This document shows, in pieces, positions 1 through 33,779 of a stretch of 33,779 bases of DNA (the first letter of the stretch is position 1; every line of letters begins with the position of its first letter). A program made the translations under genes and the position numbers. Below the pieces are notes generated by a model. It was given only the letters and a program-made list of their open reading frames with translations. It made no database searches and was not told the DNA's origin. This DNA comes from Planctomycetaceae bacterium (GTDB lineage Bacteria; Planctomycetota; Phycisphaerae; Sedimentisphaerales; Anaerohalosphaeraceae): positions 1 to 33,779 of the forward strand of contig JAJFTK010000039.1 in the NCBI GenBank assembly GCA_021372945.1, read 5' to 3'.

Positions 1-189
1 TTGAAATAATTCCAAATGGATCGCATGCGTACTCAGATCAATGCCGCAGGTGGGAAGCACTTTATTGGTCCCCGACCGCGAGATCAAGATTAACGCTCGT
101 TTGCCAAGTAAATCGATTAATGCCGGTAACTCTCCGATGGCACCAGCACCCTGAATGTACTTTCCCGGAAAGACTGCTTTTTTAAGCAT
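1..189 (-). CDS. gldA: Glycerol dehydrogenase (iron-type alcohol dehydrogenase family), N-terminal 63 codons only
   Basis: This reading frame is open from an ATG at 189 to the left edge of the window, so only the first 63 residues are visible. The N-terminus reads MLKKAVFPGKYIQGAGAIGE, followed by a stretch ending in RALILISRSGTNKVLP. The FPGKYIQGAG block is the characteristic start of bacterial glycerol dehydrogenases, which oxidise glycerol to dihydroxyacetone with NAD in the cytoplasm. The start is supported by AGGA seven bases upstream and by a promoter-like element at 245-273. The metal-binding residues lie outside the window, so the exact substrate cannot be judged; a paralogous polyol dehydrogenase is possible. 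Confidence 0.8.
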   Translation of the reverse strand, partial: MLKKAVFPGKYIQGAGAIGELPALIDLLGKRALILISRSGTNKVLPTCGIDLSTHAIHLELFQ

Positions 190-244
190 ATAGATGTCCT
201 GTTTTCCATCTCAAAATAATCATTCAGGCGATCAGAATCCATGT

Positions 245-273
245 ATCATAGTGCCAAAGCGGCTGTGTCACAA
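245..273 (-). promoter_or_regulatory. Sigma-70-like promoter for the glycerol dehydrogenase gene
   Basis: Read on the minus strand, TTGTGA (273-268) is separated by 17 bases from TATGAT (250-245). The predicted transcript start lies about 50 bases upstream of the ATG at 189. This rests on sequence match only. Confidence 0.5.
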
Positions 274-338
274 TCCCGCCACCTATTATGGTCCAATAAT
301 ACCCAAGATCGTTCTTTCAAGCAATCTAAAAGAAGGAG

Positions 339-578
339 TTGACTATCGCTGAATGGGTTGCCAATGGCCGCCAGCCGCAGAAGGCACCAGACGAAATCAC
401 CGTCAGTGAATTGGCGGCTCGGTTTTGGGTCCATGCCGAAAAATACTACCGGGATGCAGCAGGAAGGCCGACCACTGAGATTGGTAACATGCGAATTGCC
501 TTGCGGCATATGTGCGATATCTATAGCAATATTAAGGCGATGGAGTTTGGGAAGCTGGTGCCGATTGGATGTGGTTAA
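339..578 (+). pseudogene. Remnant of a tyrosine recombinase / integrase (N-terminal core-binding region)
   Basis: About 79 codons read ...IAEWVANGRQPQKAPDEITV...ARFWVHAEKYYRDAAGRPT...MRIALRHMCDIYSNIKAMEFGKL. I recognise this as the N-terminal, SAM-like core-binding region of site-specific integrases that are common in planctomycete genomes. The frame has a stop (TAA) just before residue 1, so the family's true N-terminus is missing. The catalytic domain with the R-H-R-Y residues is absent after 578. An ORF in the next frame (to 594) may be a frameshifted continuation. It is a dead fragment. The apparent start is TTG at 339 with AAGGAG immediately upstream, but I do not believe it is expressed as a functional protein. 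Confidence 0.65.
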
Positions 579-766
579 TGCGAAAAAATGCTGAAAATCA
601 GTCAGTGTCTGTGAAAAAGTGACGACTGTAAGTGATATGGAGCAGAAAAAGTCCTATATTTACCGAATTTTGAGGAAAACCGTGCATGGAATGGAATATT
701 CTTGACCTTGCGGCAGTGAATTTTTTAAATTGTAGATGTCGTTAGGAGAAATTATGTTTTTTAACC

Positions 767-1279
767 GTGTATTTGGGAAATGTCAGCTTTATGTACTTAG
801 TCGCGGACGGTTTTGGTGAGGTCAGTGCCATTATTCTATCTTCCGACCGCTGGCGGTTATATATTGCCGACCGGACTCGCCGTTTCATCTATGCCATGTC
901 GATAATGCCGGATGGTTCGTTGGGACAATTATACAAACTGGCGCCGTTGCATCTGGCTCATGACTGCCAAAACATTGGGGCATTAGATCTTTGTTCGGAT
1001 CAAGATGACCGGGTCTATGCCGCCACCGACCTGGGCGTTCAAGGTATTGTTACTTTCGGACTGACCGATTTAATTATTCCGCTGCCGCAGGATCTGCCGG
1101 CGGAAGCGGTGGCTTTCGGTGGACTCGATCATAATATCCTTTATGTCAAATCCGGCAAGCGGCTTTTCAAGCGAAAATTGAAAGTTGGAGCCGCAAGTAC
1201 TTCATTACTACCAATTCCGTCTAGAACACCCGATTATTATAGCGGCGGAACATCTACGATTACTCATCTGCCACAATGA
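767..1279 (+). pseudogene. Fragment of an SMP-30/gluconolactonase-like beta-propeller protein
   Basis: The frame encodes about 170 residues with propeller-like repeats: ILSSDRWRLYIADRTRRFIY, LAPLHLAHDCQNIGALDLC, RVYAATDLGVQGIVTFGLTD and AVAFGGLDHNILYVKSG. These match blades of SMP-30/gluconolaconase/LRE-type proteins, which in planctomycetes are usually much longer secreted proteins. No signal peptide or N-terminal blades are present. A good ribosome site (TTAGGAG) precedes an ATG at 754 that lies in a different frame and stops after about 20 codons; the 767 frame has only a GTG. This pattern suggests a 5' truncation plus a frameshift. The C-terminal ~20 residues are low quality. Probably non-functional, though a short expressed fragment cannot be excluded. 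Confidence 0.6.
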
Positions 1280-1353
1280 TTTATGCGAAAGGAATTATGT
1301 CCCAACCGACCACTTGGGATCGCTGAAAAAACTCTGAATTGAACTAAATACGT

Positions 1354-1375
1354 GGCTGGAAGCCTGCGTTACATT
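1354..1375. repeat. 22-bp dispersed repeat, copy 1
   Basis: The segment GGCTGGAAGCCTGCGTTACA plus TT differs by one base from 3871-3892. The second copy sits in a 6-bp hairpin, CGCAGG (3867-3872) / CCTGCG (3880-3885), at the end of the zinc-ribbon gene. The rest of 1280-1522 shows no gene; it holds a small inverted repeat TCCCAA (1300-1305) / TTGGGA (1314-1319) with no T-run. Confidence 0.5.
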
Positions 1376-1522
1376 TTGGTGGTGATGCGGGGTGGGCGGG
1401 CGTAAAATGACGTTGGCGGTTTCAAATAAATAATGACGAATGCGGTTCGATTCTAAATCGTATATTGTAAACTGTATATTGCCGTAAAGAAGTGAGTCAT
1501 GTTTTAAGGAAAGGGCTTGAAG

Positions 1523-2308
1523 ATGAAGAACACACGACGCGGATTTTTAAAGAGTGCGGCGGCAACAGCGATCTTAGCAGGCGCAAGTAATGGATTTGCG
1601 GCGGAGACGGATGCATTAACGGCCGCACAAACGCCAACGCCCCAGACCCCAACACGCCAGATCGCGATGTCCCTTAAGCCCATCGAGCTCACAAAGCCGG
1701 AAAGGGATGGCGGCAAGTCGGTGATCGCGGCTTTGTGGGAACGCAGGACGATCCGAGACATCAGCGATCAGCCGCTTTCGGAGCAGGAGCTATCCAACCT
1801 GCTGTGGGCAGCGTGGGGCGTGAACCGACCCGAGGGCGTGCGCGGCAAGCCTGGACGCACGGCGGCTACGGCGAGCAATTCGCAGGAAATCGATCTTTAC
1901 GTGGTCCGGCCGGAAGGGATCTATCTGTATGATGGGCCTGCGCACCGGCTGGTCCCCAAGATCGAGGGCGACTATCGTAGTGAGGTCGGGCGGCGGCGAG
2001 GCCCTTCGACAGGCTCACGACGGGCAAGCCGGATGGCGACCGCCCCGGCGATCCTGGTGTTCGTGGCAGATTTGGAGAAGTATAAGTCCGCGCCGTTCCA
2101 GGAACCGGGGCTGAAGGATGAGGAGATCCAGAAGTCATACTACAATATCGCGATTGGGCTGGTCGCCGGCAATGTTTACCTATACGCGGCATCGGCGGGA
2201 CTTGCGGCGTGGTTCCACAACTGCAATAAGCCTGCATTGACGGAACTGCTAAAGCTGGGTCCGCAACAAAGGGTGGTTTATGCCCAAACCGTGGGACATC
2301 CGGCGTAG
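1523..2308 (+). CDS. Tat-exported nitroreductase family (SagB/ThcOx-like) oxidoreductase
   Basis: The protein is about 261 residues. It starts with a twin-arginine signal (MKNTRRGFLKSAAATAILAG, cleavage likely after GFAA), so it should be exported folded with its flavin. The mature part has nitroreductase features: ALWERRTIRDISDQPLSEQE near the N-terminus, NLLWAAWGVNRP, ATASNSQEIDLYVV, and a C-terminal YYNIAIGLVAGNVYLYAASAG block, as in SagB-type FMN enzymes. I chose ATG 1523 because AAGGAAAGGG lies just upstream; an in-frame TTG at 1517 gives two extra residues. Residues about 159-170 (RRRGPSTGSRRA) are encoded by a palindromic repeat that seems inserted in frame. The substrate is unknown. 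It appears to be a single-gene unit. Confidence 0.8.
   Translation: MKNTRRGFLKSAAATAILAGASNGFAAETDALTAAQTPTPQTPTRQIAMSLKPIELTKPERDGGKSVIAALWERRTIRDISDQPLSEQELSNLLWAAWGVNRPEGVRGKPGRTAATASNSQEIDLYVVRPEGIYLYDGPAHRLVPKIEGDYRSEVGRRRGPSTGSRRASRMATAPAILVFVADLEKYKSAPFQEPGLKDEEIQKSYYNIAIGLVAGNVYLYAASAGLAAWFHNCNKPALTELLKLGPQQRVVYAQTVGHPA
1998..2032 (+). repeat. REP-like repeat inside the nitroreductase coding sequence
   Basis: The segment contains GGCCCTTCGACAGGCTCACG followed by ACGGGCAAGCC. The CCCTTCGACAGGCTCA core is a motif I know as a scattered intergenic repeat in many environmental genomes. Here it lies inside the gene, adds Arg/Gly/Ser-rich residues and keeps the frame. Confidence 0.45.
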
Positions 2309-2344
2309 GGCTTGATTATTGATGCTTGATTATTGATTATTTGC

Positions 2345-2372
2345 TTGCCTGGGCGGAGGTTATGTGTATAAT
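2345..2372 (+). promoter_or_regulatory. Strong sigma-70-like promoter of rpmH
   Basis: TTGCCT (2345-2350), a 16-base spacer and a perfect TATAAT (2367-2372). The predicted start near 2379 gives a leader of about 70 bases. The leader begins with a stem TGGCCG (2387-2392) / CGGCCA (2402-2407), which might have a regulatory role. Confidence 0.7.
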
Positions 2373-2452
2373 TCGGGCTCGTTTTTTGGCCGGAGCGACT
2401 GCGGCCACTTGGAACCGGGAAATACCCTTAATCGATACAGGATAGAGGTTGT

Positions 2453-2593
2453 ATGCAGAATCATCGCAAGAGTTATGCCAAGCGGAATCGCAAAAGCGGC
2501 TTTTTGGCCCGTCAGCGGACGAGCAAGGGCCGCGCAACCAACAGCAGCAAACGCCGGGCCGGCCGGAACGTCAACATCACCAAGAAAGTGTAG
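2453..2593 (+). CDS. rpmH: 50S ribosomal protein L34
   Basis: A 46-residue, very basic protein beginning MQNHRKSYAKRNRKSGFLAR and continuing with QRTSKGRATNSSKRRAGRNV. This follows the L34 pattern (R-K-x-G-F-x-A-R ... G-R ... R-R-x-G-R), and the length is in the family range. The start ATG has AGAGG six bases upstream and a strong promoter 80 bases upstream. The gene is an essential part of the large ribosomal subunit. In most bacteria rpmH is followed by rnpA, yidD, yidC and mnmE. Here the next 220 bases hold no rnpA, and mnmE and yidC lie 3-10 kb away on the other strand. The N-terminus differs from the usual MKRTYQPS type. I am fairly confident because of the motif, the size and the promoter together. 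Confidence 0.85.
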   Translation: MQNHRKSYAKRNRKSGFLARQRTSKGRATNSSKRRAGRNVNITKKV

Positions 2594-2713
2594 TACGGTC
2601 GACAGTTATCAGTTATCAGTCTCAAAATGGTCGATTGACGATTGTTGATCGACGATTTGCACCGATAGCCAGATCAGCCAATTGTCAGTTTCTCATCTTG
2701 CATGGGAATCTGG

Positions 2714-2745
2714 ACCCCGGGTTCCGCCTGCGGCGGCTCCGGGGT
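2714..2745. repeat. Palindromic repeat element between rpmH and the GH130 gene
   Basis: Perfect arms ACCCCGG (2714-2720) and CCGGGGT (2739-2745) enclose a second small stem CCGC/GCGG (2724-2733). There is no T-run, so it is not an obvious terminator. It resembles a scattered palindromic repeat. Nothing else is recognisable in 2594-2815 apart from ATTGACGATTGTTGATCGAC-type short tandem words at 2630-2660. Confidence 0.4.
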
Positions 2746-2815
2746 GACATCAAGCAGCAATGCAGCACGTCCGTTAACGCCACGGCCAAGCCCAGCTTGA
2801 CCGTGCCGCCCACTA

Positions 2816-3814
2816 TTAGAGTTCTGAGTTATTCCTGATGAAACCCAGCAGTTCATCGACCCTGCAGAAGGCCAGCGAGGTCACGGTGTCAGCGCTGCCA
2901 TAGTAGATCGCGATCCGGCCGCTGGGCGCATCGGTCAGCGCCGCACAGGGAAACACGACATTGGGCACATCGCCGACGCATTCGTAAAGCATTCTGGGGT
3001 TGAGCAGGTAGGGCCGGCTGCGATAGCGGACCTTTGATGGGTCATCGAGGTCAAGCAGCGCAGCGCCCATACTGTACACAAAGCCATTGCAGCTTGTCAG
3101 CACGCCGTGATAGAAAAGCAGCCAGCCTTCCGTGGTCTCGATGGGAACGGGACCGGCGCCGACCTTGGTGCACTGCCAGTTCGCCTTGTCTCGCTTGGGT
3201 GACATGACGTGGCGATGGCAGCCCCAATGGACCAGGTCAGGGCTTTGGCTCACGAAGATGTCGCCGAACGGCGTGTGGCCGGTGTCGCTGGGGCGGCTGA
3301 GCATGTGATACTTGCCATTGACCTTGCGGGGGAACAGCACGCCGTTTCGGTTATAGGGCAGGAAGGCGTTTTCCATCTGGTAGAACGTCTTGAAGTCATC
3401 CGTATAGCCCATGCCGATGGTATAGCCATGGTAATTATTGCACCAGTTGATGTAGTAGCGGCCATCCAGACAAGTGACCCGCGGGTCGTAGGCCTCCACG
3501 AACTCGGCAATTTGAGGGTCCGGACAGATCCAGCGGATCGGTTCGGGGTCGATCTGGAAGGTGAAGCCGTCTTTGCTGCGGCCGCTGTGGATGCGCATGT
3601 GCCGGCAGGTGCTATCCACGCGGAACACGCCGGCGAATTCGCCCTTGAACGGGACGATGGCACTATTGAAGATGCTGTTGGCAGCGGGGAAGAGATCGCG
3701 CGGGATCACAGGATTGGCGTGATAACGCCAAACGACGTCGCTGCAGCCGGCGGGCCGGTCCTGCCATGGAATGTTGGGCAATGCGTTACCAATCATCATG
3801 GGTGGCTGAGACAT
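2816..3814 (-). CDS. Glycoside hydrolase family 130 (mannoside phosphorylase-type) protein
   Basis: The 332-residue protein has the five-bladed propeller pattern of GH130 enzymes: [20 protein letters not shown] near the start, [20 protein letters not shown] in the middle (the Asp of the DPR block is the expected proton donor region), [20 protein letters not shown], and [22 protein letters not shown]130 members phosphorolyse beta-mannosides to mannose-1-phosphate, and some are hydrolases. There is no signal peptide, so it acts in the cytoplasm. Length fits the family. The start ATG at 3814 follows AAAGGGA. No sugar transporter or other glycan gene lies beside it, so the substrate cannot be deduced. 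The gene faces rpmH convergently. Confidence 0.85.
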
Positions 3815-3890
3815 TGAAATCCCTTTTCACAAAAACTTTAGTTGAGATTCCTTTCGCGCCGGCCGGCGCAGGCTGGAAACCTGCGTTACA

Positions 3891-4085
3891 TTACCATTCG
3901 TAGCCGCAATAATAGCAATAATATTTGAGCCGTGGCGCCCCCGCGGGAGCCGGGCGAAGGACAACGCGCCGGGTGCGGATCTGCTCGATGAGCGATTCGG
4001 TCAGTTCGACCGGCTGATAAATGATCTCGGCGATGTCGGTCGAGCCGCATTTGGGACAGCGAAGTTTCGCAACCACAGATTTCAT
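3891..4085 (-). CDS. Small zinc-ribbon protein, function unknown
   Basis: The 64-residue protein has CPKCGSTD near its N-terminus and CYYCGYEW at its C-terminus: two CxxC knuckles that should bind one zinc ion. The middle part (VELTESLIEQIRTRRVVLRP) is likely helical. Such proteins are often nucleic-acid or protein adaptors, but nothing shows the partner here. The start ATG at 4085 has GGTGG at suitable distance. It lies between a nitroreductase and the GH130 gene on the same strand. Confidence 0.65.
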   Translation of the reverse strand: MKSVVAKLRCPKCGSTDIAEIIYQPVELTESLIEQIRTRRVVLRPAPAGAPRLKYYCYYCGYEW

Positions 4086-4148
4086 TTTGAAACCACCGAT
4101 TACACGATTACGAAGATTAGAGGTTTAGTTAAATCAAGAATAAGGTAA

Positions 4149-4682
4149 TCAGCCGCCGTATTTGTTGAACCAGGCGCGCTCGGCGAACGGCTTTTTGGCA
4201 GGCGACGGATAGTTTTCCGCCGGAATGCCGATGGGCAGCAGGATGCGAATGACCTTGTCGCGCGGCACGCCGAGCAGGTCGCCGATCTTTGTGTTGCGCT
4301 CATCGACGCGAAGCCAGCCGTCGATCCAGACGGAGGCATAGCCCATCGCGGTGACGGCCAGCAGCATGTTCTCGACCGCCGCAGCGCAATCCTCGACCTG
4401 GAAGGACATGCCTTCGTAAATGGATGCCGGGGCCCTGTCAATGATGCAGGCGACAAAGGCGCGGGCCTGCTGAAAGGACTTGCCGGCGGTGTGCATCGGC
4501 GTGATCTGCGACACAAGCGCCGGGTCATCAACGATGACGAACGTGGTGGTCTGGATATTTTTGCCGGAAGGGGCATCCAGGCCGGCCTGAACGATCTTCT
4601 GGAGGTCGGCTCGCGGGATGGGGCCCGGCTTGAAGGCGGCCCGGTAACAATGACGCTTGCGGATGGTTTCAAATAGTTCCAT
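4149..4682 (-). CDS. Nitroreductase family protein (cytoplasmic)
   Basis: The 177-residue protein begins MELFETIRKRHCYRAAFKPG, the classical FMN-binding start of the nitroreductase fold (R-x-R-x2-R-like), followed by LDAPSGKNIQTTTFVIVDD and a C-terminal MGYASVWIDGWLR...LGVPRDKVIRILLPIGIPAE segment that closes the flavin site. These enzymes use FMN and NAD(P)H to reduce nitro, quinone or similar groups. I chose ATG 4682 because AGGAG lies seven bases upstream; ATG 4688 overlaps the ribosome site too closely. The frame stays open to 4763 but without a better start. It is 87 bases downstream of the FHA-kinase gene on the same strand and may be cotranscribed. Confidence 0.8.
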   Translation of the reverse strand: MELFETIRKRHCYRAAFKPGPIPRADLQKIVQAGLDAPSGKNIQTTTFVIVDDPALVSQITPMHTAGKSFQQARAFVACIIDRAPASIYEGMSFQVEDCAAAVENMLLAVTAMGYASVWIDGWLRVDERNTKIGDLLGVPRDKVIRILLPIGIPAENYPSPAKKPFAERAWFNKYGG

Positions 4683-4769
4683 TTTCATTCTCCTGACAGT
4701 GGGTTCGTAGGCTAACTTGCAAGAGTATATCCGCAACCGGCCGCCAGTCAACATCATAGACACAATGTT

Positions 4770-5858
4770 CTAGAGCGGCAGACGGACGGTGAAGATGCTG
4801 CCCTGGCCGGGGACGGATTGGACGTCGATAGCGCCTTTGTGCATCTGGACGATCTTGCGGGCGATGGTCAGGCCCAGGCCGGTGCCGACATTGGGCTTAT
4901 CGGTGTGAAACGGCTCGAAGATGATCCGGGTATCCTCGATGCCTTTGCCGTTGTCACTGACGCGGAGGACGGCCTGCCTGCGCTGGCGGTCCATCTCGGT
5001 ATAGACGGTGATCTCGCCGCCGGAGCCGACCGCCTCGATGGCGTTGAGGACCAGGTTCATAATGACGTCCTGCATCTGGTCGGGGTCGATGGAAACGGAT
5101 CGGAGTTCTTCGTCGATTTGCAGTGCCAGGACGGCCTGCTTCTGCTGGGCCTGCGGGCGAAGCAGGTTGATGACGGATTCGGCGAGGCGGTTGAACTGGC
5201 AGGCCTGCAGATGCGGGGGCTCCTGCCGGCTGAACTTGAGCATATCGAGCACGAGCTTCTGGATCTTGTCGAGGTTGCGTTTGAGGATCTGCCAGGCCTT
5301 GCGTGCCTGCTCGAGGTCGCGCTGGGTAAAGGCGTCATCCATGACGTCCTGGCCGGAGCGAACGGCCTGCAGGATGTTCTTGATGCCGTGGGAAAGATGC
5401 AGCGCCGCCTGGCCCGCATGGAGCATCCGCTGGCGATGGCGGGCGGTCTGCTTGGATTGGAACGACTCGAAGGCAACGGCCACCATGGTTTCGCCGGGAT
5501 CGAACTTGAGTTCGACGAGACCTTGGGCCTGCTCGCGCGGGCGCAGCAGGTCAAGTTCGGTTTCATCAGCCTCGAAGAGCATCACGGTCGAGCCGCAGCG
5601 GACCTGGTCCGCGGCATACAGCGGCTCCGGATCGTTCACGCGAACTTCGTTAAGGAAAGTGCCGTTGGAAGAATCCAGATCGCGGACGGACCATAGGCCA
5701 TTTGCGCACGAGAATTCGGCATGGCGGCGCGAGACTGCCGAATCGGGAACGGTGATGCCCGCTTGATTGGGGCTTCGGCCCAGAATGAGCTTCTTGTCTT
5801 TATCCAGTTCGAAAACCCTGTCCCGCATGGGACCGGTGAGTATCTTCAGTTTTGCCAT
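4770..5858 (-). CDS. FHA-domain sensor histidine kinase
   Basis: 362 residues. Residues 1-100 form an FHA domain with LGRSP (Arg28), SRRHAEF (Ser43-His46) and SSNGTFLN (Ser64-Asn65), the phosphothreonine-binding residues. A linker (about 100-150) leads into a kinase core: the H-box ALHLSHGIKNIL with likely phospho-accepting His157, N-box VIMNLVLNAIEAV, G1 VSDNGKGI, F-box IFEPFHTDK and G2 GTGLGLTIARKIV. There is no membrane segment, so it is a soluble kinase that probably senses a phosphorylated partner. No response regulator lies beside it. It begins only 11 bases after mnmE and is very likely cotranscribed with it. Confidence 0.85.
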   Translation of the reverse strand: MAKLKILTGPMRDRVFELDKDKKLILGRSPNQAGITVPDSAVSRRHAEFSCANGLWSVRDLDSSNGTFLNEVRVNDPEPLYAADQVRCGSTVMLFEADETELDLLRPREQAQGLVELKFDPGETMVAVAFESFQSKQTARHRQRMLHAGQAALHLSHGIKNILQAVRSGQDVMDDAFTQRDLEQARKAWQILKRNLDKIQKLVLDMLKFSRQEPPHLQACQFNRLAESVINLLRPQAQQKQAVLALQIDEELRSVSIDPDQMQDVIMNLVLNAIEAVGSGGEITVYTEMDRQRRQAVLRVSDNGKGIEDTRIIFEPFHTDKPNVGTGLGLTIARKIVQMHKGAIDVQSVPGQGSIFTVRLPL

Positions 5859-5869
5859 TTACGATTACG

Positions 5870-7264
5870 CTACTTTCCTATACAGAAGCTTGCAAAGATC
5901 CGATCGAGGATGGCTTCGTCGATATTTTCGTGCTCTAGGCCGCCGAGGGCCTCATACGCCTGTCGCAGGAGCATGGCGGCAACCTCGGTCGAGTCGGATT
6001 TTATTTCTTCGGCACAATCAGCCAGGGCCTTGACGGATTCCCTGAGCCGGCCGCGATGACGCTGGTTGATGGTCAGACGGTCCTGACGTTCCTGATCGCC
6101 GGCCCGAAGAGAGAGCAGCCGCGTCTCGATGGCGTGTTTAAGAGGGGCCAGGCCGCGGCCTGTTTTTGCGCTGACCGGCATAAAGTCGGCACCGAAAATC
6201 CGCTGGAGCCGATCGATAGCGTTCTCAAATTCGGATTCAGAAAGCGTATCTGCCTTGGTCGCCAGATACATGAGATTCGGCGCGGTGATCTGTTTTCGCA
6301 CGAGCAGTTCGTCAGAGACATTGGTTTTCGATAGATCAACACAGAACAGGACCAGCGCGGCACAATTGAGCGCGCCAATGGCGGCCTGGTGCGAAAGCTG
6401 CTCGGCGCTCGCTCGCTGCTCGAGATATGGCAGCAGGCCGGCGCAATCGAAGAGGACACAATCAAGGAGCTGCAGTTTGAGCGTACCGGTAAGGACGTCA
6501 CGCGTGGTGGCCCGGTGCGGCGAAACAATGCTGCGCGGCCGGCCAAGCAGCGCGTTGAGAAGACTGCTCTTTCCGGCGTTAGGAAGGCCCGCCAGGCCGA
6601 CCGAATCCAGGTCGATCAGGCGCTCCGTCTGAATGCTGTTTTCCAGCAGCGAAGACAATTCCTCCTTGAACGCCGCCAGCATGCCGATCGCCTCGTCCTT
6701 TGAAATAAACTCGATCGCCTCTTCGGCAAAGTCCAGTCCGGCCTCGAGCCTTCCCAGCAGATCGAGCAATTGCCGGCGGGCCCGGCCGATCCGCTGCGAA
6801 AATCTGCCGCTGAGCAGGCGCTGGGCGGCATCGAGCTGCGCCGCATTGGCACAGGAGACGATCTCGGCGACGGCTTCGGCCTGCGTAAGGTCCAGCTTGC
6901 CGTGGAGGTAGGCGCGTTTGGTAAATTCGCCGGGACCGGCGGGCCGCACGATCGTGAACAATTGTTCCATCACGCATTCGACAACCGCGGGCGACGCCTC
7001 CAGGTGGATCTCGCAGAGGTCCTGGCCGGTATAGGAATGAGGCGCCGCAAAACAGTAGAGCCTTGCCCGGAGCTGCAGTTCATTGTCAACGCGGAGCCGG
7101 CAGTCCACGACGCGATTCTTTTCAAAACGCACCGGCTCGCACAGGATCGTCGAGACGGCAGCAAAGGCTTGCGGCCCGGATAGGCGAATGATCGTGCGTC
7201 CGGCGGTCCCGATCGCCAGGCTCGCCGTGCTCGATGCCATGATTGTATCGTCAACGTTCAACAT
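5870..7264 (-). CDS. mnmE: tRNA modification GTPase MnmE (TrmE)
   Basis: 464 residues with the three MnmE regions: an N-terminal folate-binding domain (DTIMASSTASLAIGTAGRTI...GPGEFTKRAYLHGKLDLTQA), a helical domain, and an inserted G domain with P-loop GLPNAGKSSLLNALLG, ATTRDVLTG (G2) and TKAD (G4). The protein ends in FCIGK, the conserved C-terminal Cys motif. With MnmG it forms the cmnm5U wobble modification in tRNA. G3 reads DCAGL instead of DTAG, and the usual sequence after it, which carries the catalytic Glu, is poorly conserved. I chose ATG 7264; the frame extends to 7288. MnmG is not in this window. Confidence 0.9.
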   Translation of the reverse strand: MLNVDDTIMASSTASLAIGTAGRTIIRLSGPQAFAAVSTILCEPVRFEKNRVVDCRLRVDNELQLRARLYCFAAPHSYTGQDLCEIHLEASPAVVECVMEQLFTIVRPAGPGEFTKRAYLHGKLDLTQAEAVAEIVSCANAAQLDAAQRLLSGRFSQRIGRARRQLLDLLGRLEAGLDFAEEAIEFISKDEAIGMLAAFKEELSSLLENSIQTERLIDLDSVGLAGLPNAGKSSLLNALLGRPRSIVSPHRATTRDVLTGTLKLQLLDCVLFDCAGLLPYLEQRASAEQLSHQAAIGALNCAALVLFCVDLSKTNVSDELLVRKQITAPNLMYLATKADTLSESEFENAIDRLQRIFGADFMPVSAKTGRGLAPLKHAIETRLLSLRAGDQERQDRLTINQRHRGRLRESVKALADCAEEIKSDSTEVAAMLLRQAYEALGGLEHENIDEAILDRIFASFCIGK

Positions 7265-7385
7265 TTTCCGCTCGCATAGTGATAACAAAGATTGAGCGGA
7301 AATTGAACTTTAAAATAGACCTCCGGGGACTTGACCCGATGTTTTTGCCGCAAGCACCGGGCAAAGAACGCAACGACTACCCAAG

Positions 7386-7421
7386 GCGGCCGGGCGTTTG
7401 CCTTCAAATGATGCCGGCCGC
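7386..7421 (-). other. GC-rich stem-loop directly after the TonB-receptor stop codon
   Basis: On the minus strand GCGGCCGG (7421-7414) directly follows the TAA and pairs perfectly with CCGGCCGC (7393-7386). There is no T-run after it, so it is more likely an mRNA 3' stabiliser or a Rho-dependent end than an intrinsic terminator. Confidence 0.45.
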
Positions 7422-9410
7422 TTAGAACGTGTAGCGGAATTGCATGTAGACCAGCCGCGGGACCTCCAGGAATTCGCCGCTGCCCCAATCGTACCCGGTT
7501 TCCGGATGCGAATGGTCGAGCGCGTTGAAGACGCCGACGGCGACTTCGGCTTTATCGTTCCAGAACCGCCGGGCAAGACGGACATCCAGCTTCCAGAAGG
7601 GCTTGCCGGGGATATATTCCAGCGAGGAGGTCGCCGTATCGGTCCAGTAGAGCTGGGTATTGAGGGTCGTGTGCGGGTCAAGTTCGAACCGGTTGGTCAC
7701 ACCGAAGCGGTGTTTGGGACTGAGTATGACGCCCGTTTCGCCGGTGCGCCAGTTCGTGACGCGGTTGCGGTCGGTCTGGTGCATATAGGTATGAAAGCCG
7801 CGCACCAGCCACCATTCGAACGGCTTCCAGTCCACCGACGTTTCCAAACCGTACGTGGTCAGGCTGTAGACGTTATCCCATTGGTCATACCAGTTCTCCT
7901 CCGTCCAGTCGGAGCCGGGCAGCCAGGGCTGATAGTATTCCACGAGCGCTCTGCGTTTGGCGAGCATGTCACTGTCTTTGTTGAGGTAGGCTTCGACATT
8001 GAGGAACAGGTTCTTGTCCAATTGGCCGCGGTAGCCCAGTTCATAAGAGACCATGTGTTCGTTACCGAGGCGGTCATTGCCTTCGCCCTGAATGGGCCAG
8101 CTGTTAGCACCTGGCGCGGGGGCTCGGAAATCCTGCCAGAGCGTCGGGCGGCGGAACGCACGCGATAGCGAACCTCGGAGAAAGTGGTCGGGCGTAAACT
8201 CCCACACGAGGGCGGTCTGGCCGGCCCAGTCGTAATGCGTGATCTCGTCGTAGTAGGCGCGATAGCCCAGCGTCCACCAAAGATTATCCCGCAGCGTAAT
8301 CTCATCTTCTATAAAAGCGCTGACGTGGTCGTTGGCGAAATCTTCGGGAACCGTGTTTTGCAGCGCATCGCGCGGGCTGCTGCGATAGACGTCGCGGGTG
8401 TAATCGGCGCCCCAGACGATGTTGTGACTATCCCAGAGTGCATTGTGCTGAAACTCGAAAATCTCTTCGCGCGACCGGGTATCGACATGATTGTACAGCC
8501 AGTTGTTGCTGCCCGTAAAATAGTTGTACACATCATTCCGTTCGATGTAGCTTTCGGTCCACCGGAACTGGACGGTATTCTCGTTATCAATGCGTTTTTC
8601 CCAGAGGAAATTCGTGTATTGCAGAGATTCCTTGTTGTTGACGGCGTTCTGGCCGCCGCCGGTGAAGGTGATTTGCGTGTCTTCGTCCAGTTTGAATTCG
8701 GCGCGGACGGTCCCCTGGCTGGCGCTGTAATAGTCGTCAAGCAGGTCGCCGCCGTTGCTGCCGAAGCCGTTATCGTGGAACAGGCCCGCCATGCCCCGGA
8801 ATGACCAGGGGCCCGATGTGCCGCCGTAACCGGCAAGCGCCTGGTAGAATTCGCGATTGCCGACGCTGCCGGAAACGACCAGGCCCTGGGTGTCGGCAGC
8901 CTTTTTGGTAATGATGTTGATGACGCCGTTGACGGCATTGACGCCCCATGCCACGCCCGCCGAGCCGCGAATGACCTCGATGCGGTCGATCTCTTCCAGG
9001 AACACCGGGTTGAGATAAAAGAGCGCCCCGCCCAGGTAGGGGTCATAGAGCGGCCGGCCGTCCAGCAGCATCTGCATGCGCTCATTGTTCCATTTCACAT
9101 AGCCCCGGGCGCCGACGGAACTGGCGAGCCCGCCGGTTTGAAAGACATCCATTCCCGGAACCAAACGCAGCAGCTCTTCGATGCGGACGGGCCCGGCCTG
9201 CCGGATGTCTTCGGCGGTGATTACGTACACCGCCCTGGAGGCCCGCGTCAGGGACTGCGGCCGCCGCGCCGAGGACGTGATCTCGACATTCATTAACTGC
9301 TCGAGGGACATATCAAACAGGCCGGGATCATCAGCTTGCGCAAAGACCGGGCAGCCCAGGCTTAGGGCAAGTGCCGCTGTGACCCATTTGGCGTATTGAG
9401 GAAAACTCAT
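7422..9410 (-). CDS. TonB-dependent outer-membrane receptor
   Basis: 662 residues. A signal peptide (about 1-26, ending PVFAQA) is followed by LFDMSLEQLMNVEITSSARR, a plug domain (SRAVYVITAEDIRQAG, RIEELLRLVPGMDV, IDRIEVIRGSAGVAWGVNAV, GVINIITKKA), then a long barrel rich in alternating aromatic strands that ends in the expected C-terminal Phe (VYMQFRYTF). Such receptors import iron chelates, cobalamin or glycans using TonB-ExbBD energy; nothing nearby identifies the ligand and no TonB genes are visible. The start ATG at 9410 follows AGGAGGC. It stands alone, divergent from the LysM lipoprotein gene. Confidence 0.85.
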   Translation of the reverse strand: MSFPQYAKWVTAALALSLGCPVFAQADDPGLFDMSLEQLMNVEITSSARRPQSLTRASRAVYVITAEDIRQAGPVRIEELLRLVPGMDVFQTGGLASSVGARGYVKWNNERMQMLLDGRPLYDPYLGGALFYLNPVFLEEIDRIEVIRGSAGVAWGVNAVNGVINIITKKAADTQGLVVSGSVGNREFYQALAGYGGTSGPWSFRGMAGLFHDNGFGSNGGDLLDDYYSASQGTVRAEFKLDEDTQITFTGGGQNAVNNKESLQYTNFLWEKRIDNENTVQFRWTESYIERNDVYNYFTGSNNWLYNHVDTRSREEIFEFQHNALWDSHNIVWGADYTRDVYRSSPRDALQNTVPEDFANDHVSAFIEDEITLRDNLWWTLGYRAYYDEITHYDWAGQTALVWEFTPDHFLRGSLSRAFRRPTLWQDFRAPAPGANSWPIQGEGNDRLGNEHMVSYELGYRGQLDKNLFLNVEAYLNKDSDMLAKRRALVEYYQPWLPGSDWTEENWYDQWDNVYSLTTYGLETSVDWKPFEWWLVRGFHTYMHQTDRNRVTNWRTGETGVILSPKHRFGVTNRFELDPHTTLNTQLYWTDTATSSLEYIPGKPFWKLDVRLARRFWNDKAEVAVGVFNALDHSHPETGYDWGSGEFLEVPRLVYMQFRYTF

Positions 9411-9504
9411 ACAGCCTCCTTTAATTGGGAGTCAAAATAGCTGTGGCTAAATCGACCGGATGCAATCCGAACTGAACCGCAAAAAACCCGTCCTAAAAAC
9501 TAAA

Positions 9505-9528
9505 CGACAAAACGCGGTCGTTTTATCG
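9505..9528. other. Imperfect hairpin in the divergent region between the TonB receptor and the LysM gene
   Basis: CGACAAAACG (9505-9514) and CGTTTTATCG (9519-9528) pair with one mismatch around a 4-base loop. It lies in the 315-bp gap 9411-9725, about 95 bases from the receptor start, and could be in the receptor mRNA leader. No known riboswitch pattern was recognised there. Confidence 0.35.
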
Positions 9529-9616
9529 GACGTTGGACCGTAAACAAGCCGCCGGACCGTCTTTCCCAATGCCCGCCGGAGCAAACCCGCCTATATCCTG
9601 CGATGAGATAAAAACC

Positions 9617-9645
9617 TTGAAAGTCGGCGATTGAGAGTTTAACAT
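9617..9645 (+). promoter_or_regulatory. Promoter candidate for the LysM lipoprotein gene
   Basis: TTGAAA (9617-9622), 17-base spacer, TAACAT (9640-9645). The leader to ATG 9726 would be about 75 bases. Confidence 0.45.
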
Positions 9646-9725
9646 AATGGCCGCTGTGAAGATTACCGCAGCATGACGGAACGTTTAGCGATTAACACTA
9701 TCCTGAGAATTGAAAGGGCTTGAAG

Positions 9726-10127
9726 ATGAAAAAGAGTCTTTTGGCGGCCATCGCGGCTTGTGTTATGGCATCACTCCTGTTAACGGGCTGCGACAACAAG
9801 CAAAAACGGGAATCGGCGACTCTGCAAGAGCAAAACCAGAAGCTCACGGAACGGGTGTCGGAACTTGAATACCTGTTGAGCCAGGCGCACGCGCAGGAGC
9901 AGAACCAGGTGGCAGTACAGCCGCAGGCCGTACCGCAAGCAGCGCCGCAAACGACCCCGCAAGCCGGAAGCGTTTATACGGTTGTGCAGGGCGATACGCT
10001 GTGGCGGATTGCCCAGCGGCAACTCGGCAGCGGCAGCCGCTACAAGGAAATTCTGGCGCTGAACCCGCAGATATCAGAAAACAGGCCTCTGCCCGTTGGC
10101 ACCAAGCTGAATCTGCCCGCCCGCTAA
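9726..10127 (+). CDS. LysM-domain lipoprotein
   Basis: 133 residues. MKKSLLAAIAACVMASLLLTGC is a lipoprotein signal with lipobox LLTG-Cys22. A short coiled coil follows (LQEQNQKLTERVSELEYLLS), then a Gln/Pro/Ala-rich spacer (VQPQAVPQAAPQTTPQ) and a single C-terminal LysM domain (YTVVQGDTLWRIAQRQLGSG ... ILALNPQISENRPLPVGTKL). It should be membrane-anchored and bind peptidoglycan, perhaps linking the envelope layers. ATG 9726 is preferred over the in-frame TTG at 9720; GAAAGGG lies at good distance. The 19 bases around the start are identical to those of the Tat nitroreductase gene. A strong terminator follows, so it is a one-gene unit. Confidence 0.85.
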   Translation: MKKSLLAAIAACVMASLLLTGCDNKQKRESATLQEQNQKLTERVSELEYLLSQAHAQEQNQVAVQPQAVPQAAPQTTPQAGSVYTVVQGDTLWRIAQRQLGSGSRYKEILALNPQISENRPLPVGTKLNLPAR

Positions 10128-10207
10128 CTTCAGCAGTCTGATTGTTGCCCAGAGTGTAGCGTGTTTAGGGAACGCGCATCTGCCCAGATGCGCACTGATG
10201 TTGATTC

Positions 10208-10236
10208 GGGCCGTTCAGAAGAGAACGGCCCTTTTT
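10208..10236 (+). terminator. Rho-independent terminator of the LysM gene
   Basis: GGGCCGTTC (10208-10216), loop AGAAGA, GAACGGCCC (10223-10231), then TTTTT. The 9-bp stem is perfect. The reverse strand lacks a T-run, so it acts on the plus strand only. Confidence 0.9.
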
Positions 10237-10273
10237 CATTCGTAGGGATACAACTTAGTGCCTGCAGACCCCT

Positions 10274-12454
10274 TTAGCCTTTGAAGAAGGGCTTTGGCTT
10301 TTTCTTTTTGAGCTTGCCGCCGAGTTTGCTTGTGGTGGGGACCTTGCCCTGTTCCTCTTCTTCCTGGCGCTGCTGAATGTGTTTGCGGATGACCTTCTGC
10401 TCGATGACGCCGGCGCCGATACTGGACATGATATACAGATTCACGCCGGAGGGGCCGTTATAGAGCATGACAGGAAACAGCAGCGGCATCATAATAAGCA
10501 TCATCTTTTGCTGCTGGGCCATCTGCGGGTTGGTCGCGGCCGCAGGCGCGGCAGGCATGAGCTTCTGCTGCAGGTACATGACGAACCCCATCAGGATCGG
10601 CAGCAGATTGAAATATTCCGGGATCAGCCAGCCGACCAGCGGCAGCTGCTGCATCGTCGCCGCATACGGGATGCGGAACAGGTGGTCCGGGATGGACAGG
10701 TCGGTGATCCAGAACGGCAGGAAGCCGGCGCCCCGCAGGTCAACGCTGGTATAGACGGCGGTCCAGAGCGCGATCCAGATCGGCATCTGCAGGAACATCG
10801 GAAGCATGCCCATCACGGGGGTCGCGCCGCCTTCCTTGTAGAGCTGCATGACCTGCTTGTTCATCTCGGCGCGGTTGTTGGCGTACTTCTTTTGGATCTC
10901 CTGCATCTTGGGGCCAAGCTTCTGCATTCGCATCATGGAGACCTGGCTCTTTTTGGTCACTGGGTGAAGGATGAGACGCACGACAAACACCAGGAACATA
11001 ATGACCACGCCGTAATTGCCCCAGGGACCCATGAGCGTAAAGAGCGTCTTCATCAGCCAGATGATGCCAAACGCCAGGGGAGCGATCATCCATGTCGGGC
11101 AGCAGCACGCCTGAAAATCGATCGTGTGAAAATAGCCAAGCGTCTTGAAAACGGGATTGGCTTCAAATATCTCGCGATCCTTGGGGCCCAGATAAGTGGC
11201 GATGGTCAGGTTCTGTCCTTGACCTTCCTGGCCGGCCGCCGCCAGTGTGATCGGATGATCCACATCGGTGTCCAGCGTAAACGAAACCTCGCCGACAGAG
11301 TCCTTGAGAGATTCGGACTCAAAGGAACCATAGTAATGAGCGGAGCCGAATTGAAGCGGCGTTTTTGAAGACTCATCATTGATGGGGCGGAGAATGGCCG
11401 CAAAGTATTTGTTGGTCATCGCAGCCCAGACAAAAGCGGCGGATTTTTCAGGTCGAAGCCGCAGTTTCTGTTCGGGTGCCTCTTTGGAACCGAACAAGCG
11501 TTTGAGCGATGCACCAAGCCCGACATCGGTGCGGCCAACCTGACGCTGGGCCGACTGGACGTCCCTGAAGAGCAGCAGGCGGCTGAATAGTTCGGCATTC
11601 TTGTAAGCGGCCATGACCTTGCGGTTATCCTGCCGCAGATCCTCGCGGCCGACGCCGGTCGGGCCCTGGAACTGCATCGCAAGTTTCAGCGGGGCGCCGG
11701 ATAGATTCTGCGCGGACAACTCGGTCAGCACCTCGTAGCTGCCGGGATTTATGCGATAGGTCTTGACGAGCTTGAGCGTGCCTTCGCCCCTGGAGGGGTC
11801 CTGCCCCGCTTCGAACAAGACCGCCTCAAAGCGAGCGAAGTTCAGGTGATCCGTGTCGGCCAGCTTCCAGTTGAGTTTATCGAGCGGAAACGATTTTGTC
11901 CCGAAGCCTTCGGCATCAGCGGGCGCGATCTTGAGGCTCGTATTGGCCAGCGAATACACCCTGGACTGCTCATCGAGCGGGGCAAGCAGGATCAGCGGCG
12001 AAACCGCCTTGCCGCCCTGGTCGGCGCTGAGCATCTCCGTCTGGTCGGTGACTCGAGCCTCAAATTCACTGAGGATTACGCGCTGAACAGCGGCGCCTCT
12101 GGCGGTCAGGACAACCTTGAACTTGTACTTATCGGGATCGGCCGTGCGTTTGACCTCCGGATAGAGCGCACCCAGCTCGACGGTTTGCTCCGGCGAGTTT
12201 TCAGCATTGAGAATGGGGAATTTTGGCGCTGGCTGAGACGCTTGAGCCTCTGACTTAGCGGCAGTGTCCGATTCAGTCGGCGACTGAGCTTGAGCGGCCG
12301 TTTCGGGCCCTGCAGGGGCGTTTTCGGAGGCCGCCAGGGGCGGCAGGACATTGGCCGCGTTGTGTTTATGCTGCGCAGAGACCTGGAAAACCAGCCATCC
12401 GCAAGTGACACAAAACATTACAAGACCAGCAGTTACTGCTGTTTTCATACTCAT
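10274..12454 (-). CDS. yidC: Membrane protein insertase YidC
   Basis: 726 residues, longer than the usual ~550. An N-terminal helix (VTAGLVMFCVTCGWLVFQV) is followed by a low-complexity Ala/Gln/Ser/Pro linker (about 35-75), a large periplasmic beta domain, and the conserved insertase core: IIWLMKTLFTLMGPWGNYGV, FLVFVVRLILHPVTKKSQ with the functional Arg in the groove, the cytoplasmic helical hairpin MMRMQKLGPKMQEIQKKYAN, FLQMPIWIALWTAVYTS and YFNLLPILMGFVMYLQQKLM. The C-terminus is basic and lysine-rich (KLKKKKPKPFF), which suits ribosome binding. It inserts and folds inner-membrane proteins with or without Sec. Start ATG 12454 has AAGGAAG eight bases upstream. It lies 54 bases after the phosphoesterase gene and is probably cotranscribed with it. 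Confidence 0.93.
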   Translation of the reverse strand: MSMKTAVTAGLVMFCVTCGWLVFQVSAQHKHNAANVLPPLAASENAPAGPETAAQAQSPTESDTAAKSEAQASQPAPKFPILNAENSPEQTVELGALYPEVKRTADPDKYKFKVVLTARGAAVQRVILSEFEARVTDQTEMLSADQGGKAVSPLILLAPLDEQSRVYSLANTSLKIAPADAEGFGTKSFPLDKLNWKLADTDHLNFARFEAVLFEAGQDPSRGEGTLKLVKTYRINPGSYEVLTELSAQNLSGAPLKLAMQFQGPTGVGREDLRQDNRKVMAAYKNAELFSRLLLFRDVQSAQRQVGRTDVGLGASLKRLFGSKEAPEQKLRLRPEKSAAFVWAAMTNKYFAAILRPINDESSKTPLQFGSAHYYGSFESESLKDSVGEVSFTLDTDVDHPITLAAAGQEGQGQNLTIATYLGPKDREIFEANPVFKTLGYFHTIDFQACCCPTWMIAPLAFGIIWLMKTLFTLMGPWGNYGVVIMFLVFVVRLILHPVTKKSQVSMMRMQKLGPKMQEIQKKYANNRAEMNKQVMQLYKEGGATPVMGMLPMFLQMPIWIALWTAVYTSVDLRGAGFLPFWITDLSIPDHLFRIPYAATMQQLPLVGWLIPEYFNLLPILMGFVMYLQQKLMPAAPAAATNPQMAQQQKMMLIMMPLLFPVMLYNGPSGVNLYIMSSIGAGVIEQKVIRKHIQQRQEEEEQGKVPTTSKLGGKLKKKKPKPFFKG

Positions 12455-12508
12455 TCTAAAGACTTCCTTATCTTCGCGTTCTCTCTTTCAATCCGGGATT
12501 AAAGCATC

Positions 12509-13285
12509 CTACCGGCCATCGGCGAGGCGGTCACCTTCGAAATTATCGAGTTCCGGTATAGCATAAATCTTTGCAGCAGCGGCCTTAAAGTCGTATGGCA
12601 GACGCACGAAATTGATGGCATTGCCTTCGACGAAAACGTAACTGGCACGATTGTCGCGGTCGCGAGGCTGGCCGACAGAACCGACATTGATGATGGCCTT
12701 TTCTCCTTCGACAATAGGATAAAGGCCGCCAAGTTCGTCAGGGGTGTAGAAATCCGGGTCTTCCAAAAACACACCGGGCAGATGGGTATGGCCGACAAAG
12801 CAGATGTGCTTGACGCGCTCGAACAGACCGTTCATTTTACCGGTGGTCGTATAAACATCGTCGGGAAAGACGTACTCATTGATCGGCCTTCTCGGGGAGG
12901 CATGGACAAAATCCAGGTAGGCCTTGACGTCCCCCATTTTCGTTTCGAGGGTCCAGCGCATCTTCTGGCCTCCGAGATACTTCCAGCGTTTATCACTGGT
13001 TTTGCGATCGGGCTCGTCTTCAAGGGCTCTACGGGTCCAATAGGTGGCCGATTCGGCCCCAATATTGAAATTGGTCGGCTCATACATGGCCGCATAGTCG
13101 TGGTTGCCCATAACGCAATTCTGGGTTTTTTCGATGACCAGGTCCAGGCATTCCTTGGGGTTGGCGGCGTAGCCGACGACATCGCCCAGGCAGTAAATGG
13201 TTTTAATGCCGCGCTGTTCGATGTCAGCGAGCACCGTTGTCAGGGCTTCAAGATTCGAATGAATATCACTGATTATGGCAAACAT
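12509..13285 (-). CDS. Calcineurin-like metallophosphoesterase
   Basis: 258 residues with the full set of phosphoesterase motifs in order: DIHSN (residues 7-11), GDVVGY, GNHD, GHTH and GSVGQPRDRD. These bind two metal ions and place it with the YfcE/MJ0936-like bacterial proteins that hydrolyse phosphodiesters or phosphomonoesters. It has no signal or membrane helix, so it is cytoplasmic. The true substrate is unknown. The neighbour yidC begins 54 bases downstream on the same strand, which suggests joint transcription but not joint function. Confidence 0.85.
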   Translation of the reverse strand: MFAIISDIHSNLEALTTVLADIEQRGIKTIYCLGDVVGYAANPKECLDLVIEKTQNCVMGNHDYAAMYEPTNFNIGAESATYWTRRALEDEPDRKTSDKRWKYLGGQKMRWTLETKMGDVKAYLDFVHASPRRPINEYVFPDDVYTTTGKMNGLFERVKHICFVGHTHLPGVFLEDPDFYTPDELGGLYPIVEGEKAIINVGSVGQPRDRDNRASYVFVEGNAINFVRLPYDFKAAAAKIYAIPELDNFEGDRLADGR

Positions 13286-13430
13286 AAACTCAACCTGCTA
13301 AGGAAGTTACGTTCCTATACGCTGTAGGACTGCTTTTTATATCATAAAATGGCCGCGGTATCCATGCAAAATCCGGCGACCTGACGAAAACACTCGAAAA
13401 ACTGGCCTCCTTCCCTGCCGGCAGTTCTTC

Positions 13431-14138
13431 TTAGAGGGGCTTGTTCATTCGTTCCATCGCAGACTGTAAAGAAGACATCCCCGCCGGAGTAATATTGTGT
13501 TTGTGGCGGTACTTGGCGACTGCTCCGGCGGCCAGCGGCCCTGCCGAAGCCGGGCAAATCAACTCGAGCCCTTCGCCGCCGAGCCAACTGCCCCTGAGCA
13601 TGGTGAAGGAGAGCATGAAGAATGACAAGCGCGAGACGTCTCCCTGTTCCATATCATCGATACTGAACGGAAGCACGCCGCGGACGGATTCGAATGCCGC
13701 AGGTCCATAGAGCCCCAGCATCGCGGTTCCGTCGGTGATGTTCGCGGCCGCGGCTGAACCATTCAATTCGCCTCGGAGCCTATCGAATACGGCCGCCTGG
13801 GCAGAAGGCGGCGTCAGAACCAGGAATTCGCCATTGAGCCGGGCGATGCGGCACAAGATACCACCTGCTTGGGTGGCCATGCGGCCCCACGTCCATCGAT
13901 CCTCAAAGAAACCGCCCTTTCGTTCCTCAAAACATCTTTCGAGGGTCTCTTTGCAAGCTGAACCCTTCAGACTGATACGTCCAAAGCTGGACAGGTCAAT
14001 GACCGCGCAGTGATTGGCCAACGCATCGGTTTCGGCCTTTTTGTTACCAAAATCGTTCGGCAGCAGCCAACCGTCATATTCTTTGAAATTCGCACCGAGC
14101 TGCCGGTGCACCCCATCGAAAGGGCTTGTTCTTGGCAT
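13431..14138 (-). CDS. Short GcvT/YgfZ-like folate-binding protein
   Basis: 235 residues: PFDGVHRQLGANFKEYDGWL, CAVIDLSSFGRISLKGS, LNGEFLVLTPPSAQAAVFDR and TAMLGLYGPAAFESVRGVLP are typical of the first two-thirds of the glycine cleavage T-protein (aminomethyltransferase) family. The C-terminal barrel of GcvT is missing or very short, so it more likely resembles YgfZ/IbaG-type tetrahydrofolate-dependent Fe-S maintenance proteins or a lineage-specific variant. I chose ATG 14138 with AAAGGGA upstream; the frame is open to 14270 but that extension is not GcvT-like. No other glycine cleavage genes are nearby. A palindrome CTGCCGGCAG lies just after the stop. Confidence 0.65.
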   Translation of the reverse strand: MPRTSPFDGVHRQLGANFKEYDGWLLPNDFGNKKAETDALANHCAVIDLSSFGRISLKGSACKETLERCFEERKGGFFEDRWTWGRMATQAGGILCRIARLNGEFLVLTPPSAQAAVFDRLRGELNGSAAAANITDGTAMLGLYGPAAFESVRGVLPFSIDDMEQGDVSRLSFFMLSFTMLRGSWLGGEGLELICPASAGPLAAGAVAKYRHKHNITPAGMSSLQSAMERMNKPL

Positions 14139-14284
14139 TTTATTCCCTTTATTCCGCAATGCAGTTTCTATCGCAATGAAGAGGTGCCATACTAGCACAA
14201 AAAGGGGGCCGCGCCAAATAATTCGCGCCGGCGACAAGGCGGAAACCGGCCTTAACTGTCCGGAGGGCATTTGAAGTTTTTCGT

Positions 14285-14464
14285 TCAGATCTCGTTTTGG
14301 TTCAATTTCTTGGCCTCGACGACATCGCTAACGCCGTCCTGGTTTGTCGCAGCGGTTCCGTTCGGAAGGGTCTTGCCGGCTCGTTTGTGCATACTGAAAA
14401 GCAAAAGCGAAACGAGAATAACGGCTATAACCAAAGCAACCCAAAACGCTTGCTTAGTTTGCAT
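14285..14464 (-). CDS. Small single-helix membrane protein, function unknown
   Basis: 59 residues starting MQTKQAFWVALVIAVILVSL, one clear transmembrane helix (about 6-24), then a basic HKRAGK and a polar tail rich in Asp/Asn. ATG 14464 has AGAGG six bases upstream; an ATG at 14482 would add six residues. The reading frames on the plus strand here look like shadows. No family is recognised. It lies between the GcvT-like gene (same strand) and lptB (divergent). Confidence 0.5.
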   Translation of the reverse strand: MQTKQAFWVALVIAVILVSLLLFSMHKRAGKTLPNGTAATNQDGVSDVVEAKKLNQNEI

Positions 14465-14621
14465 ATCCAGCCTCTGAACCATTTTCTTGCGTCCGGTTCA
14501 GAATACCTTTGAAACAATCCATCCGCGGATAGGGGAATTCCTATTTTTCTATGGACATTGTTGCTCCGGGATCGCAGGGGAATAACCGGATAAAACTGAA
14601 AGAGAATGGTAAAAAGTCTTT

Positions 14622-14649
14622 TTGATTTACGTTGCGCTAATGGTATAAT
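14622..14649 (+). promoter_or_regulatory. Strong promoter of lptB
   Basis: TTGATT (14622-14627), 16-base spacer, perfect TATAAT (14644-14649), about 40 bases before the TTG start. Confidence 0.7.
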
Positions 14650-14694
14650 CCGGCGGTGTTGAGGTATGATTTGTTAATTTAAAGGGAGTTCATC

Positions 14695-15453
14695 TTGGTC
14701 GATCTGACGCTTCTTGAGACAAAGGGGCTCATCAAAAAATACGCCGGAAGAACCGTTGTCAATAGTGTCAATATCTCTATAGGACAGCGGACGATCGTCG
14801 GTCTGCTGGGGCGAAACGGAGCCGGCAAGACGACAACGTTCCGCATGTGCATCGGGATGATCGTGCCGGACGGCGGCAGCGTGTTTTTTGAAGGGCACGA
14901 TATTACGAGGCTGCCGATGTACAAGCGGGCGCGGCTCGGCATGGGCTACCTGTCGCAGGAGCCCAGCGTTTTTCAGCGGCTGACGGTAAGGGAAAATCTG
15001 CTGGCGATCCTTGAGACGATGGCGATCAGCGGGGCCGAACGCAAGCGGCGAGCGAATGACCTCGTCGAACGGTTCAACCTCGCCGAGGTAGTCAATAACC
15101 AGGCAAGGTTTCTATCCGGCGGCGAACGGCGCAAGCTCGAGATCGCTCGCGCGATGGTGACCAATCCTTCGTTGATCCTGCTGGATGAGCCGTTCAGCGG
15201 GGTCGATCCGATCGCGGTGGAAGAACTGCAGGCGGAGATACGGCGGCTGGTCGCCTCGGGCGTGAGCATCCTGATCACGGACCACAATGTCGAGCGGACC
15301 CTGGAGGTGTCGGATAAGGCTTATATCATCGACCACGGCAAGGTGATCGCTGAAGGCCACCCACGCGAAATCATTCAAAACGAGCTGGTCCGAAAGAGCT
15401 ACCTGGGTTCAACCTTCCGCGGCGACGAATTTGACGAGCCTGCTGGAACATAA
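14695..15453 (+). CDS. lptB: LPS export ABC transporter ATPase LptB
   Basis: 252 residues with Walker A LLGRNGAGKTTTF, Q-loop YLSQEPSVFQRLTVRENLLA, signature LSGGERRKLEIARA, Walker B LILLDEPFSGVDP and switch ITDHNVERTL. The sequence around FQRLTVRENL and SGGERRK is the LptB pattern rather than the amino-acid LivF/LivG pattern. LptB powers extraction of lipopolysaccharide from the inner membrane with LptFG. The start is TTG 14695, set by AAAGGGAG six bases upstream; no ATG fits. LptFG, LptC and LptA are not in the window. Confidence 0.85.
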   Translation: MVDLTLLETKGLIKKYAGRTVVNSVNISIGQRTIVGLLGRNGAGKTTTFRMCIGMIVPDGGSVFFEGHDITRLPMYKRARLGMGYLSQEPSVFQRLTVRENLLAILETMAISGAERKRRANDLVERFNLAEVVNNQARFLSGGERRKLEIARAMVTNPSLILLDEPFSGVDPIAVEELQAEIRRLVASGVSILITDHNVERTLEVSDKAYIIDHGKVIAEGHPREIIQNELVRKSYLGSTFRGDEFDEPAGT

Positions 15454-15550
15454 TTTTGGTCTGATCAAGGCATTCGTAACCGGTCTTATCTTCAAGTTTG
15501 ACCCGCAGAGCAATTCCTTGTTCTCACCCTATTTTAGCTTTAATCTTCAG

Positions 15551-15579
15551 TTGACAATTTCAACTGGTTCGGCTAGTTT
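15551..15579 (+). promoter_or_regulatory. Promoter candidate upstream of def
   Basis: Perfect TTGACA (15551-15556), 17-base spacer, weak TAGTTT (15574-15579). It would serve the def-fmt-rsmB genes. The -10 match is poor. Confidence 0.4.
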
Positions 15580-15617
15580 AAGGTCAGAGTTTAGATTAGC
15601 CGGAGGTCATCATTGGA

Positions 15618-16145
15618 ATGACTGATTATTCGAAATGTACCATAACGCGGTATCCGACGCCGGTGCTGATGAAAGCGGCCGAGCCCATCAAAGAGGTCAA
15701 CGACGACATCCGCGTGCTGGCGGAGCGGATGATCGAGATCATGGTTGAGACGCAGGGCGTGGGGCTGGCCGGGCCGCAGGCGGGCGTGAATCTGCGGATT
15801 TTCGTGGCCTCGCCGGAGGGGACCCGCCAAGGCGCCAAGGTCTATATCAACCCCAGCATTCGAGTCGAAGGCCCGATTGTCACGCATGAGGAGGGCTGCC
15901 TGTCGCTGCCGGGGATCTGGGGCAAGATCAAACGCTATTACAAATGCACGGTTACGGCGACGGATCTTGACGGTAAAGAGTTTACGGAAGTTGGCGAAGG
16001 CCTGCCGGCGAGGATCTTTCAGCACGAGTTCGATCACCTGGAGGGACGCATGATCAAGGATCGCCTGAGCATGGCAGGAAAACTGCGATCGCGAGGCCGG
16101 CTGCAGGAATTGGAGGACGAGTACAAGGATAACGCAACCTCGTAA
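15618..16145 (+). CDS. def: Peptide deformylase
   Basis: 175 residues with all three deformylase motifs: GVGLAGPQ, EEGCLSLPG and QHEFDHLEG. The Cys and two His bind the metal and the Glu is catalytic. It removes the formyl group from nascent proteins. The start ATG 15618 follows CCGGAGG by about ten bases. Length is normal. It precedes fmt by 85 bases, so formylation of initiator tRNA and deformylation are encoded side by side. Confidence 0.95.
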   Translation: MTDYSKCTITRYPTPVLMKAAEPIKEVNDDIRVLAERMIEIMVETQGVGLAGPQAGVNLRIFVASPEGTRQGAKVYINPSIRVEGPIVTHEEGCLSLPGIWGKIKRYYKCTVTATDLDGKEFTEVGEGLPARIFQHEFDHLEGRMIKDRLSMAGKLRSRGRLQELEDEYKDNATS

Positions 16146-16230
16146 GAGTTCACACTTCAGTGTGCCCCCACTGACCGGGCTGCAAAAACAAGCTGAAGCT
16201 TGAGCTCTTACATAGCAGATAGATCATACA

Positions 16231-17202
16231 ATGAGAATCGCATTCCTTGGTTCAGCACAATTCGGGATCCCATCGCTTGAGGCGATTGCGGAGAGCCGCC
16301 ATGAATTGGTCGGGGTCTTTACGCAGCCGGCGCGACCCGCGGGACGACATCGTGACCCAAAGCCCACCGACGTGGCGGTTTGGTGCAGCCAGCGCAAGAT
16401 CGCATACGCCGAAGCGGATAATATCAATGACATTTCGATGAAGGAGAAGGTCTCGGGATGCCTGGCGGACCTGCTGGTGGTGATCGCGTTCGGTCAGAAG
16501 ATCGGGCAGGATGTGATCGCATTGCAGCGGCACGGCGCCGTCAACGTACACGCGTCACTGCTGCCGGAGTATCGCGGAGCCGCGCCCATCCACTGGGCGA
16601 TCATGAACGGCCAGAAGGAAACCGGGGTCAGCATCATTACGCTGGCCGAGAAGATGGACGCGGGATTTGTGCTGGGGCAGGCCAGGACGCCTCTTGGTCC
16701 GGAGGACACGTTTGAGACGGTGCATGATCGGCTTTCACAGATCGCCGTCGCAGCGCTGATAGAGGCGATCGACCAAATCGAGGCGGGCACAGCGGTCTAT
16801 TCGCCGCAGGACCAGTCGCGGGTTTCTTACGCGCCAAGGCTTCGAAAGGAGCACGGGTATATCGACTGGGAGCGGCCGGCCGAGCGGATCGTCAACCAGG
16901 TGCGGGGGCTGTGGCCATGGCCGGGGGCACAGAGCGTGTATGTTTCGATCAAGACGGGCAAGCACTGGCGCGTCACCGTGAAGAAGGCTGCCGCAGTGAG
17001 TTATGACAATGCGCGGGGGCTGCCGGCGGGCACGCTCAACGAAGCCATGAACGTCGTCTGCGGGCACGGTGCATTGAAGATCCTGGAACTGAAACCGGCC
17101 GGCTCGGACCTGATGACGTTCGAGGCATTCACCAACGGCCGACCGTGCAGCCAGGGCGACCTGTTCATCTCGGCCCAAAAGGCTATGACCGGACTTCTGT
17201 GA
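16231..17202 (+). CDS. fmt: Methionyl-tRNA formyltransferase
   Basis: 323 residues. The N-terminal half has the formyltransferase fold: RIAFLGSAQFGIPSLEAIAE, VVIAFGQKIG, the hallmark NVHASLLPEYRGAAPIHWAI with catalytic Asn and His, and the Asp of AEKMDAGFVL. The C-terminal domain (PRLRKEHGYIDWERPAERIV) binds tRNA. It formylates the initiator Met-tRNA using 10-formyl-THF. The stop TGA overlaps the next start by one base, so translation of rsmB is probably coupled. Confidence 0.94.
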   Translation: MRIAFLGSAQFGIPSLEAIAESRHELVGVFTQPARPAGRHRDPKPTDVAVWCSQRKIAYAEADNINDISMKEKVSGCLADLLVVIAFGQKIGQDVIALQRHGAVNVHASLLPEYRGAAPIHWAIMNGQKETGVSIITLAEKMDAGFVLGQARTPLGPEDTFETVHDRLSQIAVAALIEAIDQIEAGTAVYSPQDQSRVSYAPRLRKEHGYIDWERPAERIVNQVRGLWPWPGAQSVYVSIKTGKHWRVTVKKAAAVSYDNARGLPAGTLNEAMNVVCGHGALKILELKPAGSDLMTFEAFTNGRPCSQGDLFISAQKAMTGLL

Positions 17203-18503
17203 TGGCCAACAAACGCACACTGACCGCGCGCCAGGCCGCGTGGAAGGCCTTAAATACCTCCGATATCCGCCGACACGACACCGCCGATGTTCTCAACCAA
17301 CTGCTTGACCGAACCGACCGCGCCGCGCAAGCTATGGATATCGTGATGGGCGTTGTGCGGCTGCAAGGCACGATCGACCGCGTGCTGAAACAATGCGCGG
17401 ACATCGATACGGACCGCGTAAAGAAGTCTCAATGGAACCTGCTGCGGATGGGCGTGTACGAATTGGTGTACTGCCCCAGGACCGCGGAGTATGCGATCTT
17501 GAACGAGACGACGGAACTGGCGCACCGGGGCGGTTCGAAGAAGGCGGCGGGGTTCGTGAACGCGGTGCTGCGGAACGTGCAGCGGGCGATCGAGCTGCGG
17601 CAGGCGCCGCTGGAGCCGGACACACTGAGCAGGATGATCCCGCAGGACCGCGAGTACGGGTGCCTGTTCAAGCAAACGCTGCTGGCGGGATTTGAATCGC
17701 AGCCGGAGCAGTATTTGAGCCAGGCGTATTCAATGCCTCAAGCCCTGGTGCATTCGTGGGCAGCCGCCTACGGGATTGAGCGGGCAAAGGAAATCTGTAT
17801 CGCATCGAACCGGCATCCGAGCGTTATCTTGCAGCCGAATGTGTTGAAGACAAAGATCATCGAGGTGGACCACCGGCGTCAATTACTGGAGGGTCTGGCC
17901 TATGTGCAGGATACGGCGGCGTCACGGGCGATCGAGCTGCTTGGGCCGGAGCCGGGATGGACGGTGCTGGATTTGTGCAGCGCGCCAGGCGGCAAGGCCG
18001 CGGCGATGGCGATGCGGATGCGGGATGAAGGAAAGATCCTGGCAAGCGATATTGACCCAAAGCGGCTTGAGCGGGTGCGCGAAATGGCAAAGCGGTTGGG
18101 ATTAAGGTGCGTGGAGGTCGTGCAAGCAGAACAGGTTGAAGAAGCAGCGCAAAAGTGCCAGCGCCTGGATGCGATCGCGCTGGACGTGCCCTGCTCGAAT
18201 ACGGGGGTGCTGGCGCGGCGGGTGGAGGCGCGATGGCGATGGTCGCAAAAGGAAATGGAGCAGCTTGTTCAAACGCAGCGCCAGTTATTGGAGCAAGCCG
18301 CGGCATTGGCGCGGGCGGATACGCGAATTCTCTATTCGACGTGCAGCATCCAGCCCCAGGAGAATGAACAGCAGGTGGAGCGGCTTTTGGAGAAGCATCG
18401 CAATTTCAAACTCGAAAAACAGCAATTGACTTTTCCGGCAACGCAGACGGGGGAAGCTATTGACCACGACGGCGGTTTTGCCGCGGTTCTCAGACAAGAT
18501 TAA
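17202..18503 (+). CDS. rsmB: 16S rRNA m5C967 methyltransferase RsmB (Sun/Fmu)
   Basis: 433 residues. Residues 1-135 form a NusB-like RNA-binding domain (RQAAWKALNTSDIRRHDTAD ... GFVNAVLRNVQRAIEL). The C-terminal half is a SAM methyltransferase with motif I VLDLCSAPGGKAAAMA, motif II SDIDPKRLERV, LDVPCSNTGVLARR carrying one catalytic Cys, and YSTCSIQPQENEQQV with the other. The start ATG at 17202 shares its A with the fmt stop (TGATG); the upstream extension to 17145 is fmt sequence. The def-fmt-rsmB order is common in bacteria. Confidence 0.92.
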   Translation: MANKRTLTARQAAWKALNTSDIRRHDTADVLNQLLDRTDRAAQAMDIVMGVVRLQGTIDRVLKQCADIDTDRVKKSQWNLLRMGVYELVYCPRTAEYAILNETTELAHRGGSKKAAGFVNAVLRNVQRAIELRQAPLEPDTLSRMIPQDREYGCLFKQTLLAGFESQPEQYLSQAYSMPQALVHSWAAAYGIERAKEICIASNRHPSVILQPNVLKTKIIEVDHRRQLLEGLAYVQDTAASRAIELLGPEPGWTVLDLCSAPGGKAAAMAMRMRDEGKILASDIDPKRLERVREMAKRLGLRCVEVVQAEQVEEAAQKCQRLDAIALDVPCSNTGVLARRVEARWRWSQKEMEQLVQTQRQLLEQAAALARADTRILYSTCSIQPQENEQQVERLLEKHRNFKLEKQQLTFPATQTGEAIDHDGGFAAVLRQD

Positions 18504-18608
18504 CACGATTGTTTAGCGATTACAGGATTTACATCCTTGAAGTTCTTAACCACAGATTAACACTGATTATTATTCTTTGCCGCGCTTCGGCCATTTGTGT
18601 CAGGCAGA

Positions 18609-18779
18609 TCAGTGTTTAGCAGCGGGCAAGGGCTTGCTCGTGCGCGAGTATTCGAAGGCGTTCGGCTGACCGACCCCTTTGAATACAAAATTGGCCGACT
18701 GATAAATGGGGACGATCACAGCGCCGGTGGTCGGGTCAGGACGCTGACCCTGGCGGATCGCTCGGGTTGCAGATCTCAT
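18609..18779 (-). pseudogene. Truncated cystathionine gamma-synthase-type gene (first ~50 codons)
   Basis: 56 codons from ATG 18779, with CCGGAGAG five bases upstream. The peptide starts MRSATRAIRQGQRPDPTTGA and goes on to VIVPIYQSANFVF and FEYSRTSKP. This is the N-terminus of the Cys/Met-metabolism PLP enzymes (MetB / MetY / MetC-like), where the RAIRQGQRPDPTTGAVIVPI and EYSRT blocks are hallmarks. After SRTSKP the homology stops and TGA follows six residues later, so the PLP lysine and the whole large domain are missing. It lies 50 bases downstream of cysK on the same strand, so it was probably the second gene of a cysK-met operon. The break coincides with an inverted repeat AACACTGAT (18559-18567) / ATCAGTGTT (18608-18616). 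Confidence 0.75.
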
Positions 18780-18828
18780 CTAACTCTCCGGATATCGAAG
18801 TATGTACAGCAGCTCTCGAAAACGAATC

Positions 18829-19776
18829 TTAAACAATGTGAGCAAACAGGACCGACGACAGATAACGTTCGCCGAAACTGGGCATGATCGCGACGATCAT
18901 CTTGCCGCGATTCTCGGGACGCGAGGCCAGAATATCCGCCGCCCTCAATGCCGCGCCGGAGGAGATGCCGACAAAAAGCCCTTCCAGCAGCGACGCGCGG
19001 CGGGCATAATCGATAGCCTCGTCCTGATCGACCGCAATGACTTCATCGACGAGCTTAAGATTGAGGACCGCCGGAACAAAGCCGGCGCCGATGCCCTGGA
19101 TCTTGTGGGGGCCCGGCTTAATGGGCTGACCATTCAATGTTTGCGTCAGGACCGGGCTTTGCAGCGGCTCAACCGCAACCGCCTTGAAATTGGGATTGCG
19201 CTTCTTAATGGCCTCCGCGACGCCAGTAATGGTCCCACCCGTGCCGACCGGCGAAATCACGAAATCAACTTTGCCGTCCGTGCCGGACCATATCTCCTCA
19301 CCCGTAGTCCGGCGGTGAACCTCGGGGTTGGCGGGGTTTTCAAACTGCTGCGGGATGAAGACGTTCTTATCGTCGCGAGCCATTACGGCCGCGCGTCTCA
19401 GGGCCCCTGCCATGCCTTCTTGTGCCGGCGTCAACTCGAGCTCGGCACCAAGGGCCTTAAGGACCTTGCGGCGCTCAAGGCTCATGGATTCAGGCATGGT
19501 GAGCTTGAGCCGATAGCCTTTGACCGCGCACACAAAGGCCAGCGCGATACCCGTGTTGCCGCTGGTGGGCTCGACGATCAGTGTATTCGGGTTGATCTTG
19601 CCGGACTTTTCGGCCGCCTCGATCATCGAAACGCCGATGCGGTCCTTGATCGAGGCAAGAGGGTTTTTGCTTTCCAGTTTGGCCAGCATCGTCGCGGCCG
19701 TTGAGCAGACTTTGTTGACCCGCACAAGAGGCGTATTTCCAACAGTTTCAATCATATTTTTGAACCAAGCAGCCAT
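18829..19776 (-). CDS. cysK: Cysteine synthase (O-acetylserine sulfhydrylase)
   Basis: 315 residues. It shows the PLP lysine in ASIKDRIG (about residue 44), the [12 protein letters not shown] substrate loop, the phosphate-binding GTGGTITGV, and GIGAGFVP near the C-terminus. It makes cysteine from O-acetylserine and sulfide. Length and motifs are normal for CysK/CysM. The start ATG 19776 has GGAAAGG upstream. It is transcribed away from the Rrf2 regulator gene, and its -10 element is covered by a palindrome, so control by that regulator is likely. A truncated metB-like gene follows. Confidence 0.93.
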
Positions 19777-19801
19777 ATACGGACCTTTCCAAAATAAATA
19801 T

Positions 19802-19839
19802 CACTAAATGACTGTATTTAGTGTGCTTTGTTCTGTCAA
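19802..19839 (-). promoter_or_regulatory. cysK promoter with overlapping operator palindrome
   Basis: On the minus strand TTGACA (19839-19834), 17-base spacer, TACAGT (19816-19811). A perfect 8-bp palindrome CACTAAAT (19802-19809) / ATTTAGTG (19816-19823) with a 6-base centre covers the -10 element, the classical place for a repressor site. Confidence 0.65.
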
Positions 19840-19853
19840 GTGGAAAAATGCTT

Positions 19854-19867
19854 AATTCTTGTGAATT
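19854..19867. promoter_or_regulatory. Small inverted repeat in the cysK-rrf2 control region
   Basis: AATTC (19854-19858), TTGT, GAATT (19863-19867), upstream of both promoters. A possible additional regulator site; weak evidence. Confidence 0.3.
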
Positions 19868-19914
19868 ATTGTAAGCCATTGAAGGACAAAGCGTTAACAA
19901 TATTCATCGACGGG

Positions 19915-19960
19915 TTGACATTCGTTCGGTAAAGTCTTAAAATATCAGTTCACAAGTGAA
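19915..19960 (+). promoter_or_regulatory. rrf2 promoter and downstream palindrome
   Basis: Perfect TTGACA (19915-19920), 17-base spacer, TAAAAT (19938-19943). A palindrome TTCAC-AA-GTGAA (19949-19960) sits at the expected transcript start, a likely autoregulatory site. Confidence 0.65.
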
Positions 19961-19986
19961 GTATGGATTTAATTGAGGAACGTATT

Positions 19987-20436
19987 ATGTCTTTGTCGCA
20001 GAAGTGCCAATATGCCATTCGCTCGATCTTTGAACTTTCAAAACGGTATGGAAAAGGGCCCATTCGCACCAACGAGATCGCCGATGCCCAAGCCATCCCA
20101 CAGCGGTTTCTGGAGAATATTCTGAATGAACTCAAATCCACAGGGTTGATCGAGAGCCGCCGGGGCATGCGCGGGGGATACCTGATCGCAAGGAATCCGG
20201 CGGACCTGACGGTTGGGGAGATCATCCGGCTGATCGATGGGCCGCTGGACCCGGTCAAGTGTATCGGCGACAGCCGCCACGCAAGCTGCCCGCTGCAAAA
20301 TGAGTGCTCGCTGATCAATCTTTGGAACCGGGCCAAGGCGGCGGTTGAAGATATCTACGACCACACCACGTTCCAGGACCTGGTTGAGCAAGAGCAGCAA
20401 ATGAACCGGCTGCGGCCGCTCGATTTTACGATTTGA
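19987..20436 (+). CDS. Rrf2-family transcriptional regulator with Cys cluster
   Basis: 149 residues. The N-terminal winged helix (MSLSQKCQYAIRSIFELSKR, AQAIPQRFLENILNELKSTG, ESRRGMRGGYLIARNPADLT) is typical for Rrf2/IscR/CymR proteins. Three cysteines in CIGDSRHASCPLQNEC (spacing x8 and x5) could bind an Fe-S cluster as in IscR and NsrR. I chose ATG 19987 because GAGGAA lies six bases upstream; an ATG at 19963 would add eight residues without a ribosome site. Divergent placement from cysK suggests control of cysteine or Fe-S supply. Its 3' end overlaps the convergent MFS gene by 11 bases. Confidence 0.88.
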   Translation: MSLSQKCQYAIRSIFELSKRYGKGPIRTNEIADAQAIPQRFLENILNELKSTGLIESRRGMRGGYLIARNPADLTVGEIIRLIDGPLDPVKCIGDSRHASCPLQNECSLINLWNRAKAAVEDIYDHTTFQDLVEQEQQMNRLRPLDFTI

Positions 20437-21625
20437 GCGGTTTCTTGAGCGTCAGGATCAGGGCAGCAAGCAAAATCAATCCCACCATGAACATCCCGGC
20501 GAAGATATAGAAGGCGGCTTGATACGTGCCGGTCATTTCTCGCACACGGGCGATGAACAGAGGGCCCAGCAGACCTGCCGCCGACCACGCCGTCAAAAGC
20601 AATCCAAGCAGACGCGACACGGAATTGACGCCGAAGATGTCGCTGAGGAACGCAGGCAGCGAGGCAAACCCCCCGCCATAGCAGGTGATGATAAGGCAAA
20701 GAACCGCCTGGAAGGCCAACCTGTTTTCAATGCGGCCAAGCAACAGAAAGGCAGCGATCTGGATGATGAAGAACGTGACCCACAGTGCACGGCGGCCGAT
20801 GTAATCGGATAGCGCCGACCAGCCGAAGCGGCCCAGGCCGTTGAAGATGCCCATGCAGCCGACGAGGGCCGCGGCGGCCAGGGCGTTGATCCCGATCTGC
20901 TCCTGTGCCAGCGGCGAGGCGGTGGAGATGAGGCCGATGCCGCAGGTGATGTTGATAAAGAAGATCAGCCAGAGCAGGTAGAAGCGAGCGGTTGAAAGGG
21001 CCTGGCCGACAGTGACCGTTCCGGCAGCGGTTGACGCATTTTGGGCTGATCCCGCAATAGTCAGGGGCGGCGGGGATAGATGCAGGGACGATACAAAGAT
21101 CAATGTGAAATAGCCGGCCGCAAGGATGGCGAACATGCCGGCAAGCCCGTATCGCTGCATGAGCATTTGCGAGAGCGGGCCGCAGATCAGAGATGCAAAG
21201 CCAAAGCCCATGATCGCAATGCCGGTGGCCAGGCCTTTGCGGTCGGGGAACCATTGCAGGAGTGTGGCGATAGGCGTGATATAGCCGATGCCGATGCCGA
21301 TGCCGCCCATGACGCCGTAGCCCAGGTACAGCAGCCAGAGGTTTCGAAAGTGGCAGGCCGCGGCGGCGGTGAGGAGGCCGGCGCCGAACATGACCGCCGA
21401 GAGCATTCCGGCAACGCGGGGCCCTCGCTGCTGGACAAAGCGGCCCAGGAACGCGGCGGAAAGGCCGAGGAAAAAGATGGCGATGCTGAAGGTGCGCGAG
21501 ACCTGCCGGAGCGACCAGCCGAATTCGGCCATCATGGGCTTGCTCATAACGCTCCAGGCATAGACCGAGCCTATCGAGATATGGATGCCGACCGCACTTG
21601 CGGCGATCGTCCAGCGGTTTTTCAT
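20426..21625 (-). CDS. MFS transporter, oxalate/formate antiporter (OFA) type
   Basis: 399 residues with about 12 hydrophobic segments. The start RWTIAASAVGIHISIGSVYA WSV-type sequence, the GYGVMGGIGIGIGYITPIAT block and FPDRKGLATGIAIMGFGFAS are typical of the OFA family (oxalate/formate or monocarboxylate carriers). GRFGWSALSDYIGRR is the internal MFS loop motif. It sits in the inner membrane; the substrate is probably an organic acid but cannot be fixed from sequence. The start ATG 21625 has CAGGAG upstream. No oxalate or formate enzymes are adjacent. Confidence 0.82.
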   Translation of the reverse strand: MKNRWTIAASAVGIHISIGSVYAWSVMSKPMMAEFGWSLRQVSRTFSIAIFFLGLSAAFLGRFVQQRGPRVAGMLSAVMFGAGLLTAAAACHFRNLWLLYLGYGVMGGIGIGIGYITPIATLLQWFPDRKGLATGIAIMGFGFASLICGPLSQMLMQRYGLAGMFAILAAGYFTLIFVSSLHLSPPPLTIAGSAQNASTAAGTVTVGQALSTARFYLLWLIFFINITCGIGLISTASPLAQEQIGINALAAAALVGCMGIFNGLGRFGWSALSDYIGRRALWVTFFIIQIAAFLLLGRIENRLAFQAVLCLIITCYGGGFASLPAFLSDIFGVNSVSRLLGLLLTAWSAAGLLGPLFIARVREMTGTYQAAFYIFAGMFMVGLILLAALILTLKKPLKS

Positions 21626-21882
21626 GCGAGATTCTCCTGAACGCTTAATTTACACAACGCGATTATAGCGGTTTCAATCCGGCCGGTACAAGGCACCGGA
21701 TGGCCGTCTTTTGCTCTTAAACGGCTGCCGAGCGGGAAGCGTAAGCGCCCCGATGCGAAATCCCAGCAGGGAACGTAAAGGACCCGATCGCGCATCCGCG
21801 TCCGTTTTGATCACGTCGCTGGCGCTGCATGCTGTTTATAGTGCTGACGTTCCATGCTGGTTGACTGTTTGCCGTTTACCTC

Positions 21883-21910
21883 TTGTATCCTTGGGCGTTC
21901 GTGTTACAAT
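21883..21910 (+). promoter_or_regulatory. nth promoter, placed for a leaderless transcript
   Basis: TTGTAT (21883-21888), 16-base spacer, TACAAT (21905-21910). The ATG of nth begins only six bases after the -10, so the mRNA would start at or next to the A of the ATG. The 291-bp gap 21626-21916 holds nothing else recognisable. Confidence 0.5.
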
Positions 21911-21916
21911 TTTGAC

Positions 21917-22603
21917 ATGGCTAAGACCAAGAAAAAGATCAAGGTGGACCCGGCCGAGGCGCGGCAGCGGATATTGAAGTTTTTCCCGATCCTGGTCAAG
22001 ACGTACCCGGACGCCAAGACCTCGCTGGACCATGCCAACCCGCTGGAGCTTTTGATCTCGACGATCCTGGCCGCTCAGTGTACCGATGTCCGCGTCAACA
22101 TGGTGACCAAGGATTTGTTCAAGAAATATCACACGCCGCAGGACTGGCTCGATATTCCCATCGAGCGGCTGCAGGAGGAGATTCGCGGCACGGGCTTCTA
22201 TCGCAACAAGGCCAGGAGCATCCAGGGGGCGTGCCGGACGCTCATCGAGAAGTTTAACGGGGTTGTGCCGGGCACGATGGAGGAGCTGCTGGAGCTTGAC
22301 GGCGTCGGCCGAAAGACGGCCAACGTGGTGCTGGGCAACTGCTTCGGCAAGCCGGCGATCATTTGTGATACCCACATGATCCGGTTGAGCCGCAGGCTGG
22401 GGCTGTCGGAGAACGCCGACCCGGTGAAGCTGGAGTTCGATCTGATGGAGATCGTACCCAAGACCAGGTTCGGCGGCTGGACCAAGTTCAGTCACTGCAT
22501 CGTATTTCACGGGCGGGCGATCTGCCGGGCGCCCAAGCCCAGGTGCCCCGATTGCCCGATCGCCAAGTACTGCCCCGCGGCCAACAAGCCCGAATTGTGG
22601 TAG
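21917..22603 (+). CDS. nth: Endonuclease III (DNA glycosylase/AP lyase)
   Basis: 228 residues. It has the helix-hairpin-helix LDGVGRKTANVVLG with catalytic Lys, CDTHMIRLSRRLGL with catalytic Asp, and a C-terminal 4Fe-4S loop CRAPKPRCPDCPIAKYC with the exact C-x6-C-x2-C-x5-C spacing. It removes oxidised pyrimidines from DNA. The start ATG 21917 (MAKTKKKIKVD) is chosen over an open frame from 21854, since family members begin near here. There is no ribosome site before it, but a promoter ends six bases upstream, consistent with leaderless translation. Confidence 0.93.
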   Translation: MAKTKKKIKVDPAEARQRILKFFPILVKTYPDAKTSLDHANPLELLISTILAAQCTDVRVNMVTKDLFKKYHTPQDWLDIPIERLQEEIRGTGFYRNKARSIQGACRTLIEKFNGVVPGTMEELLELDGVGRKTANVVLGNCFGKPAIICDTHMIRLSRRLGLSENADPVKLEFDLMEIVPKTRFGGWTKFSHCIVFHGRAICRAPKPRCPDCPIAKYCPAANKPELW

Positions 22604-22622
22604 GTTGAAACCCAGGAATCCA

Positions 22623-22679
22623 AAAAGAAGCACCTGACACGCCTCATATTGTGTTTTCGACAATCATAGGGCTTCTTTT
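22623..22679 (+). terminator. Possible terminator after nth
   Basis: AAAAGAAGC (22623-22631) pairs perfectly with GCTTCTTTT (22671-22679), enclosing a second hairpin ATTGT (22648-22652) / ACAAT (22660-22664). The 3' arm ends in TTTT. The long loop makes this a weak intrinsic terminator. Confidence 0.35.
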
Positions 22680-22737
22680 CAATGCATCTGTATGCCGGCA
22701 ATTTCGTGGAAAACAGGGCGCTCTGGAAGTCTATAGA

Positions 22738-22766
22738 TTGCCACAACAGCCTTAAAACGGTATAAT
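22738..22766 (+). promoter_or_regulatory. Promoter of the DAHP synthase gene
   Basis: TTGCCA (22738-22743), 17-base spacer, perfect TATAAT (22761-22766), about 20 bases of leader before the ATG, with AAGGAAG as ribosome site. Confidence 0.7.
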
Positions 22767-22793
22767 GCGGCTTTGACAAAGGAAGAATGAGGC

Positions 22794-23837
22794 ATGGAAC
22801 TAACAGATAATCTAAATATAAAGCATTTTAAGCCGCTGACGACCCCTGAGGCCCTCAAACAGGAATGGCCGGAATCGGAGGCCACCGCCCGCCTGGTCGC
22901 CCAGTCGCGCCTGGCCGTCCAAAGAATCCTCCGCGGCGAGGACCGGCGCCGCATGCTCATTGTCGGACCTTGCAGCCTGCATGATGAGGAGGCCACCATT
23001 GACTATGCAAGACGCCTGCAAAAGGCGCAGAAGGAATGTAGCGATCGTGTGCTGATCATCATGCGGGCTTATTTTGAAAAACCCCGCACCACGCTGGGCT
23101 GGAAGGGCATGCTCTACGACCCGCATCTGGACGGCTCTTATGATCTGGATGGCGGCGTGCGAAAAAGCCGAAAGCTCCTTTGCCAGATCGCTGAACTCGG
23201 CGTGCCGACGGCTACGGAATTTCTCGATCCGATCGTGCCGCAGTATTTGGCGGACCTGGTCACATGGGCGGCGATTGGAGCACGCACCACCGAGTCGCAG
23301 ATCCATCGGCAGATGGCCAGTGGACTTTCGATGCCCATCGGCTTTAAGAACGCCACGGACGGCAACCTCGGCATCGCGATGGATGCGATCCAATCCGCCT
23401 CCAATCCGCATTCCTTTTTGGGAATCGACCGCAACGGCCAGGTCATTGTCGCCGAAACGCGAGGCAACAAGTATGGCCACCTGGTTCTGCGGGGCGGCTC
23501 CAATGGGCCCAACTATGCCAGCGAATATGTGGTATTCGCCGAAGTCCTCCTGCGCAAGGCCCACGTCCCCAATGGCATCGTGATCGATTGCAGTCACGCC
23601 AACTCGCACAAGAATCCCAAATGCCAGCGCGAAGCATTGACCGACATCGCCGATCAGATCCGTTCAGGCAACAAGAGCATCTCCGGCGTGATGCTCGAAA
23701 GCTTCATCAACGAGGGCAAACAGAGCATCGGCGCCGCCGGCGGACTCAAGTATGGTGTCTCACTCACCGATGGCTGCATCGGCTGGGAGGAAACCGAAGA
23801 ACTCATCAGCGAATTCGCCCGCGCCATCGAAATTTGA
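22794..23837 (+). CDS. aroF: 3-deoxy-7-phosphoheptulonate (DAHP) synthase, class I (AroFGH type)
   Basis: 347 residues. Family blocks are clear: LIVGPCSLHDEEATIDYARR, IIMRAYFEKPRTTLGWKGML, PTATEFLDPIVPQYLADLVT, WAAIGARTTESQIHRQMASG, VLRGGSNGPNY and DCSHANSHKNPKCQ with the metal-binding His. It condenses PEP and erythrose-4-phosphate, the first step of aromatic amino-acid synthesis. Length and order match the E. coli enzymes. The N-terminal ~25 residues, the feedback-inhibitor region, are present, but which amino acid inhibits cannot be read out. It stands alone with its own promoter. Confidence 0.93.
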   Translation: MELTDNLNIKHFKPLTTPEALKQEWPESEATARLVAQSRLAVQRILRGEDRRRMLIVGPCSLHDEEATIDYARRLQKAQKECSDRVLIIMRAYFEKPRTTLGWKGMLYDPHLDGSYDLDGGVRKSRKLLCQIAELGVPTATEFLDPIVPQYLADLVTWAAIGARTTESQIHRQMASGLSMPIGFKNATDGNLGIAMDAIQSASNPHSFLGIDRNGQVIVAETRGNKYGHLVLRGGSNGPNYASEYVVFAEVLLRKAHVPNGIVIDCSHANSHKNPKCQREALTDIADQIRSGNKSISGVMLESFINEGKQSIGAAGGLKYGVSLTDGCIGWEETEELISEFARAIEI

Positions 23838-23894
23838 TGCATGCGATTCAAGCTTTAGCCTGTACGACCGCGAGCCCTAGCGTAACCCCCTCCC

Positions 23895-24355
23895 GGTCAT
23901 TCCGAGCGAAGGCTTGTGAGCCTTCGCCGAGGAATCTATTTATTCAGCAATTCCTCATTATTAGGCTTTACATTTGAATCTCTAAATTCAAACCATGGGG
24001 CTGACAGGTCGTTCCATTTTGGATTTAGAGCATCAATGAGCTCTATCTTCTTTTCACGACGTCATGCTTTGATCTGTTTTTCTCTTTTGATGGCAGCCGC
24101 AGGCGTATCGAGCCTTTCATAATAGAGCAGTTTATTGACATTGTAACGACTCGTGAATCCCGGTATTTGGTGGTCCTGATGTTGTATGACCCTTCGCACG
24201 AGATTCGATGCTATACCTGTATAGAGCGTCCCGGTTTGGCTGGCCATAATATAGACGTAACAGACTTTCATACGGAGGCAGTATAAACAAGGAATCTGCT
24301 GTTTCAAATAGATTCCTCCGACCGCCTTTTATGAAGGCGGTCGTTCGGAATGACC
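23895..24355. mobile_element. Palindrome-bounded GIY-YIG cassette (candidate small mobile element)
   Basis: The 461-bp unit has perfect 11-bp ends GGTCATTCCGA (23895-23905) and TCGGAATGACC (24345-24355), and perfect 13-bp inner repeats GAGGAATCTATTT (23929-23941) and AAATAGATTCCTC (24306-24318). Between outer and inner repeat each side has a hairpin: GCGAAGGC/GCCTTCGC (23906-23927) on the left, GACCGCCTT/AAGGCGGTC (24320-24342) on the right. The two hairpins differ in sequence but both are perfect stems. A further partial match (CAGCA-ATTCCT) lies inside. The only reading frame inside is a GIY-YIG nuclease whose stop and start codons lie in the inner repeats. No flanking direct repeat is visible. 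Confidence 0.65.
23936..24307 (-). pseudogene. GIY-YIG nuclease-domain protein interrupted by one TGA
   Basis: The frame opens at TTG 24307 (GGAGG seven bases upstream, inside the inverted repeat) or ATG 24271. It reads VCYVYIMASQTGTLYTGIAS, then NLVRRVIQHQ and AAAIKREKQIKA, where a TGA (24064-24062) stops it. Translation in the same frame continues RREKKIELIDALNPKWNDLS and ends at TAG 23938-23936. In this family KAW-R is normal, so the TGA replaces a TGG Trp codon. YVYIM and LYTGI are the GIY and YIG motifs, the Arg in NLVRR and the Glu in KREKQ fit the active site. These are small YhbQ/URI-type nucleases of unclear role. A point nonsense mutation, a sequencing error, or readthrough are all possible. 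Confidence 0.7.
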
Positions 24356-24468
24356 ATTTGACGCCAAGGCTGTCACATGATTCTAAGTGGCCGTCAGCGG
24401 TTACCGAGCTTGTTTTCGTGCCGCTTGTCGACCGTCGTTATGAATTCTGACAAGTGCGTCGCCGGGGC

Positions 24469-24888
24469 CTACTTCTTCCTGAGAATATCTCGGATATCCG
24501 TCAGCAGCAATTCCTCTTTGGTGGGCGCAGGCGGCGCCGCCGGGGCGGGGGCTTCCTTCTTATAAGCCGTGTTGATCGCTTTGATCAGCAGGAAGATGGC
24601 AAACGCCACGATCACAAAATCGAGGATATTATTGATGAACATGCCGTAACGAATCGCTACCGCCGGGGTGGTGATGTTTCCGGCGGCATCAACAATAGCA
24701 GGCTTCAGCGTAACGGCCAGGCGAGAAAAATCCATCTTGCCCAGCAAAAGCCCCAGCGGCGGCATCAGCAGATCGTTGACCAGCGATGTAACGATCTTGC
24801 CAAAAGCCGCTCCAATGATAATACCGACCGCCATATCGATCACATTACCGCGCATTGCGAAGGTCTTGAACTCTTTGAGCATTCTCAT
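24469..24888 (-). CDS. mscL: Large-conductance mechanosensitive channel MscL
   Basis: 139 residues: [40 protein letters not shown] (TM1 and its amphipathic start), then a periplasmic loop and TM2 [20 protein letters not shown]. The Ala/Pro linker [14 protein letters not shown] precedes the C-terminal helix [12 protein letters not shown] that forms the cytoplasmic bundle. It opens under membrane tension and releases solutes on osmotic downshock. Length is typical. The start ATG 24888 has AAAGGAG upstream. Confidence 0.95.
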
Positions 24889-25093
24889 ACATTGACTCCT
24901 TTCACAGGATCTTCATTATTGATACTGTAAACGACGATTTTACCTTAATTTTAGTCGTCACGTTTAAGCGGCTGACTTGAAAAAACAGGTTTAAACGCGT
25001 TTTCCAGAGGGCAAAAACGGCAAAAATCTGGCGATCTAAAAAATCGTAAGTCCTCTAAATAAAGGCACTTACAATTGCCAGCTACGCTTTTTC

Positions 25094-25122
25094 TTGATGT
25101 TTCATCAGTTTTGTTCTATAAT
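25094..25122 (+). promoter_or_regulatory. Strong promoter of the small-protein unit
   Basis: TTGATG (25094-25099), exact 17-base spacer, perfect TATAAT (25117-25122). The next ORF starts about 68 bases after the predicted transcript start. Confidence 0.75.
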
Positions 25123-25196
25123 ACGCTCAACATCAGGCATTTGGCTTCGGCTTTCGGGGGTTATGAAAAAGAAGAAATCGTGCGGGGGGAAACAAA

Positions 25197-25292
25197 ATGA
25201 GCAAGTATTACTACAAATTCTGGGTTCCGTTCGTGATGAATAAGAAGCGCATCCTTGTGCTGGCCATTGCCAGTTACATTGCCATGTGCTGA
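25197..25292 (+). CDS. Putative 31-residue aromatic/hydrophobic small protein
   Basis: 31 codons starting MSKYYYKFWVPFVMNKKR and ending in a hydrophobic stretch ILVLAIASYIAMC. A purine-rich GGGGGGA lies seven bases before the ATG. The unit is framed by a near-consensus promoter (25094-25122) and a strong terminator (25335-25366), and nothing else large enough to be a gene lies between. The N-terminus is rich in Tyr/Phe/Trp with a KKR turn and then one possible membrane helix, which suggests a membrane-associated peptide. An overlapping ORF (25163-25243, 26 codons, MKKKKSCGG...) is an alternative. The transcript could also be a small RNA. No family is recognised. Confidence 0.5.
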   Translation: MSKYYYKFWVPFVMNKKRILVLAIASYIAMC

Positions 25293-25334
25293 TCCAATTT
25301 TCCCAGCATAAGACTGTTTAAGGGATTAAACTGT

Positions 25335-25366
25335 AAAACGCCGGCTCTCTCCTTGCCGGCGTTTTT
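25335..25366 (+). terminator. Strong terminator between the small-protein unit and the deoR-type gene
   Basis: AAAACGCCGGC (25335-25345) and GCCGGCGTTTT (25355-25365), 11-bp perfect stem, TTTTT run on the plus strand. On the minus strand it ends in TTTT, so it probably also ends the convergent DeoR gene six bases away. Confidence 0.92.
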
Positions 25367-25371
25367 GCTTT

Positions 25372-26163
25372 TTAAACCATTGCCTTCAGTTCACGTTCGT
25401 CCGGGCAGATCAATGGAATCTCAAGTTCCTTGCAGGCTATCGCCCATTCGTTTCCCGGCATTGTGTTGGTCACAATCGCGTCAAGCTGGTCAATATCGGC
25501 AATCTTGTAAAGGGCCGGGTTGTCGAACTTGCTGCTGTCGCCCACAAAAATGATCCTGGCGGCCTTGCGGAGCACGATCTTCGTAAAACTCACGGTAGCG
25601 ACGTCTGCGCCGCTGATCCCGGTCTCAAGCGTGATGTCGTCAGCACCCGTAAATGCCGTAAATCCCGCCAGTTGCGATATCGCGTTCTCCGCGGCCGGCC
25701 CAATCATGTCCATGCGTTCCGGCCGATACAGCCCGCCCGTCAGCACGATTCGGTGCTGCACCTGTTCGTGAAGCCGGCTCATCAGGTACAGCGAATTGAC
25801 GATAATCGTCAGGTTGTTCTTATGAGCCAGGTGCGGGATAATCTCGTAACACGTCGAACCGGCCTCAAGGTAGATGCAGTCCCCATCGTGGATTAAGTCC
25901 GCGGCAAGCTTGCCAATGATCCGTTTTGCGGCAAGATTGCGAGTCTGCCGATAACGCACCGATGCGTTCATCTCCGCCGCACCCAGAACCGCACCGCCGT
26001 AGGTTTTTTTGAGAAGGCCGTGTTTTTCCAGCTTGGCCAGGTCACGCCGGATCGTAACTTCCGTAACCTTAAGCTCCTGCGCCAATTGTGTCACCAGGAT
26101 CCGCCCGCGGGTCCGGATGCTTTCCATGATATGCTGGTTGCGCTGCTCTGCCAATAAACCCAT
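25372..26163 (-). CDS. DeoR-family transcriptional regulator
   Basis: 263 residues starting MGLLAEQRNQHIMESIRTRG. The N-terminal helix-turn-helix is typical (TQLAQELKVTEVTIRRDLAK LEKHG), and the C-terminal part has the sugar-phosphate-sensing DeoR fold: IYLEAGSTCYEIIPHL, NNLTIIVNSLYLMSRL, VLTGGLYRPER, ISGADVATVSF and FVGDSSKF. DeoR proteins repress sugar or nucleoside genes and respond to a phosphorylated sugar. I chose ATG 26163 with GAGG eight bases upstream; the frame is open to 26208. It is divergent from the E1-E2 dehydrogenase operon and may control it, which would be unusual for this family. Confidence 0.85.
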   Translation of the reverse strand: MGLLAEQRNQHIMESIRTRGRILVTQLAQELKVTEVTIRRDLAKLEKHGLLKKTYGGAVLGAAEMNASVRYRQTRNLAAKRIIGKLAADLIHDGDCIYLEAGSTCYEIIPHLAHKNNLTIIVNSLYLMSRLHEQVQHRIVLTGGLYRPERMDMIGPAAENAISQLAGFTAFTGADDITLETGISGADVATVSFTKIVLRKAARIIFVGDSSKFDNPALYKIADIDQLDAIVTNTMPGNEWAIACKELEIPLICPDERELKAMV

Positions 26164-26311
26164 TTGACCGACCTCTTGTGCTGTCTTAAAACCAAAGCCT
26201 TTTGGCAAATTCTAATCCGTTAGCTATGAGGATGCAAGAGAAATCCTGTTCGATTGGGTTCGCTTGTTTTTATTTTGTTGCATTTGTTATGGATTGTCGG
26301 TCTGTTTTTGT

Positions 26312-26340
26312 TTGCTTCAGGACTGCCGCTCAATTAATAT
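26312..26340 (+). promoter_or_regulatory. Promoter of the dehydrogenase operon
   Basis: TTGCTT (26312-26317), 17-base spacer, TAATAT (26335-26340). The leader of about 55 bases carries an imperfect hairpin CTGTCCC/GGGGCAG near 26348-26364. Confidence 0.5.
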
Positions 26341-26402
26341 GAAGCTACTGTCCCGCAGGGGCAGACTTCAGATAACATTGCATAATGGCGCAGGAGTTTA
26401 TC

Positions 26403-28637
26403 ATGGCTTTCACGCTTCAAGACAGGCGAAAAAAAGTTTTCAGCCTTGGAGATTTGATCAAAAAAGGGACCCTCAGCAAAGAACAGGCCCTGGATTGGCT
26501 AAGAACTATTCATGAGATACGCTATTTCGAAGACAAGGTTTATGACCTGCTCGGTCAAAACGTCATCAAAGGCGCATCCCACCTCTACGCCGGCGAAGAA
26601 GCCGTTGCGGTCGGGGCCTGTGCCGCCATCCGTAAAGGCGATGTCATCGGCTCGACCCACCGCGGCCACGGTCACTGCGGCGCGATCGGCAACAAGTATG
26701 CCGAGGGCGAACAGGGCCGCCAGACCCATTGGAACCGCATGATGGGCGAACTGATGGGCAAAGAGACCGGCTATTGCAGCGGCCGCGGCGGCTCCATGCA
26801 CATTGCTGACGTCAAGAACGGCAACCTCGGCTCGACCGGCATCGTCGGGGGCAACATCCCCAATGCCGTTGGCGCCGCCCTGGCCGAAAAGCACAAGAAA
26901 ACCGGGGCGGTCGTCCTGTCGTTCTTTGGCGACGGCTCTACCAATACTGGTTCGTTTCACGAATCCATGAACATGGCTTCTGTGATGGGCCTTCCCTTGG
27001 TTGCCATCATCGAGAACAACCTCTACGGTATGAGCGTGCCGTTCTGCCCCGGCCAGGTTGAAGGCGCAGGCTGTGCCGCCAACATCGTCAATATCGCTGA
27101 CCGCGCCGCCTCGTACGGCGTACCGGCCATGATCGTCGATGGTCAGGACACGGTCGCCGTATTTGTCGCCGTCAAAGAGGCCGTCGAACATGCCCGAAGC
27201 AAGAACGAAATGGTCATGATCGAGGCCAAGACCTACCGCTGGTACGGCCACAGCCGTTCCGACCCGCGCGTCTATCGCACCAAGGAAGAAGAAAAGGCCT
27301 GGAAGGACCGCGACCCCATTATTGTTCTTTCACAGAGACTGCTGCACGACAAATTGGCCACAGCCGAAGACCTCGAGGCGATTCGCGCCCGCGCCGAAAA
27401 GACCATCGAGGACGCGACAAAATTCGCGATGGAAAGCCCGTGGCCCAATCCGGCGGACCTGCTTCGCGATGTTTACGTGAACGAATCCTATGACAAATCC
27501 GTCATCGACGCGGACAAGGCCAATTCGCGGAAAGCTCTGCAAGTCACGGACGCCTTTGAAAAGGCCTCCAAGACCATTCAGGCCAAGACCAAAAAAGAAG
27601 TCATCGAGCTGGCCAAACAGCAGACTAAACAGCAGTTCCAAATGAACGTCATAGCCATCAAGGATGCGCTGGTCGAGGCCCAGGCCGAAGAGATGCGCCG
27701 CGACCCCAACGTTCTGATCGAAGGCGAAGACGTCGGTCTCTACGGCGGCGCCTACAGCGCCACCAAGGGCCTGCTCGAGGAATTCGGCAAGGCCCGCGTG
27801 ATCGACACCGCCATCTCCGAAGCCGCCATCGTCGGCGCAGCCGTCGGCGCGGCCCTTCGCGGCATGCGCCCGGTCGCCGAGATCATGTACGTCGATTTCA
27901 TGCCGATTTGTCTCGACCAGCTCATGCACAACGGCGCGTTTAACCGCTACATGTTCGGCGGTCATGCCAAGGTCCCGATGGTCGTGCGCACTGAAGGCGG
28001 CGTGGGCCGCTGCATCGCCGCCCACCACAGCAAATCGCTGGAACCGTGGCTGGTCAATATCCCCGGCCTGTACGTCGTCATGCCTTCGACGCCCTACGAT
28101 GCCAAGGGCCTGCTCAAGGCCGCCATCCGCAGCGACAACCCCGTGGTCTTTATCGAGCACAAGGCCACGTACGGACAGATGGGCGCGGTCCCCGAAGGCG
28201 ACTACATCATCCCGCTGGGCGTGGCGGACGTTAAACGCTCCGGCAAGGATGTCACCATCGTCACCTACAGCCGCCAGACCATGTTCTGCCTGGCCGCCGC
28301 ACGGGAACTGGCCGACAAGCACGGCATCGATGCCGAGGTCATTGACCTTCGCACCGTCAAACCCATGGACATCGCGACCGTCGCCAACTCCGTCCGCAAG
28401 ACCGGCCGCCTGGTGACCGTGGCCGAAAGTTTCAACATGTGCGGCACCGGCCCCGAGATCGTCCGCCAGCTCATCGAATACAAGTACGACAATGGCCGCA
28501 CGGGCTTTGACTATCTCGACGCAGCGCCCGTTAACATGGCCGCCGCCGATGTGCCGCCGCCCATGAGCGAGCCGCTCGAAAACGAGAGCATCCCCACCAC
28601 CGATAAAATCGTTGCAGCCATACGCAACTTGATGTAA
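26403..28637 (+). CDS. Fused pyruvate (2-oxoacid) dehydrogenase E1, alpha-beta in one chain
   Basis: 744 residues. Residues about 20-325 are the E1 alpha part: IRYFEDKVYDLLGQNVIKGA, THRGHGHCGAIG, the TPP/Mg motif GDGSTNTGSFHESMNMASVM and the loop YRWYGHSRSDP. A linker of about 60 residues leads to E1 beta (from about 415): EGEDVGLYGGAYSATKGLLE, RVIDTAISEAAIVGAAVGAA, HHSKSLEPWLVNIPGLYVVM and the DLRTVKPMD block. Together they decarboxylate a 2-oxoacid and transfer the acyl group to E2 lipoate. The frame opens at ATG 26385, but I chose ATG 26403 because CAGGAG lies six bases before it. E2 follows 108 bases downstream. Pyruvate is the likely substrate; acetoin or branched-chain acids are possible. 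Confidence 0.9.
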   Translation: MAFTLQDRRKKVFSLGDLIKKGTLSKEQALDWLRTIHEIRYFEDKVYDLLGQNVIKGASHLYAGEEAVAVGACAAIRKGDVIGSTHRGHGHCGAIGNKYAEGEQGRQTHWNRMMGELMGKETGYCSGRGGSMHIADVKNGNLGSTGIVGGNIPNAVGAALAEKHKKTGAVVLSFFGDGSTNTGSFHESMNMASVMGLPLVAIIENNLYGMSVPFCPGQVEGAGCAANIVNIADRAASYGVPAMIVDGQDTVAVFVAVKEAVEHARSKNEMVMIEAKTYRWYGHSRSDPRVYRTKEEEKAWKDRDPIIVLSQRLLHDKLATAEDLEAIRARAEKTIEDATKFAMESPWPNPADLLRDVYVNESYDKSVIDADKANSRKALQVTDAFEKASKTIQAKTKKEVIELAKQQTKQQFQMNVIAIKDALVEAQAEEMRRDPNVLIEGEDVGLYGGAYSATKGLLEEFGKARVIDTAISEAAIVGAAVGAALRGMRPVAEIMYVDFMPICLDQLMHNGAFNRYMFGGHAKVPMVVRTEGGVGRCIAAHHSKSLEPWLVNIPGLYVVMPSTPYDAKGLLKAAIRSDNPVVFIEHKATYGQMGAVPEGDYIIPLGVADVKRSGKDVTIVTYSRQTMFCLAAARELADKHGIDAEVIDLRTVKPMDIATVANSVRKTGRLVTVAESFNMCGTGPEIVRQLIEYKYDNGRTGFDYLDAAPVNMAAADVPPPMSEPLENESIPTTDKIVAAIRNLM

Positions 28638-28745
28638 GACAGAAGACAAGAGCCCGGAGCGTAAGCGACGGGATAATTTGGCAGGGTCAGGCCTCTGCGT
28701 CTGCCCTGGAACCTCGCAGCAAAGAGGCAAGAATTTGGAGACAAA

Positions 28746-30413
28746 ATGGCAAGAGACGTAAAACTGCCAAAACTGGGCCAGACCATGGAAGAGGGCACCG
28801 TCGTCAACACGCTGGTCAAGATCGGCGACGCTGTCAAGAAAGGCGACATCCTCTTTGAGGTCGAGACCGATAAGGCGACGCTCGAGGTCGAATCGCCCGC
28901 TGACGGCTCTGTCCGCGTCATCCTCGTCGAAAACGGCGAGACCATTGCCGTCAACACCCCGATCCTGGTTCTCGGCGACGCCAACGAACAGATCGACCCG
29001 GCATGGCTGTCCGGCTTAAAGAGCGGCAAACTCAGTGAAGGTCAGGCTGCCGCGCAGGCCGCACAAACGCCTGCGCCCGCACCAATGCCTTCTGCTGCAC
29101 CTGCCGCTGCGTTCGATGCCTCCGGTGTCAGCGCCTCGATCAAGCTCATCCGCCTGCCCAAGCTCGGTCAGACCATGGAAGAGGGTACCATCGTTAATGC
29201 TTTATATAAGGTCGGCGACACGGTCAAGAAGGGCGAGGTGCTCTTTGAGGTCGAGACCGACAAGGCGACGCTCGAGGTCGAATCGCCCGCCGATGGCCAA
29301 ATCAAGGCCATCCTGGTCGAGACCGGCCAGACGCTTGCCGTCAACGAACCGCTGCTCGTCATTGCACCCGCGGACGAGCCGCTTCCGGCGGGACTGGTCG
29401 ATTCGCTCATTCATGCCGGCCCGACGCCCGCCGAGACGGTCCCTTCAACAGGCACAGGCGTTGCACCCGCAGCTATAACTCCTCCCCTTAGTAAAGGGCA
29501 GGTTGCCGCGCCCGCGGCTGGAGGGGTATCGCCTGCCCCTGCGGAAAAATTGTTTGCCACCCCGCGCGCCAAAATCGTCGCCGCCGAACTCGGCATTGAC
29601 CTGCGCAATGTCACGGCCGCCAATGCCCTGCGCATCGTCGAGGCCGACATCCGCCGTGCCGCATCAGCATCCGTAGGGGCGGGCTCCCACGCCCGTCCTG
29701 GAACTGCAGCCGCGCCCGGCTCGCCGTCCAAGTATCAGCTCGGCCAGCGCATCGCGCTCAACCGACTGCAAAAGATCGTCGCCGAACGTATGCTCTGGTC
29801 CAAGCAGAACATCCCGTGCTTCTATCTCAACGTGCAGGTGGACGCCACGGCCCTATTTGCGTTGCGGGCCAAGCTCAACAAATCGCGCGATGTCAAGCTC
29901 AGCTTCAACGACTTTATCATCCGCGCCCTGGCCGAAGGCATCAAGCACTACCCCATCCTTACGGGCCAGCTTGACGGCGACGCCATCCGCCTTGCCCCGC
30001 AGATCGACATCGGCCTGGCCATCGCTACCGATGACGGCCTGGTCGCACCGATCGTCAAAGACTGCGGCCAAATGGACCTCTACGCGATCAACCGTTACTC
30101 GCTGGCCCTGATCGAGCGCGCTCGCGCGAATAAGCTATCGCTCGACGACCTCACCGGCGGCTGCACCACCGTCAGCAATCTCGGCGGCTTCGGCATCGAC
30201 TCGTTCATCCCCATCGTCGTGCCGGGACAGGCCACGATCCTCGGCGTCGGGGCCATCACCGACACCGTCGTTCCGATGGACGGCAACCTGATGATCCGCA
30301 AGATGATGAACCTGACGCTGTCGGTGGATCACAAAGTGATCAATGGCGCCGAGGCCGCGCAATTTCTCGACTATGTCAAGAAGCTGCTGGAATCCCCCAA
30401 CGGTCTGATCTGA
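28746..30413 (+). CDS. Dihydrolipoamide acyltransferase (E2) with two lipoyl domains
   Basis: 555 residues: lipoyl domain 1 (about 1-78, VETDKATLEV with Lys43), an Ala/Pro linker, lipoyl domain 2 (about 132-210, Lys173), a second linker, a peripheral-subunit binding domain (FATPRAKIVAAELGIDLRNV), a third linker, and the catalytic domain (ending SVDHKVINGAEAAQFLDYVK). The usual HxxxDG motif reads HKVING here, Asn replacing Asp. The linkers contain two palindromic repeats read in frame (residues ~245-262 and ~310-320). The catalytic domain forms the complex core. GGAG precedes ATG 28746. E3 (dihydrolipoamide dehydrogenase) is not in the window. Confidence 0.92.
   Translation: MARDVKLPKLGQTMEEGTVVNTLVKIGDAVKKGDILFEVETDKATLEVESPADGSVRVILVENGETIAVNTPILVLGDANEQIDPAWLSGLKSGKLSEGQAAAQAAQTPAPAPMPSAAPAAAFDASGVSASIKLIRLPKLGQTMEEGTIVNALYKVGDTVKKGEVLFEVETDKATLEVESPADGQIKAILVETGQTLAVNEPLLVIAPADEPLPAGLVDSLIHAGPTPAETVPSTGTGVAPAAITPPLSKGQVAAPAAGGVSPAPAEKLFATPRAKIVAAELGIDLRNVTAANALRIVEADIRRAASASVGAGSHARPGTAAAPGSPSKYQLGQRIALNRLQKIVAERMLWSKQNIPCFYLNVQVDATALFALRAKLNKSRDVKLSFNDFIIRALAEGIKHYPILTGQLDGDAIRLAPQIDIGLAIATDDGLVAPIVKDCGQMDLYAINRYSLALIERARANKLSLDDLTGGCTTVSNLGGFGIDSFIPIVVPGQATILGVGAITDTVVPMDGNLMIRKMMNLTLSVDHKVINGAEAAQFLDYVKKLLESPNGLI
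29478..29530 (+). repeat. Palindromic repeat inside the E2 linker, copy 1
   Basis: CTCCTCCCCTTAGTAAAGGG followed by an inner palindrome GCCGC/GCGGC (29505-29518) and GGAGGGGTATC. Read in frame it gives PPLSKGQVAAPAAGGVSP. The CTCCCCTTAGTAAGGGGAG-like word is one I associate with scattered intergenic repeats. Confidence 0.45.
29673..29705 (+). repeat. Palindromic repeat inside the E2 linker, copy 2
   Basis: GTAGGGGCGGGCTCCCACGC continuing CCGTCCTGGAACT. The arms GGGCGGGC and GCCCGTCC pair with one G-T wobble. Read in frame it gives VGAGSHARPGT. This GTAGGGGCGGG...CCACGCCCG word is another familiar scattered repeat. Confidence 0.5.
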
Positions 30414-30482
30414 ATTGAAAATCGAAAATTGTAAATTGTAAATTCAAATCCAATCTACAATCTACAATCGTCAATCGACAAT
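30414..30482. repeat. AT-rich short-word repeat between E2 and the LOG gene
   Basis: Tandem words AATTGTAAATTGTAAATTC and CAATCTACAATCTACAATCG, followed by their near-complements, fill this convergent gap. A related word block lies at 2597-2660. It could fold but lacks a T-run. Confidence 0.4.
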
Positions 30483-31184
30483 TTATTGCTGCCCTGCCGG
30501 CGGCCGTTTCACTCCCCACGGCTGCTTGATGCCGGCGCGGCCGTTCTTCTCATGAAATTCGACGATGATCTGCGCCGCCTGCTTGGGCTCGTCGCATACC
30601 GTAAACACATCCATATCCTCCGGCGAGATAAACGCGCACTCATCAAGCATCCGTTTCTTGAGCCAGTCGATCAGTCCGCCCCAATAGTCCCTGTCCATGC
30701 AGATGATCGGAAAATGCGCCTGCTTGAGCGTCTGGATCAGCACCAGCGCCTCGAAGAACTCGTCCATCGTGCCGAACCCGCCGGGCATCGCGATAAACCC
30801 GTGCGCGTATTTGAGGAACATCACCTTCCGGCAGAAGAAATAACGGAAGTGCAGCGACATGTTCTGGTACTTGTTGGGAGTCTGCTCATGCGGCAGCTCG
30901 ATATTCAGCCCGATGCTCTTGACGCCCGCCTCGCGGGCGCCCTTGTTGGCCGCCTCCATGATCCCGCCGCCGCCGCCCGTGATGACCGAGAACCCCGCCT
31001 TGCCGATCTCGCGAGCCGTATCGACCGCCAGCTTATAATACGGGTGACTGGGCGCCACCCTGGCCGACCCGAAGATGCTCACCGCCGGCCCGATCATCGA
31101 TAGCTCATCGAACCCCTCCACGAACTCCGCCATGATCCGGAAGATCCGCCACGTCTCCCCATTCATCCTGCTGTATTCCGTCAT
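30483..31184 (-). CDS. LOG-family (TIGR00730-type) nucleotide phosphoribohydrolase
   Basis: 233 residues with a Rossmann start (VSIFGSARVAPSHPYYKLAV), GGGGGIMEAANKGAREAG, and the hallmark AMPGGFGTMDEFFEAL (PGGxGTxxE). Proteins with this motif cleave the N-glycosidic bond of nucleoside monophosphates, as in cytokinin activation by LOG or in PpnN-type recycling. It is cytoplasmic. I chose ATG 31184 with CAGGAG upstream; the frame is open to 31271. It faces the E2 gene convergently, with no functional link visible. Confidence 0.85.
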   Translation of the reverse strand: MTEYSRMNGETWRIFRIMAEFVEGFDELSMIGPAVSIFGSARVAPSHPYYKLAVDTAREIGKAGFSVITGGGGGIMEAANKGAREAGVKSIGLNIELPHEQTPNKYQNMSLHFRYFFCRKVMFLKYAHGFIAMPGGFGTMDEFFEALVLIQTLKQAHFPIICMDRDYWGGLIDWLKKRMLDECAFISPEDMDVFTVCDEPKQAAQIIVEFHEKNGRAGIKQPWGVKRPPAGQQ

Positions 31185-31347
31185 ACCATCTCCTGTAATG
31201 CCGGCATTGTGCCGGCACGCAAACTCAAAACGGTACCGGCGGCAAGCCCGCGGTTTTAACCTTAACCCCATTAATGCCCATTATCATACCAAAATTCCCC
31301 GTCAAGGTAAAGAATAGAAAAACTTGAATCTAGAATGCGGCGCTGGG

Positions 31348-31875
31348 TCATTGCTCGGCTTGCGCCTGTCCTTCGAACGTCCACTTGAGTTTTGGCATGT
31401 CTTGACCTTTCACAAATTCGACGCGGCCATCGGCAAAGGCAATGTTAGCGCCGGAATCATCCTTGCTATGGCGGTCTGTGACTACATCCTCCGGCCCCCC
31501 TGCCTGATTCCACCCGGGCGCGCTTTCAAACAGCAGGACCAAATCCGGCGGCAGATCATTAGCATCCTCGGGGATGTTTTTGTTCATGGAATAACTGCAT
31601 GGACCAACTGTGTCAATGGGACACAGGAATGCACTTCTCTCGTCTTCCTCGAAATAAGAATGCAGCAAGTCACACCATTTGTCTGCGCAAGGCCATCTTC
31701 CATTGTCCATATGATAGACGCGAAAACCAATGCCTAATTGACGAATATGGACAAGACAAACAAGTCTCTCGGGCGGTCTATAAGGCAAAATAGCAGCCAA
31801 TATGATGCCCGCTATCAAGAACACTAACAAAGCACCGGTTAGGAGCCATACAACTTTACGCGATTTCTTCGTCAT
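31348..31875 (-). CDS. Membrane-anchored protein with H-X9-DG-like C-terminal domain, paralogue 1
   Basis: 175 residues starting MTKKSRKVVWLLTGALLVFL, one N-terminal membrane helix, then an outer domain ending GPCSYSMNKNIPEDANDLPP, FESAPGWNQAGGP and ANIAFADGRVEFV. The last part resembles the H-X9-DG end of DUF1559 / prepilin-associated proteins of planctomycetes (His here is in TDRHSK). It lacks the prepilin cleavage site. The ATG at 31875 is the first native start; reading upstream to 31914 only translates the end of the transposon. No ribosome site is visible, so the insertion probably removed its leader. The C-terminal halves of this and the gene at 32558 are close duplicates. Confidence 0.6.
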   Translation of the reverse strand: MTKKSRKVVWLLTGALLVFLIAGIILAAILPYRPPERLVCLVHIRQLGIGFRVYHMDNGRWPCADKWCDLLHSYFEEDERSAFLCPIDTVGPCSYSMNKNIPEDANDLPPDLVLLFESAPGWNQAGGPEDVVTDRHSKDDSGANIAFADGRVEFVKGQDMPKLKWTFEGQAQAEQ

Positions 31876-31881
31876 GTTTTC

Positions 31882-32557
31882 AAAATCCCGAAGGGATTTT
31901 ATGTGAATAGCCATAGGTAAGCGGAGCGCAACCTATGGACAACAGATTCCAAAACACATTTCGTCAACCCTGGAGGGGTTGAATGATTATATCATTCCAA
32001 GTACTTCATATCAAACTCGATATTTGCTCTGCGAAGCAGGTCGACGAGTTCTTCCTTAAAGCTTGTTTGCCGATGATGTTCTTTCTGATTTCGAATGTAA
32101 TCGATCAAAGCATTTTTGTCATTTGTCGCGTGCGTAAAGGCAGCATAGCCTTTTTGCCAGGAATCGAAGTCCTTGAATACGGCTTTCGTTTTGATCCATT
32201 TTGATGTGGCCATTTTGATATCTTTCATAAGATCAGCAATCGCTATCGATGCATGCAGCGAGGTCAAAATATGAATGTGATCCGTGTGGCCGTTGATGCG
32301 GTATAAATGGCAACCTTTATTTTTTAAGATGCCCCAGACGTACTTGAAAAATTCTTCATGGCGCTCGTAGTTCAGTGTATTTTGGCGGTTCTTGGTGGAA
32401 AAGACGATGTGATAAATGAGTTGCGTGTAGGTGGACATTGTTTTCTCCTTTGATCATTTATTCAACCCCTTCAGGGTTGAATAATATTTTTTTGAACTCA
32501 TAACCCATAGGCCGCGCTCTGCTTGCCTATGGCTACTCACATTTAACTCCTTTGGAG
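31882..32557. mobile_element. IS200/RAYT-like transposase unit with mirrored triple hairpins
   Basis: A Y1-transposase gene is flanked by three hairpins on each side in mirror order. Left: AAAATCCC-GAA-GGGATTTT (31882-31900), CCATAGGT/ACCTATGG with 12-base loop (31911-31938), TCAACCC/GGGTTGA (31964-31982). Right: TTCAACCC/GGGTTGAA (32461-32481), CCATAGGC/GCCTATGG with 12-base loop (32505-32532), CTCC-TTT-GGAG (32547-32557). The middle hairpins are 28 bp each and are inverted copies of each other, with related loops. The unit sits between two duplicated genes, and its right end touches the stop codon of the upstream one. No target duplication is visible, as expected for this transposase class. 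Confidence 0.7.
31992..32438 (-). CDS. tnpA: Y1 (HUH) transposase, IS200/REP-associated type
   Basis: 148 residues starting MSTYTQLIYHIVFSTKNRQN, the common start of IS200/RAYT transposases. The HUH motif is in GHTDHIHIL (His-x-His), and the catalytic Tyr is probably in ALIDYIRNQKEHH. These enzymes cut and rejoin single-stranded DNA at hairpins. The gene looks intact, with AAAGGAG six bases before ATG 32438. It is enclosed by mirrored hairpins that are probable substrates. Confidence 0.88.
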   Translation of the reverse strand: MSTYTQLIYHIVFSTKNRQNTLNYERHEEFFKYVWGILKNKGCHLYRINGHTDHIHILTSLHASIAIADLMKDIKMATSKWIKTKAVFKDFDSWQKGYAAFTHATNDKNALIDYIRNQKEHHRQTSFKEELVDLLRRANIEFDMKYLE

Positions 32558-33313
32558 CTATTCCGGAAGTTTGTCCGTCTGTGTAACGGCCCACTTGAGT
32601 TTTGGAATGTCTGCGGCTTTAACAAATTCGACGCGGCCATCGGCGAAGGCGATGTTAGCGCCCGGATTCTTGCCATGCCGATCGGTTACAACAGCAGCCG
32701 GCCCGCCGGTTTGATTCCACCCGGGCGCGCTTTCAAACAACACCACCAAGTCCGGAGGCAGATCATTGGCATCCGCCGGAATGTTTTCGTTCATCGCATA
32801 ACTGCACGGACCGATTTTGTCCCAGACGCATTTCATCGTGCTTTCGGAAACAACTTCGGCCTTGATCCGATCACACCACTTCTCTTTGTCAAACGGTGCA
32901 TTGTTTCTAATAGCTGACAATGTGCAACCATCTAAATACTTTAGATTCGTGCGGCAGACAATTACTGCTGCATTGTGCTCGCTTTGGATGAAACCCAATA
33001 TAATGACACCAAATACCAGAACGCAAATCGCACTTGAAAACAAAACCTGTAAATAGAGTTTTTTTGACTTACTTCCTGTAATCAGCAGTGCGGCCAAACT
33101 AATCAGACTGGCGATAAAGAGCGGGATCGGAAGCAAACAAACGATGCCTACGCCAATACCTGCGAAGGAATCAAGAATACCTTCTTTACCAAAATAATTC
33201 GCAGTAATTGAAACTATTAGCGTAATCGCTAAGATTCCTAGCAGTGCGATGGAAGCCTTAAAGCAATCTCGGGCCCAAGTGACCGGATTGGAGGTTTTTT
33301 TCTCGTTGGTCAT
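32558..33313 (-). CDS. Multi-helix membrane protein with H-X9-DG-like C-terminal domain, paralogue 2
   Basis: 251 residues from ATG 33313. About four N-terminal membrane segments (ASIALLGILAITLIVSI, FAGIGVGIVCLLPIPLFIAS, the adjoining LISLAALLI, and VLFSSAICVLVFGVIILGFI), then an outer domain with KWCDRIKAEV, GPCSYAMNENIPADANDLPP, FESAPGWNQTGGP and ANIAFADGRVEFV. The last 100 residues are nearly the same as in the gene at 31348, while the N-termini differ. The start overlaps the stop of the preceding gene (ATGA), so translation is probably coupled. Function unknown. Confidence 0.65.
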   Translation of the reverse strand: MTNEKKTSNPVTWARDCFKASIALLGILAITLIVSITANYFGKEGILDSFAGIGVGIVCLLPIPLFIASLISLAALLITGSKSKKLYLQVLFSSAICVLVFGVIILGFIQSEHNAAVIVCRTNLKYLDGCTLSAIRNNAPFDKEKWCDRIKAEVVSESTMKCVWDKIGPCSYAMNENIPADANDLPPDLVVLFESAPGWNQTGGPAAVVTDRHGKNPGANIAFADGRVEFVKAADIPKLKWAVTQTDKLPE

Positions 33314-33576
33314 GCCAGAATCTCGCAATTCGGAAATATCTGCTCGAACAGGCTTTTGTCCAAGATCAGTTTAAGATATTCCTGCGGAACCTGGTGTTCG
33401 CTGTAGTCCGGGTGGCGGTGGCGGATGCCGGCGCGTGTGATCTGTCGCAGGTTTTCGCAAAGGTCAAACGTCAGTTTCGCCCTGCCTTCCGGCCCCATCT
33501 TTCGCAGCACCTCCATCTGTATGGCTGCCGCCTCCGGGGTTGTATCGCCCGAAAATGTCTTTGCAGGTCTTATCAT
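33310..33576 (-). CDS. Small conserved protein of unknown function
   Basis: 88 residues from ATG 33576 (MIRPAKTFSGDTTPEAAAIQ). Blocks VLRKMGPEGRAKLTFDLCEN, LRQITRAGIRHRHPDYSEHQ resemble a small conserved family seen in planctomycetes and cyanobacteria that usually sits next to nucleotidyltransferase or other small genes; I know no function. A TTG at 33612 opens the frame earlier, but a promoter lies inside that extension, so ATG 33576 is preferred. The stop overlaps the next start by four bases. Confidence 0.6.
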   Translation of the reverse strand: MIRPAKTFSGDTTPEAAAIQMEVLRKMGPEGRAKLTFDLCENLRQITRAGIRHRHPDYSEHQVPQEYLKLILDKSLFEQIFPNCEILA

Positions 33577-33582
33577 AATCGA

Positions 33583-33612
33583 ATTATACAATCCTGAATC
33601 ATTACTAATCAA
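33583..33612 (-). promoter_or_regulatory. Promoter directly before the small conserved gene
   Basis: On the minus strand TTGATT (33612-33607), 18-base spacer, perfect TATAAT (33588-33583). The ATG follows after only six bases, which suggests a leaderless transcript. Confidence 0.5.
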
Positions 33613-33655
33613 TGAAAAAGGCCTGCCATGATTAAGTTAGGGTGCATCAAGATTT

Positions 33656-33779
33656 TTAGGCAGAGTTCTTTATTGCGTATTCCCATACATCGCTATGCAT
33701 AGCACACCGGATTTCCAACATGGCGGATGCTCCCTGTCGTCCCCATCGCATTCCCGGCCCTTTCATGCGGCTTTGTACC
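33656..33779 (-). CDS. C-terminal end of a transposase, cut by the window edge
   Basis: 40 residues before TAA 33658-33656: VQSRMKGPGMRWGRQGASAM, then LEIRCAMHSDVWEYAIKNSA. The RMKG-x-GMRW-x2-x-GA-x2-ML-x-R pattern is the C-terminal end typical of ISKra4/UPF0236-like transposases. The rest lies beyond the right edge, so completeness is unknown. It would be read towards the small conserved gene on the same strand. Confidence 0.6.
   Translation of the reverse strand, partial: VQSRMKGPGMRWGRQGASAMLEIRCAMHSDVWEYAIKNSA

Follow-up and report, generated by a model that had tools for sequence, protein, structure and literature searches.

A broken GIY-YIG nuclease gene between inward-facing hairpin repeats: a likely decayed mobile unit

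The window, by which we mean the whole 33,779-nucleotide stretch of DNA analysed here, holds at positions 23895 to 24355 a small GIY-YIG reading frame set within two nested inverted repeats. Do gene and repeats form one unit, and could such a nuclease be what spreads the repeats?

Anatomy of the cassette

The outer arms (11 bp; 23895-23905 on the forward strand, 24345-24355 on the reverse) and the inner arms (13 bp; 23929-23941 forward, 24306-24318 reverse) pair perfectly, as a sequence-only reading of this DNA had described. Outer inverted pairs by themselves are common (12 in the window versus 6.9 per shuffle); an outer and an inner pair nested as at the cassette are found at one place in the window and in 0 of 40 dinucleotide shuffles. 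Each end carries a hairpin repeat, hereafter a word, identified by pattern match. The left word, GGTCATTCCGAG...CGAGGAATCT (23895..23937, forward), folds at -13.6 kcal/mol, z -4.95 against its shuffles. The right one (24310..24355, reverse) is the same word facing inward with another upper stem, and folds at -15.5 kcal/mol (z -5.30), so the earlier claim of a hairpin of differing sequence on each side holds. In both folds a 5-bp foot, ATTCC/GGAAT, stays constant, and above it come an internal loop and an upper stem that varies; on the left the foot, found by both pattern and fold, pairs 23899-23903 with 23931-23935 and the folded variable stem pairs 23906-23914 with 23919-23927, all on the forward strand. 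No Rfam match was found in 23700-24600 at E 0.1.

The gene lies on the reverse strand and is broken. From its ATG at 24271 it runs to a premature TGA at 24064-24062 (24062..24271), scoring 50.6 bits against PF01541 with this one TGA inside and 53.6 bits when read through. The remainder of the frame past the stop (23936..24061, reverse) comprises the last helix and the C-terminus, ending at a TAG (23938-23936) in the inner arm. The TGA stands at the site of Trp70 in most relatives of the window gene's subtype, which makes this copy a dead or a dying one. The intact reading frame that the sequence-only reading had seen is therefore absent. Its suggestion that the cassette may be the master copy that spreads the repeats is not supported in that form, since a broken copy cannot now be a working master. 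It had also placed the start and stop codons inside the inner repeats; this is right for a TTG (24307-24305) and for the read-through TAG, to which the overlap is limited, but the conserved ATG is outside.

The window's own genome (3.58 Mb, 146 contigs) contains eight copies of the word GGTCATTCCGA..GAGGAATCT and nine of a shorter form, GTCATTCCGA..GAGGAATC, by pattern search; a reversed control pattern has no match there. All nine short-word copies begin GGTCATTCC, and eight of them have further inward bases in common, GAATCTATT or GAATCTGTT. When eight words of this genome were folded, seven were more stable than their shuffles (z -2.1 to -5.3) and the eighth was not (z +0.4). On contig C123 an inward word pair of 147 bp has both ends of the window cassette and no space for the gene; it is a gene-less derivative. 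PF01541 matches four genes in the genome, the window gene and one each on contigs C55, C46 and C25. Upstream of the C55 gene lies a different word and downstream none was seen; the C46 gene belongs to another clade.

Related genes and their words

A search of 41 genomes gave 45 GIY-YIG matches in 24 of them. The clade that includes the window gene has proteins of about 95 residues, with Y7, Y17, R27, H31 and E64 invariant in 21 aligned members; over 44 rows Tyr17, His31 and Glu64 are invariant and Arg27 is present in at least 90%. We take these last four to be the catalytic residues. PF01541 matches three relatives and, when it is read through, the window copy, and the fold model is that of a GIY-YIG domain (pLDDT 93). 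A profile built on this clade, A1, has matches in 85 of the order's 162 genomes, in 32 of 294 sampled from the phylum and in 7972 of 8000 scored protein candidates from a large database, though at E 1e-15 it also takes in some weak matches from other clades. One protein of a same-genus genome (G008) is identical to that of L244, from a Planctomycetota bacterium, which makes a planctomycete the most probable host. A stop inside the gene was seen in 16 of 214 near-full-length genes; the window gene is dead, but its kind is live.

Many members of the clade are bracketed by words, among them a same-genus cassette (L076 in G005). For a count, 255 profile hits were reduced to 231 unique proteins, 214 of near full length and 197 with enough flank; extra flanks were fetched for 13 matches of the 41-genome search and for 80 stronger A1 matches. 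A word stands on both flanks of 132 of the 197 genes, as against 13 of 650 same-size control placements in the same loci. The proposal that gene and repeats form one unit is borne out by this count and by homology that ends at the outer edge of the word, and the homologues are not devoid of flanking repeats, the outcome that had been named as refuting it. By the patterns used, 22 of the 197 have no word within 250 nt, 16 of these being of the W-K subtype. Nearest words around the 132 genes face inward in 89 cases, both forward in 20, both reverse in 17 and outward in 6. An inverted-arm score of at least 14 was reached at 73 of 197 genes and at 2 of 130 shifted controls. Direct flanking repeats reach that score no less frequently (91 of 197), since words tend to stand in series, and a strict inverted pair is thus not obligatory. 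On the earlier question whether all such genes have inward-facing pairs, the loci show a tendency: inward far exceeds outward, but direct orientation is also frequent. Away from genes, neighbours within 200 nt among 74 full words were inward in 15 cases, outward in 7 and on the same strand in 4; the 15 inward gene-less pairs measure 65-146 bp and all belong to one word class.

The words recur in four forms, matched by patterns allowing a few transitions: TCATTCCCG (CCCG), TCATTCCGA (CCGA), TCATTCTGA (CTGA) and TCATTGCGA (GCGA). The nucleases likewise divide into four subtypes, named by the residues following IK, shortly after the catalytic Glu. Subtype K-W-[NK]-R-x-W-K goes with CCCG, x-W-[RS]-R-x-K-K with CCGA, G-W-[LIVK]-R-x-K-K with CTGA and [AGS]-G-S-R-x-K-K with GCGA. 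Subtype agrees with word in 149 of 172 genes (the 197 minus 22 without a word and 3 without a parsable subtype), whereas 5000 permutations gave a mean of 45.8 and a maximum of 66; word classes and subtypes were drawn up after the arms had been inspected, and several rows in which the regular expression misplaced the motif were scored as mismatches. A ranking of 91 alignment columns by mutual information with word class, which used no subtypes and took in all 175 genes having a word, put residues 71, 69, 13, 70, 15 and 74 at the top. The model (pLDDT 93) places these residues in two turns, one joining the Glu64 helix to the last helix and the other in the first beta-hairpin.

When the specificity columns are left out of tree building, the tree has 32 changes of word, as against 93 in shuffled data. 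A single-protein scan of named genomes supplied its best 80 of 287 loci; 54 of these are on the tree with a phylum name, spanning 25 phyla, and they show 16 word changes (27 shuffled) and 35 phylum changes (43 shuffled). Word and phylum both carry signal on the tree, and phylum changes often. Independent pairs on supported branches number only one or two per test, too few for significance to be reached.

Word numbers across the order also bear on the association. TCATTCCGA..GAGGAATC is present in 80 of 162 genomes and TCATTCCCGCG..CGGGAATCC in 118. CCGA words have a median of 4 in the 31 genomes with the matching subtype and 0 in the other 131 (p 7e-6, kinship ignored); for CCCG words the medians are 11 in 39 genomes and 3 in 123 (p 3e-5, kinship ignored). 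Three cross-associations of word count with a non-matching subtype gave p 0.02 to 0.05 (162 genomes, kinship again ignored). Repeat numbers unrelated to the gene, which would have told against the earlier proposal, were thus not what we found, as counts follow the matching subtype. The tie is nonetheless partial: among 77 gene-less genomes, 14 hold at least five CCGA words and 28 at least five CCCG words. Within the window's genus, the genome with an intact cassette (G005) has 87 words and the genome with the broken one (G000) has 10; three in which no clade gene was detected have 14 (G001), 4 (G002) and 7 (G009); G008, with an intact gene, has only 1 exact word, and the other five genomes have 0.

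Ends, flanks and an empty site

Alignments between cassettes of different genomes run from GTCAT to ATGAC and stop there (L125/L131/L128, L274/L291, L257/L260). In 301 cassette pairs at 60-80% identity (222 at 60-72% and 79 at 72-80%) the 20 nt inside the edge are identical at 0.74-0.80, a figure that includes the word by which the edge is placed, and the 20 nt outside at 0.29-0.32. Outside identity is 0.46 and 0.36 in 11 pairs at 80-90%, and 0.78 and 0.62 in 5 pairs at 90% or above; such sharing of flanks by the closest cassettes is expected of common descent. The base preceding GTCA at the edge is T in about 75%. Across 111 related loci, in which the unit has a median length of 401 bp, flank duplications of at least 3 nt show no excess, and 2-nt flank matches show a weak one (11 versus 6.0).

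The comparison of empty orthologous sites that the sequence-only reading had proposed yielded one clean case. A cassette of G447 (L177) is also present in G446; the two genes that flank it have no cassette between them in G035, G443 and G025, all of the same genus, and in G442, of another genus. The gap between matching flanks is 78 bp in G035 versus 556 filled, 35 versus 559 in G443, 35 versus 559 in G025 and 188 versus 634 in G442. The empty site in G035 reads TTCATATT-AGATACTTTATACAA, and comparison of the junction found no word at the empty site of G035, G443 or G025. By flank matching alone, G445 and G444 also match both flanks with a short gap. Since the empty state is more widely spread, we infer gain of the cassette rather than its loss. 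A second empty-site search gave one conserved flank and no more.

Mechanism, rival explanations and other settings

It is likely that the window cassette is a decayed mobile unit, a GIY-YIG gene between inward hairpin words; the predicted role of the nuclease is to recognise this word and cut it, by which the unit and gene-less derivatives would spread. Most simply it reads as a GIY-YIG counterpart of REP/RAYT, the nuclease gene lying inside its own recognition repeats and spreading with them as a unit. The hairpin would form on single-stranded DNA, for example on the lagging strand, and the nuclease would bind the foot (GTCAT, ATTCC/GGAAT) and nick at the outer (Y)GTCAT edge. The variable bases of the word would be read by two turns, numbered as in the relative L244/L065: that of the helix directly following the catalytic Glu (69-74) and that of the beta-hairpin (10-15). 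Host repair might then re-join the nicked, hairpin-bearing strand elsewhere; this weak step is a guess, and host repair is invoked because GIY-YIG enzymes are not known to hold a covalent DNA intermediate. As a wider and more tentative suggestion, there may be a widespread, so far unnamed class of mini-elements that are autonomous, each a hairpin-bounded unit of about 400 bp moved by a GIY-YIG nuclease in place of a transposase or recombinase; the nuclease would read the hairpins by a simple residue-to-base code, and the class may have seeded the TCATTCC-type repeats found dispersed in environmental bacterial genomes.

The sequence-only reading knew of no established class that pairs a GIY-YIG nuclease with repeats, and such a pairing is less unheard of than it supposed. 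The Ssn enzymes of Neisseria, the subject of a 2025 study in Nat Commun, are reportedly GIY-YIG site-specific single-strand nucleases paired with genomic repeats (NTS); homologues are said to be matched to different repeats, and the nuclease to modulate transformation. As is reported for Ssn, we find a small single-domain GIY-YIG protein (by PF01541 and the model; truncated in the window copy) and a partner repeat that is dispersed in the window's own genome and matched to the nuclease. What would set the present gene apart from Ssn as reported is that its unit is movable: the ends are defined, one site is empty in relatives and a gene-less derivative exists. The Ssn paper probably covers the nuclease side of the pairing, and the evidence for a mobile unit and the explicit residue-to-word code are likely what is new here. 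Ssn-type nucleases are reported to have a policing role in Neisseria, and the window gene could itself be a resident nuclease of this type that polices DNA uptake or recombination at repeats, the repeats having spread otherwise and the gene merely lying among them. Gene-less genomes holding five or more words fit such a resident, as do the many genomes in which words far exceed clade genes in number. We consider it unlikely all the same: the flanks of related cassettes are unrelated, homology breaking off at the edges of the word, and one cassette site is empty in relatives, so that at least there gene and words moved together.

The anatomy is also that of REPs and REPINs, in which hairpin repeats have a fixed 5' tetranucleotide and form inward pairs, and a gene is flanked by its own repeats; here GTCA lies at the outer edge and the inward to outward ratio is 89/6 around genes and 15/7 away from them. 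A Y1 transposase of the REP/RAYT type, encoded elsewhere, might therefore move the words, with the GIY-YIG gene as a passenger in a REPIN-like pair, and the compact gene-less pairs and the want of target duplications of 3 nt or more agree with this. That word class tracks GIY-YIG subtype across phyla would be unexpected of a passenger, and we hold this explanation to be quite improbable. The unit's own gene is a PF01541 GIY-YIG nuclease and not a Y1 HuH transposase such as TnpA-REP. I-TevI-type homing endonucleases, in group I introns or free-standing, resemble the cassettes in having a GIY-YIG gene inside a mobile stretch; by this route the nuclease would cut the word in a cassette-less allele and gene conversion would copy the cassette in. 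Unlike those elements the cassettes have no fixed homing site, one family lying in unrelated flanks (about 30% identical outside in the 301 pairs at 60-80%), and in G035, G443 and G025 the empty site offers no word to cut; homing is thus very unlikely. Hairpins beside genes are common, and those here might be terminators of the ordinary bidirectional kind, or inverted repeats that by chance surround a small gene. This is scarcely credible given nested arms in none of the shuffles, the excess of two-sided words over control placements, the match of word to nuclease subtype and the lack of an Rfam match around the cassette.

Other known systems touch the favoured reading, that of a nuclease-bearing mobile unit, at single points. 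MITEs and IS200/IS605 elements share with it hairpin ends and a short derivative with the same ends, and IS200/IS605 also the absence of target duplication; the unit differs from both in having no Y1 or DDE transposase, and the 111 loci show no excess, at 3 nt or more, of the target-site duplications typical of TIR transposons and MITEs. For the small GIY-YIG proteins of UPF0213 (PDB 1zg2, 1ywl) the entries give hypothetical proteins only and nothing on repeats. We know of no established mover for the TCATTCCGA..GAGGAATC and TCATTCCCGCG..CGGGAATCC words, and one would be supplied by a short nuclease gene that stands between copies of its own word and is matched to it by a code. If the reading is true, it would make a GIY-YIG parallel to RAYT/REPIN evolution and provide many natural enzyme-site pairs with readable specificity, and transposase-free movement becomes directly testable.

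GIY-YIG genes were also seen in other settings. In the window's own genome (L010, C46:19550-22759) another GIY-YIG gene, at 1501-1746 of that locus, lies just past a tRNA-Ser gene (1336-1424), and within 1336-1813 the tRNA 3' end and about 31 nt are directly repeated downstream of the gene, as if the element restored its target. A clade adjoining tRNA-Asn was found in G032, G016 and G034 (L069, L089, L070); part of the tRNA 3' half recurs past the gene, from its stop codon, in L069 and L089, and a short piece only in L070. In three genomes (G001, G002, G034; L050, L053, L088) a tmRNA gene is followed, after about 130 nt, by a GIY-YIG gene. Others, with inverted arms of 16-22 bp, sit in 23S rRNA genes (L063 and L073, two copies in G027, and L091 in G018) and may be likened to an intervening sequence with its own nuclease. 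Another clade (L058 in G010, L066 in G036) is enclosed by CCCTGTTAGAGTT arms in inverted orientation, and the arm on the right overlaps the stop codon. In L064 (G018) the C-terminus enters the repeat as WIPACAGMT, and in L072 (G028) and L079 (G024) as PPSRG, so that repeat edges extend the protein.
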